This document shows, piece after piece, positions 1 to 64,000 of a stretch of DNA of 64,000 bases (within the stretch, counting starts at the first letter, position 1; each line of letters opens with the position of its first letter). The translations under genes and the position numbers were made by a program. The notes beneath the pieces are model-generated. The model saw nothing but the letters and a program-made list of their open reading frames with translations, searched no databases and was not told where the DNA came from. The DNA is taken from NCBI GenBank assembly GCA_013150955.1, contig JAADJD010000055.1:116343-180342 (forward strand). The letters run 5' to 3'. This DNA is from Calditrichota bacterium (GTDB taxonomy: Bacteria; Calditrichota; Calditrichia; RBG-13-44-9; J042).

Positions 1-122
1 TCCCCACGATTGTGCCTCAAAAACCGCGAAAACAAATCATGCGTATGACCACAGTAAAAACGTCCCGTCTTCAAACTCCGGAGAATGTAGACCACGTACT
101 CCAATAGCTGCCTCCCCTAACT

Positions 123-150
123 AAAAAAGGCAGGGAGTCTTCCCTGCCTG
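123..150 (-). terminator. Rho-independent terminator of tRNA-Pro(CGG)
   Basis: On the minus strand a 9-bp perfect stem (AGGCAGGGA / TCCCTGCCT) with a 4-nt loop is followed by six T residues. It lies about 10 nt beyond the 3' end of the tRNA and ends that transcript. Confidence 0.85.
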
Positions 151-159
151 CTATCTAAG

Positions 160-234
160 TCGGGGCGGCCAGATTTGAACTGGCGACCTCTTGGTCCCGA
201 ACCAAGCGCGCTAACCAGACTGCGCTACGCCCCG
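160..234 (-). tRNA. tRNA-Pro, anticodon CGG
   Basis: A complete cloverleaf reads on the minus strand: acceptor CGGGGCG pairs with CGCCCCG, D arm GCGC/GCGC, anticodon stem CTTGG/CCAAG around the loop TTCGGGA (anticodon CGG), and T arm GCCAG/CTGGC. The first base is C and the discriminator is A, as usual for bacterial tRNA-Pro. CCA is not encoded. A strong terminator follows. Two decayed copies of the same leader-plus-tRNA unit lie just upstream. Confidence 0.95.
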
Positions 235-265
235 AATTTCCATCCTTTCAGCAACATTTACCAAA

Positions 266-333
266 GAGCCAGATTTAAACTGGCGACCTTGGCGCCATGC
301 GCCACGCAGCGAACCAGGCTGCGCTACGCCCCG
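266..333 (-). pseudogene. Decayed tandem copy of the tRNA-Pro gene
   Basis: The 5' half (CGGGGCG TA GCGCAG) and the T arm (GCCAG...CTGGC) match the intact tRNA-Pro, but the 3' acceptor strand (CTCTTTG) no longer pairs, one D-stem pair is lost and the anticodon arm has become a GC-rich palindrome without a normal 7-nt loop. The 33-nt leader upstream (334-366) repeats the leader of the intact gene (235-267) with about three differences, so the unit is a tandem duplicate of about 99 bp. It is unlikely to make a working tRNA. Confidence 0.75.
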
Positions 334-366
334 AATTCCTATCCTTTCAGCAACATTTACAAAAGA

Positions 367-412
367 TCCACATTTGAACGGGCATCCCTGGCTTCTCGCT
401 TCTACGCACCGC
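367..412 (-). pseudogene. Fragment of a third tRNA-Pro-like copy
   Basis: Directly upstream of the second leader copy is a degenerate T-arm-like stretch (GCCCGTTCAAATGTGG on the minus strand) joined to a partial GCG-TAG acceptor/D region. It sits where a third tandem unit would lie. Most of the anticodon arm is missing. It is a remnant only and would not be recognised without its neighbours. Confidence 0.45.
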
Positions 413-620
413 AAAAACTTTCTGTCTTCCCACTTCAGAAATTTCGTCAAAGCTCCTCGGTCTTAACGGATGCCCTGACCTGACTATTCATTCTCCCAAT
501 TTTGGCGGCAAAATTTAGAAAGATTTTCGAATCAATTCAAGCCTTTTAAAAATATGAATGATTCAATGGGGGAAACGAATAAAGCTCAAAGAGGTTCCTG
601 ATTCGGGTGCATCCAATCCA
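413..620. other. Intergenic, nothing recognised
   Basis: This stretch lies between the tRNA-Pro remnants and the end of purU. It is AT-rich with no coding signature, hairpin or repeat that can be supported. Both flanking transcripts run on the minus strand, so it should hold the tRNA promoter region and the purU 3' end. Confidence 0.4.
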
Positions 621-1505
621 TCAAGTAAATACAATGGTCTTATTCTCGTAAACCAATGTTTTGTGCTGTAAATGCCACCAGACGGCTCGTGCCAGAACAA
701 TCTTCTCCAGGTCTCGCCCTTTCCGAATGAAATCAGCAACCGTATCGGTGTGGCTAACCCGCACCACATCCTGCTCGATGATGGGCCCTTCATCCAGATC
801 GGCCGTCACATAGTGACTGGTGGCTCCAATGACCTTAACCCCTCGCTCATATGCCGAATGATACGGTCGCGCCCCCGGAAAAGCAGGCAAAAACGAATGA
901 TGAATGTTGATAATGCGATTGGGATACTGCTGGACAAACTCCGGGGTCAAAATCTGCATGTACCGAGCCAGCACAATAAAGTCAATGCGATATTCCTTCA
1001 ATAGCGCCAGCTCTTTAGCTTCCTGTTCCCTTTTATTTTCCGGGGTGATGGGAAAGTGGTAAAAATCAATCCCGAACTGCTCAGCCACCGGCTTCAAATC
1101 CAGATGGTTGCTAATAATCAAAGGGATGTCCACAACAAACTCTCCGGTTTGCCAGCGGGATAGAATATCATACAAACAGTGGGGAAGTTTCGACACGAAA
1201 ATAGCCATTCGGGATACTTCCCGGGAGAAATGAAGCGTCCATTTCATCTCAAACCTTCGGGCCAACAGGGTATCGAAATATTCACCGATCTTTTCCCGGG
1301 GAATCAAAAAATTTTCCAGTTCCCACTCGATGCGCATAAAGAAAATTTGCTTGATGGGATCCACATACTGGTCCAGATAAATAATGTTCCCCTGATTTTT
1401 TGTGATAAATTCGGTAACCGCAGCAATCAATCCCCTGCGGTCCGGGCAATGGATCAACAAAATAACGGAATCCCCATGCTGATTGCGTTGCTGTTCTCCA
1501 GCCAT
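621..1505 (-). CDS. purU: Formyltetrahydrofolate deformylase PurU
   Basis: This cytosolic enzyme hydrolyses 10-formyl-tetrahydrofolate to formate and tetrahydrofolate, balancing the one-carbon pool and supplying formate. The 294-residue length is typical. An N-terminal ACT domain (about 14-90) begins with ILLIHCPDRRGLIAAV. The C-terminal formyltransferase fold carries the catalytic motif IHHSFLP (201-207) and the DEGPII loop (238-243). It is monocistronic, with a lipoprotein gene on the same strand about 195 bp upstream. The ATG at 1505 is supported by family length and the position of the ACT domain; the ribosome-binding site is weak. Confidence 0.95.
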   Translation of the reverse strand: MAGEQQRNQHGDSVILLIHCPDRRGLIAAVTEFITKNQGNIIYLDQYVDPIKQIFFMRIEWELENFLIPREKIGEYFDTLLARRFEMKWTLHFSREVSRMAIFVSKLPHCLYDILSRWQTGEFVVDIPLIISNHLDLKPVAEQFGIDFYHFPITPENKREQEAKELALLKEYRIDFIVLARYMQILTPEFVQQYPNRIINIHHSFLPAFPGARPYHSAYERGVKVIGATSHYVTADLDEGPIIEQDVVRVSHTDTVADFIRKGRDLEKIVLARAVWWHLQHKTLVYENKTIVFT

Positions 1506-1700
1506 CTTTTCCGTTTCATTATTTGAATGCAGGTTAAAATGTCGGTAAAAATGGGGAATCCTTTATGCCGAAAATTGGGAGGTATGAAAATGAAATCATC
1601 ATTCCAAAAGAGTCAGGCTTATTAACATCCCAACACTGTGTATTTTCTGACGATCCAGAACCGGAGCGGAATCAGATTCCAGGAAGAATTCGATTTGCCT

Positions 1701-2579
1701 TTACTCCGGGATGGCCATACGGGTTAAAATCAGGGTTGAGGCGCTATCAAATGTTCCAATCTCATTCCCCTGATAATCCATCATAACCAATCCTTTGAGC
1801 AGAACATATCGCTTAACCAGCCCCAATTCTGTGTAATATTCAAAATAAACCACATCGGGATCCCATTGCCCATTCCGGTCATAATCCGTTAAAACCTGAA
1901 CTTTAATTGCCTCTATTTGATAATCTTCCAGAATGGTGACGCTTTCCTTCCCCACGATTTTCTTGTGAACTGGAAATGCATTGCCGTTTTTTGAACGATA
2001 CACCCACTCCACATCGATGAAAAGAGGATACATTAAAACGCGCAACGGTGGTTTCAGAACGACAATGCTATCGGCAGAGAAAGAGGTAAATGGTATTCCC
2101 CGACCGGCCATCTCGATATAAAATAACGCTTCTTTTGCATCCGAAAACAACCGATGGTTAAATCGCACCATGGGACCGGGTTTGAGTTTGGGTAAACCGA
2201 CACCGACAAAACCTTCTACATAAGCATATTGATAAAAACCATCATCCGCATTATTGTAATAACTCCGAATGATAACCTGATCATCCCGGATTGTTCGAAA
2301 TTCCTGAAATTCAAAAGCTTTCGCCTGATTGGGTAATGTTTTCGTTTTATGAATCACAACCCGCAATGTTTCCTCCATTGTAGCCGGCGTCAGCAAGGTA
2401 TCCGGCTGGACGTTGAAAAAGGCAGTTTCATACCGGTACTCCCAGAACATCCCAGAAAACAAGGGATACCGAAAAGTGGCAACTTCATAAGCCAGAGGGT
2501 CCTTTTGCCGCTCACAGCTTATAAAGATTACCGAAACAAAAAATAGAATGCCCAGGTAATACATCTTTTTTCCTTTCAT
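1701..2579 (-). CDS. Putative lipoprotein of unknown function
   Basis: The 292-residue protein starts with a short basic segment, a hydrophobic stretch and a lipobox-like FISC with Cys22, so it is probably lipid-anchored and exported. The rest is rich in beta-type sequence (tyrosine, valine and aromatic residues), ending in a conserved-looking DYQGNEIGTFD region. No family is recognised. It is transcribed divergently from the radical SAM gene, about 240 bp away, and no operon partner is visible. Export is reasonably supported by the N-terminus; function is not. Confidence 0.7.
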   Translation of the reverse strand: MKGKKMYYLGILFFVSVIFISCERQKDPLAYEVATFRYPLFSGMFWEYRYETAFFNVQPDTLLTPATMEETLRVVIHKTKTLPNQAKAFEFQEFRTIRDDQVIIRSYYNNADDGFYQYAYVEGFVGVGLPKLKPGPMVRFNHRLFSDAKEALFYIEMAGRGIPFTSFSADSIVVLKPPLRVLMYPLFIDVEWVYRSKNGNAFPVHKKIVGKESVTILEDYQIEAIKVQVLTDYDRNGQWDPDVVYFEYYTELGLVKRYVLLKGLVMMDYQGNEIGTFDSASTLILTRMAIPE

Positions 2580-2820
2580 ATCGCCTCCCGAAATTGAGGT
2601 TCAAACCGGAATGTTCGATATGTCTTTTCAATAAATCTTATCGGACGAATTTGAACACCAGCGCCTTTTCCGTTTTTCTCAAATTCGCACTCGTTTTCGA
2701 GTGTGAATTTATTGAAGGCACCAACAAAATAAAGAAAAAGAAAATGATTTCAAATTCTGAACAATTTTTTTGCATTTCCAACCAAATCCCGACTAAATTC
2801 ATTTAGAAAAAAATTACTTG

Positions 2821-4311
2821 ATGCAAATGAAAAAATTAAGAGCATTATGTATAAACCCCTGGATTTACGATTTCAGTGCTTACGACTATTTCAGTAAACC
2901 CATCGGATTATTATACGTGGCCGCGTACTTACGACAGCGCGGGGTGGAAATCGATTTTATTGATTGCCTGGACAAACATCACCCAGAATTACTGGCCAGG
3001 CAGGGACGCACCAGGCCCAAGCTTCGAAAATTTGGAACCGGTCCATTTCACCGGGAGATTATCCCCACCCCACCCATGCTGGCATTCATTCCTCGACGAT
3101 ATGCCCGCTATGGCCTTCCAGAAGATATCTTCCGGAAAGAACTAAAACGCCGTGCCCGTCCAGATGTGGTGCTGGTCACGTCGTTCATGACCTACTGGTA
3201 TCCCGGCCCTCAGCGTGTGGTCCAGCTGGTTCGGGAAGTCTTTCCAGGTGTTCCCGTTATTCTGGGCGGTATTTACGCCACCCTGATGCCCGACCACGCC
3301 CGTGAGGTGGTTCAACCGGACTACATAATCCAGGGGCCAGGAGAGATTCAGGTGGCTCAGCTGCTGGCCGATTGGTTTCATCTTCCCGAACTCAAAGAAA
3401 ACATTCCCCGGCACATCGATGAGTATCCCTACCCGGCGTTTGATCTGTATCGCAAGCTGGACTATCTTATCGTGATGACGTCCCGGGGATGCCCCTTCCG
3501 CTGTACATTCTGCGCCACCTACAAAATCGATGCGCAATTCTCCCAACGGCATCCAGAAAACGTTGTCGAGGAGATTTTGACACAGACCCGGCGTTTGCGG
3601 GTACGGGATGTGGCCTTTTATGACGACGCCCTGCTGATGCAACCCGAAAAACGCATCAAACCGATTCTGTGGGAATTGCTGCGCCAGCGACATCAATTGC
3701 GATTCCACACGCCAAATGGATTGCACGGCCGGTTTATTGATGAAGAAATGGCCTACCTGCTTTACGCCAATAATTTTCGCACCATCCGCATCAGTCTGGA
3801 ATCGGTTGCAAAGGAACGACGCCGGGATATTCACAACAAGATCACTCCCGGGGAAATGACCCGCGCCGTCTACAATCTGGTCAAAGCGGGTTATCAGCCC
3901 AAAGATATCGAAACCTACATTATCATGGGCCTGCCCACCCAATCGATCGATGAAGTGGTAGAAACCATGCTGTATGCCCATAGCCTGGGGGTCATTATTC
4001 GACTGGCGTCCTTTTCACCCATTCCGGGAACGGTGGATTATCAGCGCGCAATTGAACAGGGCTATTTTCCCGCCGATGCCGATCCGCTATTGACCAACAA
4101 GACCATCCTGCCCCTGTTTCGCACCCGGGAGGCTTACGAACGTTTTCACCGAATCAGTCAGCTAGCGCACATGCTGAACGAGGGGGCCAAGCGAGGCGTA
4201 TCCCTCTTTCATCCCTCAGATTTCCGAAAGGCGCTGAAACAAGCACTGGAAGATTTTGCCCGGGAACTGGAAGAAAATCCGGTCATGGAAGCAACCGGTG
4301 CCCGGGAATGA
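2821..4311 (+). CDS. B12-binding domain radical SAM protein
   Basis: The protein has about 496 residues with two recognisable parts. The N-terminal half looks like a cobalamin-binding Rossmann domain (SKPIGLLYVAAYLRQRG near 30, and VPVILGGIYATLMPDHA near 150). The C-terminal half is a radical SAM core with the CxxxCxxC cluster motif SRGCPFRCTFCA near residues 221-232. Such proteins do radical methylations, methylthiolations or rearrangements; the substrate cannot be read from sequence. A TTG at 2818 and ATGs at 2821 and 2827 compete as starts; ATG is preferred. No RiPP precursor or lipid-pathway partner lies next to it. Confidence 0.85.
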   Translation: MQMKKLRALCINPWIYDFSAYDYFSKPIGLLYVAAYLRQRGVEIDFIDCLDKHHPELLARQGRTRPKLRKFGTGPFHREIIPTPPMLAFIPRRYARYGLPEDIFRKELKRRARPDVVLVTSFMTYWYPGPQRVVQLVREVFPGVPVILGGIYATLMPDHAREVVQPDYIIQGPGEIQVAQLLADWFHLPELKENIPRHIDEYPYPAFDLYRKLDYLIVMTSRGCPFRCTFCATYKIDAQFSQRHPENVVEEILTQTRRLRVRDVAFYDDALLMQPEKRIKPILWELLRQRHQLRFHTPNGLHGRFIDEEMAYLLYANNFRTIRISLESVAKERRRDIHNKITPGEMTRAVYNLVKAGYQPKDIETYIIMGLPTQSIDEVVETMLYAHSLGVIIRLASFSPIPGTVDYQRAIEQGYFPADADPLLTNKTILPLFRTREAYERFHRISQLAHMLNEGAKRGVSLFHPSDFRKALKQALEDFARELEENPVMEATGARE

Positions 4312-4394
4312 CTCATCCCGGATGAGGCACTCACCGACGAATGAAGGGTAACCCCGGATTTTTCATTATCTTACGAATTACACGAATTCCAAAA

Positions 4395-4564
4395 AACCCA
4401 GATTATGCATTAGAACCACGAATGGCACGAATTAACACAAATAAAAACAATAAAATCCATTGGATTAGATCTGGATGAAAATATGTTTCGGAGTTTATTC
4501 GCGATTTTGTAGATATGGTTTGGTTTCATTCGTGTGATTCGCGGATCAATGCATCATTCGGGTT
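4395..4564 (+). repeat. Dispersed intergenic inverted-repeat element, copy A
   Basis: This 170-bp copy defines the family consensus. The left end reads AACCCAGATTATGCAT, then ACGAATGGCACGAATTAAC. The right end is the imperfect complement (CATTCGTGTGATTCGCGG...ATGCATCATTCGGGTT). The interior contains ATCTGGATGAAAATATGTT and GAGTTTATTCGCGATTTTGT, shared with the other copies. It sits between the convergent radical SAM and popT genes, and a stray half-copy (TTACGAATTACACGAATT) precedes it at 4370-4388. The rest of the 4312-4658 gap shows nothing else. Confidence 0.85.
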
Positions 4565-4658
4565 TATTATCCCAGAAAATGAAATTCCAGAAAACCTTTT
4601 CCTGTTCTACAAAACTTCCAATTGCTTGAATGAAATTGTGGGCTACCATCGGTCAGGA

Positions 4659-5483
4659 TCAATCACTCAGGCGCAGAGACAACCATCCTCCCAGAGCCAC
4701 CACTGCCAGACTGATGGCCCAATCCACCCAGCCAATGGGAAAACCCGGGAAAATGGCGTAGAGGGATGCGACAACCAGACCCAGAATAAAGTAGAATGTC
4801 TCCCGGGGGTAGGTTTTCAGCAATATTTCGATCATCCGGGCAAACGACCAGATTCCCGCCAGAATTCCCGTACCCAGAATGGCCAGCGGAAGAAATTCCA
4901 GATGTTTCACGGCACGGATCACCACCTCGTATTGTCCCAGCAGCACCAGCATAAACGAACCACTGATTCCCGGCACAATCATGGATCCGCCCGAAAGCAC
5001 CCCGGCAATCAGGAGCAAAATTACCGCTCCCGTAGATAACTGAAAAACAGCTCCAGTAACATTTCCCGATTGATGTTCCGCCGAATAGAGTGAAAATCCC
5101 ACAATGATACACATGCCCAGGAAAAAACTAACCCCCGATACCAGCGTCAGACGCATGTCGGTATGAGAACGGTAAATCGAAGGAATCGACCCTGCAATAA
5201 GGCCAATAAAAAACAGATAGGTATAATTCGGATAATGCGTCAATAAATAGTCCATGATCCAGGAAAAAATTAAAATGGCCAGAACGGCACCGGCTCCCAC
5301 TTTCGCCAGAAATTTCAGATATTCCATTCGGCGTTCGCGGTTGGTTACAATTTCTCCGATGGCCTCAATCAGGGGTTCGTAGATTCCCAGAACGACCGCC
5401 ATGGTACCGCCAGAAACACCGGGAATGATATTCGCAATTCCGATCAATCCGCCTTTAAACATCAATTTTAAATGATCTTTCAT
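4659..5483 (-). CDS. popT: DUF368 membrane protein, PopT-type polyprenyl-phosphate transporter
   Basis: This is a polytopic inner-membrane protein of about 274 residues and roughly eight membrane segments. It opens with the DUF368 signature GLIGIANIIPGVSGGTMAVV and has a repeated counterpart GGSMIVPGISGSFMLV near the middle. DUF368 proteins have been linked to recycling undecaprenyl phosphate across the membrane for cell-wall and glycan synthesis. The ATG at 5483 overlaps the pcm stop as ATGA, showing translational coupling; a GTG 9 bp further upstream is less likely. The upstream glycosyltransferase of the polyprenyl-phosphate type fits the same lipid-carrier theme. Confidence 0.85.
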   Translation of the reverse strand: MKDHLKLMFKGGLIGIANIIPGVSGGTMAVVLGIYEPLIEAIGEIVTNRERRMEYLKFLAKVGAGAVLAILIFSWIMDYLLTHYPNYTYLFFIGLIAGSIPSIYRSHTDMRLTLVSGVSFFLGMCIIVGFSLYSAEHQSGNVTGAVFQLSTGAVILLLIAGVLSGGSMIVPGISGSFMLVLLGQYEVVIRAVKHLEFLPLAILGTGILAGIWSFARMIEILLKTYPRETFYFILGLVVASLYAIFPGFPIGWVDWAISLAVVALGGWLSLRLSD

Positions 5484-6118
5484 AGCTGCCACCCTTTCCT
5501 GCCAATTAATGGTACAAATTTAAATGCCTCTAATTCAACTTCGGTAAATCCGCTGTCTGTTTTTTCGATGACCTTCAGGATTTGATGGTTTTCATCCCCC
5601 ACGGGAATAATCAGCCGCCCGCCCCTGTTCAGCTGCTGGATTAACGCGGGCGGTACGGCCGGAGAGCCCGCAGTGACCAGAATCCGATCATAGGGCGCAT
5701 GAGCAGCCCATCCCAGGCTGCCATCCCCAACGGTAATGGCCACCCGGTAGTATCCCAGACCCTCCAGAATGTGTCGGGCTTTGACGGCCAGTGCCTGGAT
5801 CCGTTCCACGGAAAAAACCCGATCGGCCAGTTCCGCCAGAATGGCCGTCTGGTACCCGCTACCCGTCCCCACTTCCAGCACCTTTTCATCGCCCTGCAGT
5901 TCCAGCATCTCGGTCATGATGGCCACCGTGGTGGGATGGGATATGGTCTGGCCATAACCAATCGGCAACGATTTTCCCGAATACGCCTGGCTGCGGATGG
6001 CGGGATCGACAAAAAGGTGTCGCGGAACTTTCCGAAACGCATCGATGACCCGCGGATCGCGGATGCCCGCACCAATGACCAGCTCTTTGACCATCTGTTC
6101 TCGCCAGCGTTCAAACAT
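5480..6118 (-). CDS. pcm: Protein-L-isoaspartate O-methyltransferase
   Basis: The enzyme methylates L-isoaspartyl residues in damaged proteins using S-adenosylmethionine, starting their repair. Family features are AFRKVPRHLFVD near the start, the GYGQTISHPTTVAIM substrate loop, the SAM motif VLEVGTGSGYQTAIL and the VTAGSPAVPPALIQQL strand. About 212 residues is normal. The ATG at 6118 lies 8 bp inside the end of the upstream glycosyltransferase gene (a TTG at 6124 is an alternative), and its stop overlaps popT. The three genes form one operon. Confidence 0.95.
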   Translation of the reverse strand: MFERWREQMVKELVIGAGIRDPRVIDAFRKVPRHLFVDPAIRSQAYSGKSLPIGYGQTISHPTTVAIMTEMLELQGDEKVLEVGTGSGYQTAILAELADRVFSVERIQALAVKARHILEGLGYYRVAITVGDGSLGWAAHAPYDRILVTAGSPAVPPALIQQLNRGGRLIIPVGDENHQILKVIEKTDSGFTEVELEAFKFVPLIGRKGWQL

Positions 6119-6857
6119 GCCCAAACCAACGTTGAAAACTTAACTTCGCAATTAAAAAAATAAAGTCCAGGGTGTCGGCAACATTGCGAATGGCGCTGGG
6201 TTGCCCCTGGTATACGGTGGGAATTTCCACAAACGCCATGGACACCTTTCGCCAGCCCAGGCGCAACGCCAGTTCGCTTTCCAGATGAAATCCATTCCGC
6301 TCCATTGGCAGTTGGTACAACACCTGTTTGCGGTACAGGCGAAAACCGCATTGGCTATCGCGGATCAACCGTCCCACCAGCAGAGAAATAATTAATGAAG
6401 TTAGCAAATTCGAAAGGATGCGATGAAACGGCATCACTCCCGGAATTCGTTTTCGATAGCCCAGAACCACATCGGCCCCACTCGATCGCAGCGCCCTGAC
6501 CATGGCCGGAATGTATTCCGGCGGATGTTGCAAATCGGCGTCCATGGTAATGATGGCCTCCACCTCCGGGCGACCGCTGAAGAAATGAAATCCCGTCTTT
6601 AACGCCCGCCCTTTGCCCAGATTTCGGGAATGGCGCAATTGATGGATCAGGAGTCCCGGAAACAAAATCGGTTGAACGGGTGGATTCGACCCGTCATCAA
6701 CAATTAAAATCTCCATTTTCCAGGGGTGAATGGTTTTCTGGATATGCTGCAATTTTTGTAACAGGACGGAGAAAAACCGGGTGGTATTAAATACCGGAAT
6801 AATCACGCCCAGCACCGGCTCCTGTTTCTGAAATGCCCCCTGTTGTTGATCGTTCAT
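6111..6857 (-). CDS. Family 2 glycosyltransferase, polyprenyl-phosphate sugar transferase type
   Basis: This GT-A fold transferase has a nucleotide-binding start VLGVIIPVFN, the aspartate motif EILIVDDGSN and the metal-binding IITMDADLQHPPEYI, characteristic of the DPM1/dolichol-phosphate mannosyltransferase-like branch. One hydrophobic segment (NLLTSLIISLLVGRLI) could touch the membrane. It probably loads a sugar onto a polyprenyl phosphate carrier. The ATG at 6857 is preferred: the longer frame to 6929 runs into the tail of the tRNA terminator and has no ribosome-binding site. It is the first gene of the GT2-pcm-popT operon. Confidence 0.85.
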   Translation of the reverse strand: MNDQQQGAFQKQEPVLGVIIPVFNTTRFFSVLLQKLQHIQKTIHPWKMEILIVDDGSNPPVQPILFPGLLIHQLRHSRNLGKGRALKTGFHFFSGRPEVEAIITMDADLQHPPEYIPAMVRALRSSGADVVLGYRKRIPGVMPFHRILSNLLTSLIISLLVGRLIRDSQCGFRLYRKQVLYQLPMERNGFHLESELALRLGWRKVSMAFVEIPTVYQGQPSAIRNVADTLDFIFLIAKLSFQRWFGHV

Positions 6858-6940
6858 CCGATTGTCCGTCCGTGCCTGCTTTTGTCCGTGGAACCCCACA
6901 TTTTCCGATGCACAGTCCCTCCCGCCCATCTAAAAATAAG

Positions 6941-6967
6941 AAAAAGGGGAATCTTTCGATTCCCCTT
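6941..6967 (-). terminator. Terminator of tRNA-Pro(GGG)
   Basis: Minus-strand hairpin GGGGAATC-GAAA-GATTCCCC followed by TTTTTC, ending just after the tRNA and before the glycosyltransferase start. It insulates the tRNA from the operon behind it. Confidence 0.85.
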
Positions 6968-6973
6968 TGCTTG

Positions 6974-7048
6974 TCGGAGCGACTGGATTCGAACCAGCGA
7001 CCCCCACCACCCCAAGGTGGTGCGCTATCCAGGCTGCGCCACGCTCCG
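6974..7048 (-). tRNA. tRNA-Pro, anticodon GGG
   Basis: The 75-nt cloverleaf reads on the minus strand: acceptor CGGAGCG/CGCTCCG, D arm GCGC, anticodon stem CCACC/GGTGG around TTGGGGT (anticodon GGG), T arm CTGGTTCGAATCCAG. First base C and discriminator A match tRNA-Pro. CCA is not encoded. With the CGG species at 160-234 it is the second proline tRNA in the window. Confidence 0.95.
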
Positions 7049-7209
7049 ACAAAATTCGCCTAAAATTTATAAAACCCAATTCCGAAAATCAAGACCTTTA
7101 ACAACTCCATCCGCTCCCTTTTTCGATCTTAATCGTTTAATTTTCAATGAATTACCCATTCCGTGTTCTTTATACCCCATCAACCCCTGAAAAAGTTTCC
7201 GATTTACCA

Positions 7210-7572
7210 TTAATCTTTCGGGGAAACATCTTTTTGCAACAGATCAAGGATTTCCTGGATTTCCAGTCGAATCTCTGCCAGCAGCGTTTTCAAACGGACA
7301 TCTTCTTTTCCGTCCTTTTGCTGCCGGAATTGCTGCAGCCGCTCGCGGATCTGTTCTTCGTTCAATTTTTCCTCCACGAAAAGTTTCTTGATGTAGAACA
7401 ACATTTCCAGATCTTTTTCCACATAATAGCGGTTGCCCCCGCGGTTCCGGATTGGCTGGATCTGGGGGAATTTCTTTTCCCAATTTTTCAAGATGTGATC
7501 GCTGATGCCCACCATGTCGCACACCTGCCGGATGGAATAATACAATTTTTTTCGCGGTTTCTGAATGCGCAT
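7210..7572 (-). CDS. MerR-type HTH regulator
   Basis: This small protein of about 120 residues has a MerR-like winged helix at its N-terminus: LYYSIRQVCDMVGISDHILKNWE, then a wing with NRGGNRYYVEKDLEML, and a C-terminal charged coiled coil. It resembles the short MerR proteins common in Bacteroidota-like genomes and has no visible effector or metal-binding domain. The ATG at 7572 follows AGGA at good spacing. A longer frame is open through the deacetylase stop, and ATGs at 7581 and 7617 are possible. Last gene of the M16-ald-deacetylase-merR run. Confidence 0.75.
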   Translation of the reverse strand: MRIQKPRKKLYYSIRQVCDMVGISDHILKNWEKKFPQIQPIRNRGGNRYYVEKDLEMLFYIKKLFVEEKLNEEQIRERLQQFRQQKDGKEDVRLKTLLAEIRLEIQEILDLLQKDVSPKD

Positions 7573-7618
7573 GGACACCATTCCTGTTTTAATTGAATGA
7601 ATATAAATATCCCGCATC

Positions 7619-8455
7619 TTATTTATCAAGAAATAAATGCTGCCGGAATAACAATTGATAAATGGGGCTGAAAACGGCAGGCCATCGAAGCATTGCCCAG
7701 CGCATCCGGTACCACCCGTAGTTTCCATTTTCGATTCTGGACAGCAGTTTAGACATGGGCTCAAAGGGGAAGATAGGGATTCGCGTCAGTGCCATGGAAT
7801 TTTCTGCAGTGGCTCTCCAGAAGGTGTTGCCCAGTCCAACCCGATAACCCGCATCCCGTGCTGCCCGCAAGACCCGGGCATTCACCAGTCCAAAAGGATA
7901 GGCCACGCTAACGACCGGCCCTCCCAGTGCGGCCTCCAGCCGGTTCCGGGAATCCCGCAGTTCCTTTTCCAGCACACGCGCGTTTAAAAAAGGCAATGCC
8001 CGATGGGTGAGCGTGTGAGAGGCCACCTCCCAGCCGGCCGCCTGCAATTCCCGTAACTGCTGCCAGTTTAAATGGGAAAACTGAATTCCTCCCAGATTCA
8101 CATCCCAGGCATTTGGCTTTCCCACAAAGTTCACCACTACACACACCACGGCACGGAATCCGACCGATTGCAAAATGGGATACGCATGATGGTAAACCGA
8201 TTCGAACGCATCATCGAAGGTTAAAATGAATGGCTTGGCGGGCAATGGGCGATTTTGCAACACATCCAGGAAAGTAATGCTGCGATATCCATGATCCTGG
8301 AAAAATTGCATCTGTTGGGCAAAGGTCTCCGGTCGAATGGTATTCACGCCCAGTTCGGCGCGGCGATCGATTTTATGGTATACCAGAATGGGAATCTGAC
8401 GGATTCGATCCAGAACCTCAGGGCTCAGCGCCGGTATCCTCCTCTGCTTCCACAT
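7619..8455 (-). CDS. NodB-family polysaccharide deacetylase
   Basis: The 278-residue protein carries the metal-dependent carbohydrate esterase family 4 motifs: TFDDAF at 79-84 (catalytic Asp pair) and SHTLTH at 146-151 (zinc histidines), then AYPFG. It probably removes acetyl groups from an N-acetylglucosamine-containing polymer such as peptidoglycan or a biofilm polysaccharide. No clear signal peptide precedes the domain. The 5' end overlaps the ald-like gene by about 38 bp. An AGGAGG lies inside the overlap, so a start a few codons downstream is possible. A deacetylase (ylxY) with an M16 peptidase also follows pnp in Bacillus. Confidence 0.85.
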   Translation of the reverse strand: MWKQRRIPALSPEVLDRIRQIPILVYHKIDRRAELGVNTIRPETFAQQMQFFQDHGYRSITFLDVLQNRPLPAKPFILTFDDAFESVYHHAYPILQSVGFRAVVCVVVNFVGKPNAWDVNLGGIQFSHLNWQQLRELQAAGWEVASHTLTHRALPFLNARVLEKELRDSRNRLEAALGGPVVSVAYPFGLVNARVLRAARDAGYRVGLGNTFWRATAENSMALTRIPIFPFEPMSKLLSRIENGNYGWYRMRWAMLRWPAVFSPIYQLLFRQHLFLDK

Positions 8456-9554
8456 TCAAATCATACACTGGAACAGAGAGAGCCTCTGCCAGGAAGGGAT
8501 TGGTGACGTGTCCCTCATAGATGGCCAGTCCCGTGCGCAGTTCGGCATCCTGCCGCATGGCCTCTTCAAATCCCATTTCGGCGATTCGCTCCAGGTACGG
8601 CCAGAATGCACTGCTCAAAGCCTGAGAAGCCGTAATGGGCACCACGCCGGCCAGATTGGGGACGCAATAGTGAATTACCCCGTCCACTACAAACGTGGGA
8701 TTGGCATGGGTGGTGGCTTTACTGGTTTCCACATTCCCACCTCTGTCCACCGCCACGTCGACCACCACACTGCCCGGGGGTAGCAAGCTGACCATTTTCT
8801 TCGTGATAAGCACGGGCGACCGGGCATCCGGCTGATGCACGGCCGTAATCAACAGATCGGTCTGGGGCAACACCTGCAGCAGGTGTTCCTCGGTACTCAA
8901 CAGCGTTTCCACATTGGGTGGCAGATTGTTGCGCACCTCTTCCAGGCGACGGAATTCTTTGTCCAGCAATACGACATGGGCACCCAGCTGGGCAGCCATC
9001 TGCGCGGCAAAATATCCCACTGCACCGGCGCCGATGATCGTTACTCGAGTAGGCGGTACTCCTGTGATATGGGCCAGCAGTTTGCCCCGTCCACTATTCT
9101 GCTTTTCCAGATAAAACATGCCCTGCTGAACGGCCATTTTGCCAGCAATTTCGCCATTGATGGCCATCATGGGACGCTTTCCGTCCCGGGTGGTGAACAT
9201 TTCATAAGCAAAACAGCTGCACCCTTTTCCCAGCAGGTTCCGCGCCAGTTCCAGATTATTCACGAAATTAAAAAAGGCAAAAATTTTGTGTTCGGGACGA
9301 ATCAGGTCGTACTCTACCGGCATGGGGCCCTGTATTTTCAGAATCGCTTCCGCCTGCGAATAGAGTTTTTCGGAAGAAGGGACAATCAGTGCCCCCACTT
9401 TTTCGTAGGCTTCATTCGACACCAGGCTATCCTCACCGGCCCGGGCTTCCACCAGCACCTGATGTCCCCGTTTAACCAGCTCCTTAACCACAAACGGCAT
9501 GGCCCCCACACGATATTCGTGGGGACGTATCTCCAGAGGTATGCCAAAGATCAT
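8418..9554 (-). CDS. ald: Alanine dehydrogenase/PNT family protein (Ald-like)
   Basis: At 378 residues this has the size and C-terminal signature of alanine dehydrogenase, which interconverts L-alanine and pyruvate with NAD and ammonia: Rossmann motif VTIIGAGAVGYFAAQ (171-185), DVAVDRGGNVETSKATTHANP, and VVDGVIHYCVPNLAGVVP. However, the usual LKVKEP is LKIQGP here and the usual TYLHLA is FFNFVN, so the Lys and His normally contacting pyruvate appear to be Gln and Asn. It may use another substrate or have changed function. Gene spacing (12 bp to the M16 gene, overlap with the deacetylase) shows an operon. Confidence 0.8.
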   Translation of the reverse strand: MIFGIPLEIRPHEYRVGAMPFVVKELVKRGHQVLVEARAGEDSLVSNEAYEKVGALIVPSSEKLYSQAEAILKIQGPMPVEYDLIRPEHKIFAFFNFVNNLELARNLLGKGCSCFAYEMFTTRDGKRPMMAINGEIAGKMAVQQGMFYLEKQNSGRGKLLAHITGVPPTRVTIIGAGAVGYFAAQMAAQLGAHVVLLDKEFRRLEEVRNNLPPNVETLLSTEEHLLQVLPQTDLLITAVHQPDARSPVLITKKMVSLLPPGSVVVDVAVDRGGNVETSKATTHANPTFVVDGVIHYCVPNLAGVVPITASQALSSAFWPYLERIAEMGFEEAMRQDAELRTGLAIYEGHVTNPFLAEALSVPVYDLNVEAEEDTGAEP

Positions 9555-9566
9555 AATAGTTGACTC

Positions 9567-10817
9567 CTAATTTGCTTTCCGGGGTACAAACATAACTTTC
9601 ACTTCCCGGGAAGGATCGAGGATTTGCCGGGTCAGTTCCCAGACACTTTCCCGATCCACCCGATCAATCGCCTCTAAAACCGCATCAATGGTTTCCAGCC
9701 GATGGGTGTAAATTTCCATCTTTCCCAGACGCGACATGCGCCGGGCGGTGCTTTCCAGTCCCAGCATCAGGCTACCTTTTAACTGGGACTTGGTCTGCTG
9801 CAATTCCTCCGGTTTCAGGGGAACCTTACGTAGGGCTTCCAGTTCCTGTTCCAGAAGCTGCTCTGCTCGATCCAGGTTCTTTAAATCCGTACCCAGGTAG
9901 ATGCTGAGCAACCCGGTGTCGTAGTAAGTATCGATATAGGAATAAATCGAATACGCCACCCCATGTTTTTCCCGAATGTTCTGAAATAAACGGGAACTCA
10001 TGCCACCGCCCAGAACGGTGTTCAGCACCAGCAATTCGTACTTGCGCGGATCATTGTACGGCAAAGCGGGGAATCCCACACAGATATGCGATTGATTGAT
10101 GGGCCGGGGATAAACCCATTTTCCGCGTCCATTCGTTTCCGGGGTATTGAGCGACCAGGGATGATTGGTATCCGGAAAATCGAAATAGCGAGCGCACCAG
10201 TCTACCAGCTGTTCGTGATCCAGATTGCCCGCAGCAGAGATGACCACATTCCTGGCATAATAAAATTGATGGTAGAATTCCAGCAAGTCCGCCTGGGTCA
10301 ACCGGGACACGGTACGGACTTCCCCCAGAATCGGGTATCCCAATGCGTGTTCCGGAAACAACGCGCGGGACAGATAATCCTGAATCAATTCGTCGGGACT
10401 GTCTTCCAGGGACTGGATTTCATCCAGAATCACCAGCCGTTCCTTTTCCATTTCTTCTTCGGGAAAGCGGGAGTGCAGCAGAATGTCTGACAGGACATCG
10501 ATGGCCCGGGGAAGATGTTCATCCAGAACCTCCGCGTAATAGCAGGTTAAATCCTTGCTGGTGTAGGCATTAAGATGACCGCCCACAGATTCCAGGCTCC
10601 GGGCTATTTCCAGCGGGGAACGGCGTTCTGTTCCCTTAAACATCATGTGTTCCAGAAAATGCGCGATGCCGTTTTTCTCCGGCGTTTCAAATCGCGTTCC
10701 TGTCTTCACCCAGATCCCGATGGACACAGACCGCACTGAGGGAATCTGTTCCGAGATGATGGTTAATCCCGAGGGTAAAACCGTGCGATTTATTTTTACA
10801 TCCACCATTGTTTCCAT
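9567..10817 (-). CDS. M16 family zinc metallopeptidase (processing-peptidase-like)
   Basis: The protein has 416 residues with the inverted zinc motif HFLEH (His53, Glu56, His57) in NGIAHFLEHMMFKGT, a downstream glutamate in RLVILDEIQSLEDSPDE, and the second-half RRMSRLG/AYSIYSY regions, as in bacterial mitochondrial-processing-peptidase-like enzymes (MlpA/PqqL type). It probably degrades peptides; the true substrate is unknown. First gene of a four-gene run ending with merR. The rpsO-pnp-M16 neighbourhood is known in other bacteria, but here a terminator and a repeat element separate it from pnp. Confidence 0.9.
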   Translation of the reverse strand: METMVDVKINRTVLPSGLTIISEQIPSVRSVSIGIWVKTGTRFETPEKNGIAHFLEHMMFKGTERRSPLEIARSLESVGGHLNAYTSKDLTCYYAEVLDEHLPRAIDVLSDILLHSRFPEEEMEKERLVILDEIQSLEDSPDELIQDYLSRALFPEHALGYPILGEVRTVSRLTQADLLEFYHQFYYARNVVISAAGNLDHEQLVDWCARYFDFPDTNHPWSLNTPETNGRGKWVYPRPINQSHICVGFPALPYNDPRKYELLVLNTVLGGGMSSRLFQNIREKHGVAYSIYSYIDTYYDTGLLSIYLGTDLKNLDRAEQLLEQELEALRKVPLKPEELQQTKSQLKGSLMLGLESTARRMSRLGKMEIYTHRLETIDAVLEAIDRVDRESVWELTRQILDPSREVKVMFVPRKAN

Positions 10818-11076
10818 AGCATTCCTTTCCGACGGCGCAATTTACAGCACAATCCCGTTTGGTGCAACGTCAGGTTCTTGCTCCAAATAAAAGCCTTTTC
10901 CCGTTTAGAACCATCGGGTTCTTCAAACAATACGCATCCGTACCCGATTTCGTCTGTAAAACCATTTGCTTTCACCCACTTTATACCCGACCATCGCGGT
11001 TACTCGACCTGTCATTTTTTATATTCGTCCAATTACCTGTCTTGCGCCAATTCACAAACCGCGGGTTCAGGATTTC
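10818..11076. other. Intergenic region upstream of the M16 gene
   Basis: This holds the upstream region of the M16-ald-deacetylase-merR operon. No coding sequence, promoter or hairpin stands out. Repeat copy B begins at its right edge. Confidence 0.4.
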
Positions 11077-11243
11077 ATCCCAGATTATGCATCACCACGA
11101 ATCACACGAATGGAAACAAATAAAATCAAAAAAATGCATTGGATTAATTCTGGATGAAAATGTGTTCTGGAGTTTATTCATGGTTTTGTGGACATTTTTG
11201 GGTTCCATTCGCGTGATTCGCGGTCTCGTGCATGATTTGAGTT
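11077..11243 (+). repeat. Dispersed intergenic element, copy B
   Basis: About 167 bp in the same orientation as copy A: left end CCCAGATTATGCATC followed by ACGAATCACACGAATGGAA, interior TTCTGGATGAAAATGTGTTC and GGAGTTTATTC, right end CATTCGCGTGATTCGCGGT with a terminal ATGATTTGAGTT. It lies between the M16 operon start and the pnp terminator. Confidence 0.8.
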
Positions 11244-11312
11244 CATTGCGGACCCATCAAATTCCCCATTCATTTTTTTCTGCACCGGTCGAGCACGCCA
11301 AATCTGGAGAAT

Positions 11313-11344
11313 AAAAAACGGGAAACCCACCCCTGGGATTCCCG
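11313..11344 (-). terminator. Terminator of the rimP-pnp operon
   Basis: Minus-strand hairpin CGGGAATCCCAGGGGTGGGTTTCCCG (imperfect 10-bp stem) followed by TTTTTTAT, 28 bp after the pnp stop codon. Confidence 0.8.
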
Positions 11345-11371
11345 CCCTTCGACGCCGTATGGGTCCGATGT

Positions 11372-13510
11372 TTATTTCTTAAATGGTTTACCGTCCTTGC
11401 GATCTTTTCGGTCGGGCTGTCTTTGCCCGTGCCGACGCAAATATTCCTTGCGGCTCAGGTTAAAACGCCCTTCCCGGTCGATGTTCTTCAAAATCACATG
11501 CACCTTATCGCCCACCTTCACGATGTCGGTGACCGTACCAATCCTGCGCGTATCCAGTTCCGAAATGTGGATCAATCCTTCCTTACCCGGTAGAAATTCC
11601 GCAAATGCACCGAAATTGGTAACCCGCTTAATGACCGCTTCGTATTCTTTACCCACTTCCGGTTCCTCAATGATCGCTTCGATCATCTTCTTTGCCTTCT
11701 CGGCCATGGCCACGTCCTGAGAGGAAATGATGGTAAATCCCGTACCGTCTTCAATATCGATCTTCACTCCCGTTTCTTCGATAATCTGGCGAATGGTGCG
11801 ACCACCCGGTCCAATCACCAGACCAATCTTATCCGCAGGAATGACCAGGGACAGGATACGTGGCGCATAGGGAGAAATCTCAGCCCGTGGCCGATCGATG
11901 GTCTGTTCCATGATGTCCAGAATTTTCAACCGGGCAACTCGGGCTTTCTCCAGCGCTTCCTGCAGGATCTCGTAAGAAAGTCCCGAAATTTTAATATCCA
12001 TCTGGAAGGCGGTGATGCCTTCGCGGGTTCCGGCAACCTTGAAGTCCATATCGCCCAGATGATCCTCATCGCCCAGGATGTCGGTCAGGATGCGGACTTC
12101 GTCCCCTTCTTTGATCAACCCCATGGCAATTCCGGCCACATGGCATTTCACCGGCACGCCGGCGTCCATCAGACTTAGCGAGCCAGCACACACGGTGGCC
12201 ATGGAAGACGATCCGTTGGATTCCAGAATATCGGACACGATTCGGATGGTGTAGGGAAAGCTATCCTCATCCGGGAGAACATTTTTCAGGGCACGTTCGG
12301 CCAGGTTCCCATGCCCGATTTCCCGTCGACTGGGTCCGCGGAAGGGCTTCACCTCGCCCACACTGAATCCCGGAAAGTTGTAGTGCAGCATGTAGCTTTT
12401 GCTGGATTCTCCTTCCAGGGACTCGATGATCTGTTCATCGATTTTGGTTCCCAGGGTGGTGGTGGCCAGGCTCTGGGTTTGTCCGCGGGTAAACAGGGCC
12501 GATCCATGAGCACGGGGGAGAATACCCACCTCGCAGGTCACCGGGCGAATGTCATCCGGTCCGCGCCCATCCAGCCGCCGATTTTCCTCGATGATCATGC
12601 GGCGGACTTCGCGTTTCTCAATCTCTTCCAGCATTTCTTTAATGGCGCTGCGGTACTCTTCGTAATCCTCGCCCAGGGCTTCCATGACCTCATCCCGAAT
12701 CTCCGACAACCGATCGCGCCGTTCTTTTTTCTCTTCGATCAAAATTGCCTCTTTAATTTTAGGCAGCGCCAGTTCTTCCACTCGCCGGGGCAGATCCTCC
12801 GGAATTTCCGGTTCGGGAATTTCCATCTTGGGTTTGGCCACTTCGGCAATCAGTTCCTGCTGCAGTTCAATGATTTCTCGAATATAGCGATGGCCAAATT
12901 TGATGGCCTCCAGCATCTCCTCTTCTGAAATCTCCTGAGATTCGCCTTCCACCATGGTGATGGAATCGTAAGACCCGGCGATGACCAGCTCCAGGGTGCT
13001 CTCTTCCAGCTGGGAGAAGGTGGGATTGATGACAAACTCGCCACCAATTTTTCCCACCCGCACCGACGCGATGGGTTTCTCGAAGGGAATGTCGGAAATG
13101 CACAGTGCCGCCGAGGCACCAATACCACCCAGAATGTCAGCATCGTTCTCCTGATCGCTGGAGAGAACAAAGACCACCACCTGGGTGTCGTTCTTAAAAT
13201 TTTTGGGGAAAAGGGGACGAATGGGTCGGTCAATTAAACGGGCGCTGAGGATCTCCTTCTCGCTGGGGCGCCCTTCGCGTTTAAAAAAGCCACCAGGAAT
13301 TCTCCCGGCGGCGTAAGCACGTTCCTGATATTCCACAGTCAGGGGAAAAAAATCGATATCCTCACGCGGTTCCTTACTACAGGTTGCGGTTGCCAGAACC
13401 ATGGTATCGGCATATCGGACCAATACCGCGCCGTTGGCCTGCTTGGCAACTCGACCGGTCTCAATAGAAAGGATCCGGCCGCCAATTTCTCGTTCTTTCT
13501 TGACAATCAT
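11372..13510 (-). CDS. pnp: Polynucleotide phosphorylase
   Basis: This phosphorolytic 3'-5' exoribonuclease works in RNA decay and is a degradosome partner. The 712 residues contain the full domain set: first RNase PH fold (from [14 protein letters not shown]), helical linker, second RNase PH fold ([11 protein letters not shown], with the active-site stretch around [19 protein letters not shown]), a KH domain ([17 protein letters not shown], near 560) and an S1 domain ([31 protein letters not shown]). The C-terminus is lysine-rich. It follows rpsO directly, as in many bacteria, and is the last gene of the translation operon. Confidence 0.97.
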
Positions 13511-13526
13511 AATTCTCTTAACCTTT

Positions 13527-13796
13527 TTATCTTCTTAATCCCAATGCATTGATAATGGCTCGGTAGCGTTCGATGTCCTTCCGGGCCAAATAATTTAATA
13601 ATCGCCGCCGCTGACCTACCAGCTTCAGCAGTCCCCGACGCGAATGATGATCTTTACGATGCGTTTTTAAATGCTCCGTCAATTGAAGGATCCGATGCGT
13701 TAGCAGGGCAATCTGAACTTCCGTCCGCCCGGAATCTTTCGGATTGGTACCAAATTTTTTGATGATTTCCAGCTTTTCCTCTTTGGTCAAAGCCAT
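13527..13796 (-). CDS. rpsO: 30S ribosomal protein S15
   Basis: The 89-residue primary 16S rRNA-binding protein has the family core [33 protein letters not shown] and ends [29 protein letters not shown]. The start at 13796 is fixed by GGAGGCG upstream and by family length; the frame stays open 30 bases further upstream into the ribF stop. It sits in the usual ribF-rpsO-pnp order. Confidence 0.97.
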
Positions 13797-13812
13797 AAAC
13801 GCGCCTCCAAAA

Positions 13813-14730
13813 TTATATTTTCTCACAAATTTCTTTATCCTTTCTTAATTGAGTTTTCAATGCCTCGATGGTGCTGAACTTTTGTTCAGGACGAATGAAT
13901 TTCTTAAACAAAATGACCACTTCTTTTCCATATATTAAACTTTGAAAATTAAATATGTGAACTTCAGAAGTCAAGGACTCAATATTATTAAAGGTCGGAC
14001 GATATCCGATATTCATCATGCCTTTGTAACGCTGCTCTCCCAGAATCACGTCCACCGCATATACGCCCCGTGCCGGGATGATTTTGTGTGGATCAACGGG
14101 CTCGATATTGGCCGTGGGGAATCCGATATCCTTTCCCCGACCATCCCCTTCCACAATGCGCCCTTTTAAACGATACGGTCGCCCCAGAAAAGTAGCTGCT
14201 TTCTCCACCTGCCCTTCTTTTAACAATTGTCGAATCAGTGAGCTGCTAACCACTTCGCCTTCAATTTGAACCGGTCCCACCCGTTCCACCGAAAATCCGA
14301 AGCGCCTTCCCAAATCGATTAAACGTTCAAAGGTGCCTTCCCGATTCCGTCCAAAATGATGATCATAACCGATGACCAGGTCGCGAACACGCAACCGATC
14401 CAGTAAAATGTCCCTGACAAAGGTTTCGTAATCCAGGCGGGCAAATTCAGGGGTAAAAGGAATAACCAGCACCTGATCGATCTGAAATTGACGAAATTGC
14501 TCCAGTTTCTCTTCCAGATCGGTGATTAACTGGACCGTTCCTTTGCCCAGTACAATTTTGGGATGCGGTTCGAAGGTAACGATGGTACTGAGGCGGCGGT
14601 GATGCCGCGCCAGCTCCTTCAGTCGGCGAATCAACTGCTGGTGCCCCAGATGCACTCCATCAAACGATCCCACCGTGGCACTGGTATCCTGCTCCAGCTT
14701 TAAATCCTTCCAATCGCGATATATTTTCAT
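13813..14730 (-). CDS. ribF: Bifunctional riboflavin kinase/FAD synthetase
   Basis: The protein makes FMN and then FAD from riboflavin. The N-terminal adenylyltransferase domain has the nucleotide motif [12 protein letters not shown] (20-31) and the [15 protein letters not shown] region. The C-terminal kinase domain starts near [28 protein letters not shown]. 305 residues is standard. Its ATG overlaps the truB stop in an ATGA, so the two are translationally coupled. No FMN riboswitch is seen; expression follows the translation operon. Confidence 0.95.
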
Positions 14731-15422
14731 GACCCACCCGCATCCGTTCGTTTGTGCTGCGCTTCCACATCCTGAATGGATAGCGCATCCTCCAGGCGAT
14801 AGGGACCAATCCGGGTCCGAATCAATGCCCGAAGATATCCCACCGTTCCCAACCTGTTGGCAATATCCCTGGCCAGGGTACGCACGTAGGTTCCCCGGCT
14901 ACAGAGGATGCGAATTTTCAAATAATCCTTTCCCCAATCCAGCAACTCCAGTTCGTAAATACGAACCGTTTTGAACAACCTGGGCACCGCTTTGCCTTTA
15001 CGGGCCAGCTTGTACAACCGTTTTCCCTGAAACTTTGCCGCCGAATAGGCCGGGATCTCCTGCTCAATCTCCCCCACAAACTGCTGCAGGACGTCTTTCA
15101 GAAGGGCCTCGTTGAGTTCGGGCACCGGCGCTTCCTGAACCACCGTTCCTTCCGGATCCAGGGTGTCGGTTTGTTTTCCCAGCTGAATTTCGGCCACATA
15201 TTCCTTGGGCAGATCCATTAACCGATCCACCTGCTTGGTGGCCCGTCCCAGACAGATCAACAAAACGCCCTCGGCAAAAGGATCCAGCGTACCGGCATGC
15301 CCAACCTTCTTTATACGGGTAAGATTTCGGATTTTTTTCACCACATCAAAGGACGTCCAGTGGGCTGGTTTGCGGATTACCAGGATTTCACCCGATTCAT
15401 TTGCTGCCGCTGTTGTCTTCAT
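14727..15422 (-). CDS. truB: tRNA pseudouridine-55 synthase
   Basis: The enzyme converts U55 in the T loop of tRNAs to pseudouridine. The catalytic motif VGHAGTLDPFAEGVLL holds Asp47; EIPAYSAAKFQGKRLYKLARKG and RGTYVRTLARDI are further family signatures. At 231 residues it is short and appears to lack the C-terminal PUA domain found in longer TruB proteins. Its start overlaps the end of rbfA by 26 bp. Confidence 0.93.
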   Translation of the reverse strand: MKTTAAANESGEILVIRKPAHWTSFDVVKKIRNLTRIKKVGHAGTLDPFAEGVLLICLGRATKQVDRLMDLPKEYVAEIQLGKQTDTLDPEGTVVQEAPVPELNEALLKDVLQQFVGEIEQEIPAYSAAKFQGKRLYKLARKGKAVPRLFKTVRIYELELLDWGKDYLKIRILCSRGTYVRTLARDIANRLGTVGYLRALIRTRIGPYRLEDALSIQDVEAQHKRTDAGGS

Positions 15423-15774
15423 CCTGATCTTTTTTGATCTGTTTCAACAGGTTTTCGATTCGCTGGGCGTACTCAAAAGTGTCGTCGATGAAAAACCGCA
15501 ATTCGGGGATAAAGCGGACTTTCAGATGGGGCGCCATTTCACTCCGGATAAAATTTTTGGCCCGATTGAGCACTTCCAGGGACTTCTCCGCGGCCTCGCG
15601 ATCTCCCAGTGCGGTAAAATAAACGGAGGCGATGCGCAGGTCTCCACTGATTTTTACGTGGGTGATGGTAATGAATCCCTTATTGGGATCTTTGATCTTC
15701 CGATCGACGATCACGCTGATCAGTTTTTTAATCTGATCGGCCAGCTTCTTCTGGCGAATGGTTTCTACCGCCAT
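15397..15774 (-). CDS. rbfA: Ribosome-binding factor A
   Basis: This 30S maturation factor binds 16S rRNA near the 5' helix and helps cold adaptation. The KH-type fold is visible from ADQIKKLISVIV through FITITHVKISGDLRIASVYFTAL to APHLKVRFIPELRFFIDDTFEYAQRIENLL. 125 residues is typical. The charged tail (DQDEDNSGSK) overlaps the truB start. It lies in the ylxP-rbfA-truB order. Confidence 0.93.
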   Translation of the reverse strand: MAVETIRQKKLADQIKKLISVIVDRKIKDPNKGFITITHVKISGDLRIASVYFTALGDREAAEKSLEVLNRAKNFIRSEMAPHLKVRFIPELRFFIDDTFEYAQRIENLLKQIKKDQDEDNSGSK

Positions 15775-15885
15775 TTTCGCTCCTTACCTGTAATCTGGAT
15801 GGGTTTCCGCACTTCCCTGTACCGCCATTCCGTCGACCCCTTCAGCAGCGGGCAAAATGCAACCCGAAGCCTTCTCCACAATGCT

Positions 15886-16167
15886 TTAAATAAATTCCAG
15901 GGAATGATCCACAATCTGGGCCATTCCGTTGTTGTCAATCAACTTAAAAATGGCGTTCATGTTCTTTTCCACGTACTTGAAATCGTTACCGATCTGCACA
16001 ATCCCCAGTCGCGCGCGTTGCCACTTGTCCACAAAGTCCACTTCGGCAATGGAAACGTTATATTTGTGCCCAATGCGATCCTTTATGCCGCGGATGATCA
16101 TGCGCTTTTCCTTTAAAGAACCCGCACCGGGCAAGTACAAATCAACCGTTAATACCCCGATTACCAT
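15886..16167 (-). CDS. ylxP: DUF503 family protein YlxP
   Basis: The 93-residue protein begins MVIGVLTVDLYLPGAGSLKEKR and continues KDRIGHKYNVSIAEVD, the typical YlxP/DUF503 sequence. It has been linked to ribosome assembly because it sits between infB and rbfA in Bacillus and relatives, as it does here (7 bp from infB). Function is not settled in general. Confidence 0.88.
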   Translation of the reverse strand: MVIGVLTVDLYLPGAGSLKEKRMIIRGIKDRIGHKYNVSIAEVDFVDKWQRARLGIVQIGNDFKYVEKNMNAIFKLIDNNGMAQIVDHSLEFI

Positions 16168-16174
16168 TATTCCA

Positions 16175-19087
16175 TCAATTGGTTTTGCTGACCTGATCCA
16201 GGGTTCGGGCTTCTTTTACAATTTCGTAAGCTTCAATAATATCGCCAACTTTGATGTCGTTGAAATTCTCCAGCATCATCCCGCATTCGTATCCGGCCTG
16301 AACTTCGCGGACGTCCTCTTTAAACCGCTTCAGGGAAGCCAGCTTCCCGTCGTAAATTTCTACATCGTTTCGAATCAACCGGACATTGCTGTTCCGGGTA
16401 ATCTTGCCATTCAATACGTAACACCCGGCCACCGTTCCCAGTCGGGAGATCTTGAAGGTCTCGCGAACCTCGGCGGTACCCAGCAGAATTTCTCGCTCTT
16501 CGGGTTCCAGCATTCCTTCCAGCGCCTTCTTGACATCCTCGATGGCATCGTAGATCACCTTGTAGAGGCGGATGTCCACATGCTCCTGTTCGGCAAGTTC
16601 TTTGGCCTTTGGGGTGGGACGCACGTGGAAACCGATGATGATGGCATTCGACGCTGCAGCCAGCAGGACGTCCGATTCGGAAATGGGGCCAACCGCCCGA
16701 CGAATCACTTCCACAGCCACTTCGTCCTGGGACAGTTGCAACAGGGCATCGGCCAGTGCCTGTGCAGATCCATCCACATCGGCCTTCACCATGATGTTCA
16801 ACTTCTTCACAGCTCCTTCGCGAATTTGCCGCGAGAATTCGTCCAGCGTCATGGTGCGGGTCTTGCGGAAGTCCTGCTCGCGCTTTAACTGCTGCCGCCG
16901 TTGGGCAATTTCCTTCACCTTCTTCTCGTCCTCCATGACCACAAACCGGTCACCCGCTTCGGGCACGCCATCGATACCCAGCACCTGTACCGGCGTGGAC
17001 GGCCCGGCCGACTCCACCCGTTGCCCGCGTTCATTCAACAGGCTGCGCACACGTCCCCAGTGCTGGCCCACCACAAAATAATCGCCGACCCGCAGCGTAC
17101 CTTCCTGAATCAACACCGTGGCCACCGGGCCTTTGCCCTTGTCCAGTTTGGCCTCCAGCACCACACCGCGGGCTTTTTTGTTGGGATTGGCCTTCAGCTC
17201 CAGCAACTCGGCTTCCAGCAGAATCTTTTCCAGCAATTCATCGACCCCCTGCCCGGTTTTGGCAGAAACTTCCACCACCTGGTACGTTCCACCCCAATCT
17301 TCGACCAGAATATTCCGTTCTGCCAGTTGTTTGCGAATGGCCTGGGGATCGGCGTTGGGCTTGTCGATTTTATTAATGGCAATCACGATGGGCACACCGG
17401 CTGCGCGGGCATGGTCGATGGCCTCTTCCGTTTGCGGCATGACCCGATCGTCTGCGGCAATCACCAGCACCACAATGTCCGTAACCTGCGCTCCCCGCGC
17501 CCGCATGGCGGTAAACGCTTCGTGACCCGGCGTGTCCAGAAAGGTAATCTTTCGGCCATCTTCCAGTTCCACTTCATAAGCCCCAATGTGCTGGGTAATG
17601 CCCCCCGCTTCTCCCGCTACCACGTTGGTGTTCCGGATATAATCCAGCAAGGAGGTTTTCCCATGATCCACGTGTCCCATGATGGTGACCACCGGTGGAC
17701 GCGGCTGGAGATCTTCCGGACGATCTTCTTCGGATTCTTCTTCCAGAATCTCCGCCGCAAACTCCTCTTCCTCTTCCACCTTGTAACCAAACTCTTCGGC
17801 CAGCAGCTTGATGGTATCCATATCCAGCCGCTGGTTGATGGTCACGATAAGTCCCAGTTCCAGACATTTGCGGATAATTTCCGAGGCCGGAACGTCCATC
17901 AGGTTGGCCAGATCCTGCGTGGTGATGAATTCGGTAACTTTAATAACGTTTTCTTCAATTTCCTCTTCGTCACGATCTTTGACTTTTTTCCGCTTTTTAC
18001 GCCCGGTACCCGCATCGCGCATCTCTGCCAGGGTTTTCCGCAGGGTTTCTTCCACCTCTTTCTGATCCACTTCCTTTTTCTTCTTCCCGCGTTTCTTGCG
18101 CCCTTCTTTGGCGGGTTTCACCACCTCTTCGCCTTCTTCCTCTTCCTCAATGGCGCGCAGATCGCGTTTAAACTTTTTGCCTTCTTTGCGGATCATTTCA
18201 AACGCCTTGCGGCGGCGGGCTTCCCGTTCGTCTTCCAGTTCCTTCTTGGTCTTCTTCTTCCCTTTTTTCCGCTCTTTCTTGCGTTCTTCTTCCAGCGTTT
18301 TTTCTTCCAGTTGCTCGGGGGTCAATTTCGGTTCCGCCCGTTCTTCCGCGGCGGCCTTTTCAATCAGGTCAGCGGGACGGGCTTTTTTACCCTCCTCGCG
18401 AATGCGCTTCAGAATACGTCGCTGGCGCTCCCGCTTTTCACGCTCCTCTTCTTCCAGACGCTTCAGGTACTCCCTGGCCATGGGGTGATCCACAATATCG
18501 CCCACCTTGGGCTTGGGTTCTTCTCTGGCTTCTGCAGGTGTTTCCTCAGCCTTTTCTTCCGTTTCCGGTGTTTCCACAGCGGCTTCGGCTTCAGCGGCAG
18601 GTTCCTCCCCTTCCTCTGCCGTTTCTGCCGGGGGTGCTTCCGGGGTAACCTCTTCGGGCTGGGGTACGGCTTCAACCGTGGTTTCTACCGGTTCTTCCAC
18701 AGGGGCTTCAGGGGATTCTGCCGGGGCAGTTTCCTCGGGTTTAATCTCTTCCACCGGTTCCGGCGATGCTTCCGTCGGTGCCGTGGGCGTCTCGGCCGTC
18801 TCCCTGGGGGTTACCTCCGCAGCGGCCTCAGCCGCCCGCTCCACACTGGCCGCCTTCTGTTCCTCTAACTTCTTCTCCATGCGGCGCTTCTGCAACTTCT
18901 CGGCCGCCTTCTTTTCGTGGGCAAACCGCTGCAAAATCTCATCATAAACCTCATCGGTGATGATCATGTTCAGGCCTTTAACGGTATAGCCCTTCTTCTC
19001 CAGAAATTCCTTAATCGTTCCCGAGGAAAGATTCAACTCCTTGGCGACCTGAAATAATTTTCGCTTTTTCTTTGTGGTCACTGCCAT
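16175..19087 (-). CDS. infB: Translation initiation factor IF-2
   Basis: This GTPase places initiator tRNA on the 30S subunit. The 970 residues start with an IF2_N helix ([19 protein letters not shown]), then about 300 residues rich in Glu, Ala and Pro, followed by Lys/Arg/Glu-rich helices (a low-complexity linker), then the G domain ([16 protein letters not shown] near 475; [18 protein letters not shown]), domain II and the C-terminal fMet-tRNA-binding domain ([21 protein letters not shown]). The composition of the linker produces long antisense open frames that are not genes. Confidence 0.97.
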
Positions 19088-19095
19088 TGAAACCC

Positions 19096-19425
19096 CTAAT
19101 TTAGATGTTTTAAAAACCCTCTTGCCATTTCCCCACGACGCATTCCGATGATCTTGAACCGATCGATTCCCAACCAGGTGCGCCAGGGAAGATCATCTTG
19201 CATGGCGAACACCGGCACCCGATGCCGCTCGGCAATCCATCGGATGCGTTTCGCCGAATCCGCCGAAATTTCTTCGCTAAGCAACACAAATGCAATCTTA
19301 TTTTTTTCAATATTGCGTTTCACCGCTTCAAATCCCAGTTCCACCAATCTGGCGCGAAGCGCCAATCCCATTAATCCCACCAATTTCTCGTTCAATCGAA
19401 TCTTCCGTTCTGTTTCACCGGTCAT
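19096..19425 (-). CDS. L7Ae/YlxQ-like RNA-binding protein
   Basis: The 109-residue L7Ae/L30e-fold protein has [22 protein letters not shown] and [23 protein letters not shown], and ends in an alpha/beta wing. YlxQ-type proteins between nusA and infB bind RNA K-turns and are probably ribosome-associated. It keeps the usual position: nusA is upstream and infB starts 8 bp after its stop. Confidence 0.85.
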
Positions 19426-19498
19426 TTCATCTCAAACGGCTCATTTTTCTGGGAAGAAACCGTTGTTGCCAACGATTGCCCCGGAGCCGCATACACCG

Positions 19499-20791
19499 TT
19501 AAATGTTCAGCTGCTGCAGAATCTTCTGCGCTGTTTTCTGGCCGATTCCCGGAATTTCCAGCAGTCCCTGCAGGCCCAGTCCTTTTACCTCTTCTGCGGT
19601 CTTGATACCGGCTTCCTTCAGTTTTTCCACAATTTTGGGACTCAGACCAGGTATTTCTTCAACCGCCATATCGGTATCGGCTTCGGCGGTCTTTTCGTAG
19701 TACTCGGATTCTTTAATCAACTCGATCTGGTAACCGGTCAGCTCTTCCGCCAGCTCCAGATTGACCTCCCCGCGTCCCATGGCAATGCCCATGTCCTTGT
19801 CTGGAATGATGGCCACTGCCATTTTCTGATCTTTTTCGACCAGCACCCGCAGGGGTTTGGCCGGGGTAAGAGCCCGCGCAATGTAGACTTCCGGTTCCGA
19901 GGAATAGGCAATTACATCGATCTTTTCGCCATTCAGTTCGCGCACCACGGACTGAATGCGCACGCCACGCATGCCCACACAGGCTCCCACGGGATCGATG
20001 CGCTTGTCCATGGATTCCACCGCAATTTTGGTGCGTTCACCCGGACGCCGTGCCACGGCCTTGATTTCCACGATGCCATCAAAAATTTCCGGCACTTCGA
20101 TTTCAAACAGACGAATCAGGAACCGCTTATCGGCACGGGAGACGATGATCTCCGGTCGACTCCCCTGCCGGCGGCGCCGGGGACGATCGAAATCTTCTTC
20201 CTCTTCCAGTAACACTTCCGGCTTAACCACTTCCTTAATCAAAGCTCGCACACTCTCGCCGCGACGCAACTTCTCGCCCGGTATGCACTCCTTTCGGGGC
20301 ATAAACATCTCGGTTCGGTCTACATTAATAAAATAGCCCGCCCGCGTTTCCTGATGCACATCGCCAATGATGATTTCACCCACGCGGGAGCTGTACTCGT
20401 CATAAATTTTTCGTTTTTCGTATTCCCGAATGCGCTGCAACAGGGTTTGCTTGGCAATGTTGATCAGACGACGGCCAAAATCCTCCGGGTTGACCACTTC
20501 GGCCAGAATTTCCCCTTCTTCCACATCGGGATCAATCTTTTTCGCTTCTTCCAGGGAAATTTCCCGTCGGGGATCGGTCACTTCTTTTACCACTTCCTTT
20601 TCCACATACAGCTCCACGTCCCCCCGATCGATATTCACAATCACATCGAATTCGGCCTCTTCCCCGTATTTACGCTTCATCAGGGTGACAAATATATCTT
20701 CCAGAATGTCCCGCAAATCCTCTTTGCTGATGCGTTTTTCTTTGGCGATTTCGCTTGCGGCAATAATAATTTGACTCTTCATAAATCCCAT
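19499..20791 (-). CDS. nusA: Transcription termination/antitermination factor NusA
   Basis: NusA binds RNA polymerase and nascent RNA and controls pausing and termination. The 430 residues hold the N-terminal domain (to about 125), an S1 domain (KIYDEYSSRVGEIIIGDVHQE), and KH1/KH2 (VGACVGMRGVRIQSVVRELNGEKIDVI; EKDQKMAVAIIPDKDMGIAMGR). The C-terminal extension is a helix-hairpin-helix (LSPKIVEKLKEAGIKTAEEV, then LLEIPGIGQKTAQKIL). Starts at 20791 and 20782 both fit; a GGAGGTG lies just upstream. Confidence 0.96.
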   Translation of the reverse strand: MGFMKSQIIIAASEIAKEKRISKEDLRDILEDIFVTLMKRKYGEEAEFDVIVNIDRGDVELYVEKEVVKEVTDPRREISLEEAKKIDPDVEEGEILAEVVNPEDFGRRLINIAKQTLLQRIREYEKRKIYDEYSSRVGEIIIGDVHQETRAGYFINVDRTEMFMPRKECIPGEKLRRGESVRALIKEVVKPEVLLEEEEDFDRPRRRRQGSRPEIIVSRADKRFLIRLFEIEVPEIFDGIVEIKAVARRPGERTKIAVESMDKRIDPVGACVGMRGVRIQSVVRELNGEKIDVIAYSSEPEVYIARALTPAKPLRVLVEKDQKMAVAIIPDKDMGIAMGRGEVNLELAEELTGYQIELIKESEYYEKTAEADTDMAVEEIPGLSPKIVEKLKEAGIKTAEEVKGLGLQGLLEIPGIGQKTAQKILQQLNI

Positions 20792-20809
20792 TCACCTCCA
20801 ATAAACGGT

Positions 20810-21280
20810 TTACCATTTGATCTTTACCTTTGCCAGCTCGATGGCGGACAAAGGGATGGTAACATCTTGTTTTTTCACCCGGAGCACGATGGCGCCTTCC
20901 TGCACTTCCAATAGCTCTCCGGTCACTTCCCGACGGACATCCTGATCCTGATACTGTACCTTCAGCATCCGCCCGATGTTTTTCCGAAACTGCCAGGGCT
21001 GCGTCAGAGGACGATGCACGCCCGGCGAAGAAACCTCCAGCCGATAGGAACCCGGAATGACATCGTGCATATCCAGAATATCGCTGATCTCCTGCGTCAA
21101 ACGGGTGATTTCGGCCAGGGTAATGCCCCTTTCCGTATCGGCATAAATACTCAGCACTTGATTGTTCCCCGAACCGCGCATTTCCAGATCCACCAGATGA
21201 TAGAATTGCTCGTCAAACAATGGGCGGATGAGTTCCCGAACTTTTTTCAGAATTTCTTCTTTGTCTTCCATCGTGCTCAC
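20810..21280 (-). CDS. rimP: Ribosome maturation factor RimP
   Basis: This factor acts in early 30S subunit assembly. The 156-residue protein shows the N-terminal domain (FYHLVDLEMRGSGNNQVLSIYADTERG), the hinge SYRLEVSSPGVHRPL and the C-terminal SH3-like barrel. It starts at GTG 21280 after AGCAGG (an ATG at 21271 is possible). It heads the rimP-nusA-ylxQ-infB-ylxP-rbfA-truB-ribF-rpsO-pnp operon. Confidence 0.93.
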   Translation of the reverse strand: MSTMEDKEEILKKVRELIRPLFDEQFYHLVDLEMRGSGNNQVLSIYADTERGITLAEITRLTQEISDILDMHDVIPGSYRLEVSSPGVHRPLTQPWQFRKNIGRMLKVQYQDQDVRREVTGELLEVQEGAIVLRVKKQDVTIPLSAIELAKVKIKW

Positions 21281-21295
21281 TTAACCTGCTGATAA

Positions 21296-21323
21296 CAAAA
21301 AAGTGGGTTTAAAACCCACTTTC
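21296..21323 (-). terminator. Terminator before the rimP operon
   Basis: An AAGTGGGTTT/AAACCCACTT hairpin lies between the DHS-like gene and rimP. On the minus strand it is followed by TTTTTTG. The palindrome is nearly perfect, but the stem is AT-rich at its top. Confidence 0.7.
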
Positions 21324-21417
21324 CAGTCCGCAAATTTAACGGTATGCACTCGTAAATGCAAGTGTTTTACTATAAATAAGCGGGGCAAGTTCCTTTTTAG
21401 CCGGGAATGGCTGCCGA

Positions 21418-22356
21418 TCAGTCCAGCAACAATCCAGCCAGCAGGGGAATCATGATCTCATGGTGTCCCACAAAATAGTATCCCTTGCCACCACCCAGCG
21501 TGGGACGCTCTTTCACGTTCACGGTGGGACGATAGTGACGAATCATGTCGAACACGGCGGTGAAAAAATCGTAAGCGGGATATTTTAAATTGCGCACGAC
21601 GGTCAGAGCCTTCAGGAAAACTTCCGGCAGAATCACCGCCGATCCCACATTCAGAACGATGCTCCCTTTCCGCAATCGGGTAAGTGAGTGGGAAAACACC
21701 TGAAAATCCAGCAACGATTTTTCCCCGAATGCCGCCCCATCCAGGTTGGGGTGCTGGTGAATGATCTCGGTGCCCAGGGCTGGATGGATGGATACCGGTA
21801 CCTCGTGCTGCACACAGGCCGCCAGCAAACTCAAATGAAGATTGGGCGCCTTCTCCTGAATCAGGCGCTCCCCGATGACCTCGCCGTATCCTTTATCGTT
21901 TCCCCTGTTCCGGGAGAGGGCTTCGTTAATAAAAGCGGCAGTTTCTCTGGCCATCCCAAAACTGCCATCCTGTAAAGCAGTGGCCACATCCTCGCTGGTA
22001 ATGCCCCACATGGCAATTTCCACGTCGTGGATCACCCCGGCGCCATTCATGGCCAGATGCCGAATGTATCGGCGCCGGATGAGCTCGACGATCACCGGAT
22101 TCAATCCCACCTTGATCACGTGAGCCCCCATCATCCAGAGAATCATCTGATCATCGGCAATGGCCTGTCGGTAATGTTGCACAAATTCCTTGAAATCCTT
22201 TGCAACCAGAATATCGGGAAGCATGGAGAGGAAGGCCTCCAGGGAGGTACTGCGATTGGGCACCCGGCTAAAATCGGAGATGGCCACCTTGCTAAAACGT
22301 TCCCGTATGCTGTAGGTCTTAATCCCTTCAAACGTGAGTTTGGGATACCGACTCAT
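21418..22356 (-). CDS. Deoxyhypusine synthase-like protein
   Basis: The 312-residue protein resembles the bacterial branch of the deoxyhypusine/homospermidine synthase family: MILWMMGAHVIKVGLNPVIVELI, HLAMNGAGVIHDVEIAMWG, SFGMARETAAFINEAL, then IHPALGTEIIHQHPNLDGAA and LNVGSAVILPEVFLKALTVVRNL. The C-terminal active-site region reads GGGKGYYFVGHH rather than the eukaryotic KHH-type motif. True deoxyhypusine synthases modify eIF5A, which bacteria lack. A polyamine-type NAD-dependent reaction is possible but unproven. It stands between terminators, 12 bp from the DUF3108 gene upstream on the same strand. Confidence 0.75.
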   Translation of the reverse strand: MSRYPKLTFEGIKTYSIRERFSKVAISDFSRVPNRSTSLEAFLSMLPDILVAKDFKEFVQHYRQAIADDQMILWMMGAHVIKVGLNPVIVELIRRRYIRHLAMNGAGVIHDVEIAMWGITSEDVATALQDGSFGMARETAAFINEALSRNRGNDKGYGEVIGERLIQEKAPNLHLSLLAACVQHEVPVSIHPALGTEIIHQHPNLDGAAFGEKSLLDFQVFSHSLTRLRKGSIVLNVGSAVILPEVFLKALTVVRNLKYPAYDFFTAVFDMIRHYRPTVNVKERPTLGGGKGYYFVGHHEIMIPLLAGLLLD

Positions 22357-22368
22357 GACGATCCCTTT

Positions 22369-23295
22369 TTATTTAATCTGGGCTTCTAACGGAAGGGGAA
22401 CCCCTTCAATCTTAATCAATTCTGTGGTGATGGAACCAATCAACACCTTGGATTTCATCAACACCGGTAATTTGCGCTCATCATCGGTTAACCACACCCA
22501 CAACTTTCCTTTTTGTTTAAAAATGGCTTCGCCCTTCAGCCGGGGTTGTACTTTAATGCAATCGAAGGTTCCGGCTTTGACTTTGATCCGCTCCTTTTTT
22601 TGGATGATCACCTGCAAATCGTATACCTTGCGATTGTCGTGATTGCTCATGACTACCGGTACCCCCACTTCCAGATCCTGGGTGCGGACGTAATAAAATG
22701 CGGCCAGCACATCCAGCACATATTTGGGGATGGGCACCACAAATTCTTCCTGCTTTTTTATTCGTAACGGCTCATCGCTGTGGTAACGAATCATCCGCAC
22801 ATATGCCTTGCCAAACAGTTGATCGTAATTCACGAACAGATCGAACTTATAGCCGCCCTCGCGCAACTTTTTGGTAAACCGCCAGGAAAAAATCCCCCGT
22901 GCATCCACAATGCTCTCCACCTCATCGCGCACCTTAAAAATCAGATCAAACGTTTTCGTCGACCGTGCCGTGGAGACGATCCGATACGACGGGAAACTGT
23001 CGTTTACCACAATCTTTTCCCGAACCTCCATCGTGGCGTACCCGGCTTTGATGAATCCGTAGCGCACCACAAAGGTCAACTTCTCCCCCACATCAAAGGC
23101 ACGATTGGGCACCACGCGATCCAGCCTCCGCGGGAGCGGTTCCGCATCCACCAGCGAGTCCGGCACCTGCTGCAGGGTATCCACTGCAACCTGCGGTTCA
23201 GCGGGCGTTTCTGACCTCACCCATTTCTGACCCAGCAAAAACGTGGCCACCCAGAGCAGCCCCAGCCCCAAAACAGTTCTACCGGTCTTCCGCAT
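22369..23295 (-). CDS. DUF3108 exported protein
   Basis: This protein of about 308 residues has a signal peptide (MRKTGRTVLGLGLLWVATFLLG) and the DUF3108 core: AFDVGEKLTFVVRYGFIKAGYATMEV, then SYRIVSTARSTKTFDLIFKVRDEVESIVD, and later VKAGTFDCIKVQPRLKGEAIFKQKGKLWVWLTDD. DUF3108 proteins are periplasmic or outer-membrane beta-rich proteins of unknown role. The start at 23295 is chosen for AGGA spacing and for the signal peptide; TTG 23325 and ATG 23316 are alternatives. Confidence 0.8.
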   Translation of the reverse strand: MRKTGRTVLGLGLLWVATFLLGQKWVRSETPAEPQVAVDTLQQVPDSLVDAEPLPRRLDRVVPNRAFDVGEKLTFVVRYGFIKAGYATMEVREKIVVNDSFPSYRIVSTARSTKTFDLIFKVRDEVESIVDARGIFSWRFTKKLREGGYKFDLFVNYDQLFGKAYVRMIRYHSDEPLRIKKQEEFVVPIPKYVLDVLAAFYYVRTQDLEVGVPVVMSNHDNRKVYDLQVIIQKKERIKVKAGTFDCIKVQPRLKGEAIFKQKGKLWVWLTDDERKLPVLMKSKVLIGSITTELIKIEGVPLPLEAQIK

Positions 23296-23547
23296 CAGGA
23301 TTCCTGCCTTTTCCATTCTCCTCAAACGTCACCATAGGATGATCGATTGGTGCCGTCATCCACTTGAACGTATAAAATAAGTCCCCGCTGCGGTAAACAC
23401 ACCCGTTTTTTTTATTTCCGGGAAGACCCACTCCGGGGAATCGGAGAAACCGGGGCCACGGATAAGAACGTGAAATGGAGGAAAGGAGGTACCCTGTTGC
23501 CAGTGCCTGACAGGTTTTCATCCAGCAATGGTGTCGAATGATGGTTC

Positions 23548-24999
23548 TCAGGTGTCCAGAATCTGGCTCTTCAGCTGCAGCACCGTGCTTTTCAGGATGG
23601 GATTGCGACCAATCTCTTTCTGGATTTTCTTGTGACTATGGAGAATGGTGGTGTGGTTACGGTTCCCAAACTGATAACCAATGCGAATGAGGGATTCGCC
23701 GGTGACTTCCCGCGAAAGGTAAATGGCAATCTGTCGGGCCAGCTGAATTTCCCGCTTGCGGGAGGTGCCGATGAGCACGTCCACCGGAAGGTTGAAATAA
23801 TCGGCCACCACCTGCTGAATGTGTTCGATGTCGATGCGCTTCTTTCGCATCCCCAGTCCATTGAGTCCCTGCCACTGAGGATAAATCTGGGCCACAATAA
23901 ATTTGGCCTGATCCAGATCCAGCGGCTTGCCGATGAGAGAAATTTGCGCAATAATGCGAATCATGGCGGCGTTAAGGAGATGCATGTCCGTGGTTAGATT
24001 TTCCACCAGGAAATCGATGATTTCAGGATCCAGCTCCAGGCCATTTTGTTCCAGATGAAAGTGGATCAGTTTCCGGCGGGATTCCACCGACGGGTAGATC
24101 AGATCCACGATTAATCCTTTCTGAAAAAAGGAGATCAGGCGCGGATTGAAATGCACCAGGTTGGCCGGCGGCACGTTGACGGTCAGCACGATCTGACGGC
24201 GCTTCTTTTCCAGCTCCATCAGGATGTACAAAAGCCCCTCCTGCGATTTGGGCTTGTTGGATAAAAACTGAATATCATCCATTAAAAATACATCTGCAGA
24301 GGTGAGCTTTTTCTTAAAATTATTGATATCAGCATGTTGGAGAGCGTATACATATTCATTCAAGAATTTTTCGGAATTGATGTACAGGATGCGTGAACGC
24401 GGCCGTCGCTCCTGCACATGATTGCCAATGGCATGCAGCAGGTGGCTTTTTCCCGTACCGACCTCGCCATAAATTACCAGGGGATTGAATTTGACTTTGG
24501 TGGTGTGGTTGGCAACGTATTCAGCGGATTTTAAGGCCAGCTCGTTATCGTTACTGACAAAAAAATTGCTTAAACGACAATTGGCATCCAGTTCACAATC
24601 TTCGCTGGAATACCCTTCTGCCGGTGCCAGCAGGCGTTCCTCCGGTTCTTCTTCCACTTCCTCCAGCGGCTCCTTATCCTGGCGGGACGGGGCAATCAGG
24701 AACTCGATGCGCGCACGCAATCCAAACACCTGCCGGACTTTGGACTCCAGCAACTGGCCGTAATGGGTGTCGATCCATTCAAAGAAAAACCGCGAGGGAA
24801 CCCGCAGGATGAGCGTTTCGTCCACGTAGGATACGGGGATGATCGGCAGAAACCAGGTTTGCAGCGTTTGCAGGGAGACTTCGTTTTTGATGGCTTCCAG
24901 GCATTGTTTCCATCGGCTTTGAACAGAGGCATCAGAAGGCTTAAACGAGTCAGAGATCGCATTAGCATTGTGTATACTCATAATACGTACGCCACCCAA
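23548..24999 (-). CDS. dnaA: Chromosomal replication initiator DnaA
   Basis: The AAA+ initiator of replication has 483 residues. Domain I is at the start (WKQCLEAIKNEVSLQTLQTWFLPI). A variable acidic linker follows. The AAA+ domain has Walker A GEVGTGKSHLLHAIGN, Walker B FLMDDIQFLSNK and arginine-finger region NPRLISFFQKGLIVDL. Domain IV has the DNA-binding signature GNRNHTTILHSHKKI. Starts at 24999 (GTG/ATG region) and 24981 (MSIHNA) are possible. It is divergent from rpmB across an AT-rich region that could include the origin. Confidence 0.96.
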   Translation of the reverse strand: MGGVRIMSIHNANAISDSFKPSDASVQSRWKQCLEAIKNEVSLQTLQTWFLPIIPVSYVDETLILRVPSRFFFEWIDTHYGQLLESKVRQVFGLRARIEFLIAPSRQDKEPLEEVEEEPEERLLAPAEGYSSEDCELDANCRLSNFFVSNDNELALKSAEYVANHTTKVKFNPLVIYGEVGTGKSHLLHAIGNHVQERRPRSRILYINSEKFLNEYVYALQHADINNFKKKLTSADVFLMDDIQFLSNKPKSQEGLLYILMELEKKRRQIVLTVNVPPANLVHFNPRLISFFQKGLIVDLIYPSVESRRKLIHFHLEQNGLELDPEIIDFLVENLTTDMHLLNAAMIRIIAQISLIGKPLDLDQAKFIVAQIYPQWQGLNGLGMRKKRIDIEHIQQVVADYFNLPVDVLIGTSRKREIQLARQIAIYLSREVTGESLIRIGYQFGNRNHTTILHSHKKIQKEIGRNPILKSTVLQLKSQILDT

Positions 25000-25308
25000 T
25001 AATTTTCTATACCATCGTCCTGTGTTATTTTCCTGGGTTAAATAAAATATTCAGTAAACAATCAGAGTCATCGCCTCGAGCTGACCAATTATATAAAAGT
25101 CCCCCCAAAAAAATCAAACGAGTTGAGAAAAAATTTTTAAAAAAATTAGTTTCACGTTAAACAAATTTTCCAGACCAATATTTTACTGAGACTTAAGCGG
25201 GATGAAAAAATTTTTCCCACATTTTTTTCAATTCGTTTGATTTTAAGAGATGATTTTTTTAAACTTGTTAGCTTTAATGCATGGAATGAATCAGAAAAGG
25301 AGTGGGCT
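25000..25308. other. AT-rich dnaA-rpmB intergenic region with an inverted repeat; weak oriC candidate
   Basis: This 309-bp gap separates divergent dnaA and rpmB. It has long A/T runs, two GAAAAAATTTTT motifs (25126 and 25204 areas) and a pair of 15-nt arms AATCAAACGAGTTGA (25112-25126) and TCAATTCGTTTGATT (25228-25242) that match as inverted repeats at 14 of 15 positions. The dnaA location would suit an origin, but only one DnaA-box-like sequence, TGTGTATAC (24973-24981), is seen. The structure could equally be regulatory for either gene. Confidence 0.35.
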
Positions 25309-25503
25309 ATGGCAAAGGTGTGTGAAATCTGCGGAAAGAAGCCGATGTTCGGGAATAACGTCAGTCACGCCAACAATCGAACCCGACGACGGTTTAATCC
25401 CAACCTCCAGAAGGTTCGGGCCATTGTTAACGGCAAGACCCGCCGCATTACGGTGTGCACCCGATGCATCCAGGCCGGAAAGGTCGTTAAAGCGGTGCGC
25501 TAA
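25309..25503 (+). CDS. rpmB: 50S ribosomal protein L28
   Basis: The 64-residue ribosomal protein reads [23 protein letters not shown] at its start, with [28 protein letters not shown] later. It keeps two CxxC pairs (CEIC, CTRC), a zinc-type L28. AAGGAG precedes the ATG at 25309; the open frame extends 72 bases further upstream but is not needed. A strong terminator follows. Confidence 0.95.
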
Positions 25504-25529
25504 TTCCAAATTGACTGCGTCGATTTGCT

Positions 25530-25562
25530 CCCCAATGGCTCCCTGGCATTGGGGATTTTTTA
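25530..25562 (+). terminator. Terminator of rpmB
   Basis: CCCCAATG (25530-25537) pairs with CATTGGGG (25547-25554) and is followed by ATTTTTTATTT, 27 nt after the rpmB stop. Confidence 0.85.
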
Positions 25563-25659
25563 TTTCCCTTACAAGCACCTTTTTTATCCATTTCGTAACA
25601 CCGCTTCTCTCGAAAAATTCCCCCATAGAAAAAACAGGGCCGCACCAAAGAGCGCATTA

Positions 25660-25757
25660 TCCCAGATAATGCATTAAACCCAGATTATGCAGTAGCCTAC
25701 GAATGACACGAATGAACACCAATAAAAAGAATAAACCCAGATTATGCATTTGGGTTA
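25660..25757 (+). repeat. Partial dispersed element, copy C (repeated left ends)
   Basis: Only left-end material is present: CCCAGATAATGCATTA, then AACCCAGATTATGCAGTAG followed by TACGAATGACACGAATGAACACCAATAAAAA, then again AAACCCAGATTATGCAT. Several ends are stacked head to tail and the interior and right end are missing. It overlaps the last codons of the GWxTD gene (stop at 25755) at its edge. Confidence 0.7.
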
Positions 25758-27032
25758 ATTAAACTCTTCGTTGTAAAACGAGGGGTGCAGGTAATAATCC
25801 CCAAACCCGGTTCGATCGATAAATAAGAAGACCTTCCGCAGCTGATAGTAGCGCCAGATTTCGTAAGGATAACTATCGATTTCAAACGGATGGCGCTCAA
25901 TGTCATCGGGCTCTCCAAACTTGATGAAGATCCGCCCCCGATCGGTCAACCAGCCGGCCTGGGTCATGGTCGAAAAATTTTGATTGGCAAAATTCACCCG
26001 ACGGTAGTATTCATCCATTAACTCGTTTTTTTCCGTTTCCGGATTGGGATCCATTTCCTCCCAGAACCGTTCGAAAAAGGCTTTCTTTTCCCGGTACGAC
26101 TTCTTCAGCACCCGACGAATGGAATCCTCTTCAAAAATGTACACCAGCTGCTCAATGGCCATGTCCAGATCTTTGGGGGATTGCGGGGTAATCGTCCAGA
26201 AAAAGGAGAAGATCTGATTCAGCTGGAACTTCTTGCCGTCCTTGATGGCCTCCAGATAAAGCGAATATTTGTTGCGATCAAACTGATAGCGGTTCAAGCG
26301 GATGAAATGTTCCTGAAAGGCCGGCTCCCCAAACACCAGGTACTGATTGCGCAAATCCAGTCGTCCCTCCTCATCGTATACCCGATAATCGATTCGCAGG
26401 GTGTCCCCGGGATTCCCCAGATACGTATTAAAATATATGTAGATATTTTCATCATCGCCGGAGTAGTTGCGGGTTAGATTGGGTTCGTAGGCAACAATGC
26501 GCCCGCTGCTGTCGCGCTCCACCCGACTGAGAAACAGAATATTGCTGATCATGAAGTTGTAGTGCTGGTAATCGGGCATCTTGAAATGGATTTTTCGATT
26601 CACCTGTTTGTTGGTATTTTTATCCAGCACCGTAATCACCGCCTCATACTCCCCGCTCTGGATGGGCACATCGATGGTAAAAGTGTTCATGGTGGTACGG
26701 GAGTTGGTTTCCTCGAAATGTTTCACCCACAGGCGCTTTTGAATGGAACGATTAAAGAACACCTCCTTACTGGCATCCATGATATAAATCTCCAGCTGAA
26801 TTTCGGCAGAGTAACCGGTATCCGCCTGCACAAAGGTAATGTCGTCATTAACCATCTGGATAAACACCCGCACCAGGGTTTGTTGACCATCGGGGGTGAA
26901 GGTGGGGAAAATTTCGGCGCTGAAATAGGGCAACCCGATTCCACTGAGTTGCGGCGTGGCCATATACTGAGCCCTGGCCGTGGAAAGCCCGAATCCCAAC
27001 ACGGCCAACAAAATGGCCCAACGGAGTTTCAT
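25755..27032 (-). CDS. GWxTD domain-containing secreted protein
   Basis: The 425-residue protein has a signal peptide (MKLRWAILLAVLGFGLSTARA) and a C-terminal GWxTD domain: GWLTDRGRIFIKFGEPDD near 373-390, then IDSYPYEIWRY and FIDRTGFGDYYLHP. The family is frequent in Bacteroidota/Calditrichota-type genomes and has no settled function. Upstream sequence is beta-rich. Its ATG overlaps the rimO stop as ATGA, so the pair is co-translated. Confidence 0.88.
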   Translation of the reverse strand: MKLRWAILLAVLGFGLSTARAQYMATPQLSGIGLPYFSAEIFPTFTPDGQQTLVRVFIQMVNDDITFVQADTGYSAEIQLEIYIMDASKEVFFNRSIQKRLWVKHFEETNSRTTMNTFTIDVPIQSGEYEAVITVLDKNTNKQVNRKIHFKMPDYQHYNFMISNILFLSRVERDSSGRIVAYEPNLTRNYSGDDENIYIYFNTYLGNPGDTLRIDYRVYDEEGRLDLRNQYLVFGEPAFQEHFIRLNRYQFDRNKYSLYLEAIKDGKKFQLNQIFSFFWTITPQSPKDLDMAIEQLVYIFEEDSIRRVLKKSYREKKAFFERFWEEMDPNPETEKNELMDEYYRRVNFANQNFSTMTQAGWLTDRGRIFIKFGEPDDIERHPFEIDSYPYEIWRYYQLRKVFLFIDRTGFGDYYLHPSFYNEEFN

Positions 27033-28369
27033 GATGAATTTAACCTCTCTACATGTCCATACAATTCATACTCGGAGGCATCCACAATGGTAACCTGACG
27101 AATTTGTCCACCTGCCAGGTCACCCGGAATGTCCTCCAGGATGACTTCGTTGTCAATTTCCGGGGAATCGCCACGGGTTCGCCCAAATGCCAGGCGGTTT
27201 TCGGGATCCACCTCGTCAATCATGACCGCAACCGTTTGACCAATCCACTCTCTGTTTTTTCTAAATGAAATCTCCCGTTGAAGTTCCATGATTTCCTGGT
27301 AGCGCGCTTCTTTCAGCGCCTCCGGAAGGTCTTCCATGGCATAAGCGGCGGTATTTTCTTCGTGGGAATAGGTGAACACGCCCAGTCGGTCAAATTCCAT
27401 TTCCTGCACAAAGGCTTTCAGCGCCTGAAAATCGGCGTCGGTTTCTCCGGGATGCCCGACAATCAGCGTCGTCCGCAGGGTGACGTCCGGAATCCGCTGA
27501 CGCGCCAGCTCGAAAATTTCCCGGATACGCCGCGAGGAGCCACCGCGCTTCATAATTGCCAGCATCCTGTCCGTAATGTGCTGAATGGGCATATCCAGGT
27601 ACGGCACCACCCGCGAGCTACGGGCCATAAAGGCAATCAGTTCATCCGGTACCGTGGTGGGATACAGGTAGTGAAGCCGGATCCACACAAGCCCTTCGAT
27701 TTGCTCCAGCTCCTCCAGCAAATCCACAATGCGCGGTTTTTGATAAAGATCCACCCCGTAAAAGGTTGTATCCTGCGCCACCAGAATCAATTCCTTCACC
27801 CCGCGTTCAGCCAGCATCCGGGCCTCGGCAACAACCTGGGAAATCGGCCGACTGCGATGGCGTCCACGCATCAACGGAATGGCGCAAAAGGCACAGGTGT
27901 GGTTGCATCCTTCGGAAATCTTCAGATACGCATAATGGGAACGGGTGGTTAAATAGCGCTGTTCAAACAGGTATTCCGGCGGAGTGTCATCCGGGAAGTT
28001 TAAAAATTTCAGAATATTCTGATAATCTTCGGTACCAAAAAAGGCATCCACGGCCGGCAATTCCCGTCGCAGTTCACGGGCATAACGCTGCGATAAACAG
28101 CCACAAACCACAATCTTTTTGGATGGATCCTGCTTCTTCAATTGTTCCGCTTCCAGAATCGCGTCCACAGATTCCTGTTTGGCCAGATGAATAAACCCAC
28201 AGGTATTGATGATGACCACGTCGGCCTCTTCGGGAGAGTCCACCAGCTCGGCTTTTCGGGCTTTCAATTGCCCCATCAAAATTTCAGAATCGTACACGTT
28301 CTTTGCACAGCCCAGCGTGGTGATATGGATACGAGGGGGTTTTCCGTTATGTTTATTGGATCCAGCCAT
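27029..28369 (-). CDS. rimO: Ribosomal protein S12 methylthiotransferase RimO
   Basis: This radical SAM enzyme adds a methylthio group to an aspartate of ribosomal protein S12. Order: N-terminal MTTase domain with three cluster cysteines (LGCAKN, INTCGF, VVCGCLS), radical SAM core with GCNHTCAFCAIPLMRGRHRSR, and a C-terminal TRAM domain. The start at 28369 gives the normal length (446 aa); it lies 8 bp after the ftsY stop, behind AGGA. The first 46 residues of the longer open frame lie inside ftsY and are not likely translated. Confidence 0.94.
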   Translation of the reverse strand: MAGSNKHNGKPPRIHITTLGCAKNVYDSEILMGQLKARKAELVDSPEEADVVIINTCGFIHLAKQESVDAILEAEQLKKQDPSKKIVVCGCLSQRYARELRRELPAVDAFFGTEDYQNILKFLNFPDDTPPEYLFEQRYLTTRSHYAYLKISEGCNHTCAFCAIPLMRGRHRSRPISQVVAEARMLAERGVKELILVAQDTTFYGVDLYQKPRIVDLLEELEQIEGLVWIRLHYLYPTTVPDELIAFMARSSRVVPYLDMPIQHITDRMLAIMKRGGSSRRIREIFELARQRIPDVTLRTTLIVGHPGETDADFQALKAFVQEMEFDRLGVFTYSHEENTAAYAMEDLPEALKEARYQEIMELQREISFRKNREWIGQTVAVMIDEVDPENRLAFGRTRGDSPEIDNEVILEDIPGDLAGGQIRQVTIVDASEYELYGHVERLNSS

Positions 28370-28376
28370 GCGCATC

Positions 28377-29315
28377 CTAAGAATTTTCAGTAATCGATTC
28401 CGTCTCGAATAACCCATCCACAAACGTCTGGGGATCGAAGACTTCCAGGTCTTCCATCTGTTCCCCCAATCCCACATAGTGAATAGGTATGCCCAGCTGA
28501 TGAGCAATGCCGATCACGCTTCCTCCTTTGGCGGTACCATCCAGCTTGGTTAAAATAATGCCCGTCACGCCAACGGCGTCCACGAAGTTGCGTGCCTGAT
28601 TGAGGGCATTCTGCCCCACCGTGCCATCCAGCACCAGTAATACCTGATGCGGCGCCTCTGGCAGCACTTTCTGGATCACCCGTTTTATTTTCTTCAATTC
28701 TTCCATTAGATTCACCTTGGTGTGCAGGCGGCCGGCGGTATCCAGGATGGCCACATCGGCGTTGCGGGCAATGGCAGCCTGCACCGTGTCGTAAGCCACC
28801 GCGCCGGGATCCGCCCCGCTCTGATGCTTCACAATATCCGCTCCCAGCCGCCGCGCCCAGACCTCCAGCTGCTCGATGGCAGCGGCCCGGAACGTATCAG
28901 CCGCACCCAGAACCACCCGCTTACCCCGCTGCTGAAAACGATGGGCCAGCTTGGCAATCGATGTCGTCTTGCCCGTTCCGTTCACCCCCACCACCAGAAT
29001 AACAAACGGTTTTGCCGGCAGCGTCTCTTCCGGCACATTCACAGGCGGGAAAATGCGAATAATCTCTTCCTTTAAAATACGGAACAGCTCTCGTGGATCC
29101 TCGTATCGTTCCTTTTTCACCCGTTGTTGCACGCGTTCCAGAATGGCCAGGGTGGTTTCCACCCCGACATCGCCCGAAATTAAGATTTCCTCAATCTCTT
29201 CCAGCAATTCGTCATCAATGCGGGAACGGGCAACAATCACCCGCGAGATTCGATCGAACACCTGGCTTTTGGTGCGCGCCAGCCCCTTGCGCAGCTTATC
29301 CAGAAATGCCGCCAT
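28377..29315 (-). CDS. ftsY: Signal recognition particle receptor FtsY
   Basis: This membrane-associated SRP GTPase docks ribosome-nascent chain complexes. The 312 residues lack the long acidic N-terminal domain of Escherichia coli FtsY. NG domain features: N-terminal four-helix bundle, G1 VVGVNGTGKTTSIAKLA, then LGAADTFRAAAIEQL, G3 ILDTAGRLHT, G4 ILTKLDGTAKGGS and the closing GLGEQMEDLEVFDPQTFVDGLF. It lies upstream of rimO and the GWxTD gene and is probably cotranscribed with them. Confidence 0.95.
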   Translation of the reverse strand: MAAFLDKLRKGLARTKSQVFDRISRVIVARSRIDDELLEEIEEILISGDVGVETTLAILERVQQRVKKERYEDPRELFRILKEEIIRIFPPVNVPEETLPAKPFVILVVGVNGTGKTTSIAKLAHRFQQRGKRVVLGAADTFRAAAIEQLEVWARRLGADIVKHQSGADPGAVAYDTVQAAIARNADVAILDTAGRLHTKVNLMEELKKIKRVIQKVLPEAPHQVLLVLDGTVGQNALNQARNFVDAVGVTGIILTKLDGTAKGGSVIGIAHQLGIPIHYVGLGEQMEDLEVFDPQTFVDGLFETESITENS

Positions 29316-29390
29316 GGATTATGCTTCCTTTCCTGTTGAACATTCGCTTTCATTTCATTTCAATTTGAAAATATAACCAAAAAGCGTGCA

Positions 29391-30581
29391 CTAATCCACC
29401 CCTGTGGAAGATCGTCGAAAAACCAGGTGCCCCACCAGAACGCTAATCATGACCACAAAAATGCCGGGAATGAATACCTCGGCCGGGAGAATCCGCTGCC
29501 GATAGGCCAGCCAGAAGATGATCAAGGTGAGCTCACCCCGGGGGAAGGTTCCCAGCACCAGAAACAGCAGCGGCTGTTTTCGGTAACGAACGTAAAGGCC
29601 AAAAGCAATGGCCAGCAGGATCAGGGCGGCCATCAAAAAATTAAAATTCTTCCAGATGAGATAGGTATGCTGGAACGCCATGACCATGGCGCGACCCATG
29701 TCGGTAAAGGGGATCAGAAAAAAGAACGCTCCCACCTGCAACAATCGCTGCCGCTGAAACTTTTCCACCGACGGGATCATGCTTTTTAGAAACAGCCCGG
29801 CCCAGAACCCGATGAAAACCAATGATAAGCCGGTATTGTAAGCCAGATTCAGGGAAATGAAAAAAATCCCCATGGCCAGAAACAGGATGCTATTGGTGGC
29901 TGGTGGCGATCGCCGCGCCAGATAAAAAGAAAACCGCTGACGCATGAGGATGGGCAGAGAGAAAAGCAAAAATAAAAGGAAGTACATCAAATCCAGCACC
30001 GTAAAATCCCGATGCAAATTTTGTTTGATGGTATCAATGGCCGCGATGGCAATGATGGCCAGTAAATCCAGCGAAAGGGCCATCTGCAGCAGATTGGTGG
30101 TTTGCTTTTTCACCAATCCCGTTTCCGACAGGTAGCTTTGCGCCACCGCCCCGATGTTGATACTTAAAAACGCGGTGGTTAAAAACAGGGTCGCCCACCA
30201 GTCTTGACCGGTCACAAAGAAAAAAGAAATTATCCCCACGGAAAGGATCGTCAAACTGGCCAGCACGGTGCTGAACACCAGATTCTCACCATCCACCCAG
30301 CGGAAAAACTGGGGATCAAAGTTTAACCCGATGAGAATCAAAAACACCAGCACCCCGATGTGGTTGGCAAATAACAGGAAGACGTTATTGTCATTAAACA
30401 CCCGGTTCAGGATCTGGGGATAGTCCGACAAAAGCAACAGAAACGCCCCGAACAGGGCGCCGGTCATCAGGTAGGCCAGAAAATCCGGCAATCGGAGCCG
30501 CCGGATGACCACCAGCGTTAAAGCGCTAATGATGTAGGCAAACGCCAGGTAGATAAAAAACTGCCCAACCAGTTCTTTCAT
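29391..30581 (-). CDS. CPA2-type cation:proton antiporter
   Basis: This inner-membrane transporter of 396 residues has roughly 11-12 hydrophobic segments, beginning LAFAYIISALTLVVIRRLRLPDFLAYLMTGALFG, as in the KefB/NhaS family. The segment LSLDLLAIIAIAAIDTI occupies the place of the ion-binding unwound helices. There is no C-terminal RCK/TrkA domain, so regulation by NAD(H) is unlikely. It may exchange Na+ or K+ for H+. It is 9 bp from the upstream prenyltransferase gene. Confidence 0.8.
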   Translation of the reverse strand: MKELVGQFFIYLAFAYIISALTLVVIRRLRLPDFLAYLMTGALFGAFLLLLSDYPQILNRVFNDNNVFLLFANHIGVLVFLILIGLNFDPQFFRWVDGENLVFSTVLASLTILSVGIISFFFVTGQDWWATLFLTTAFLSINIGAVAQSYLSETGLVKKQTTNLLQMALSLDLLAIIAIAAIDTIKQNLHRDFTVLDLMYFLLFLLFSLPILMRQRFSFYLARRSPPATNSILFLAMGIFFISLNLAYNTGLSLVFIGFWAGLFLKSMIPSVEKFQRQRLLQVGAFFFLIPFTDMGRAMVMAFQHTYLIWKNFNFLMAALILLAIAFGLYVRYRKQPLLFLVLGTFPRGELTLIIFWLAYRQRILPAEVFIPGIFVVMISVLVGHLVFRRSSTGVD

Positions 30582-30590
30582 GGTGCCCTT

Positions 30591-31604
30591 TCATCGCCCT
30601 TTGAAATTTGGATAGTCGAAATTGAACCGCCGTTGATAATAAAATCGGGTGAAATAAAATCCGGCTAACGCAATTCCAAAAAAGAGGGGAAATTTCATGG
30701 AAATCCACAACACGAAAAAGAAGATGCCCATCTTCAGCGTGATGATTGCCCGTTCGGTAGTGGGTTGACGCAACATCCAGATCATGAACGGCAGGGTTCC
30801 CAGAGATATCAACAGGATGAGATCGTCCTTCATTACCCCACCACCAACCAGTGCCGCCGCCATCAGCAATCCACTCCACCGAATGGTGGTGCGAAACCCA
30901 TATTTCACTGGAAAGGTGATCTTCCGGGCAGCGGCATCGCCATCGCGATCGGGAAGGGTAGTTAACAGGTACAAACCGGTGTTAAATGCCAGGTAATTCA
31001 ACGAATTCAGCAAAAACGATTTTCCCAGCGGTTGCGCCAGGCTCCAGCCCAGCGCAAAGGCCAGCCACCCCATGGCCATGTTGGCCCAGAGTCCCCAGAG
31101 GGGGCGGTTCTTTAATTCAAACGGGGCATAATTATACAAATATCCGGTAACCAGAATAAACGCCAGCAAAAGCAACGCAAACGTCCGGTTGATGGTGAGC
31201 GCCATTCCCATCGCCAGCAGACAGGTTAGAACCGCCTGAATGTAGCCATGGGAAAGGGGCACATGCCCATCGCCCAGCAGGAATAGTTTGCGATTCTGCC
31301 GATCGGAATCCACATCCCGCAGCTGATTGAAAATAAAACTGCCGCCCATGGCCAGGGCAAACGTCAGCATGGCCAGCCAGACCGGATAACCCAGCGAATG
31401 AAACGTGAGCTGAAAAGACATTCCCGGAAGAAAGTACGGTGAGGGAAAAGAAGCCAGCAAGAAACCGGCCAGCAGGGTGGCCCACCCCGGAAAAAACAGC
31501 ATGGGGCGCATCAGAAAAACATAGTCCAGATACCGTAACCAGCGGCTGGACGGACTGGTCATCACCGCAGCTGTGGCCTGTTTGTCTGAAAACGTTTTCT
31601 TCAC
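30591..31604 (-). CDS. UbiA-family prenyltransferase
   Basis: This is a polytopic intramembrane aromatic prenyltransferase of 337 residues and about eight to nine helices. It has the first metal motif FNQLRDVDSDRQNRK (Asn93, Asp97, Asp101) and a second aspartate-rich motif TLPDRDGDAA near residue 217. UbiA members make menaquinone, heme O, archaeal-type lipids or chlorophyll; the substrate here is unknown, and no dedicated pathway genes adjoin. It is followed closely by the antiporter gene. Confidence 0.87.
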   Translation of the reverse strand: MKKTFSDKQATAAVMTSPSSRWLRYLDYVFLMRPMLFFPGWATLLAGFLLASFPSPYFLPGMSFQLTFHSLGYPVWLAMLTFALAMGGSFIFNQLRDVDSDRQNRKLFLLGDGHVPLSHGYIQAVLTCLLAMGMALTINRTFALLLLAFILVTGYLYNYAPFELKNRPLWGLWANMAMGWLAFALGWSLAQPLGKSFLLNSLNYLAFNTGLYLLTTLPDRDGDAAARKITFPVKYGFRTTIRWSGLLMAAALVGGGVMKDDLILLISLGTLPFMIWMLRQPTTERAIITLKMGIFFFVLWISMKFPLFFGIALAGFYFTRFYYQRRFNFDYPNFKGR

Positions 31605-31616
31605 CCGTTCCCCATG

Positions 31617-32072
31617 TTATTGATGGAGTAAAATTAACGCCACCCCAACTCCCGCAAGGTCGGCCAGCAAATCCTTCCAGCAAAAATGATTCCCCGGCCG
31701 CCGGCGATCCCGAAATTCTTTGGCCAATCCCAGACTAAACGCGATGCTGGCCCCCACCCAGGGACTCCGTTCCGGTTCCATCTGGAACTGTCGCTGGAGC
31801 ACCTGGGCGGAGAATACGGTCATCATCAGGCTGCCCATGAAATGATGGCCTTTGTCCGGGGCAAACCAGGGATCGCCCCCCTGGCCGGTGGGGGAAACGG
31901 CGGAGTCGGTCTCTACCACCTTATGGATCGTAAAAAGGGAATGGGGCGACTCGTTCTGAGCCACTCCAGGTGCTGGCAGGAGGCACACCCCAACCATGAT
32001 GATGGTCCACAACGAAACCATTTGGCGAACCCATCCTTTCCGACCATTCGATTTAAAAACCAAACGCTTCAT
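31617..32072 (-). CDS. Small exported protein, YfiM/DUF2279-like
   Basis: The 151-residue protein has a signal sequence (MVSLWTIIMVGVCLLPAPGVA, after a basic start) and a C-terminal hydrophobic domain with DKGHHFMGSLMMT, LGLAKEFRDRR and HFCWKDLLADLAGVGVALIL. This spaced His/Lys/Glu/Trp-Lys-Asp pattern resembles YfiM-type lipoproteins and VanZ-like membrane proteins. Function unknown. Starts 12 bp before the UbiA gene. Confidence 0.65.
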   Translation of the reverse strand: MKRLVFKSNGRKGWVRQMVSLWTIIMVGVCLLPAPGVAQNESPHSLFTIHKVVETDSAVSPTGQGGDPWFAPDKGHHFMGSLMMTVFSAQVLQRQFQMEPERSPWVGASIAFSLGLAKEFRDRRRPGNHFCWKDLLADLAGVGVALILLHQ

Positions 32073-32142
32073 GCGGCCTCCTGCTCAATCCAAATCTCAC
32101 ATCGTGCTTCCGCCTTACCACCATTCCCCGGTAATTGCTTTT

Positions 32143-32634
32143 TTAAAAATGGATGGAAATCCGCATGCCCACCCATCCTGTAGAGGACGGGACCGACTGC
32201 GGAATGAAGCCGGAAATATCCATGGCTGTATCAAACTCGAACAAATACGCATCCACGTAAGCATCCACAATCGTCAACACATAGGCCAGCCCCAGGTACC
32301 AGGTGAACGTATTCCGTTTTTCCTGATAGGCCCGAATCCGGGTGCTCCGCCATTGTCGATGGTAGTACACCACCCGCTGCAGGAGCAGTGCGTTTACCCC
32401 GAAAACCAAAACGGCTTTGGCATATTGATGATTGTACACCTGTCCCCAGCCCGGTAAAACGGCGGATCGCAACATGGCCCCGGTAGGGGACTTCAGGGGC
32501 TGATCACTGAGTAGCTTCAGCGTGTCGATGACCGCTGTATCCCCCCTGGCTACCGAACGTTCCATTGCCCCCAGCAGGGAACTTCCCCCCAATCCCCATA
32601 GAATAACTAAAATTACAATAATTTGCCGTTGCAT
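32143..32634 (-). CDS. DUF5683 membrane protein
   Basis: The 163-residue protein has an N-terminal signal/anchor (IIVILVILWGLGGSSLLG), then the DUF5683 motif SPTGAMLRSAVLPGWGQVYN and two membrane helices (KAVLVFGVNALLLQ; WYLGLAYVLTIVDAYVDAYLF). This small envelope family is typical of Bacteroidota-like genomes; its function is not known. It lies between the YfiM-like and ridA genes on the same strand. Confidence 0.75.
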   Translation of the reverse strand: MQRQIIVILVILWGLGGSSLLGAMERSVARGDTAVIDTLKLLSDQPLKSPTGAMLRSAVLPGWGQVYNHQYAKAVLVFGVNALLLQRVVYYHRQWRSTRIRAYQEKRNTFTWYLGLAYVLTIVDAYVDAYLFEFDTAMDISGFIPQSVPSSTGWVGMRISIHF

Positions 32635-32666
32635 TCAATCATCCACTGCACGGTTGCACAAAAACA

Positions 32667-33047
32667 TCACGATCGCCAGGCAATGCATTCAATCTCCACC
32701 AGCACGTCTTTTGGCAGCCGACTGACTTCCACGGCAGAACGCGCCGGTGGATTTTCCGGGAAAAATTCCGCGTACACTTCATTCATCAGCGGAAAATCGT
32801 CCATGCGTTTTAAAAAAACCGTGGTTTTTACCACATGGGAAAGGTCGGTGCCCGCGGCCTCTAAAACTGCGGCCAGATTTTTTAACACCTGACGCGTCTG
32901 TACCTTCACGTCCCCCTCCACCAGCGCCCCGGTGGCGGGATCAATTGCAATTTGCCCGGCGGTAAAAACCAGCTGCCCAACAACGATCGCCTGACTGTAA
33001 GGGCCTACTGGCTCAGGGGCATTCCGGGTGTACACCACCTGTTTCAT
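32667..33047 (-). CDS. ridA: RidA family enamine/imine deaminase
   Basis: The 126-residue Rid protein hydrolyses reactive enamine/imine intermediates such as 2-aminoacrylate. The sequence starts near [15 protein letters not shown], has [16 protein letters not shown] and the catalytic arginine motif [21 protein letters not shown]. Cytosolic trimer by family knowledge. It stands alone between the Sua5-like gene and the DUF5683 gene. Confidence 0.92.
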
Positions 33048-33117
33048 ATGTTGCCTCCCCTATTTTGACTGATTTGGTTAACGATCCGATAAATCCTATT
33101 GTTGAACAACACCCGAA

Positions 33118-33735
33118 TCACATCAGCACCCGCTCGATGCTCCCCTTTCCCTCTCGAATAATTTCTACCTCATCATGAATGATCTTGATGATGGTCGATT
33201 CTTCCGCATCGGGCAGGGGGCCCGCGTCCAGGAACACTTCCGCGTGATGGGCATAGCGCTGCATGATTTCTTCCGGATCGTTCAGCAGCTCCCCTTCTTC
33301 AATATTGACCGAGGTGTTGGCAAGCGGATGTCCCAGCGTATGCACCATGGCCATCACAATACGATTGTCCGGTATGCGGATGCCCACCTCTTTGCGGCGT
33401 GTCAACATCAACTTGGGAATTTCGCGGGTGGCTTCCAGAATCACCGTATACGGGCCCGGAAAACAGCGTTTCAGGATTCGAAACGCAAAATTGGATATGC
33501 GGGCATATTGAGACGCCTGTTGAATGGACTCGCAAATTAAACTGATGGGTTCGAATTTGGTTTTGCCTTTCAGCCGGTAAATGGCCTCCAGCGCGTGCTT
33601 TTTGTACAGACTGCAGCCAATTCCGTAAACCGTATCCGTCGGGTAAATGATCAACTGGCCATTCTCAAGGGCCTCAACCGCTTTGTTGATCGACCGTTGA
33701 TGTGGATTCTCCGGGTACACTTTGAACCGAATCAT
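33118..33735 (-). CDS. Sua5/YciO/YrdC-type threonylcarbamoyl-AMP synthase family protein
   Basis: The 205-residue protein has the YrdC fold: IIYPTDTVYGIGCSLYKKHALEAIYRLKGK, HPLANTSVNIEEG and RRKEVGIRIPDN. Family members make the threonylcarbamoyl-AMP used for t6A at tRNA position 37. The order and the KFEPISLIC motif are closer to the YciO branch than to full-length Sua5 (no C-terminal Sua5 domain), so the t6A role is likely but not certain. Confidence 0.85.
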   Translation of the reverse strand: MIRFKVYPENPHQRSINKAVEALENGQLIIYPTDTVYGIGCSLYKKHALEAIYRLKGKTKFEPISLICESIQQASQYARISNFAFRILKRCFPGPYTVILEATREIPKLMLTRRKEVGIRIPDNRIVMAMVHTLGHPLANTSVNIEEGELLNDPEEIMQRYAHHAEVFLDAGPLPDAEESTIIKIIHDEVEIIREGKGSIERVLM

Positions 33736-34052
33736 GCGGATTCATCGCCTCCAACCGTATCGTGTCGGGCCACCATCCAACAACACCAAAAGTAGAAGAT
33801 AAAATAACGGCCTATGTTTTACAACAACTTATTCAGTCAATGCAGGAAGGGTATTACCTTCAAATGCAACATCGTCTCTCAAGATTCACCAACGGCTTTG
33901 CTGAGGGAATATTTACCCGATTCGCACATTGAACGGCGAGTGACACGAATGAAGCCGAAAAGCAGGAACCACTCGGAAGTTTTTTCATCCACAAACCGTT
34001 CCAACGGCGAACGAAACAAGCGCTGATTTGATTTTGTGGGGAATTTTCAATA
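33736..34052. other. Intergenic, decayed repeat hints only
   Basis: Upstream region of the Sua5/YciO gene. A short stretch near 33936-33958 (GCGAGTGACACGAATGAAGCC) resembles a very degenerate end of the dispersed element. Nothing else can be supported. Confidence 0.35.
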
Positions 34053-34221
34053 AACCAAGATTATGCAATAGCCTACGAATGACATGAATGAACACCAATG
34101 AAAATAATAAAATGCACTTAATTCTATCTGGATGAAAATGTTTTCCCGGATATATTCGCTATTTTGGTGATATGATTCGAATTCATTCGTGTGATTCGTG
34201 GTTTAACGCTTTATTTGGGTT
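34053..34221 (+). repeat. Dispersed intergenic element, copy D
   Basis: A 169-bp copy: left end AACCAAGATTATGCAATAG then CTACGAATGACATGAATGAA; interior CTATCTGGATGAAAATGTT and GGATATATTCGCTATTTT; right end ATTCATTCGTGTGATTCGTGG, ending TTTATTTGGGTT. It lies between the starts of the Sua5-like gene and the end of the MurF-like gene. Confidence 0.85.
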
Positions 34222-34274
34222 GAATCATTTTTCAGTCCGTGCAATCATGATGGTTGAAAACAGCCCATCCGGCT

Positions 34275-35483
34275 TCAGGCTGTCACTCCCACACCGGGCA
34301 ACACTCGTGACCACAAGCGATCCAGCCGCAAGTTGCGGCTCCCGGTCATCAACACGGTGGTACGGGGTTCCAGGAAGGGCTGCAGGGTTTCCGGCACCTC
34401 TTCGGGATCCCGACACACTTTCACAATTTTGTTGGTGTGATTGATCTGGCGAATGCCCTCTGCAATATAGCGGGCCCCTTCCCCCACAGTGATGATCACG
34501 TCGATTGGCAGCGCGGAGATGTAATACCCCGCCTTTAAATGGGTTTCCGACACCCGCGGGCCGGGATCGCGAATATCTCCAATGACCAGCACCAGCAGAT
34601 TGGAATAGGGACGGAATTGCACCAGACTTTCACAGGCCTTGCTCACGGAGTTGGTGGTGGCATCGTAGGTGTAATCCAGGAAAAACATGTCCTGAGCGGT
34701 AATCAAATTCCCCCGATGCTCCAGCACATTAAATTTTTCTTCCAGCACGTCCCGAATGCTGGAGAATTCAATCCCCAGTACCCGCGCCGCCGAAATGGCC
34801 GCCAGCGCATTGTAAATAAACGCAGAGCTGTAAACATGGAGGTGGAATCGGTAAAAATCGTTTAACATGAATTCGATCCCCTCCGGCCCCAGATAACGAA
34901 TGTTCGAGGCGTAAAAATGCGCATTGGTGTTCAGACCAAACTTGATGATCCGCCGCGTATGGGAAAATTTATCCATCGCACTGACCAGATCGTCGTCCAT
35001 GTTCAGGATGGCAAAGCCATCTTCGGGTAAATTGCGCACCAGCTCCACCTTGGCGTCGGCAATCAGATACTTATCCCCCTGGGATGCCAGATGGGCCTCA
35101 CCAATGTTCGTCACGATCCCGATGTTGGGTTCGGCCACGCTGACGGCCAACTCGAACTGCTGCGGATTGATGATGCCCAGCTCCAGAAGGGCGTACTGAT
35201 GCGATTTGTTCAGCTTTAGCAGGGTAGCTGTCACCGCCGATGCCGTGGAACAATCCAGCGGCGTTTCCAGCACATTGCCAAATCGGGAAAGAATGGTGGC
35301 CAGCATGCGTTTGGTTGTGGATTTTCCTTCGGTGCCGGCAATGCCAATGATGGGAATGTCGAACTGTCTGCGGTGATCCAGAATCTTGCGCAGGTTCAGT
35401 AATATATAATCCGAAAGTTCCTCGTGGGTATCCAGAGAAATTTCGTCAAAATAGAGCTTTTCGGGTGACTTGCGATCTGACAA
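34275..35483 (-). CDS. Orphan Mur ligase family protein, MurF-like
   Basis: The 402-residue ATP-dependent ligase has the P-loop IAGTEGKSTTKRM (GTEGKS at 50-55, versus the usual GTNGKT/S), an ELGIINPQQFELAV region, NIGEAHLASQGDK and a C-terminal domain with DYTYDATTNSVSKACESL and VLVIGDIRDPG. It is closest to MurF (D-Ala-D-Ala adding enzyme), but there is no Mur/dcw neighbour and the N-terminal substrate-binding part is short. It may act on a different amino-acid polymer or cell-wall precursor. No operon partner; long repeat-bearing gaps flank it. Confidence 0.7.
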   Translation of the reverse strand: MSDRKSPEKLYFDEISLDTHEELSDYILLNLRKILDHRRQFDIPIIGIAGTEGKSTTKRMLATILSRFGNVLETPLDCSTASAVTATLLKLNKSHQYALLELGIINPQQFELAVSVAEPNIGIVTNIGEAHLASQGDKYLIADAKVELVRNLPEDGFAILNMDDDLVSAMDKFSHTRRIIKFGLNTNAHFYASNIRYLGPEGIEFMLNDFYRFHLHVYSSAFIYNALAAISAARVLGIEFSSIRDVLEEKFNVLEHRGNLITAQDMFFLDYTYDATTNSVSKACESLVQFRPYSNLLVLVIGDIRDPGPRVSETHLKAGYYISALPIDVIITVGEGARYIAEGIRQINHTNKIVKVCRDPEEVPETLQPFLEPRTTVLMTGSRNLRLDRLWSRVLPGVGVTA

Positions 35484-35810
35484 TTTGCCTCTCCAGGATT
35501 AATTTGGGTATTTCAATTGTTCAGAGACCAACGATGGTTCTACATTATACAAGCCGGGAACATTTTGATTATGCGTCAAATCAAAAAACCCAAACTGGTT
35601 TAGATAACGTTTACGGCGTAACAAAAATGGGGTTCCCCATTTCAGGATGTGAGAATGACTTGCCATTAACAATCCGTATCCAATTGGAATCTATAATTTA
35701 ATTCCAAAAACTGGCAAAACGTAATCGAAAAGGAAATCGTTACCTCACCCCCGGTGGCATTTCCGGGCCTCAAAGCCTTTTACCTAAATCGACCGTTCCC
35801 ACAAAAATTT
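35484..35810. other. Intergenic, nothing recognised
   Basis: Upstream region of the MurF-like gene. No coding sequence, hairpin or repeat can be supported. The partial element E1 begins at its right edge. Confidence 0.4.
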
Positions 35811-35912
35811 AACCCGGATTTTGCACAAGCCGCCGAATTCCACGAATTATCACGAATAGAAATAATCCAAATTATTTATTAGACCGCGAATGAACACAAA
35901 TAAAAACAAATT
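35811..35912 (+). repeat. Partial dispersed element, copy E1
   Basis: Contains AACCCGGATTTTGCACAAG, then CCACGAATTATCACGAATAG, and a second set of ends ATTAGACCGCGAATGAACACAAATAAAAACAA. It is missing the interior and right part, and is followed at 35988 by a complete copy in the opposite orientation. Confidence 0.65.
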
Positions 35913-35987
35913 CCTGGAAGCCGACATTTTACTAAGCAAAACTTACCGATACCTGAACAAATCATTTTGCTTGTAACGGTTGATTTG

Positions 35988-36156
35988 AACCCAAATGATG
36001 CTTTAAACCGTGAATCACGCGAATGAATCCGAAAAATATTAACAAAATCGTTAATATCTCCCGGAACACATTTTCATCCAGATACAATCCAATGTATTTT
36101 ATTTGTTTTATTTGTGTTAATTCGTGTAATTCGTAGGCTAATACATAATCTGGGTT
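35988..36156 (-). repeat. Dispersed intergenic element, copy E2 (reverse)
   Basis: A complete 169-bp copy in reverse: AACCCAAATGATGCTTTAAACCG, GAATCACGCGAATGAA; interior CCGGAACACATTTTCATCCAGAT; AATTCGTGTAATTCGTAGGC and the terminal ATACATAATCTGGGTT. It is followed at 36157-36204 by an extra right-end half (TGTCATTCGCGGTCGAATGCATC). Confidence 0.85.
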
Positions 36157-36204
36157 TATTATTTGTGTTCGTGTCATTCGCGGTCGAATGCATCATCCGG
36201 GTTA
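36157..36204 (-). repeat. Extra half element appended to copy E2
   Basis: A 48-bp solitary terminal half (TTCGTGTCATTCGCGGTC, then ATGCATCATCCGGGTT) abuts copy E2. The same arrangement (complete element plus half) occurs at copy F. Confidence 0.6.
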
Positions 36205-36245
36205 GTGCTCATTCATGCAACCGGGAGGGAGGGCATTTCTCCGGG

Positions 36246-37040
36246 TTAGATGAACTGAAGCTCGGGAATGTAATCCAGCTTTTTGTAATAAAAGAGGTAG
36301 TGAAAATACTCCCGTAATTGCTGCCAGATGGCCTCATCGGGTTCATATCGGTAAAATTGTTCCAGCAGGTCAGCGTAATAATCCCAGTCATTCAAATGAT
36401 CCCGTGCATACCACCTGGCAATGCGAGGAATGTTACGCAATCCCAATTCGCGCGCGTTTTGCAGATCTTCCAGTAACCGGGTTTCCCGAAAATCTTTGCG
36501 AACTGCCACCACCGCATGCACGAAGGCAAACCCCATTTTTTCCGACCAGCTTTCAATCAGATCCAGTCGAATATCGCTTTGCAGATCCACCTCCAGCGCG
36601 GCATTCCCGGTGTAGCAGCAGGCTTCGTGGGTGGCCAGGGCATCGTCCACCGAAAGAGGCAGCTGCACCGCCTGCCAGGCCGGCTCAATCTCATAAATTT
36701 CATTCAACACCAGCTGGGCCAGCACATGGTAAGGATCCTCCGGCGGCTGAAACGCAATAGTCTTCAGTTCTCGCATGGCCGCACGGAAAAACAGCAGACA
36801 TACGCGCCCTTCCTGTTCGCTGAATACCGTTACATCCCTGACCAGGCGAAGTTCCGATGAATAGCGCGCATATTCCAGCGGCGAAATCAGCGCAATGTCC
36901 AGTTCCCCCTGAATCAACTGCTGACAATTCCGCAGTAAATCGCCACGCACCACCCGAAACGGATGCTTGTAGTTAGGATCCTCCAGCAGGAAGGTCAGCG
37001 GCTGACAGATCAAATCATTTGTAATCCCCAACCGGTTCAT
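36246..37040 (-). CDS. MqnA/MqnD-like family protein
   Basis: The 264-residue protein has the periplasmic-binding-protein-like fold of the menaquinone MqnA (chorismate dehydratase)/MqnD family: RLGITNDLICQPLTFLL at the start, GELDIALISPLEYARYSS, AFVHAVVAVRKDF and the C-terminal YFHYLFYYKKLDYIPELQF. In the futalosine route MqnA makes the first product from chorismate. No other mqn gene is present here, so the assignment rests on sequence form only. Its 5' end overlaps the upstream kinase gene by 26 bp. Confidence 0.6.
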   Translation of the reverse strand: MNRLGITNDLICQPLTFLLEDPNYKHPFRVVRGDLLRNCQQLIQGELDIALISPLEYARYSSELRLVRDVTVFSEQEGRVCLLFFRAAMRELKTIAFQPPEDPYHVLAQLVLNEIYEIEPAWQAVQLPLSVDDALATHEACCYTGNAALEVDLQSDIRLDLIESWSEKMGFAFVHAVVAVRKDFRETRLLEDLQNARELGLRNIPRIARWYARDHLNDWDYYADLLEQFYRYEPDEAIWQQLREYFHYLFYYKKLDYIPELQFI

Positions 37041-39117
37041 TCTGACGATGGCTCCATCGGCTTTCTCTGGATTCGTTTGGATTAAACGCGGGTAAAAACA
37101 GGTAACAATCGGTGCCCTTGTTCAATTCGCTTTCAAAATAAATAATCCCATCATTTTCCTTGACAATCTGATACACAATGGACAGTCCCAGACCCGTTCC
37201 AAATGTCTTGGTGGTAAAGAAGGGATTGAAAATTTGTTTCAAATTTTCTGGGGAAATGCCACACCCGTTATCCCGGATCAACACCAGCACGTAAGGTTGT
37301 TCAGTGATTCGGGAATGGAACGGCTTCCGGGAAAATCGTTCGGCAACCTTTTCCCCCGGCAAAATGCTAATCTGAATTTCCCCGTCCTTTTCAATCGCCT
37401 CGATGCTGTTTAAAATCAGGTTCATAAACACCTGCTGAATCTGGGAGCTATCCACGTAAATCTCCGGTAAATCCGGGTAGAGCGATTCGGTAACCCGGAT
37501 GTTGTGCTCCCGAAATTTTTGCTTCAACAGACCAATCACATCCCGCAGAATGGTCTCGATCTGGCAAAACTGCCGATTGGGTTTCTGCGGCTTGGCGTAG
37601 GAGAAAAGCGAACGCAGCATCTCATCCAGTCGGTTCACCTGGCGAATAATCCGACGCACGTACTCGTTTTTGGGATCGTCCGGACTCAGCTCCTCCTCAA
37701 AGGTCTGGGCAATGGCCTTGATCCCGGCCAGTGGATTCCGGATTTCATGGGCAATGCCCGAAGCCATCACCCCCAGAGAGGCCAGCCGTTCCATTCGCCG
37801 CATCTCCTCCTGAAGTTCCTTGCTATAGGTGATGTCCTTCAGAGAAATGATGTAGCCCGCGGTACCGCCCTCTTCATCCTTATATTCGTGCACGGTAAAT
37901 CCCACCAGCAACCGCTCCCCGTGTTGATTGGTCAACACCAGCTCCGGACGTTCAAAGGTGGTTGATGAAGGATGCCGGGAATTTAATATGGTGCGAATAT
38001 TCTGATCGCTCATCACATCGGACAATCGCTTGTAGGTGACCACTTCCGGAGAAATGCCCAGCAGGTCGGACGCCATTTTGTTCAAATACAGAATGCGCAA
38101 TTCCTCGCTAATGACCAGGATGCCAAAATTCAGCTGGTTAATGATGCGATCCAGAAACTGGTAGGAAAATTTCCACACCCGATTGTCCAGGCTCTCGCGT
38201 ACCTGGGACTTCAACCCCTCCAGATAAAAGGCGTACTCAAAAAGTTTTCCAAAGAATTGAATCACCCGGTAATCGGCCTCCGAAAAAGGCTGCTCATCAG
38301 TGCGCAGGGTTAAGAGGAGTCCGCGGGTTTCGTTCTGGGACACGATGGGATAAATAATAAACGACCGCACATTGACATTCAGAATGGAACGCAGGTATAG
38401 CAGCAGGTTGTTTTCCACCGTTACGCGATTCAGAATGGTGGGTTCTTTTAACCGAACCGCTTTTACCACGGTAGGCAGGTCATCAATGCGCAGCGTCCAG
38501 GGTTCGGTGATTACCGATTCGGGATCCGCTGCCTGAAGAAACAATTCGTCCTCGGTAAGCCATTGAAAAAAAAACAGGTACCGCGAATGCAGAATCTGCC
38601 GCATGGCTTTAATCCATTGCTGCACCACATGGGAAAAATTGAACTGCAGGATATTCCCCGAAATCAGCTGAAAATTCTTTTGCAAAATGCGCAGCGTTTC
38701 GTTGATGTTCAATTCCCCGGATTCGCTGCGCACCCGATCTTTCAACCGTAAAAGATTGGTTATGCGTACCCGCAAATCCAGCGGCGTAAAGGGAACCACC
38801 ACATAGTCGGTTGCCCCCAGATCCATCACCCGATGTCGCAACCGCACAGGACGATCCTTGACCAGTGCCAGAATGGGCAGGTCGGGATCGGGCAGCATTT
38901 GCCGCAGGGTATGAAGCAAAGAAAATTTCTTCTCGGTTAACCCGGTGGTATCCAGAATGATCAGATCGGCATCAAAAAAGCGAGGCGTCTCTTCATCTAT
39001 CGATAGGTAGTGAATGAAATCGTATTTACAATCCAGTCCTTTTAAACATTCATGAACAAATTGAACCAGCGATTCCTGTTTTCCGATGAGAATGATGTGG
39101 TTAGGCAACAGGAACAA
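37015..39117 (-). CDS. Sensor histidine kinase with REC, GAF and PAS domains
   Basis: The 700-residue protein shows, in order, a receiver-like domain (ADLIILDTTG with Asp56; ATDYVVVPFTPLDLRVRI), a GAF-like domain (about 165-310), a PAS domain (ILYLNKMASDLLGISPE, about 330-440), HisKA with the phosphoacceptor His in GIAHEIRNPLAGI, and HATPase_c with NLILNSIEAIE, IRDNGCGISPENLKQIF and GTGLGLSIVYQIV. It is NtrB-like and probably cytosolic, as no membrane segment is seen. The Crp gene is 9 bp upstream and the MqnA-like gene overlaps the end. No response regulator with an output domain is encoded nearby. Confidence 0.9.
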   Translation of the reverse strand: MFLLPNHIILIGKQESLVQFVHECLKGLDCKYDFIHYLSIDEETPRFFDADLIILDTTGLTEKKFSLLHTLRQMLPDPDLPILALVKDRPVRLRHRVMDLGATDYVVVPFTPLDLRVRITNLLRLKDRVRSESGELNINETLRILQKNFQLISGNILQFNFSHVVQQWIKAMRQILHSRYLFFFQWLTEDELFLQAADPESVITEPWTLRIDDLPTVVKAVRLKEPTILNRVTVENNLLLYLRSILNVNVRSFIIYPIVSQNETRGLLLTLRTDEQPFSEADYRVIQFFGKLFEYAFYLEGLKSQVRESLDNRVWKFSYQFLDRIINQLNFGILVISEELRILYLNKMASDLLGISPEVVTYKRLSDVMSDQNIRTILNSRHPSSTTFERPELVLTNQHGERLLVGFTVHEYKDEEGGTAGYIISLKDITYSKELQEEMRRMERLASLGVMASGIAHEIRNPLAGIKAIAQTFEEELSPDDPKNEYVRRIIRQVNRLDEMLRSLFSYAKPQKPNRQFCQIETILRDVIGLLKQKFREHNIRVTESLYPDLPEIYVDSSQIQQVFMNLILNSIEAIEKDGEIQISILPGEKVAERFSRKPFHSRITEQPYVLVLIRDNGCGISPENLKQIFNPFFTTKTFGTGLGLSIVYQIVKENDGIIYFESELNKGTDCYLFLPAFNPNESRESRWSHRQNEPVGDYK

Positions 39118-39125
39118 CTCCTCTG

Positions 39126-39806
39126 CTAACGAGAAAAAATCGATTTAAATTTTTCGTAATCCAGGATGATGATTTTTCCTTTTTCTTTTTTGAGATATCC
39201 CTGAAGCATCAGGGATTTAATGACTCGAGAAATGGTTTCGCGGCTGGTTCCGGCCATGTTGGCCAGATCCTGTTGCAGAGGCAATTCGCTGATTTCCACC
39301 TGGCCTTTCCGAAAGACTCCCGAATCTTCTGCAATGCGCAACAATGTGCTGGCGACCCGACCGGTTGCATCCTGCAGGGATAGCGATTTGATATGCTCGT
39401 CGCTTTTCCGAATCCGTTGGGCCAGTTCTTTCAGCAAATTTATGGCAATCTGCGGATAATCCTTTAACATCTGCAAAAAATCTTCCCGACGAATCACCAT
39501 CAATTCGGAGTCCTCGATGGCCGTCACATTGGCTGATCGCGTCTGCCCGTCTAACAAAGACATTTCCCCAAAGAAATCGCCATCGCTCAGAATGGACAGG
39601 ATAACCTCCCGACCATCATCACTGATGCGGGAAATCTTCACCCGTCCAGACAGAATGATAAACATGGTCGAACCCACTTCTTCCTCAATCAGGATTAGAT
39701 TGTCCTTGTGGTATTTCTGTTTGGACGCCACCTGAGCAATTTTTTGCAAATCCTTTTCGCTCAATTCGGAGAACAGCGGTATGGTCTTTAATAATTCAAC
39801 ATCCAT
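39126..39806 (-). CDS. Crp/Fnr family transcriptional regulator
   Basis: The 226-residue regulator has an N-terminal cyclic-nucleotide-binding fold with the phosphate-binding cassette GDFFGEMSLLDGQTRSANV and a C-terminal winged helix QQDLANMAGTSRETISRVIK. No cysteine cluster for oxygen sensing as in FNR is apparent. AAGGGG precedes the ATG at 39806; the longer frame to 39833 is less likely. It sits between the SPOR gene and the kinase in one operon. Confidence 0.92.
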   Translation of the reverse strand: MDVELLKTIPLFSELSEKDLQKIAQVASKQKYHKDNLILIEEEVGSTMFIILSGRVKISRISDDGREVILSILSDGDFFGEMSLLDGQTRSANVTAIEDSELMVIRREDFLQMLKDYPQIAINLLKELAQRIRKSDEHIKSLSLQDATGRVASTLLRIAEDSGVFRKGQVEISELPLQQDLANMAGTSRETISRVIKSLMLQGYLKKEKGKIIILDYEKFKSIFSR

Positions 39807-39819
39807 AGAGCTACCCCTT

Positions 39820-40413
39820 TTAATATTGGACAATATACCCTTTTAACGAAAACTCAGAACGCAATTGTTCCTTTAACCGCTCCGCATCCTCTCGCTTTCG
39901 AAATCCCCCGGCTACCACCACGTATAATCGGCTGCCATTGCGAATTTTGTTAATGACCTTCACGTCCCGTATCCGGTCTTCCCACTTCCGTTTAAATTTT
40001 AACGCATTTTCGTAATGAAGAAAAGCCCCAATTTGCACACCGTATCGGGTCTTCTTTTGCTGTCCTGCCAGTAACATGCGCACAAACGCTTCGTCCATCT
40101 GAATCCGACGGGCGGTTTCGTAATATCCGCGGGCGTAATAGTACTGACCAATCCGCTGGCGAATGACTTCCTTTAATCCGGCATCGGTGGTCTCGAAATA
40201 GATTCCGGCCATGCGAGCAATTGCCGAATCGGCCGCATCCATGAATAATGCCTCAATAAACGCCCGCCAGTGAGGATCGGTGATGGCGCCACTCTCGTTT
40301 AGCCGCTTCAATTCATAAATTTGATGGGAACGATACAACTGGAGCCAGGAATCGGATTGTTGAGAAAGACCCGAATAAACAAACAAAAACAGGATCAGGT
40401 GCCAGCGGCTCAC
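39820..40413 (-). CDS. SPOR domain protein
   Basis: The protein of about 197 residues begins at GTG 40413, overlapping the lapB stop as GTGA, with an N-terminal hydrophobic stretch (HLILFLFVYSGLSQ) like a signal or anchor. The C-terminal SPOR domain (RYGVQIGAFLHYENALKFKRKW through SRLYVVVAGGFRKREDAERLKEQL) binds denuded peptidoglycan glycan strands at division or repair sites. It is translationally coupled to the LapB-like gene. A longer frame upstream lies inside that gene. Confidence 0.8.
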   Translation of the reverse strand: MSRWHLILFLFVYSGLSQQSDSWLQLYRSHQIYELKRLNESGAITDPHWRAFIEALFMDAADSAIARMAGIYFETTDAGLKEVIRQRIGQYYYARGYYETARRIQMDEAFVRMLLAGQQKKTRYGVQIGAFLHYENALKFKRKWEDRIRDVKVINKIRNGSRLYVVVAGGFRKREDAERLKEQLRSEFSLKGYIVQY

Positions 40414-41561
40414 AGGTTGAAGGAGCCAATGCTTTTGCACTGTGGGCAAACCCATAACGGTTCTCGCGATTCGAAATGACAGACCTGACATTCAAACACC
40501 GGCGTGGTCAGATGAAATTTTTTCTCAAAAAATTCCACGGCCTGGGTTGCCGCCTGCTTGTACTGTCCCCGGGAAAACAAAATGCGCACCCGATAGGCCT
40601 GAAGCAGATCCGGATCCACCTCCGTATCCGACAACCGCTCCAGAATATCCAGCGCGGCATCAAAATCCCCCTTTTTAACATAAATCTCCGCCAGCGACAA
40701 TCCGGCTTTGTAATTCCCGGAATTGACGTTCAACAGTTCCAGGTAAATCTTTTCTACCTCATTAAAAATCCCCTGCTCAAAACAGGCCTTTTCCAGATCG
40801 CCAAACACAATGTAGGCACGGGAGGGTACCGTGTAACACAATTTCTTCCACTCTCGAATGGCATCCTCTAACCGATCCTCCTCCACATACGATTTTCCCA
40901 GGTAATAATAGGCCGCCGCACAATTGGGATCGACTTTCAGCGCCTCTTTAAATTTGACCCGGGCGTCTTTTCCCCTGTCCTGCTTCACCAGCTCTAATCC
41001 CTGAAACACATGATACAACGCCATCCGGTGCTTCACTGCATCCGTTCCGGTGTCTAAATACTTTCGGGTCATCTCCAGTGCTTCGGCCCATTCGCCCTTG
41101 CGTTCCAGCAACCCCACCAGTTTCTGCACCACCCACTGGCTGTTCTTCTTATTCAATTGCAACAGCTTCCGCGCAACCTGGATGGCATGATCCACATCCT
41201 GTGCCGCCTCGTAATCCTGCAGCAAACTCTCGTAAACCTTCTGTTTCAATTCAGGGGTGAGATTCCCCCGAAAGGTGAGATCCTTGTGAATGCGAATGGC
41301 ATGTTTGACCATGCCCTTCTTCCGCAGTACATCCCCCAGGCGCAGGTACGCCGGGACGTTTTCGCTATCCTCCCGAACGGCTTCCTTCAATTTTTGAATG
41401 GCCAGCGCCTCCTGCCCATCCACCAGGCATTCCAGCGCTTCCAGGTACACATCCGATTTGGTTCGCCGTTGCTTAATACGAATGGAATACCAGACCACCA
41501 GACCAATGGCAGCCAGTAAAATCAAGAATAACCAGAACTCCAATGCCGGACTTTGGGTCAT
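40410..41561 (-). CDS. lapB: LapB (YciM)-like TPR protein
   Basis: The 383-residue protein has one N-terminal membrane helix (LEFWLFLILLAAIGLVVWYSI), about eight TPR-type repeats (for example NCAAAYYYLGKSYVEEDRLEDAIREWKK) and a C-terminal zinc ribbon (FECQVCHFESREPLWVCPQCKS). LapB coordinates lipopolysaccharide assembly and LpxC proteolysis in Gram-negatives. The LapA-like gene is directly upstream, supporting the assignment. Other TPR proteins could share this form. Confidence 0.85.
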   Translation of the reverse strand: MTQSPALEFWLFLILLAAIGLVVWYSIRIKQRRTKSDVYLEALECLVDGQEALAIQKLKEAVREDSENVPAYLRLGDVLRKKGMVKHAIRIHKDLTFRGNLTPELKQKVYESLLQDYEAAQDVDHAIQVARKLLQLNKKNSQWVVQKLVGLLERKGEWAEALEMTRKYLDTGTDAVKHRMALYHVFQGLELVKQDRGKDARVKFKEALKVDPNCAAAYYYLGKSYVEEDRLEDAIREWKKLCYTVPSRAYIVFGDLEKACFEQGIFNEVEKIYLELLNVNSGNYKAGLSLAEIYVKKGDFDAALDILERLSDTEVDPDLLQAYRVRILFSRGQYKQAATQAVEFFEKKFHLTTPVFECQVCHFESREPLWVCPQCKSIGSFNL

Positions 41562-41576
41562 TCACCATCTCCTCGC

Positions 41577-41909
41577 TTATTTCGCCACATCCGTTTCGGG
41601 ACGAATATCCTCATCGGGAATTTCTTCGATGGATATATTGCGCAGGTTTTCCAGCTCTTTTAACAACTGACGATTTTTTCGCTTCAGTTCGCGCACTTCG
41701 CTGCTGGCCTGAATCACATAAAACGCCATGAAAACCGCACCAAACATCGCTCCTACCGTTAAACTGACAATGATGACAATGTACAAATTGACCCCACTAA
41801 AATGATACGTGAACAAATCAATATCCACGTATTGATCGGCATTCTGGGTGAGCACGAACAGCAAGAGGATGATCAGCAAGATCTTGGCCAGATTCAGAAT
41901 GATTTTCAT
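41577..41909 (-). CDS. lapA: LapA (DUF1049)-like membrane protein
   Basis: The 110-residue protein has two hydrophobic helices: KIILNLAKILLIILLLFVLTQN and VNLYIVIIVSLTVGAMFGAVFMAF, then a charged coil (EVRELKRKNRQLLKELENLR). The layout matches LapA/DUF1049 proteins that pair with LapB in lipopolysaccharide assembly. GGAGAGG precedes the ATG at 41909. First gene of the lapA-lapB-SPOR-crp-kinase-mqnA-like operon (36246-41909). Confidence 0.85.
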   Translation of the reverse strand: MKIILNLAKILLIILLLFVLTQNADQYVDIDLFTYHFSGVNLYIVIIVSLTVGAMFGAVFMAFYVIQASSEVRELKRKNRQLLKELENLRNISIEEIPDEDIRPETDVAK

Positions 41910-42129
41910 AGCCTCTCCATCTTTTGAATTTGTTGAAAATATAGCCACTGCATATAAAAATCAAATGGTTTTTCCTTCGCCCCTTGGCAAACCGAGAAGC
42001 CAGACCTCCCTACCATCCAGCGGGAAACTCAAAGCATTAAAATATAATGAATTTTCCTTGGCTCCATTAAGAAAATTATTAAATTCTTTCACATCGGTAC
42101 CAGGAAGGAATGGGAAAGGACATGTTGCA

Positions 42130-42693
42130 ATGATCGACATTCAACAACTGCAGCAACGCATTCGGCGATTTGTCCGGCGGATCCGCAACACCTGGCAAAT
42201 TTACTTCTTCCTGACGGTGATTCTTTACGGAACCGCTGCTGTTCATTATTTTCGGGTGCGCCCCGGTTTAAAATCGACCGCAGCAGCCACCTTCACCCTG
42301 CTGGAAAACGTGGCCATCTTTCTGGCGTTTGCATTGCTGATGGGCATCTTCCTCATCAAACGGCAATTTTTCTCCCGGCGCTACCAGCGGCAATTGCTGG
42401 AACAGGCGATGAAATCCTCCGCAGACGACGAAATCGATGCCCTCAATCAACTGCTCCAGATCATCGAACCCCGTTTTACCTGGATATGGACACTGGCCTT
42501 TCTGGTCGTTGCCGACGGCGTGCTGTTCTACTGGCTAACCTTTAGCCCCCAGTACCTGCACATGCTTTTCATTGTGGGATTGTTCTCCCTGTTTATCAAT
42601 TATCCCCGGGAGGAACTCTTCACCGAACTGCCCTGGCAGGTGGAGCAAATCAAAATGGACCTGGCACATCAAAAACAAGATCGCGGCACCTGA
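42130..42693 (+). CDS. Membrane protein of unknown function
   Basis: The 187-residue protein has four likely membrane helices (IYFFLTVILYGTAAVHYF; VAIFLAFALLMGIFLI; FTWIWTLAFLVVADGVLFYWL; YLHMLFIVGLFSLFI) and a basic N-terminus. No family is recognised. The open frame continues 282 bases upstream across the lapA promoter region, so ATG 42130, with AAGGA nearby, is taken as the start. It converges with the lamin-tail gene; no terminator is obvious between them. Confidence 0.65.
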   Translation: MIDIQQLQQRIRRFVRRIRNTWQIYFFLTVILYGTAAVHYFRVRPGLKSTAAATFTLLENVAIFLAFALLMGIFLIKRQFFSRRYQRQLLEQAMKSSADDEIDALNQLLQIIEPRFTWIWTLAFLVVADGVLFYWLTFSPQYLHMLFIVGLFSLFINYPREELFTELPWQVEQIKMDLAHQKQDRGT

Positions 42694-42741
42694 CGCATCA
42701 GGCACCACGATCCACTCCGTACCCGAAAAAAGCGGCTGTGC

Positions 42742-44037
42742 TTATTTCACCAGCATCATTTTAATGGCTTTCTGAAAATAGGCGGATTGAAATACCGCCA
42801 CGTACAGGCCTGAAGGCAGTGGACGCCCGTTCGCATCATCTCCCCGCCATTGAATCCGGTAGCGTCCCGGTGCCACCGTTCCCGAAAAAAGTACCTTCAC
42901 CGGCTGTCCCTGCAAATTAAACACCGTCAACCTCACATCCACGGCATCTTCCTGCAACGCCGGTACGTCAAATTGCAACGTGGTGGCGGGATTGAAGGGG
43001 TTGGGAAAGTTGGGGTGTAAGGCAAAGGTGGCCGGCGCATCCATCGAGATGGTCATCACCGCATTGCCCAGCGCATGGGGCGTGGCACTGATTGGCCCAT
43101 GGGCGGTGCGGATACCATTCACATCCACATCCACCAGGCGGTACCAGTACGTCCGACCGTTGACGACCAACGCATCCACATACTCATAAGTTGTGGGCGC
43201 ACTGGAATTAAACTGCCCCTGTAAATCGGGATTACTCACATAGGAGCTGAGCAACTGGTAGGGACCCTCCTTCGAATCGGATCGCCAGACCTCAAATCCC
43301 AGATTGTTCATTTCGCTCTGGGTTTCCCACCTCAGGGTAACGCGGGCATCGCCGGCAATGGCCACAAAAGCGGTCAGCACCACCGGTAAAGCGGCATCTC
43401 CCAGAATGTTGCCGGGAGAGCCCGTATCCACCGCATCCCATACGCCAAACGGGGTGGAATCGTAGGCACCATCCACACCGGCCTGGGAAAGAGACCAGTT
43501 GGCTCCATCGTTGTTTGAGGTGGCATTCATCTGATCTTTGGGGATGCTTAAATAAATGGATGAGCGATTGTTATCGGCAGGCCAGGGCGAGGCGTCATCG
43601 TAATCCACGGAATCAATCAACACCCCGTTGTTATCCCGAAGATAGATGATCTCATTCCCCGCAGAGGGCGAATTGGCCAGATTGAACATCGTCTGCCCCA
43701 GGTCTTTCAGGGAAATGATGGTAAAACCCGTTCCCCAGGCCCCCTCAAAATCGGCCTGCGAACTGCCACAAATCACCGCAATGCCATAGGGCGGTAGCGT
43801 CACATCTGGCAACACGTTTGGCCCGTCGGAATCCTCATCATCAATCGTCCAGCCATTTAAATTGATGGAACTGGAAGTGGTGTTCGCAATCTCAATAAAC
43901 TGGGTCTCATTGGTCGTTTCCGTAGAGGCCGGGTTGTACATGATCTCCGTAATAATCACGCTTCCCACCTCCTGCCCCTGCACCGAAATGAGGAAAAGCA
44001 TGCTCAGAAATACCGCTCTGGTAAAACTGGACATCAC
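42742..44037 (-). CDS. Lamin-tail domain protein with C-terminal secretion domain
   Basis: The 431-residue exported protein has a signal peptide (FTRAVFLSMLFLISVQG) and an LTD domain (VGSVIITEIMYNPASTET and FIEIANTTSSSINLNGWTI), typical of envelope or extracellular proteins. The C-terminus has HPNFPNPFNPATTLQFDVP, then RIQWRGDDANGRPLPSGLYVAVF, the FlgD-like/type IX secretion-type sorting region widespread in FCB bacteria. It is probably secreted and surface-anchored. Neighbours give no clue. Confidence 0.85.
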   Translation of the reverse strand: MMSSFTRAVFLSMLFLISVQGQEVGSVIITEIMYNPASTETTNETQFIEIANTTSSSINLNGWTIDDEDSDGPNVLPDVTLPPYGIAVICGSSQADFEGAWGTGFTIISLKDLGQTMFNLANSPSAGNEIIYLRDNNGVLIDSVDYDDASPWPADNNRSSIYLSIPKDQMNATSNNDGANWSLSQAGVDGAYDSTPFGVWDAVDTGSPGNILGDAALPVVLTAFVAIAGDARVTLRWETQSEMNNLGFEVWRSDSKEGPYQLLSSYVSNPDLQGQFNSSAPTTYEYVDALVVNGRTYWYRLVDVDVNGIRTAHGPISATPHALGNAVMTISMDAPATFALHPNFPNPFNPATTLQFDVPALQEDAVDVRLTVFNLQGQPVKVLFSGTVAPGRYRIQWRGDDANGRPLPSGLYVAVFQSAYFQKAIKMMLVK

Positions 44038-44470
44038 TTACCCTCCTAATTTTTTGTACAGATGATTTATTTGGGTGCAAAGAACCGGAATGGCCATATT
44101 CTTCCGGGAAACGGAAATGCACCGTCAACGGGCCTGCTGAACGGAAATCTCCGCCAGCCCGTCAACTGCACCATTCGACATGAATGGAAATACCCGGAAC
44201 TCTTCCTGAGGAATGGGACCAACGCCCGACACGATTCCTGAAAAAACCGACGGGACCAGTGGTCAACGTCTGCCGGTTAAAAAATGTAAGTGAACCTAAA
44301 AAAAGCGGGCAAAACTTCAATCGAATAACGCCAAATATTATAAAACCCGGCAAATTTTGTCAATAGGTTCGCCGCAAAAAAATAAATTTTTTCGAATGTA
44401 TTTGAAACACAGGGGACTTGTGAGGGATCAACCCGGCATCGAACACCCTGGATGATTCCAATGGAACCCC
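44038..44470. other. Intergenic upstream of the lamin-tail gene
   Basis: This gap probably holds the minus-strand promoter for the lamin-tail gene. An imperfect hairpin (ACGGGC near 44128 with GCCCGT near 44158, enclosing a CGGA/TCCG stem) is present but has no T-tract, so it is not called. Element copy F begins at its right edge. Confidence 0.35.
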
Positions 44471-44632
44471 AACCCAGCATCAAACCGCAAATCACGCGAA
44501 TGAAACCAAAAATGTTAACAAATTCGCGAATAATAGCCGGAACACATTTTCATCCAGACCTCGTCAAATGGATTTTATTGTTTTTATTCGTTTTAATTCG
44601 TGTAATTCGTAGGCTATTGCATAATTTAAGTT
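44471..44632 (-). repeat. Dispersed intergenic element, copy F (reverse)
   Basis: About 162 bp in reverse orientation: AACCCAGCATCAAACCGC, AATCACGCGAATGAAACC; interior TAGCCGGAACACATTTTCAT; then TAATTCGTGTAATTCGTAGGC and terminal TGCATAATTTAAGTT. It lies in the lamin-tail/lutA divergent gap and could carry part of either promoter region. Confidence 0.8.
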
Positions 44633-44680
44633 TATTCGTATGAATTCGTGTCATTCGTGGGGGAATGCAACCCCCGGTTT
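44633..44680 (-). repeat. Extra half element appended to copy F
   Basis: A solitary terminal half (ATTCGTGTCATTCGTGG followed by GAATGCAACCCCCGGTT) abuts copy F, as beside copy E2. The lutA start lies 68 bp further on. Confidence 0.55.
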
Positions 44681-44748
44681 AAAGAATTTCGGTTGAAGCA
44701 TGTCTTTCTCCCGGCGTATATTTCGGGTGTTGAATATCGGATGATCCC

Positions 44749-45519
44749 ATGGCCCAAACGGTACACCTGTTCATTCCCTGCTTTGTAAACGCTTTTTTTC
44801 CAACTGTGGGCATTGCCTGTGTGGAAATTCTGGAAAATCTGGGATACCGGGTGGTCTACTCAACCGATCAAACCTGTTGCGGACAACCGGCGTATAATTC
44901 CGGCTATGTGAAAGAGGCCAGATCGCTGGCAACCCGTGCCATCCAGCTGTTTGGGGTTGCTGATTACATTGTTGCACCCTCCGGCAGCTGCACCGCCATG
45001 TTAAAGCACTACTATGGCACCCTGCCCCTCACCCGGAAAGAGCGGCAGGATTGGGACCTCTGCAGAAACCGGTTCTACGAAATCACCCAGTTCATCACCC
45101 GTGTTGCCGGTGTAAATCACTGGAAGGGGACGTTCCCTCATTCGGTAACCTTTCACGACGCCTGCCACGCGCTCCGGGAACTGGGCATCCGGGATGAACC
45201 GCGACAGTTGCTAACCCGCATCCAGCGGCTGAAGCTGATTGAGATGCCCCATGCCGATCGGTGTTGCGGCTTTGGGGGAACGTTTTCTGTAAAATTCCCC
45301 GAATTGTCCACCGCCATCCTGGAAGCCAAAATCGCCAGCCTGAAACAAACCGGGGCGGAATTTGTCGTCAGCACAGATAGCAGCTGCTTAATGCACATTG
45401 CCGGGTACCTGAAGAAACACGGCGAATCCATAACGGCACTTCATCTGGTGGAGGTGTTGTGGCAGGCCTGGAAAAACGATGGGTCGCCGCCCATTCTTAA
45501 CGGAACCCACGCACCATGA
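44749..45519 (+). CDS. lutA: Lactate utilization protein LutA
   Basis: The 256-residue (Fe-S)-binding subunit has two CCG-type cysteine motifs (TDQTCCGQPAYNSGY and DRCCGFGGTFSVKFP) of the LutA/YkgE/GlcF family. LutABC oxidises L-lactate to pyruvate in the cytosol, feeding electrons to the respiratory chain. First gene of the lutABC set; lutB lies 226 bp downstream because a repeat element sits between them. Confidence 0.92.
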   Translation: MAQTVHLFIPCFVNAFFPTVGIACVEILENLGYRVVYSTDQTCCGQPAYNSGYVKEARSLATRAIQLFGVADYIVAPSGSCTAMLKHYYGTLPLTRKERQDWDLCRNRFYEITQFITRVAGVNHWKGTFPHSVTFHDACHALRELGIRDEPRQLLTRIQRLKLIEMPHADRCCGFGGTFSVKFPELSTAILEAKIASLKQTGAEFVVSTDSSCLMHIAGYLKKHGESITALHLVEVLWQAWKNDGSPPILNGTHAP

Positions 45520-45564
45520 AACGTAATGAAAGAGCCGTTTAACCGGGAACCATGGAAACGGATC

Positions 45565-45577
45565 GATGAAGACAAAT
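45565..45577. repeat. Direct repeat flanking element G, left copy
   Basis: GATGAAGACAAAT at 45565-45577 is exactly repeated at 45735-45747, immediately beyond the right end of element G. This looks like a 13-bp target-site duplication. The right copy includes the first two bases of the lutB start codon. Confidence 0.75.
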
Positions 45578-45734
45578 AATGGATTAAACCGCGAATTACG
45601 CGAATGAAACCAAAACACATCGACAAAATCACGAATATAACCCGAAATAAATTTTCACTCAAATCAGATCTAATGTATTTGATTATTTTTAGTTGTGTTA
45701 ATTCGTGCAATTCGTGGTTTAATGCATAATCTGG
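45578..45734 (-). repeat. Dispersed intergenic element, copy G, between lutA and lutB (reverse)
   Basis: 157 bp in reverse orientation: the left end is shortened (AATGGATTAAACCGCGAATTA...), the interior has CGAAATAAATTTTCACTC (a variant), and the right end has AATTCGTGCAATTCGTGG...ATGCATAATCTGGG. Both sides are bounded exactly by the 13-bp repeat GATGAAGACAAAT. It separates the two genes of what is normally one tight operon. Confidence 0.85.
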
Positions 45735-45745
45735 GATGAAGACAA

Positions 45746-47170
45746 ATGGACCATAATCCACTGACAAATCCAACAAGGAATGCCCCAGCATCCGGATTTA
45801 AACAGTGGGTGAGGTTGTACCTGCAGAATTCGCGGTATCGGGAAAACATTCGGCGGGCCACGGAGCATGCGCTGGAACAACGGCGCCTGGCGGTGGATGA
45901 AATACCGGACTGGGAAAGGCTGCGGCAGGAAGGCCACCGCAGGAAACAGCAGATTATTGACCACCTCCCAGAGCATTTAAATCAATTTATCGAAAATGCT
46001 CGCGCCAGAGGGATTGTGGTTTACCAGGCGCCTGATGCCCGGACGGCCAATCAGTTTGTAGAACAGATCGCCCGTCAACACGGGGTGCGGCGCATTGTGA
46101 AATCGAAATCCATGGTAACCGAGGAAATTGGCCTGAATGCCCATTTGCAACAGAACGGCCTGGAAGTTGTGGAGACGGATCTGGGAGAGTACATCGTTCA
46201 GCTGGCGGGAGAAACGCCGGTCCACCTGGTGGGGCCGGCACTGCACAAATCGCGGCAGGAGATTGGACAATTGTTTGCGGAAAAGCTGGGCGTAACCTAC
46301 ACCGAAGACCCGTCAGAATTAACCCGGCTGGCCCGGAACATTTTGCGGGAAAAATTTCTTACCGCAGACATGGGCATCACCGGGGCAAATTTTGGCATCG
46401 TGGATAGCGGCCGGGTGGTTGTGGTGGAAAACGAAGGCAACGCCCGGTTGTGCATGACCCTGCCCCGTATCCGGGTGGTCATCATGGGCATGGAACGGCT
46501 GATTCCCTCGGAAGCCGATCTACCCCTGTTTTTAACACTCCTGTGTCGCAGCGCCACCGGCCAGCGATTGACCAGCTACGTTTCCATCACCGGGGGCCCC
46601 GCATCGTCTCCATCCCCTGAAGGGCCGGAAAAGGTGTATTACGTGGTGGTAGACAATGGCCGCTCCCGCCTGTTGCAGGATCCGCATCTAAAAAAGGCGC
46701 TTTACTGCATCCGCTGTGCCGCCTGTTACAACATCTGCCCCATCTACCAGACCATCGGGGGACATGCCTACGGCTGGGTCTACCAGGGTCCCATTGGTGC
46801 GGTAATTACCCCTGAATTGTCCGGTGATCAACGTGCAGACGATTTACCCTTTGCATCTACGCTGTGCGGAGCCTGCAGCGATATTTGCCCGGTGAAAATC
46901 CCCCTTCACCACCTTTTACTTTACCAGCGCCAGCGCATCGTTCAGCGCACATCCGGACCCCACAGCGAGAAACTTGGCTTTGCCCTCTTCGAAAAACTGG
47001 CGCGCCACTCCATGCTCTGGAATCGAATGATCCGGCTTCTGGGCAAAGTTCAACGGGTGTTTCCAGGGGAATTGCCGGTACCCGGATGGACCCACTCGCG
47101 CATCTTCCCGCGGGTGGAGTGGCCCACGTTTACCCAATGGTGGCAAAAACATAAACGGAAAACGCCATGA
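45746..47170 (+). CDS. lutB: Lactate utilization protein LutB
   Basis: The 474-residue protein is the iron-sulfur subunit of LutABC: an N-terminal DUF162-like domain (RIVKSKSMVTEEIGLN; ITGANFGIVDSGRVVVVENEGN) and two 4Fe-4S motifs near the C-terminus (CIRCAACYNICP; CGACSDICPVKIP). The ATG at 45746 overlaps the right direct-repeat copy next to element G. Its stop overlaps lutC as ATGA, showing translational coupling. Confidence 0.93.
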   Translation: MDHNPLTNPTRNAPASGFKQWVRLYLQNSRYRENIRRATEHALEQRRLAVDEIPDWERLRQEGHRRKQQIIDHLPEHLNQFIENARARGIVVYQAPDARTANQFVEQIARQHGVRRIVKSKSMVTEEIGLNAHLQQNGLEVVETDLGEYIVQLAGETPVHLVGPALHKSRQEIGQLFAEKLGVTYTEDPSELTRLARNILREKFLTADMGITGANFGIVDSGRVVVVENEGNARLCMTLPRIRVVIMGMERLIPSEADLPLFLTLLCRSATGQRLTSYVSITGGPASSPSPEGPEKVYYVVVDNGRSRLLQDPHLKKALYCIRCAACYNICPIYQTIGGHAYGWVYQGPIGAVITPELSGDQRADDLPFASTLCGACSDICPVKIPLHHLLLYQRQRIVQRTSGPHSEKLGFALFEKLARHSMLWNRMIRLLGKVQRVFPGELPVPGWTHSRIFPRVEWPTFTQWWQKHKRKTP

Positions 47171-47766
47171 CCTCGCCCACCATCGAATTGTTCAAAAAGC
47201 GATTTACCGAGTCCGGCGGCAGGCTATTTATGCCCACGCGGCAGGATGTACCGACCATCCTGAAGACCATCCAGAACCACGAGCGCGCCAGGCGCATTTT
47301 AATCGAAGAGCCGGTGTTACGGATATTTCCCCTGAACACCACCCCCTTTCCCGGGGCATCTACAGAAATTTTGAGTTTTGGAGATCGGAAACACTCAACC
47401 CGATCGGCGCATCTGGAACGGCTCCGGGATATAGACATGGCCATTAGCACGGTGGACGGCCTGGTCGCCGAAACCGGAAGCATCCTGATGGTTCATCGGA
47501 ATCACCCGGGACAATGGCATGTCCTGTTACCACCGGCTGTGGTTTTTCTGGCATCCCCGCATCAACTGATCGGGGATCTGGAAGCCCTTTTCGCGCGATT
47601 ATCGCGGGAACTGGAATCGCTGGAGGACGGTTACCACCTCATCACCGGCCCCAGCAAAACGGCGGATATTGAAAAGCAGCTGGTGATCGGCATGCATGGC
47701 CCCCGTTCTGTCTACCTGCTGTTGCTCTCTGACGCACCCTCCCCCGAACGGGACCCAACCGCCTGA
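47167..47766 (+). CDS. lutC: Lactate utilization protein LutC
   Basis: The 199-residue DUF162 (LUD-domain) protein has SAHLERLRDIDMAISTVDGLVAETGSILM and the closing LITGPSKTADIEKQLVIGMHGPRSVYLLLL. It is the third subunit of the lactate oxidation complex. Its first codon overlaps the lutB stop. It converges with a gene pair of unknown function. Confidence 0.9.
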   Translation: MTSPTIELFKKRFTESGGRLFMPTRQDVPTILKTIQNHERARRILIEEPVLRIFPLNTTPFPGASTEILSFGDRKHSTRSAHLERLRDIDMAISTVDGLVAETGSILMVHRNHPGQWHVLLPPAVVFLASPHQLIGDLEALFARLSRELESLEDGYHLITGPSKTADIEKQLVIGMHGPRSVYLLLLSDAPSPERDPTA

Positions 47767-47788
47767 CCTCCCTTAACCCCGGTGCCCA

Positions 47789-48361
47789 TCACCGCGGCAG
47801 GCGTTGCGATTTTTTGTAATCCAGGTAGGCCCGATAAATCCCCTCCAGCACCTGCTGAATCTCCTCCACCGTCAGTGCCGCACACCAGTCGGACATTAAA
47901 TACTTGCGGGGATTATCCAGAGCAATGCGGATGATATTTTCCATGGGAATGAGGTAATAATCATACAATTCATCAATTTTGGCACACTGAACCCCAAAAC
48001 TAATGGTGGAATCGTGTTGCACGTTGGTTTCCACCGGGACCTGTTCCACCTGAATGTTCGGTTGCCGCAACAGCGAAATGGCCAGATGCAGCGTGCCCAC
48101 CCATTTTCCCACCTTGTTGAAATCTACCGTCATATTGGCCAGATGGTTGGTAAAAAAGAGGCCGGACTGTATGTCCAGCTTCATATCCAGAAAGCGTATG
48201 TTGCTTAAAAAGTACACGTAAAGATTTTCAATATCTTCCATCGCCCAGCGGTTAATGGGATAATTCTCCGCATCCAGACTGCGCCGCCGCCGTTTGGGAA
48301 AGGTTACCAGGGGGCGATCCCCATGATTGGCACCAATGTGATGGTGAAACGCGTTGATCAT
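47789..48361 (-). CDS. Protein of unknown function, second gene of a two-gene cistron
   Basis: The 190-residue protein is rich in aromatic and charged residues and has no membrane segment or signal peptide. Visible features are a basic N-terminal RRRR (25-28), MEDIENLYVYFLSNIRFLD, WCAALTVEEIQQVLEGIYRAY and a C-terminal basic tail. No family is recognised. Its ATG overlaps the stop of the upstream gene as ATGA, so the two are translated together. It converges with lutC but runs in the opposite direction, so a link with lactate oxidation is not shown. Confidence 0.6.
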   Translation of the reverse strand: MINAFHHHIGANHGDRPLVTFPKRRRRSLDAENYPINRWAMEDIENLYVYFLSNIRFLDMKLDIQSGLFFTNHLANMTVDFNKVGKWVGTLHLAISLLRQPNIQVEQVPVETNVQHDSTISFGVQCAKIDELYDYYLIPMENIIRIALDNPRKYLMSDWCAALTVEEIQQVLEGIYRAYLDYKKSQRLPR

Positions 48362-48777
48362 CTCCGGAAAGGGAATCTGGAAATCGGAATCCTTACCGCC
48401 AGATGCTGATAGTGCAAAAACACCGCCATTTGCGTAAATAAATCCACCGGATAGGTCAATCCCTCCGGATAAGGCGAATAGTATACAATCTGCACCCGTG
48501 AGTCCGGTTCAAAATCGTAAATCATTCGCTTGACCAGTTGCGCCGGCGAAAGCCGTGCCTCTGCGTAATCATAAAACCGCGCCCCTGCGTCCAGACCTTC
48601 TTTCTGTAAAAACGGGCGGGGATCCTTCCCGCACAACGCCACCACCAGGGTAAAATCCGGATGCAGGGAGTCGCCGTGTTTTTCCCACAATTGCACCAGC
48701 GTTTTCAGGTCTTCGAAACTCTGGGGACTGTTTAAATACTGGCGAATACCGATAAGATGTTTTGCCTGCCGATTCAT
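48358..48777 (-). CDS. Protein of unknown function, first gene of a two-gene cistron
   Basis: This soluble protein has about 139 residues, with conserved-looking stretches QLWEKHGDSLHPDFTLVVAL, QLVKRMIYDFEPDSRVQIVYYSPYPEGL and LFTQMAVFLHYQHLAVRIPISRF. The strand-helix alternation suggests an alpha/beta fold, but no family is recognised. ATG 48777 is chosen; a TTG at 48801 would add eight residues. Neither has a good ribosome-binding site. The downstream partner overlaps it by 4 bp. Confidence 0.6.
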   Translation of the reverse strand: MNRQAKHLIGIRQYLNSPQSFEDLKTLVQLWEKHGDSLHPDFTLVVALCGKDPRPFLQKEGLDAGARFYDYAEARLSPAQLVKRMIYDFEPDSRVQIVYYSPYPEGLTYPVDLFTQMAVFLHYQHLAVRIPISRFPFRR

Positions 48778-48921
48778 GTTAAGGGTTATCGGTTTGTCCA
48801 AGGATTAGTTTAGAGCCCCTCTCCTCCTTTCACCAGCGCCCCATGTTGCCAACAATCCCGTTTTCTTTACCGGCAAAATTATGTAAAATTGAACCAACAA
48901 TCAACGGGGAGGAAAACGATC

Positions 48922-50100
48922 ATGCCACTGGTAGATATGCGGGATATGTTGTTTCATGCGTATCGGAATGGGTATGCCATCGGGGCGTTCGATCTGGTGA
49001 GCCTGGATTTTCTGGAGGGCATTCTGCAGGCTGCGGAGCGACAACAATCACCGGTCATTTTAAGCCTGGCCGAATCGCACTTCGATCATTACAACTTTGC
49101 GTATTTAATGGCGGCCACGGTAGCGGCGGCACGATCGGCGCAGGTTCCGGTGGCCATCCACCTGGATCATGGCACAGAAATCGAATCCGTGGTACGCGCC
49201 ATACGGCTGGGATGCAACGGGGTCATGCTGGACGCCTCGCACCTGCCTTACGAAGATAACGTCCGCCTGACCCGCGAGGTGGTTCATCTGGCCCATGCCT
49301 GCGGCATCCCGGTAGAAGGCGAGCTGGGATACGTGGCCGGCGTGGAAGGGGAGGACGCCCAAAAGCATCCGGGCAATCTCATTTATACGTCTCCGGAGGA
49401 AGCCCGGCGGTTCGTGGCCGAAACGCAGGTGGATTTTCTGGCGGTATCCATTGGCACCGTTCACGGCCGGCTGAAAGGTACGCCACAGCTGGACATTCCC
49501 CGGCTACAGGCCATCCACCAGCAGGTGGATCTGCCACTGGTCATCCACGGCGGTACGGGATTAACCGACGCCCAGTATCGCCAGTTGATTGATCATGGGG
49601 TGGCCAAGATCAATTACTACACGGCACTGTCCGAAGCAGCCGCGAATCAAATCCAGGAAAACGGACGCCACCAACCCCGCAGCTACACGGACTGGCTGCA
49701 GGGTGTGCGACCGGCCATTCAAAGGGAAGTCGAGGCCAGAATGCAATTGTGGGGCAGCAGCGGTAAAGCCGAAGAGGTACTCGCCCGGTGCAAACGCTGG
49801 CGGGAGGTGGAACATGTGGTGGAATTCAATGTGGATGCTTCCATGGAAGAAGCGCAGGTGCTGGAGATGATGCGCCGGGGACGTCCCCTGCTGGAGGCCA
49901 TTCCCGGTGTACGACGCGTGTTTACCGGCAAATCCCTAACACCCGGTGGGCGATTCCGGTATTGCTGGATCATCCGATTTGCCCATTCCGAGGTCATCGC
50001 CAGCTATCGGGATCATCCGGATCACCAGCAATTTGCAGATACGGAATTCCGTCCTATTGCCGGGGATCGGCTAACCATCGATTTTGAGGAACTGGATTAG
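48922..50100 (+). CDS. Class II ketose-bisphosphate aldolase fused to a C-terminal Dabb domain
   Basis: The 392-residue protein starts with a class II fructose/tagatose-bisphosphate aldolase domain (about 1-285): NGYAIGAFDLVSLDFLEGILQAAE, the metal motif AIHLDHGTEIE (His80, His83 region), GTVHGRLKGTP and LVIHGGTGL. After about residue 295 comes a Dabb (stress-responsive alpha/beta barrel) domain: VEHVVEFNVDA, PLLEAIPGVRRVFTGKSL, YRDHPDHQQFADTEF. GGGGAGG precedes the ATG at 48922; the longer frame is less likely. Free aldolases are much shorter, so the fusion is real in the sequence. The role of the Dabb half is unknown; it may help dimerise the enzyme or modify its substrate range. Confidence 0.85.
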   Translation: MPLVDMRDMLFHAYRNGYAIGAFDLVSLDFLEGILQAAERQQSPVILSLAESHFDHYNFAYLMAATVAAARSAQVPVAIHLDHGTEIESVVRAIRLGCNGVMLDASHLPYEDNVRLTREVVHLAHACGIPVEGELGYVAGVEGEDAQKHPGNLIYTSPEEARRFVAETQVDFLAVSIGTVHGRLKGTPQLDIPRLQAIHQQVDLPLVIHGGTGLTDAQYRQLIDHGVAKINYYTALSEAAANQIQENGRHQPRSYTDWLQGVRPAIQREVEARMQLWGSSGKAEEVLARCKRWREVEHVVEFNVDASMEEAQVLEMMRRGRPLLEAIPGVRRVFTGKSLTPGGRFRYCWIIRFAHSEVIASYRDHPDHQQFADTEFRPIAGDRLTIDFEELD

Positions 50101-50113
50101 GCAGGAGTGGCCG

Positions 50114-51784
50114 TCAGGGACGATCCATCGGGTAAACCCGTTTGCCATTCACATACGTTTCCAGGACGCGGGTTTGCAGGATCTGTTCGGGAGGGAGGTT
50201 GAAGATGTCGCGATCCAGGATCACAAAATCAGCCACCCGGCCCGGCTGCAGGGTACCGCTCCATCCCTCGGCCCCCACACCAAACGCAGATCCGTACGTG
50301 TAAGCCCGAATGGCCTCTCCCAGACGAATGCGTTGCTCCGGATACCAGCCGCCTTCGGGAAAACCCAGCGTATCCTGCCGGGTCACGCTGGCATAAAGCC
50401 CGATCATGGGATTCAGCGGTTCCACCGGCCAATCGGTGCCAAAGGCCAGGGTCACCTGCCGATCCAGGAATGTTCGCCAGGCATAGGCGTGGCGCGACCG
50501 CTCACCAATGCGTTCTTCCGCCCAGTGCAGATCGGTAATGCAATGGGACGGTTGCATGGAGGCAATAACCCCCAGCTGCTGAAACCGGGCAAAATCCACC
50601 GAATCGACCACCTGAGCGTGCTCAATGCGCCAGCGACGGGTGGGATCGGGACGTTCCTCGGCCAGCGCGGCAAACACATCCAGCACCTCGCGAACGGCCC
50701 CGTCCCCGATGGCATGAATCCCCACTTGAAATCCCGCCTCATCAACCGATCGCACCAGATTTAACAATTCCTGAAAGGGGTGTTGAGGCAATCCCGTATT
50801 TCCGGGATCGTCCCGGTAGGGTTGCAACAGATACGCCGAACGGGATCCCAGAGAACCATCGGCAAACAGTTTGATCGGGCCCACCTGAAGGAATTCCGCC
50901 ACGGGAGGAACCTGCTGGAGCAATTGCTTCAGCGTGTCGAACGATGCGGGATAATAGAAGAAAAAGTGCACCCTCAGGGTCAGATCTCCGGACTGGTACA
51001 GATCGGCATAAATCCGGTAAATCTCGTCCGGTGAATTATCCGTAATGCTGGTTATTCCCAGTTGATTGGCCTGCTGGATGGCCTGACGAATCAGGGTTTT
51101 CTTTTCGGAATAGGTGGGTTCGGGAATCAATCGATCCAGAAGGCTGAAGGCTTTGTCGAATAAAATGCCCGTGGGTCGCCCGTAGCGGTCGCGCTGAATT
51201 TTTCCACCGGGGGGATCCGGCGTGTGCCGGGTGTAACGCAGCACCCGCAACACCGGCGAATTGACCCAGGCGGCGTGGCCATCCACCCGCTTCAGGTAGA
51301 TCAGGTGTTCGCGGGAAATGGCATCCAGCATTCTCCGATTGGGCAATCGTTTTTCCGGCCACAGCTCATGATCCCAGCCACGCCCGATGATCCATTCCCC
51401 CGGACGGGTTTTCTTCACGGCTTGGCGGACTTTTTCCAGAACCGCTTCCAGAGATTTCAGTCCGCCCAGATCCAGCTCCCGCTGAATTTTGGCTCCGCCC
51501 CAGAAGTGCAGGTGCGCATCGTGGAAACCGGGCAGCACCAGCCGTCCCTGTAAATCCACCTGCTGATCTTCCGGCGCCCGAAACTGCTTCTGAATGGTCG
51601 CCTGCGTTCCCACTCCCACAATCCGACCATTCTTGATGGCCATGGCCTCCACAAACTCATCCGCGGTTCGGGCGGTAAAAATTTTCCCATTGTAAAAGAT
51701 TTGATCCACTTCCACCGGCTTCTGACAGGATTGCATGATCCAGGCAATAAAAAACAGCGTGTATGTCAATACCAATCGTTTCAA
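50114..51784 (-). CDS. YtcJ-like amidohydrolase, probable lipoprotein
   Basis: The protein of about 556 residues is a metal-dependent amidohydrolase of the YtcJ/DUF amidohydrolase_3 type. The metal motif is GFHDAHLHFWGG (His91, His93), with GVGTQATIQKQF and RRWRIEHAQVV, and the closing PGRVADFVILDRDIF. An N-terminal hydrophobic stretch ending in MQSC (Cys20) suggests a lipoprotein. The start is TTG 51784: the longer frame runs into the transcription terminator of the upstream gene. Substrate unknown (amides or cyclic ureas in the family). Confidence 0.82.
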   Translation of the reverse strand: MKRLVLTYTLFFIAWIMQSCQKPVEVDQIFYNGKIFTARTADEFVEAMAIKNGRIVGVGTQATIQKQFRAPEDQQVDLQGRLVLPGFHDAHLHFWGGAKIQRELDLGGLKSLEAVLEKVRQAVKKTRPGEWIIGRGWDHELWPEKRLPNRRMLDAISREHLIYLKRVDGHAAWVNSPVLRVLRYTRHTPDPPGGKIQRDRYGRPTGILFDKAFSLLDRLIPEPTYSEKKTLIRQAIQQANQLGITSITDNSPDEIYRIYADLYQSGDLTLRVHFFFYYPASFDTLKQLLQQVPPVAEFLQVGPIKLFADGSLGSRSAYLLQPYRDDPGNTGLPQHPFQELLNLVRSVDEAGFQVGIHAIGDGAVREVLDVFAALAEERPDPTRRWRIEHAQVVDSVDFARFQQLGVIASMQPSHCITDLHWAEERIGERSRHAYAWRTFLDRQVTLAFGTDWPVEPLNPMIGLYASVTRQDTLGFPEGGWYPEQRIRLGEAIRAYTYGSAFGVGAEGWSGTLQPGRVADFVILDRDIFNLPPEQILQTRVLETYVNGKRVYPMDRP

Positions 51785-51856
51785 AATTCCGGTCTCAAAT
51801 TTTCTCTTCAGCCCACACCAGGCGGCTAATATAATGGACTTCCCCAAAACGGGAAA

Positions 51857-51896
51857 GAAAAAATAAAAAAACCGTGGTCTTCCGCCGCCACGGTTT
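51857..51896 (-). terminator. Terminator of the AT-hook gene
   Basis: Minus-strand hairpin AAACCGTGG (left) with CCACGGTTT (right) around a 10-nt loop, followed by TTTTTATTTTTTC. It lies between the AT-hook gene and the YtcJ-like gene. Confidence 0.85.
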
Positions 51897-51984
51897 GCTC
51901 TACCCATCCAACCAATCACCTGAAAAAAACAGAAAGCCATTCACGGAAGAATCACCACACCCCGTCGACGCCAAGGAGAGCGAA

Positions 51985-53979
51985 TCACACTCCGCTCATG
52001 GGGTTTTCGTTTTCCTCGACCACCGGTGGTTTCACCTCTTCGGGATTTTCCGGAGCTACCGCCTCGCCATTGGCCTGTCCGTTGTTATCGGCCTGCTCCG
52101 CCGCCTTCTTTGGCGGACGTCCCCGCCGTTTGGGCTTGGGGGTTTCCTCGGCTGCCTGATCGCTGGTGGTCTCTGCCGCAACGCTGGCTTCTTTATTTTT
52201 GGGTGGACGTCCACGCTTTCGGGGCCTGGGGGGTTCCGCTTCACTGGATTCGGTATCGGCGGAACCGGTAGCGGTATCGGACGCCTCAACCTCGGTTTTA
52301 CGAGGCCGACCGCGTTTGCGCTTGGGCGCTTCAGCCGCTTCGGCAGGTGTTTCGGTACTTTCGGCGGCGGTTTCCGACTTCCGGGGACGGCCACGCTTGC
52401 GGGCGGGCTTCTCTTCGCCCTCTACAGCCTGCTCACTGCCTTCAGCCGCTGCGGCTTCCGTCGTTTCCGTTTTTCGGGGTCGACCGCGGCGCCGTTTGGG
52501 CGTCTCTTCCGGCTGTTCCGTTTCGGGGGTCTCCGCCGCCTCGGCGGCAGCTGCTTCACTCTTGCGTGGGCGACCCCGCTTCCTCTTGACCGGCTCCGCC
52601 GCTGGTGCCTCCATTGCCTCGGCTTCTGCTTCCGGCTCTGTCGCCTCAACCTCCGTCTTGCGAGGTCGACCGCGCCGTTTCTTGGGTGCCGCCTCTCCCT
52701 CTTCCGGGGAAGGCATCTGTCCCGTGGTACCGGCGGGATAACCCCGCAATGCCTTCTGTGCCCGAATCTTCAACAAAATTTCCTCCACCCGCGTCAGGGG
52801 ACGACCTCCTGGCGTACCCGGCTCGGCTTCCATTTTCTCTTCGCCAGCCGCGGCTTCGCTTTCTTCCTCTTCCACCTCCGCTGCACCCGGCTGCGGTAAA
52901 TCGGTCAATTGATCCGGATACAACTTGATCTCTTCCTCAAAACACTGGAAACGGTTCATTACCATGGCCCAGTTTTCCAGCTCCTCTTTATAAAAACTTA
53001 ACCGGGCCTTGGTGGGATTAAAATGGGAAGGTACCTCATTCTTGAACGCCTTTTGCGTCAAGTCCAGTACCCGCTCGTATCCCAGAAATCGAGCCGCCTG
53101 CACCGGGGACAGCAACGTTTTCTCGGGCACATAAATCCGGAAATTGAACTCCTCAACTAACCATTCCTTTAACCATTCCGGATCTTCCTGATACAACTCA
53201 TCCAGAATCTGCAGGTAGTCGGGTTCCTTGCGGGCATATTTAATCTGAGCCAGCCCAATGCGGGCTTCTTTTTCGCCCGGATATTTTTCCAGAATTTCGT
53301 GATAAATCTGCTCGGACTTATCGAAGATCTTTCCCTTTCGGTAGGACTTGGCCAGATCCAGCAGCGAATCCAGAGAGCCATCCACCTCCGCATATTTCTC
53401 GTAAAATCGCATGGCCTCATCGTATTTCCGAATCTTCTTCAGCGATCGGGCCAGCCACTTGTATCCCAGTCCAAAATCGGGTTTGATCTTGATCAGCTTT
53501 CGCAAGGGTTCGATGGCCTTCTGGTAATCTTCCTTTTCGTAATACTTGCGCACCCAGTTCAACACCACAAAAAACTGAATCTCCCTGGGCAAAAAGGAAA
53601 TGTCCTGATTTTCGTTGTACACGTCCATGTGGGTGGAGAAAATCATCTTGGGTTGCCCTTTACGCCGCCGGGGATTGTTCAGCTCCATCAAAATGCGTTT
53701 GAAATAATTGTAAAGCTTCTGTCGCAAGAAGGTCTCGCTCTCAAATTCCACTTCAATGCCATCATCGCCTTCCTGTTTCCGCAGGGCCTGTTCACAGGAA
53801 TAGCGCAACTTCCCCAGAAACTCCTCCACCATTTCCGGCGGCTGAAGGATGGAAATCTCGAAGTAGCTGCTTTTTTCTTCGTTGTCTATGACATAATAAC
53901 TGGTTAGCGCAAGTTTCTGTGTTTCCAGATCCCATTTACGCACGTCCATCGCGATGAGCGTAATTTCGTAGTTCGCCAT
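51985..53979 (-). CDS. TPR protein with HTH-like region and seven AT-hook motifs
   Basis: The 664-residue protein has an N-terminal domain of unknown type (1-135), TPR-like helices (about 140-275: YQKAIEPLRKLIKIKP, YDEAMRFYEKYAEVDG), an excisionase/MerR-like helix-turn-helix candidate (LLSPVQAARFLGYERVLDLTQKA...EELENWA, about 289-343) and a low-complexity C-terminus. That tail has seven AT-hook cores, five GRPRK and two GRPPK, starting near residues 437, 469, 499, 530, 557, 590 and 620, spaced by Glu/Ala/Thr-rich linkers of 27-33 residues. AT-hooks bind the minor groove of AT-rich DNA. The start at 53979 (ATGGCGAAC) follows a GGGAG. It lies 22 bp from the threonine-synthase-like gene. Function unknown; a nucleoid or transcription-related role is inferred. 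Confidence 0.85.
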   Translation of the reverse strand: MANYEITLIAMDVRKWDLETQKLALTSYYVIDNEEKSSYFEISILQPPEMVEEFLGKLRYSCEQALRKQEGDDGIEVEFESETFLRQKLYNYFKRILMELNNPRRRKGQPKMIFSTHMDVYNENQDISFLPREIQFFVVLNWVRKYYEKEDYQKAIEPLRKLIKIKPDFGLGYKWLARSLKKIRKYDEAMRFYEKYAEVDGSLDSLLDLAKSYRKGKIFDKSEQIYHEILEKYPGEKEARIGLAQIKYARKEPDYLQILDELYQEDPEWLKEWLVEEFNFRIYVPEKTLLSPVQAARFLGYERVLDLTQKAFKNEVPSHFNPTKARLSFYKEELENWAMVMNRFQCFEEEIKLYPDQLTDLPQPGAAEVEEEESEAAAGEEKMEAEPGTPGGRPLTRVEEILLKIRAQKALRGYPAGTTGQMPSPEEGEAAPKKRRGRPRKTEVEATEPEAEAEAMEAPAAEPVKRKRGRPRKSEAAAAEAAETPETEQPEETPKRRRGRPRKTETTEAAAAEGSEQAVEGEEKPARKRGRPRKSETAAESTETPAEAAEAPKRKRGRPRKTEVEASDTATGSADTESSEAEPPRPRKRGRPPKNKEASVAAETTSDQAAEETPKPKRRGRPPKKAAEQADNNGQANGEAVAPENPEEVKPPVVEENENPMSGV

Positions 53980-54001
53980 CTTCACTTCTCCCATATCTTT
54001 T

Positions 54002-55186
54002 TTAGTTTTTGTCCTCCTTTAAGAACCCAATCGATTGAATGTATCGACTCCCGTTCGACGGATTCAGTACCAGCACGCGATCCGATGCATCCACCTTTCC
54101 CTGTTTCACCAGTTTATCCAGGGCAACGATTGTAGCGGCTCCTTCCGGAGAGAGAAGAAATCCTTCCAGCTGGGCGATGTGCTTCCAGGTGGAAAGGATT
54201 TCCTCATCGTTAATCAACACGATCTCCCATTTAAATTCTGTGATGATTCTAACCAAAAGTTCCCCAAGGACAGGTTCCGGAAAATACAAATCCGGAGCAA
54301 TGGTATCCAGCGTGGTGGAATATTCCAGTTCATATTTCCGCAATACCGCATCCAGTGACGGACAACTATCCGATTGTACGCCGTAAATCCGGGGAATATC
54401 CTTCTTTTGCAATTTTCCCAGCCGAACCAGCTCCAGGATGGCCTTCCAGATACCGGCCAGAGTGGTCCCTTCGCCAACGGGAACAATAATCACATTGGGC
54501 ATATCCCCCTGCAACTGATCCATCAATTCATAATACAGGGTTTTAGCCCCTTCAATCCGAAAGGTCAATCCTTCCGTATTCAGATTAACCAATTGGGTGC
54601 GTTTCTGGACTTCTTCTTTTACTTTCTGGCGTGTGGTGGGGTGCCAGTCGGACAGCTTCACCATGGCGCCATGGGTCTGGCATTCCCCCACAAACTGCAT
54701 GGGAACGCCCCGGGGCATCAGGGCAAAACATTTTCTGCCGGCCAGTGCACTGTACCGGCTGGCAGCCACCGCCGAGGTTCCAGACGATTCGATGAAAATA
54801 CCCCGATCTTTTAAACGCGTCAGCGCCGAAAGGGCCACACTCATTTCCCGATCCTTGATAGAACCACCTGGATTTTGCGCCTCGTTTTTTAACAACACCT
54901 TTTGCAGGGGCATTTCATCAGCCAGTTTCTCCAGATTGTAAACCGGGGTAAATCCTTCTCCCTGGGTGTAATAGGTGCGCTGATCCGGATAAATTGGCAA
55001 CAATCCCCGGTAGCGCCAGATCCCCGGTCCACTGTACCCCTGCCGGAAATAATCCTCGTTCCGCGCCCGATACAAATCATACTCCGCCAATAAAAGATCC
55101 CCGCATTCGTCGCAGGAAAAAGACGTTCGGTAAATATCAAAGGTCGCTTCGCAATGGGCACAAATATATTGAAAAAAATAACTCAT
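54002..55186 (-). CDS. Threonine synthase-like PLP enzyme with N-terminal zinc ribbon
   Basis: The 394-residue fold-type II PLP enzyme starts with a zinc ribbon (Cys9, Cys12, Cys25, Cys28). The lysine that forms the Schiff base is Lys111 in NPGGSIKDREMS, and the phosphate-binding loop is in IIVPVGEGTTLAGIWK. Threonine synthase catalyses the last step of threonine synthesis from O-phosphohomoserine, but the family also includes cysteate and other enzymes, so the substrate is uncertain. Its ATG overlaps the DUF4438 stop as ATGA. No thrA/thrB is next to it. Confidence 0.75.
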   Translation of the reverse strand: MSYFFQYICAHCEATFDIYRTSFSCDECGDLLLAEYDLYRARNEDYFRQGYSGPGIWRYRGLLPIYPDQRTYYTQGEGFTPVYNLEKLADEMPLQKVLLKNEAQNPGGSIKDREMSVALSALTRLKDRGIFIESSGTSAVAASRYSALAGRKCFALMPRGVPMQFVGECQTHGAMVKLSDWHPTTRQKVKEEVQKRTQLVNLNTEGLTFRIEGAKTLYYELMDQLQGDMPNVIIVPVGEGTTLAGIWKAILELVRLGKLQKKDIPRIYGVQSDSCPSLDAVLRKYELEYSTTLDTIAPDLYFPEPVLGELLVRIITEFKWEIVLINDEEILSTWKHIAQLEGFLLSPEGAATIVALDKLVKQGKVDASDRVLVLNPSNGSRYIQSIGFLKEDKN

Positions 55187-56064
55187 TGATGATAAAACAA
55201 CTGTTTTAAATTGACATCCGGGTCAATGTAAGGTTCGATGATATCTTCGGGAGTTGTCATGATTGTTGTTACCCCCGGCCCATGCCCGGAGACGACACTA
55301 TTCGAGTGCGCAATCACACCGATTGTTACCGCACCCTCTTTAAAAATCCAGCCAAAGGTCGCGTCTGAATCTATAATCGCCACAAGATCACCGAATCTTA
55401 ATTGATCCAGCCGATATTTTCGAATCGCCGCTTCGTCGAATAATTGAATATCATAATCGCCGGAATAGGCGGATGTGTTCCCCAGTCCCGCACCCATCAA
55501 TTTGGCGGGAATGATATGCGTCACCCCCACCCGGAGCTTTCCGCCGGCTTCCTGAATGGGTAATTTTTCAAACAGATCGGGATCGATGCTCATCAGAGTG
55601 ACGCTGGGATAATCCCGCAGCTTCAGACCGGTGCCATAAGCATGCACCCGAATGCGATCGCCAATGTTTAGCTGCTCCAGCACGTCGGGGGGAAAATCCA
55701 CCATAACGTGATCGATCCCGCCGTGCTTGCCGGTCACATACCCGACAGCGCCTTTTGCTTCCCCGGAGATCACCACCGCTTTGTTGCCAATACAGGCCAG
55801 GACATTCAGTGCCGCATTGGGAGAATACTCCCCAAAAGACGGCCCGGAATTTCGAATGCTGACGCCGGGCTCCACGTGATCCGCCTCCCAGTGTATGGCG
55901 GAATCGCCAATACGACAATTGTAGGTAATTCCCCCAACGCTGGGATAAACCTCCACCCGTCCCCGGGAAGAAATGACGTATCCGGTTTTCCGTAGTGTGG
56001 GATGCGAAATCTCTCCAACAACGGCCTGTTGAACCAGGCGATCTTTGTTTGTGACCAGACTCAT
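55183..56064 (-). CDS. DUF4438 domain protein
   Basis: The protein of about 293 residues matches the DUF4438 architecture: RVEVYPSVGGITYNCRIGDSAIHWEADHVEPGVS, YSPNAALNVLACIGNKAVVISGEAKGAVGYVTGKHGG, LMGAGLGNTSAYSGDYDIQ and GHGPGVTTIMTTP. It is soluble, of unknown function, with a barrel-like fold in a Thermotoga homolog. Co-translation with the threonine-synthase-like gene (ATGA) suggests a shared step in amino-acid metabolism, but this is inference. ATG 56064 (MSLVTN) is chosen; 56070 is an alternative. Confidence 0.8.
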   Translation of the reverse strand: MSLVTNKDRLVQQAVVGEISHPTLRKTGYVISSRGRVEVYPSVGGITYNCRIGDSAIHWEADHVEPGVSIRNSGPSFGEYSPNAALNVLACIGNKAVVISGEAKGAVGYVTGKHGGIDHVMVDFPPDVLEQLNIGDRIRVHAYGTGLKLRDYPSVTLMSIDPDLFEKLPIQEAGGKLRVGVTHIIPAKLMGAGLGNTSAYSGDYDIQLFDEAAIRKYRLDQLRFGDLVAIIDSDATFGWIFKEGAVTIGVIAHSNSVVSGHGPGVTTIMTTPEDIIEPYIDPDVNLKQLFYHQ

Positions 56065-56778
56065 GAGCAACCTACCACCCGACGATGCATTGCCAAATCG
56101 TGAATAATTTCATTTTTCCTCTTCACAACAACGGTCATCCGTTTTCTTTTCGCCAAAAATGCCGCAGCCCCGGACGAAAAGAAAACCCTGAAACGGTAGC
56201 CCAAAATCAATAACGATTGGGGTGTACGATTCGCGTCTTAAAAAACCCCTGCCATTTAAAAATAAACCCGAAAAAAACAGCTGAAAATAAAAAATAATTC
56301 CTGAAAATAATGGTCAAATTATACAGAAATTTATGGCGAAAATCAATACCACGCTGTAATTATTCAGAGTGATTATTCGAAATCCGCAGGTATTTTGTTC
56401 CGCAAGCTGAATCCGCTGTCCTTTCACTCGCACCGCATGCTCGAATAGACGCCCAATTTACGGCGCGAAACCCACTGGCAAAAGTTGAAAGAATTTTTTT
56501 ACGCGCCCACCAATCCTCGCCCACTCCACAGAAAAACGCCATTCACTGCTGTACAGGTACCCGGAATTTATGAAATCCAGAAGATTTAGTAAAACGTTTT
56601 TTCGGCTTTTTTAAAAAAATTTTTTCATTTTCTCATATTTGTGCCGGGATTCTGGTAAAATGTTTTACTTTACCCGAAACGCCCCCCTTCCGCAAGCCCA
56701 ACCCACAACATCGGTAAACAAGGGGGAACCGGGAAAATCATCCCCTACCAACTTCCCAACCCTCGCTCTCTAACCATC

Positions 56779-56804
56779 GATTTTTGATTTTTGATTTTTG
56801 ATCT
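56779..56804 (+). repeat. Short tandem GATTTTT repeat
   Basis: ATCGATTTTTGATTTTTGATTTTTGATC: three to four tandem GATTTTT units in low-complexity sequence. Not linked to any feature. Confidence 0.5.
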
Positions 56805-56847
56805 TTGACCTTTTTACCCAAAAAACCAACAAATTTTTTTCACCTAT

Positions 56848-56876
56848 TGATTCACCCGATGGAAGGCCGTATATTT
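56848..56876 (+). promoter_or_regulatory. Sigma70-type promoter of the rrf2-suf operon
   Basis: TTGATT (56848-56853) and TATATT (56871-56876) are spaced by 17 bp, close to the consensus. The start site would fall about 30 nt before the rrf2 ATG. Rrf2 regulators commonly repress their own suf operon here; an operator for it cannot be delimited. Confidence 0.6.
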
Positions 56877-56914
56877 GACGGTGGTAAATGCGACAAAATT
56901 GGTCGGATTTGAAT

Positions 56915-57367
56915 ATGTTAAAGCTGAGCAAAAAAGTAGAATACGCCCTGATCGCGATGATTTACATGTCCGAAAAGGACGAAGGGGAATTGACCACCGC
57001 ACGAGAACTCTCCCGGCAATTTAATATTCCATCGGAATTGCTGGGGAAAGTGCTGCAACACCTGGCTCGCAAGGGACTGATCGTCTCCGTCCAGGGAGTC
57101 AAGGGCGGATATCAACTTCCCCGTCCACTGGATAAAATTTCGCTGGCAGAGGTCATCACCTCGGTCGATGGACCCATCCAGCTGGTGAACTGTGTGGATC
57201 ATGTGGATTGCGATTGCGAACAGTTTGATTTCTGCAACATCCGATCGCCCATGGAACAGGTCCAGAGCAGCCTGTTCCAATTTCTCAATCAAATTACCTT
57301 AAAAGATTTGCAACAACATCACTGGCAATATGTCGGCATGCCAACAACCAATGCACAACCCGGATAA
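56915..57367 (+). CDS. Rrf2 family transcriptional regulator (SUF operon)
   Basis: The 150-residue winged-helix regulator starts KLSKKVEYALIAMIYMSEK and has the recognition helix FNIPSELLGKVLQHLARKG. It has the cysteine cluster (Cys in NCVDHVDCDCEQFDFCN) expected of IscR/SufR-type proteins that bind a [2Fe-2S] cluster. It is first in the suf operon, so it probably senses iron-sulfur status and represses the operon when clusters are plentiful. The ATG at 56915 is chosen after GGATTTG. Confidence 0.88.
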   Translation: MLKLSKKVEYALIAMIYMSEKDEGELTTARELSRQFNIPSELLGKVLQHLARKGLIVSVQGVKGGYQLPRPLDKISLAEVITSVDGPIQLVNCVDHVDCDCEQFDFCNIRSPMEQVQSSLFQFLNQITLKDLQQHHWQYVGMPTTNAQPG

Positions 57368-57390
57368 TTTAAACGTAGAGGATCAGAGCA

Positions 57391-57693
57391 ATGCCAACGA
57401 AGGAGGACGTACTGGAAATTCTAAAAAACGTGAACGACCCGGAGCTGATGCTGAATATAGTGGATCTGGGTCTGGTTTACGACGTGGATATTCAGGACCG
57501 AAAGGTCCATGTTAAAATGACCCTGACCTCTCCCATGTGTCCCGTGGGACCGATGATTCAAAAGGAGGCCAAGGAACTGATTGAGGAGATGGAAGGGGTT
57601 GACGAAGCCGAAATCGAAATTGTGTGGGATCCACCCTGGAGTCCTGATCGCATGAGCGACGAAGCCAAACTGGCACTGGGGTTCGACATATAA
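57391..57693 (+). CDS. MIP18/DUF59 family iron-sulfur assembly protein (SufT-like)
   Basis: The 100-residue protein has NVNDPELMLNIVDLGLVYDVDI, CPVGPMIQKEAKEL and the terminal VWDPPWSPDRMSDEAKLALGF, a DUF59/PaaD/SufT-type domain. These proteins help maturation of Fe-S proteins. AGAGGA precedes the ATG. It is second in the operon, between rrf2 and sufC. Confidence 0.9.
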   Translation: MPTKEDVLEILKNVNDPELMLNIVDLGLVYDVDIQDRKVHVKMTLTSPMCPVGPMIQKEAKELIEEMEGVDEAEIEIVWDPPWSPDRMSDEAKLALGFDI

Positions 57694-57734
57694 ATGAACA
57701 GCAGGTATACCAAAAAAAGGAGATGGTTTGTATC

Positions 57735-58523
57735 ATGAGCAAAACACCCGAATTCGTCATAGAGGATTTACACGCCAGCATCGAAGGCCAACCCATTTTG
57801 CGTGGCGTGAATTTACGCATCAACATCGGGGAGATCCATGCCCTGATGGGCCCCAATGGTTCCGGCAAGAGCACCCTGGCTAACATCATTCTGGGGCACC
57901 CGGCCTATGAGGTGACCCGGGGACGCATCCTGTTCAAGGGGCAGAACATCCTGGAAATGGAAACCGATGAGCGGGCCAATCTGGGACTGTTCCTGGCCTT
58001 CCAGTATCCCGTGGAAATACCCGGCGTCACCGTGGCCAAGTTTCTAAAACGGGCCCTGGAAAGCAAAATCGCCGCCAGCGGTAACGGCGAAAAGCTGTCC
58101 GTCCCCAAATTCATTAAAGAATTGAAGGAAAATATGAAGCTGATGGGACTGGACGAGAATTTCGTGAACCGCTACCTGAACGAAGGATTCTCCGGCGGCG
58201 AAAAGAAACGGATGGAAATCGTCCAGATGCTGATGCTGAAACCGGAATTTGCCATCCTGGACGAGACCGACTCCGGTCTGGACATCGACGCCCTGAAGAT
58301 CGTGGCGCAGGGGGTAAATCGGATGCGAGGCCCCAATTTCGGCGCCCTGATCATCACCCACTACCAGCGCATCCTGAATTACATCAAACCGGACAAAGTG
58401 CACATCATGTACGAGGGGCGCATCGTGGCCTCTGGCGGACCGGAATTAAGCGAGGAACTGGAGAAATACGGCTACGATAAAATTCGCGAAAAATTTGGTA
58501 TTGAAGAACAGGTCTCAGCATAG
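57735..58523 (+). CDS. sufC: Fe-S assembly ATPase SufC
   Basis: This ABC ATPase of the SufBCD scaffold has Walker [21 protein letters not shown]-loop [11 protein letters not shown], signature [15 protein letters not shown], Walker [13 protein letters not shown] and the H-loop THYQR. 262 residues is normal. The ATG at 57735 follows GGAGATG; a start at 57723 is unlikely because it overlaps that site. Confidence 0.95.
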
Positions 58524-58531
58524 GGGGAGCC

Positions 58532-59956
58532 ATGAAAGAAAAAGACGTCAGCATGCCCGATATCGATCTGGGGACTACCCCGGATAAATATAAATACGGC
58601 TTTCACCAGCCGGAACGTCCCGTCTTCAAGGTTAAGAAGGGACTGGATCGCGAAGTGGTGATGCAGATTTCCGAACATAAAAACGAACCCGACTGGATGC
58701 GCGAGTTCCGACTGAAAGCCCTGGAAGTGTTCTTCCAGAAACCCATGCCCAACTGGGGACCGGATCTGTCTGCACTGGATTTCGACGATATCTACTACTA
58801 CATCAAACCGGTGGAAAAACAGGGACGTTCCTGGGACGAGGTGCCCGATGATATCAAGGAAACATTCGATAAACTGGGTATTCCCGAAGCCGAACGCAAG
58901 TTTCTGGCCGGCGTGGGCGCCCAGTACGATTCCGAAGTGGTGTATCACAACATCCGGGAAGAATTAAAGAAGAAGGGCGTCATATTCGTGGATCCGGAGA
59001 CGGCCGTTCGGGAATATCCCGATCTGGTACGCGAATATTTCGGCACCATCGTTCCGCCAACGGACAACAAGTTTGCGGCCCTGAACAGCGCCGTCTGGTC
59101 CGGGGGGAGCTTTATCTACGTCCCGCCCGGCGTGCATGTGGACATCCCGCTTCAGGCGTACTTCCGGATCAACTCCCGAAACATGGGACAGTTCGAACGC
59201 ACGCTGATCATTGCGGATGAAGGCAGCTTTGTCCATTACGTGGAAGGCTGTACCGCTCCCATCTACACCACGGACTCCCTGCACAGCGCCGTGGTGGAAA
59301 TCATCGCCAAAAAGGGCGCCCGGGTGCGCTACACTACCATTCAGAACTGGAGCGGAAACGTTTACAACCTGGTTACCAAACGTGCCGTGGCCTACGAAGA
59401 AGCCACCGTGGAGTGGGTGGACGGCAACATCGGTAGCAAAATCACCATGAAGTATCCCGCCGTATACCTGCTGGGCCGCAAGGCTCATGGGGAAATTCTT
59501 TCCATCGCCTTCGCCGGAAAGGGACAGATCCAGGACACCGGCGGCAAGGTGGTTCACGTGGCGGACGATACCAGCTCGCTGATCACCTCGAAATCCATCA
59601 GCAAGGACGGGGGGCAGGCCAGTTATCGGGGACTGCTGAAAGTGTATCCCAATCTGAAAAACATCAAGTCCCACGTGGTCTGCGATGCCCTGATCATGGA
59701 CGAAGAATCGCGAACGGATACCTATCCCTATATCGAAATCGAATCCGACGACGTGTCCATCGAACACGAAGCGCGGGTGAGCAAGATCAGCGAAGAACAG
59801 GTCTTTTACCTGATGAGCCGCGGATTGTCGGAATCCGAAGCGGCCATGATGATCGTGAACGGATTTATTGAACCGCTGGTGAAACAACTGCCCATGGAAT
59901 ATGCCGTGGAGCTAAACCGACTGATCGAACTGGAAATGGAAGGTTCGGTGGGATAA
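58532..59956 (+). CDS. sufB: Fe-S assembly protein SufB
   Basis: The 474-residue core scaffold protein has the SufBD fold: [58 protein letters not shown] and the conserved tail EAMMI-type helices ([21 protein letters not shown]). It accepts sulfur from SufS/SufU and assembles clusters with SufC and SufD. It starts 8 bp after sufC. Confidence 0.96.
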
Positions 59957-60009
59957 TCGTTTCAACCAGATTAATGACTGGAATCATAGAATAGCAGGAG
60001 AAGTCATCC

Positions 60010-61326
60010 ATGAAAACATCAACGGGTGCGGATAAAGCATTAGAATATTTTAATGAACATACATTGAAGCGTTTATTGGACCGGCGCTCGGAACCGGAAT
60101 GGATGGTGCAATTTCGGGAAGAGGCGCTGGCCCTGTTTCGCATGCTGCCCTGGCCCACCACCAACGATGAAGAGTGGCGCCGGACGCATATCGATCACAT
60201 CGATTTCAACGCCTTTCAATTACTGGACGAAGCGGTCACTGCAACAGAGCCGAAAGCGGTCGCCGATCCCCGGTGGGCCGGTCAGATCCGGTTTCGGGGA
60301 TATCAAACCGTCGAAGCCAGCGTGAATCCAGAACTCCTCCAGAAAGGGGTTCTCTTCACCAGTCTGGCCGATGCCCTGAACCGCCAACCGGAACTGATTC
60401 GGGAATATTTCATGACCCGCAACGTGCGTCCCGCTGACGGCAAATTCGAGGCGCTGCATGGGGCCTTCTGGACGCACGGAGTGGTCCTCTACGTGCCGCC
60501 TCAGGTGGAGATCGAGCTGCCCTTTCTGGCCGTCTTCGAAGAACCGGCACAGCAAAACGTTACCATGCCCCATGTGTTGATCGTACTGGACCGGGGCGCA
60601 CGGGCCACCCTGCTGACCGAAGCCTATAGCACCGGGGATGGCCGCAGTCTGCGCAACGCCGTGGTGAACGTTTTCCTGGGCGATAATGCCGACATTCGCT
60701 TTACCGAACTGCAAAATCTCAATGAACAGACGTTCAATTTCATGAACGGCTGGAGCGAAATCCAGCGGGATGCACGCTTTTACTCCCTGCTGGCCAACTT
60801 TGGCAGCGAACTCACCAAGAACCGCTTTGGCGGGGGGATTGTAGGTGCCGGTGCGTCGGCAGAGCTGCATGGCGTGTACTTTGCCCACCGCCATCAGCAT
60901 TTCGATCAACGCACCATCCAATACCATCAGGCGCCGGCAGCCACGTCCAATGTGCTTTACAAAGGCGTGGTGAAGGACAAAGCCCACACCATCTATCAGG
61001 GACTCATCCGGGTGTTTAAACACGCCCAGAAGACCGACGCCTATCAGTCCAACAAGAATCTGTCCCTGAACGATGGCGCCCGGGCCGATTCAATCCCCAG
61101 CCTGGAAATCGAAACCAACGACGTGCGCTGTACGCACGGGGCCACCGTGGGCAAGGTCAGCGAAGAGGAAATCTTCTACCTTATGTCCCGGGGATTGTCC
61201 CGACTGGACGCCAAAAAGCTGCTGGTTGCCGGCTTCCTGGACGAAGTGATCCTGCAGGCACCGGAAAGCGTGCAAACCATTCTACACGACTGGCTGGAGA
61301 AAAAATTGGAAACACTGGAGAATTGA
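60010..61326 (+). CDS. sufD: Fe-S assembly protein SufD
   Basis: The 438-residue SufB paralog has the same beta-helix core: APNV-type PPQVEIELPFLAVFEEP, FTELQNLNEQTFNFMNGWSEI, YQAPAATSNVLYKGVVKDK and [23 protein letters not shown]. It pairs with SufB and SufC. A GGAG precedes the ATG. It is followed 1 bp later by the Rieske gene. Confidence 0.94.
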   Translation: MKTSTGADKALEYFNEHTLKRLLDRRSEPEWMVQFREEALALFRMLPWPTTNDEEWRRTHIDHIDFNAFQLLDEAVTATEPKAVADPRWAGQIRFRGYQTVEASVNPELLQKGVLFTSLADALNRQPELIREYFMTRNVRPADGKFEALHGAFWTHGVVLYVPPQVEIELPFLAVFEEPAQQNVTMPHVLIVLDRGARATLLTEAYSTGDGRSLRNAVVNVFLGDNADIRFTELQNLNEQTFNFMNGWSEIQRDARFYSLLANFGSELTKNRFGGGIVGAGASAELHGVYFAHRHQHFDQRTIQYHQAPAATSNVLYKGVVKDKAHTIYQGLIRVFKHAQKTDAYQSNKNLSLNDGARADSIPSLEIETNDVRCTHGATVGKVSEEEIFYLMSRGLSRLDAKKLLVAGFLDEVILQAPESVQTILHDWLEKKLETLEN

Positions 61327-61327
61327 G

Positions 61328-61642
61328 ATGGCCAAATGGGTCGCGGTTGCCCGAGAAGCGGATTTTGAAGACCAACCGGTGAAAATGGTGATCTACGATG
61401 GGGAACGAATTGCCCTGTTTCGGCTGGAAGATGGCATCTACGCCATCGACGACGAATGCTCCCATGCCACGGCCAGCCTGGCAGAGGGACGGGTGGACGA
61501 CCACATCGTGGAATGTCCCCGCCATGGCGCCCGATTCGACATCCGAACCGGCAAACACCTGAGTTTCCCGGCCGTTACGCCGGTAAAATCGTACCCCGTG
61601 AAGGTCGAAAACGGCAATGTTTATATATATGTGGAAGATTAA
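61328..61642 (+). CDS. Rieske-type [2Fe-2S] ferredoxin
   Basis: The 104-residue protein has a Rieske cluster motif: DECSHATASL (Cys44, His46) and ECPRHGARFDIRTG (Cys63, His66). It is soluble and probably donates electrons; its position between sufD and sufS suggests a role in the reductive step of cluster assembly, but that is inferred from order alone. It is similar to the non-heme ferredoxin subunits of dioxygenases. Confidence 0.9.
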   Translation: MAKWVAVAREADFEDQPVKMVIYDGERIALFRLEDGIYAIDDECSHATASLAEGRVDDHIVECPRHGARFDIRTGKHLSFPAVTPVKSYPVKVENGNVYIYVED

Positions 61643-61659
61643 GGCTGGAGAAGGCGTGA

Positions 61660-62949
61660 ATGAGTGAGGCCCATTTGCCCGAAAAGTGGGAAAGCGCGGT
61701 CGGTTTCGATCCCTACCGCGTGCGGGATGATTTTCCCATCCTGAAAGAAACCTTTCGCCGCGGAAAACGGGGCGAGTTGATCGTCCCGTTAGTCTATTTA
61801 GACAACGCCGCCACCACCCAGAAACCCCGGCAGGTCATTCAGGCACTGGTGGATTATTACGAGCACGCCAATGCCAACGTACATCGGGCCATTCACACCC
61901 TGGGGGATCGGGCAACGGAACTTTACGAGGAGAGCCGCCGCAAACTGGCGCGCTTCATCGGTGCCGCCAGCGAACGGGAAATCGTCTTCACCCGGGGCAC
62001 CACCGAAGCCATCAACCTGGTTGCCGCCGCCTGGGGACGCAAATTCCTGAAGCCCGGAGACGAAATCCTGCTCACCGAAATGGAACACCACAGCAACCTG
62101 ATCCCCTGGCAACTGCTGGCAAAAGAAAAACAACTGACCCTGCGCTTCATTCCCTTTGCCGAGGACGGCACCCTGGTGCTGGACAACCTGGAAGACTACT
62201 TTACCCCGCGAACCCGATTGCTGGCCATTACCCACATGTCCAATGTCTTCGGTACCATCAATCCCATTCAACAGATTGTGGCCGTGGCCCATCAACACGA
62301 TGTGCCCGTGCTGGTGGACGGCGCCCAGAGTGTGCCCCACATGCCGGTGAATGTTCAGGAATTGGACTGTGATTTCTTTGCACTGTCGGGACACAAAATG
62401 TGTGGGCCCACGGGAATCGGCGCGCTATATGCCAAGGAAAAATGGCTGGAGGCCATGGATCCCTACCACGGCGGCGGGGAAATGATCCGTTCCGTGTGGC
62501 TGGATCGGGCCACCTGGAACGATATTCCCTATAAATTCGAGGCGGGAACGCCCAACATTGCCGGGGCCGTGGGACTGGCCGCTGCCGTGGATTACCTGTC
62601 CCATATTGGAATGGAAAACATTGCCCGCTACGAAAAACTGTTGACCCAATACGCCCTGGAACAACTGCAAACCGTGGGCAACGTGCGCATATTCGGTCAG
62701 GCCCCGGAACGCGGAGGCGTGATATCCTTCTACGTGGGCAACATCCATCCCCACGATGTGGCCCAATTTCTGGATGCGGATGGCATTGCCATTCGGGCGG
62801 GACACCACTGCGCCCAGCCCATTATGCGGAAGCTGGGCATCCCGGCCACCTCGCGCGCCAGTTTCTATTTCTACAATACACCCCAGGAAGTCGATCGACT
62901 GGTACAAAGTCTCATCAAAATGAAGGAATTTTTTGGCGATGGCTTTTGA
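61660..62949 (+). CDS. sufS: Cysteine desulfurase SufS
   Basis: This PLP-dependent desulfurase takes sulfur from cysteine and passes it to SufU. The PLP lysine lies in FALSGHKMCGPTGIGALY, and the catalytic cysteine is in IAIRAGHHCAQP. It has 429 residues, a standard class-V aminotransferase fold, and starts VRDDFPILKE. Its last 17 bases overlap the beginning of sufU. Confidence 0.95.
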   Translation: MSEAHLPEKWESAVGFDPYRVRDDFPILKETFRRGKRGELIVPLVYLDNAATTQKPRQVIQALVDYYEHANANVHRAIHTLGDRATELYEESRRKLARFIGAASEREIVFTRGTTEAINLVAAAWGRKFLKPGDEILLTEMEHHSNLIPWQLLAKEKQLTLRFIPFAEDGTLVLDNLEDYFTPRTRLLAITHMSNVFGTINPIQQIVAVAHQHDVPVLVDGAQSVPHMPVNVQELDCDFFALSGHKMCGPTGIGALYAKEKWLEAMDPYHGGGEMIRSVWLDRATWNDIPYKFEAGTPNIAGAVGLAAAVDYLSHIGMENIARYEKLLTQYALEQLQTVGNVRIFGQAPERGGVISFYVGNIHPHDVAQFLDADGIAIRAGHHCAQPIMRKLGIPATSRASFYFYNTPQEVDRLVQSLIKMKEFFGDGF

Positions 62950-63388
62950 TGACCTCTATCAGGAAATCATCCTGGATCATTACCGGAATCCCCAGAACTT
63001 TGGAGAAGTGACCCACGGCTGCACGATCGTGGAAGAAGACAATCCCGTCTGCGGCGACCAGATCAAGCTGATGGTGGTGGTAGATGATCAGGGGGTGCTT
63101 CAGGAGATCAAATTCAAAGGCAGTGGATGCGCCATCAGCATGGCCTCGGCCTCCATGATGACCGAAGAAGTGAAGGGGAAATCCATCCAGGAGATCAAGA
63201 CCATCTGTCAGGACATTATCGGTGCCATGCGGGGGGAGAAAGATCCCGAAGTGCTGGATAACTATGGGGACCTGGTGGCATTAAAAGGGGTGATTCAATT
63301 TCCGGCGCGGGTTAAATGCGCCACCCTGGCCTGGCACGCCTTGGAAGATGCTATCCGGGAAGAAGAAAAGAAACGCCAGTCAGGCTGA
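62933..63388 (+). CDS. sufU: Fe-S scaffold/sulfur transfer protein SufU
   Basis: The 151-residue protein is SufU/IscU-like: DDLYQEIILDHYRNPQNFGEV at the start, CGDQIKLMVVV, FKGSGCAISMASASMMTEEVKG and RVKCATLAWHAL. The three cysteines with Asp42 fit a zinc-dependent SufU that accepts sulfur from SufS. The start could be 62933 or 62939; both are inside the sufS end. Last gene of the operon. Confidence 0.93.
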   Translation: MAMAFDDLYQEIILDHYRNPQNFGEVTHGCTIVEEDNPVCGDQIKLMVVVDDQGVLQEIKFKGSGCAISMASASMMTEEVKGKSIQEIKTICQDIIGAMRGEKDPEVLDNYGDLVALKGVIQFPARVKCATLAWHALEDAIREEEKKRQSG

Positions 63389-63412
63389 GCGTACAGCCTG
63401 TGCCTGTTTTTC
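63381..63412 (+). terminator. Possible terminator after sufU
   Basis: CAGGCT pairs with AGCCTG (63381-63400) around an 8-nt loop and TTTTTCC follows after a 6-nt gap. The stem is short and the T-tract offset, so the call is weak. Confidence 0.35.
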
Positions 63413-63418
63413 CTTATA

Positions 63419-63582
63419 AGCCCAAAATTTTCTTTAGCCTACGAATCACACGAATTAAAACGAATAATAACAATAAAATACATTAATTGTATCAGAATTA
63501 AAATATGTTCCAGGGTTTATTCGCGATTTTATTGATATTGGGTTCATTCGCGTGATTCGTGGTTTGACGCATTATTTGGCAT
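63419..63582 (+). repeat. Dispersed intergenic element, copy H
   Basis: 164 bp: left end AGCCCAAAATTTTCTTTAG (degenerate) then CTACGAATCACACGAATTAA; interior ATATGTTCCAGGGTTTATT and CGCGATTTTATTGATATT; right end TTCATTCGCGTGATTCGTGG and CATTATTTGGCAT. It lies directly downstream of the suf operon. Confidence 0.8.
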
Positions 63583-63590
63583 AAAGCCTA

Positions 63591-63636
63591 CGCCTACCTG
63601 TGCCTACTGCATACTGCCAACTGCTTACTGACCTGT
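63591..63636 (+). repeat. ACTGCNA heptamer array, unit 1
   Basis: CTACCTGTGC followed by CTACTGCATACTGCCAACTG and TTACTG: three to four tandem ACTGCNA units. The same lead-in recurs at 63734 and 63784. Confidence 0.75.
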
Positions 63637-63700
63637 AGCCCGACTCTCCAGAGTCGGTAGGCCTCCCGCAAAGCGGGAGGACTTTTCAACTCACCGCATC
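63632..63700 (+). repeat. REP-like palindromic repeat, copy 1
   Basis: CTGTAGCC, then the perfect palindrome CCGACTCTCCAGAGTCGG (63640-63657), GTAGG, the perfect palindrome CCTCCCGCAAAGCGGGAGG (63662-63680) and the constant tail ACTTTTCAACTCACCGCATC. The same module recurs at 63931-64000 with CCCCGCTTTGCGGGG as the second palindrome. Confidence 0.85.
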
Positions 63701-63733
63701 TGCCTAAAAAAAATCGCGGGCATAAACCCTGCT

Positions 63734-63775
63734 GCTACCTGTGCAAACTGCCAACTGCTTACTGCATACTGGAAC
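63734..63775 (+). repeat. ACTGCNA heptamer array, unit 2
   Basis: GCTACCTGTGCAAACTGCC, AACTGCTTACTGCATACTGG. Four tandem heptamers with the same lead-in as unit 1. Confidence 0.75.
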
Positions 63776-63783
63776 AATGCCTG

Positions 63784-63830
63784 CGCCTACCTGTGCATAC
63801 TGCTAACTGCCAACTGCTAACTAACCTGTA
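63784..63830 (+). repeat. ACTGCNA heptamer array, unit 3
   Basis: GCCTACCTGTGCATACTGC, TAACTGCCAACTGCTAACT. Four heptamers with the same lead-in, followed by ACCTGTACCCCGATTC, a degenerate lead-in of a REP unit. Confidence 0.75.
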
Positions 63831-64000
63831 CCCCGATTCTTCGCGTCGTTAGCCACACTTTGTGGGGGGGGGGAGCTCGCTATCGCTCGCACCGGCTCTG
63901 GAGAGCCGGGCTACAATTCGCTCCCACCGGCTGTAGCCCGACTCTCCAGAGTCGGTAGTCACCCCGCTTTGCGGGGAGGGACTTTTCAACTCACCACATC
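63831..64000 (+). repeat. REP-like cluster with inverted and direct units, truncated by the window end
   Basis: Contains a degenerate unit (63831-63850), CCGGCTCTGGAGAGCCGGGCTACA (63892-63914, the reverse complement of a direct unit), then CTGTAGCCCG with the perfect palindrome CCGACTCTCCAGAGTCGG (63938-63955), CCCCGCTTTGCGGGG (63962-63976) and ACTTTTCAACTCACCACATC to the end. An inverted unit faces a direct one, as in REP doublets. No RAYT-type transposase is in the window. Confidence 0.8.

Follow-up and report, generated by a model that had tools for sequence, protein, structure and literature searches.

A numerous family of intergenic MITEs with IS1380-type ends in a Calditrichota genome

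The window, the whole 64,000-nucleotide stretch of Calditrichota DNA under analysis, contains seven full-length copies of a short repeat that a sequence-only reading had described as a dispersed family of about 165 bp. A profile built from oriented copies and searched with nhmmer recovered all seven. On the forward strand, the copy at 4397-4562 (166 bits) is flanked by AAAAA/TTTAT, its left target copy not being recognizable; the copy at 11079-11241 lies within an identical 5-bp duplication (TTCAT/TTCAT); and the copies at 34055-34219 and 63421-63580 are flanked by ATAAA/TTGAA and by ATAAG/ATAAA, respectively, the latter pair with one mismatch. On the reverse strand, copies lie at 35990-36154, at 44468-44630 and at 45571-45735, the last with an identical 5-bp duplication that reads ATGAA on the forward strand and thus corresponds to TTCAT. 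The partial copies named in the sequence-only reading were also recovered. Two are left arms on the forward strand, at 25678-25753 (48.5 bits, model positions 2-69) and 35812-35876 (31.7 bits, model positions 2-66). Two more are left-arm half-copies on the reverse strand, at 36157-36202 (22 bits), which adjoins the copy at 35990-36154 with its other half absent, and at 44627-44674 (24.7 bits), which adjoins the copy at 44468-44630. The element contains no coding sequence and the window no mobilizing gene, as had been stated; the candidate transposase is encoded on another contig.

To place these copies in the context of the genome, we derived a consensus and counted matches in 1.546 Mb of the 4.07-Mb, 66-contig assembly. 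The consensus spans 165 bp from CCC to GGG (CCCAGATTATGCATTAG...TTTGGG), which is also the modal length among 245 copies with good ends, making this a short, gene-free and uniform unit with a shared full-length consensus. The sample contained 533 profile matches, 250 of them full-length, and these occupy 4.1% of the sampled bases. The full matches lie in both orientations at near parity (136/114), in line with the original description. Extrapolation from this sample gives approximately 660 full copies genome-wide, and extrapolation from a contiguous 449-kb sample, in which 66 full copies lie, approximately 600. The genomic copy number of about 600-660 is therefore an estimate extrapolated from sampled sequence, and its lower end may be the more accurate because the larger sample contains a disproportionate number of contig starts. 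Pairwise identity among the copies averages 79.5% and exceeds 95% in just 0.1% of pairs, and several subfamilies with differing interiors are visible in the copy alignment.

The terminal inverted repeats (CCCAGATTATGCATTAG / CCCAAATAATGCATTAA) required some redefinition. The repeated ends reported earlier are real, but their two outermost bases on either side are part of the target duplication and not of the element, so the element proper runs from CCC to GGG. Similarly, inverted repeats of about 40 bp had been proposed; the inverted likeness is present but the arms remain similar to about 60 bp, of which only the outer ~17 bp match an insertion-sequence terminal repeat. Near the element ends, the arms carry ACGAAT/CACGAAT repeats spaced at 10 bp.

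The flanks of the copies indicate how the element came to be dispersed. When cut at CCC/GGG, the 5-bp flanks are identical in 91 of 245 copies, compared with 21.5 ± 4.2 when the pairing of flanks was shuffled (2000 shuffles, maximum 39). No other length tried (3, 4, 6, 7 or 8 bp) exceeded the shuffled expectation in the same 245 copies. The target follows the pattern WTNAW, every identical duplication having T as its second and A as its fourth base, the commonest being TTTAA, TTTAT and ATAAA. We also found 31 nested insertions, in which a full copy interrupts another whose second half picks up, in model coordinates, where the first leaves off; the halves of the split outer copies often overlap by 4-5 bp, the duplicated bases. 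These nested copies provide the strongest evidence for sites in their empty state. End pairs flanked by target duplications are concentrated at 325-350 bp, the length that two nested copies would have. Together with the IS1380-family terminal repeats described below, these features bear out the MITE-like, non-autonomous character that had been proposed. Equal-flank pairs at 760-1780 bp were considered as longer, gene-carrying elements with the MITE ends and rejected: those inspected appeared to be two separate copies around other DNA, with low-complexity flanks.

The genome also encodes two Y1_Tnp genes, and the repeats are palindromic, intergenic and numerous, as would be those of a REP/REPIN-type family mobilized by a Y1 (RAYT) enzyme. 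Y1 transposition proceeds through single strands and would not be expected to yield a target-site duplication. The clean 5-bp duplication, and a conserved 165-bp unit whose CCC...GGG ends match a DDE-type insertion sequence, leave this origin with a negligible probability.

Placement relative to genes was assessed using ORFs called by codon usage. None of the 245 copies has its centre within a called gene, where coding sequence makes up 74% of the total, and just 0.4% of element bases fall within CDS; the strictly intergenic distribution noted in the window thus extends to the sampled genome. Convergent gene pairs host 58 of the 199 copies with called neighbors (29%) and constitute 89 of 873 gene pairs (10%), while divergent pairs host 20 of the 199 and likewise constitute 10%. 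Orientation relative to genes is balanced. This placement fits insertion wherever it is tolerated, and the confinement to intergenic DNA probably results mostly from purifying selection.

A structured repeat RNA was the other possibility raised from the sequence. We considered it together with a protein-binding repeat, in either case maintained because an RNA hairpin is under selection; the intergenic placement with its enrichment between convergent genes would suit such a repeat. The halves of the element form an inverted repeat, and the fold of the top strand, at -53 kcal/mol, is what a long repeat of this kind would give. However, compensatory change was found in 0 of 14 arm pairs among 45 copies, with a covariation term of -0.81 kcal/mol, neither orientation is preferred relative to genes, and, apart from two tRNAs, the window has no Rfam match. 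Since transposition is demonstrated by the target duplications and nested insertions, the repeat is a transposed element and not a structured RNA, and selection on a hairpin as the reason for its presence is very improbable.

The half-copies are partly explained by the same process. Some are the halves of an older copy split by a younger one, and the element accounts for many of the scattered half-repeats in the genome; others lack a second half and are accounted for only in part. Among the one-sided cases, the single arm lies upstream of the copy in 64 and downstream of it in 21. The rate of identical duplications is 20-24% for copies with a one-sided arm, 41% for isolated copies and 57% for those with arms on both sides. 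The one-sided half-copies are most simply explained by recombination or deletion between nested copies. A few half-copy units may be composite movements, for which the combination of arm plus full copy shows a weak excess (5 of 39 against 2.0 expected, and 4 of 13 against 1.4). In the window, the half-copy at 36157-36202 and its neighboring full copy have differing outer flanks when taken as a composite (ACTAA/TTCAA). Elsewhere in the genome (L101:369-1165, G000:C47), two genes that by eye resemble a small toxin-antitoxin pair lie between a full copy and a half-copy, and ATAAA is found at each outer edge of this arrangement. As an ATAAA pair also bounds the full copy by itself, composite movement is not established at this locus.

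A search for the mobilizing enzyme revealed a single IS1380-family transposase in the genome (PF13701; NF033539, 219 bits against a cut-off of 180). It lies at the start of contig C18, where it is truncated by the contig end, and has a frame break near its N-terminus. The visible end of this IS1380 copy reads TTTAT-CCCAGATT-CCCAGATTACGCAATAG, with the terminal 8 bases occurring twice; the second end is unseen because the copy runs off the contig. The frame break and the 8-base terminal-repeat duplication (CCCAGATTCCCAGATTACG) can both be seen at L053:1030-1420 (G000:C18). A search for an autonomous element with the same ends had been suggested. In the genome's own IS1380 copy, a candidate for this role, the one visible end matches, the other would lie past the contig edge, and the reading frame is interrupted. 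The consensus left end of the MITE matches this end at 15 of 17 positions. Beyond the ~17-bp end the subterminal sequence of the genomic IS1380 is unlike the MITE arms, which means that the MITE did not arise from it by simple internal deletion.

An independent comparison came from plasmids, on which the closest transposase relative found was from Aliarcobacter cibarius. Plasmid pACIB carries a complete IS1380-family insertion sequence of 1470 bp (L177:44311-45780) whose transposase is 43% identical, with ends CCCGCATTATGCAATAG and CCCAGATTATGCAATAG and a 5-bp ATAAT/ATAAT duplication, no MITE being involved there. A common left-end variant of the MITE matches the right end of this insertion sequence at 17 of 17 positions. 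Across the 245 left MITE ends, 13 match CCCAGATTATGCAATAG exactly and 157 with at most two mismatches, and of 241 near-matches to this end in the sampled genome only 7 lie outside element matches. The right MITE end, CCCAAATAATGCATTAA, matches the insertion-sequence end less well than the left one does, with 9 of 245 within three mismatches compared to 163 left ends. No transposase relatives were found in viral contigs. IS1380-family elements generate target duplications of 4-5 bp (PMC12116815), and the 5-bp, AT-rich WTNAW duplication of the MITE fits this range.

It is thus highly likely that the MITE family is mobilized by an IS1380-family transposase at a 5-bp WTNAW target and has spread between genes, and the mobilizer, lying outside the window, very probably belongs to this family. 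In the mechanism that the sequences suggest, the transposase would act on the MITE in trans, binding the ~17-bp terminal repeat as CCCAGATTATGCAWTAG at one end and CCCAAATAATGCATTAA at the other. It would probably also bind the neighboring 10-bp-spaced ACGAAT/CACGAAT repeats; the phased CACGAAT units are putative binding sites, presumably accessory ones. Cleavage would occur at CCC/GGG, followed by insertion into a 5-bp WTNAW target that becomes duplicated. The family may now be largely inactive, given its mean identity of 79.5%, the near absence of almost identical copies and the frameshifted state of the sole IS1380 copy.

That state of the lone IS1380 copy, frameshifted and incomplete, could also be taken to mean that another enzyme moves the MITE, for example an IS4/IS5-type DDE_Tnp_1 transposase, of which the genome has six further loci besides that on C18. 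The MITE matches near other transposases resemble ordinary neighbors at this copy density, and the 17-bp end and the WTNAW target match IS1380 insertion sequences both here and, independently, in Aliarcobacter. A different transposase is therefore improbable, and mobilization by the IS1380 family is the reading that we retain.

To examine the history of the family, we searched related genomes and sought empty sites. At 21 of 21 syntenic loci examined in the genome of a second species of the genus (G001) the element is absent, indicating that its spread is lineage-specific; the comparison is not base-exact because the intergenic DNA has diverged. In 612 kb sampled from G001 we found one related element, of 307 bp (L143:2440-2748, G001:C15), which shares the arms but not the interior and is flanked by an ATAAT/ATAAT duplication; this suggests that the arms can carry different cargo. 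G001 yielded no IS1380 match. Transposase matches were present in 3 of 40 genomes of the class, including the source genome, and elsewhere in the class only arm-like fragments of the element were found. One genome, G017, contains an IS1380-family element with a TTTAA/TTTAA duplication at one of its two copies; this group was rejected as a parent since its ends differ (CCTAAATTTC). Matches to the interior motif in many phyla were also set aside, being single short matches at loci without the element.

The phased block of the arms, CACGAATNNCACGAATNNACACGAA, occurs in unrelated dispersed repeats of three other genomes of the class, with 18 copies in G017, 12 in G027 and 4 in G016, whereas a reversed control pattern had no match in any genome. 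These repeats (for example G017:C1, L170:1500; G027, L172:1500; G016, L174:1500) lack the CCC/GGG ends, and G017 and G027 appear to have one such repeat family in common (GAGTTCAnTATAAAAAnCACGAATTnCACGAATnnACACGAAT). That the block is a recruited module, captured independently by several unrelated mobile repeats and possibly recognized by a host protein or transposase common to them, is a speculative idea that we consider unlikely.

We compared the family with known mobile repeats. Insertion sequences of the IS1380 (ISEcp1) family, as represented by the pACIB copy, have the same ~17-bp CCCAGATTATGCAATAG, the ATAAT duplication and the WTNAW target, but they are about 1.47 kb long and encode a transposase, whereas the MITE is 165 bp, gene-free and has only the ends in common with them. 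Tn3 ends begin GGGG and the ends of the present MITE begin CCC. The Tn3-derived TIMEs are likewise non-autonomous, with AT-rich insertion sites and duplications of 5 or 6 bp (PMC4133298). ERIC, Correia/NEMIS, RUP and Chunjie MITEs are also short, non-coding, intergenic and high-copy, with inverted repeats and duplicated targets, but are unrelated in sequence, the 5-bp WTNAW target being that of the present family. As many as 711 ERIC copies occur in Photorhabdus luminescens (PMC10969869), and RUP is linked to IS630-Spn1 and TA targets (PMC2229807), where the present family is linked to IS1380. MITEs of similar copy number are therefore known, and as a limited search of the literature found no report of one linked to IS1380, the element constitutes a new family within a known class of repeats, the MITEs.

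In mode of action the family would parallel the eukaryotic piggyBac MITEs, which also lack genes and depend on a transposase acting in trans. IS1380 is used as the prokaryotic outgroup for piggyBac transposases (PMC10813416), and a very numerous bacterial MITE population, of some 650 full copies, is here linked to that family. The piggyBac elements integrate at exactly TTAA, a 4-bp target (PMC7351741), while the present family duplicates the 5 bp of WTNAW. The lineage-specific spread of an IS1380-linked MITE makes this a tractable case of a gene-free element outgrowing its helper in a bacterium. The MITE is also a likely hazard for assembly, as the genome's lone IS1380 copy stops at a contig end. 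Beside that copy lies a tandem-like array of ~20-bp units around TCAAAACATANNNTTGTTTT (L053:1940-2230, G000:C18).

Follow-up and report, generated by a model that had tools for sequence, protein, structure and literature searches.

The closest described relatives of the element discussed here belong to the IS1380 family, the family of ISEcp1, whose members generate target-site duplications of 4 or 5 bp (PMC4133298). ISPsp9 duplicates 5 bp of its target (PMC4133298), and TATGA has been reported as the duplication of ISEcp1 (PMC2887853). Type I MITEs, which have their tips in common with a resident insertion sequence, provide a further comparison, among them MITEPye1 of Paracoccus yeei, a small intergenic element with inverted repeats, a target-site duplication, a predicted long RNA hairpin and a partner, IS1182, with matching tips (PMC11578231). 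The Tn3-derived TIMEs are likewise short inverted-repeat elements that duplicate 5 bp (PMC4133298).

The repeats that we describe from a Calditrichota genome form a new MITE family of large copy number that is related to IS1380, and are thus of a kind already known. As in ISEcp1 and ISPsp9, the tips begin with CC(C) and the duplication is 5 bp long and AT-rich, but the copy on which we focus, copy G, carries no transposase gene and has an interior unrelated to the insertion sequence. All of the features listed above for MITEPye1 are shared, whereas the partner here is an IS1380 element and the copies number several hundred rather than one to three. The resemblance to TIMEs extends to the short inverted-repeat structure and the 5-bp duplication; the tip differs, and we saw no link to Tn3. 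In the literature searched, we found no papers on MITEs in Calditrichota, and a search of publications for the motif ATTCGTGTAATTCGTGG and similar motifs found none. What had been a set of loose repeats becomes a defined transposon family, with edges, a target rule and a likely transposase.

Copy G lies in the window, by which we mean the whole 64,000-nucleotide stretch of DNA that was analyzed, itself part of a 4.07-Mb Calditrichota MAG (G000). There, lutA (44749–45519; Pfam CCG, PF02754), lutB (45746–47170; LUD_dom, Fer4_8 and LutB_C) and lutC (47167–47766; LUD_dom) follow one another on the forward strand, with lutB and lutC overlapping by 4 bp. Between lutA and lutB there are 226 bp, compared with 19 bp and no element in G001, a sister species of the same genus, which supports the view of the first-pass annotation that the element splits an operon of closely packed genes. 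The LutB proteins of the two genomes are 67% identical, and the spacers are not alignable base by base. No relative closer than G001 was found in a scan of genome contigs, the closest records being from Calditrichota. The annotation had also pointed to an exact pair of 13-mers, GATGAAGACAAAT, at 45565–45577 and 45735–45747, the right one overlapping the lutB ATG at 45746, and had read them as a target-site duplication around an element starting at 45578. The pair is real, and a search of both strands found no third occurrence in the window. The annotation was correct about the nature of the event, in that there is an insertion with a target-site duplication and the family is mobile, but its measurements were wrong: only 5 bp are duplicated, and the element begins at 45571.

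These measures come from the family as a whole, which is dispersed and nearly palindromic, with copies on each strand of the window. A 782-kb sample of G000 contains 142 full-length copies, and the total for the genome, about 500–740, is only an estimate, because the sampled stretches were mostly centered on known copies. The modal length is 165 bp (exactly 165 in 41 of 133 tip pairs), and the copies have diverged, with a best-pair identity of at most 96% and a pairwise median of 79%. Only two of the 142 are centered within a long ORF, even though long ORFs cover approximately 78% of the sample. Alignment of 139 full copies places the edges at CCCAAAT... and ...CTGGG, each beside a 5-bp WTNAW; the logo reads WTNAW-CCCAAATAATGC on the left and GCATAATCTGGG-WTNAW on the right, and the flanks beyond are nearly flat. 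The 5-mers on the two sides of a copy are the same in 52 of the 139, compared with 11.9 ± 3.1 (maximum 23) after shuffling. A longer inverted repeat in place of a target-site duplication was considered and rejected, since the flanking 5-mers are inverted versions of each other in only three copies, fewer than the average of 13.0 obtained by shuffling. In keeping with a duplication of exactly 5 bp, 35 of the 53 copies with a target-site duplication show no match past the fifth base, about as chance predicts. An exact duplication is missing from 87 of the 139 copies, likely as a result of age, nesting and recombination.

Nested copies provide the family's own empty sites. A tip-to-tip distance of approximately 335 bp, equal to 165 + 165 + 5, recurs in the genome, as in the composites L092:8372–8705, L114:16794–17128, L105:2567–2901 and L113:3584–3918. 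When the inner copy and a single 5-mer are excised, the older family copy becomes continuous again across the junction in about ten nested examples, and the rejoined copies can be gapless, as in L092 (1–174 of 174) and L114 (1–172 of 174). The window holds a 336-bp composite (35866–36201; near 165 + 165 + 5) in which a copy at 35990–36156 apparently lies inside another, with a partial end from 35813, so that with this extra end unit the whole spans 389 bp (35813–36201); its nested reading rests on the other, excised composites of that size class. Matches on both strands identified copies A (4395–4562), C (34053–34219) and H (63420–63579) on the minus strand, and inspection of the flanks of copy B (11079–11241, minus strand) revealed ATGAA duplicated at 11242–11246 and 11074–11078 on that strand. 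Copy F (44467–44631, forward strand), identified from family matches and tip pairs, lies upstream of lutA, and another partial right end comes after it, reaching to about 44677. Stray end units of 45–55 bp often abut full copies of the MITE.

Aligned with the other 138 full copies and with the logo, copy G is a 165-bp element at 45571–45735 on the forward strand, GACAAATAATGG...CATAATCTGGG, where the family has CCCAAATAATGC...CTGGG. Its left edge is set at 45571 because the CAAAT at 45573–45577, which the annotation's boundary would place outside the element, is family consensus in register. Its left tip reads GAC instead of CCC. In the register of the family logo, the left duplication is ATGAA at 45566–45570, whose positions 1, 2, 4 and 5 fit WTNAW, and comparison of the 5-mers places the right ATGAA at 45736–45740. 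The left GATGAAGACAAAT therefore comprises 1 bp of flank, the duplication and the first 7 bp of the element (GACAAAT), and the right one comprises the element's last G, the duplication and 7 bp of flank that overlap the start of lutB. The terminal inverted repeats, delimited by both-strand matches and by the hairpin fold, occupy 45571–45607 (GACAAATAATGGATTAAACCGCGAATTACGCGAATGAAA) and, on the minus strand, 45699–45735 (CCCAGATTATGCATTAAACCACGAATTGCACGAATTAA). Folded as RNA, copy G is predicted to form a long hairpin (−41.4 kcal/mol, z −4.57), and the ORF list shows no transposase-sized ORF within it. The family-wide WTNAW duplication, found here in register, and the restored nested empty sites establish copy G as an insertion with a target-site duplication, as had been proposed.

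Contig C18 of the same genome carries, at its end, a transposase gene of the IS1380 family (NF033539, 219.4 bits against a cut-off of 180; PF13701, 139.8 against 34.7). This is the only large IS1380 fragment assembled in G000, and it ends at the contig edge. The tips of the element, CCCAGATTACGCAATAGAAC and CCCAGATTACGCATTAGAGA, both match the MITE tip: over its first 18 nt, the MITE right tip, CCCAGATTATGCATTAGA, agrees with the 3′ tip at 17 of 18 positions, and for the 5′ tip the agreement is 17 of 20. The first 86 bp from CCCAGATTACGCAATAGAAC recur identically at three more contig ends (C13, C21 and C27), each after TTTAA, and the 3′ end, ...TCTCTAATGCGTAATCTGGG, lies at four (C12, C35, C14 and C44), followed by TTAAA, TTTAA, ATAAT and TTTAA. 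The element is multi-copy, since contigs break inside it, and its tip-to-tip length of 1,459 bp is deduced from contig-end overlap. Allowing up to two mismatches, its tip occurs at 50 places, compared with none for a reversed-pattern control. The flanks in G000 are single sides only (TTTAA five times, TTAAA and ATAAT), the C18 copy being irregular, whereas a distantly related IS1380 element from elsewhere in the class, CCTAAATT...AATTTAGG of G017, has TTTAA on both flanks of one copy. In the C18 copy, the element's own tip is tandemly repeated over 8 bp (TTTAT-CCCAGATT-CCCAGATTACG; L123:1370–1410). The C18 transposase also changes frame near its 5′ part (L123:1070–1310), so that the N-terminal MEIKIDFTDKS... 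and the remainder are in different frames; either the copy is broken or it was misassembled.

Taken together, we consider it very probable that copy G is a MITE of a family moved in trans by the resident IS1380 transposase into 5-bp WTNAW targets. Mobilization in trans is the best explanation because of the tip match, the common flank motif, the TTTAA flanks in G017 and the published IS1380 duplications; we infer it from sequence rather than observe it, because the transposase gene, as assembled, has a broken reading frame near the 5′ end. In such a scheme, the transposase would recognize the MITE tips CCCARATWATGCATTARAMC and insert the element into a staggered 5-bp WTNAW, and repair would duplicate the target. 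Another enzyme, of Tn3 or IS5 type, for example, might move the family instead: TIMEs, as mentioned, also duplicate 5 bp, and IS5-family transposases are present in the genome, also at contig ends. That we think unlikely, given that the resident IS1380 element agrees with the MITE in both tip sequence and target motif. Tn3 tips are GGGG, and TIMEs have 38-bp inverted repeats starting with GGGG; the MITE tip begins with CCC and reads CCCARATWATGC, and on this basis the family was rejected as a Tn3-derived TIME. The copies without an exact flanking repeat could also suggest that the direct repeats are due to chance and that the family spreads or persists by a non-transpositional route. With 5-mer identity far above shuffles and nested empty sites closing without gaps, we give that idea practically no credence, and the annotation's statement that the family moves or moved holds. 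When autonomous long copies were sought among tip pairs 700–5000 bp apart, the 5-mers were equal no more often than by chance (15 of 225), and such copies were rejected.

With mobilization by the IS1380 transposase as the preferred reading, the 8 bases by which the match in copy G exceeds ATGAA call for separate treatment. The annotation had considered a chance 13-mer match at this place very unlikely; the match at the edges is indeed beyond chance, but this is carried by the 5-bp ATGAA in WTNAW register, and the extra 8 bp are marginal. When junctions are swapped, 0.85% of those with equal 5-mers extend at least 8 bp further, probably because many flanks hold element sequence or other copies. 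One could still propose a single 13-bp duplication, produced when a copy slightly truncated at its ends (45578–45734) inserted in an atypical manner, since the 13-mers match perfectly and three non-consensus bases of the left tip (GA for CC and G for C) agree with the right flank. This seems to us improbable: the family duplicates exactly 5 bp, ATGAA stands exactly at the WTNAW place and CAAAT is consensus in register. Nor is the length repeated elsewhere, in that among the 53 copies with a target-site duplication, a flanking match of at least 13 bp occurs only in copy G and in one nested copy, which adjoins another element's tip. The extra 8 bp are most likely due to chance or to local templated repair on a 5-bp duplication. 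CAAAT is present in the right flank as well, a match that may reflect chance or target choice, and it could have served as microhomology for a repair event in which the bases that open the element, CCCAAAT, were replaced by a copy of the flanking GACAAAT. The agreement of the non-consensus left-tip bases with the flank, and the occurrence of irregular tips such as that of the C18 IS1380 copy, fit this refinement, to which we nonetheless give somewhat less than even weight, as pure chance may suffice genome-wide at the frequency seen in swapped junctions.

The family is nearly absent from the sister species. With at most two mismatches and two tips per element, tips number 684 in G000, one in G001 and one in G007, and none were found in the other 37 genomes searched from the phylum. 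The family in G001 is confined to one locus (L101:2430–2760, contig C15) of 311–316 bp, which is bordered by ATAAT at each end and encloses a different repeat (CACAAAGACTCG...). A burst of several hundred copies, compared with a single locus in the sister species, offers a natural example of a MITE that expanded in connection with an element of the IS1380 family, to which ISEcp1 belongs. The MITE tip was not found among viral contigs, and a comparison of the window with Rfam returned tRNAs only.

The interior of the MITE does not look like the IS1380 element, so that loss of internal sequence from the latter would not by itself account for the MITE. Its subterminal sequence CCACGAATTACACGAATTAACACGAAT is found in 12 of 40 phylum genomes, outside G000 generally without CCC...GGG tips. 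In other Calditrichota, widespread intergenic inverted repeats of the form CACGAAT(T)ACACGAATT, for which we found no name, share the subterminal core of the MITE but generally lack the enclosing CCC...GGG tips of IS1380 type. Inverted repeats of the CACGAATTACACGAATTAACACGAA type that lack IS1380 tips are present in several copies in other Calditrichota, in G016 and G027 (e.g., L266 and L263) and on G012:C433, and these are possibly a separate unnamed repeat class. We tentatively suggest, while leaning slightly against it, that the MITE may be a chimera in which IS1380 tips of approximately 18 bp enclosed one of the unnamed CACGAATTACACGAATT hairpin repeats that are widespread in environmental bacteria and made it mobile, giving rise to hundreds of copies in one lineage and to a single locus in the sister species.

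Knowing the exact edges is important for interpreting the lut operon and also the remaining intergenic copies. If copy G is removed together with one 5-mer, the junction between lutA and lutB before insertion would have read ...GGATCGATGAAGACAAATGGACCATAATCC..., with ATGAA once. The target of copy G was the ATGAA just before the lutB start codon, and insertion there left the two genes at their present distance with a long hairpin between them, which may affect lut expression.

Fragments of IS5-type and other DDE transposases (PF01609) were observed in G000 at L135, L137, L138 and L139 (contigs C4, C25 and C14), several of them at contig ends, with tip-like sequences, CCCAGACGAAGCAAAAAACC, nearby. 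Within the window, an 84-bp direct repeat (210–293 and 309–392) overlaps one end of a minus-strand tRNA gene at 160–234, and a 45-bp direct repeat, CTGTAGCCCGACTCTCCAGAGTCGG, is present at 63633–63677 and 63931–63975.
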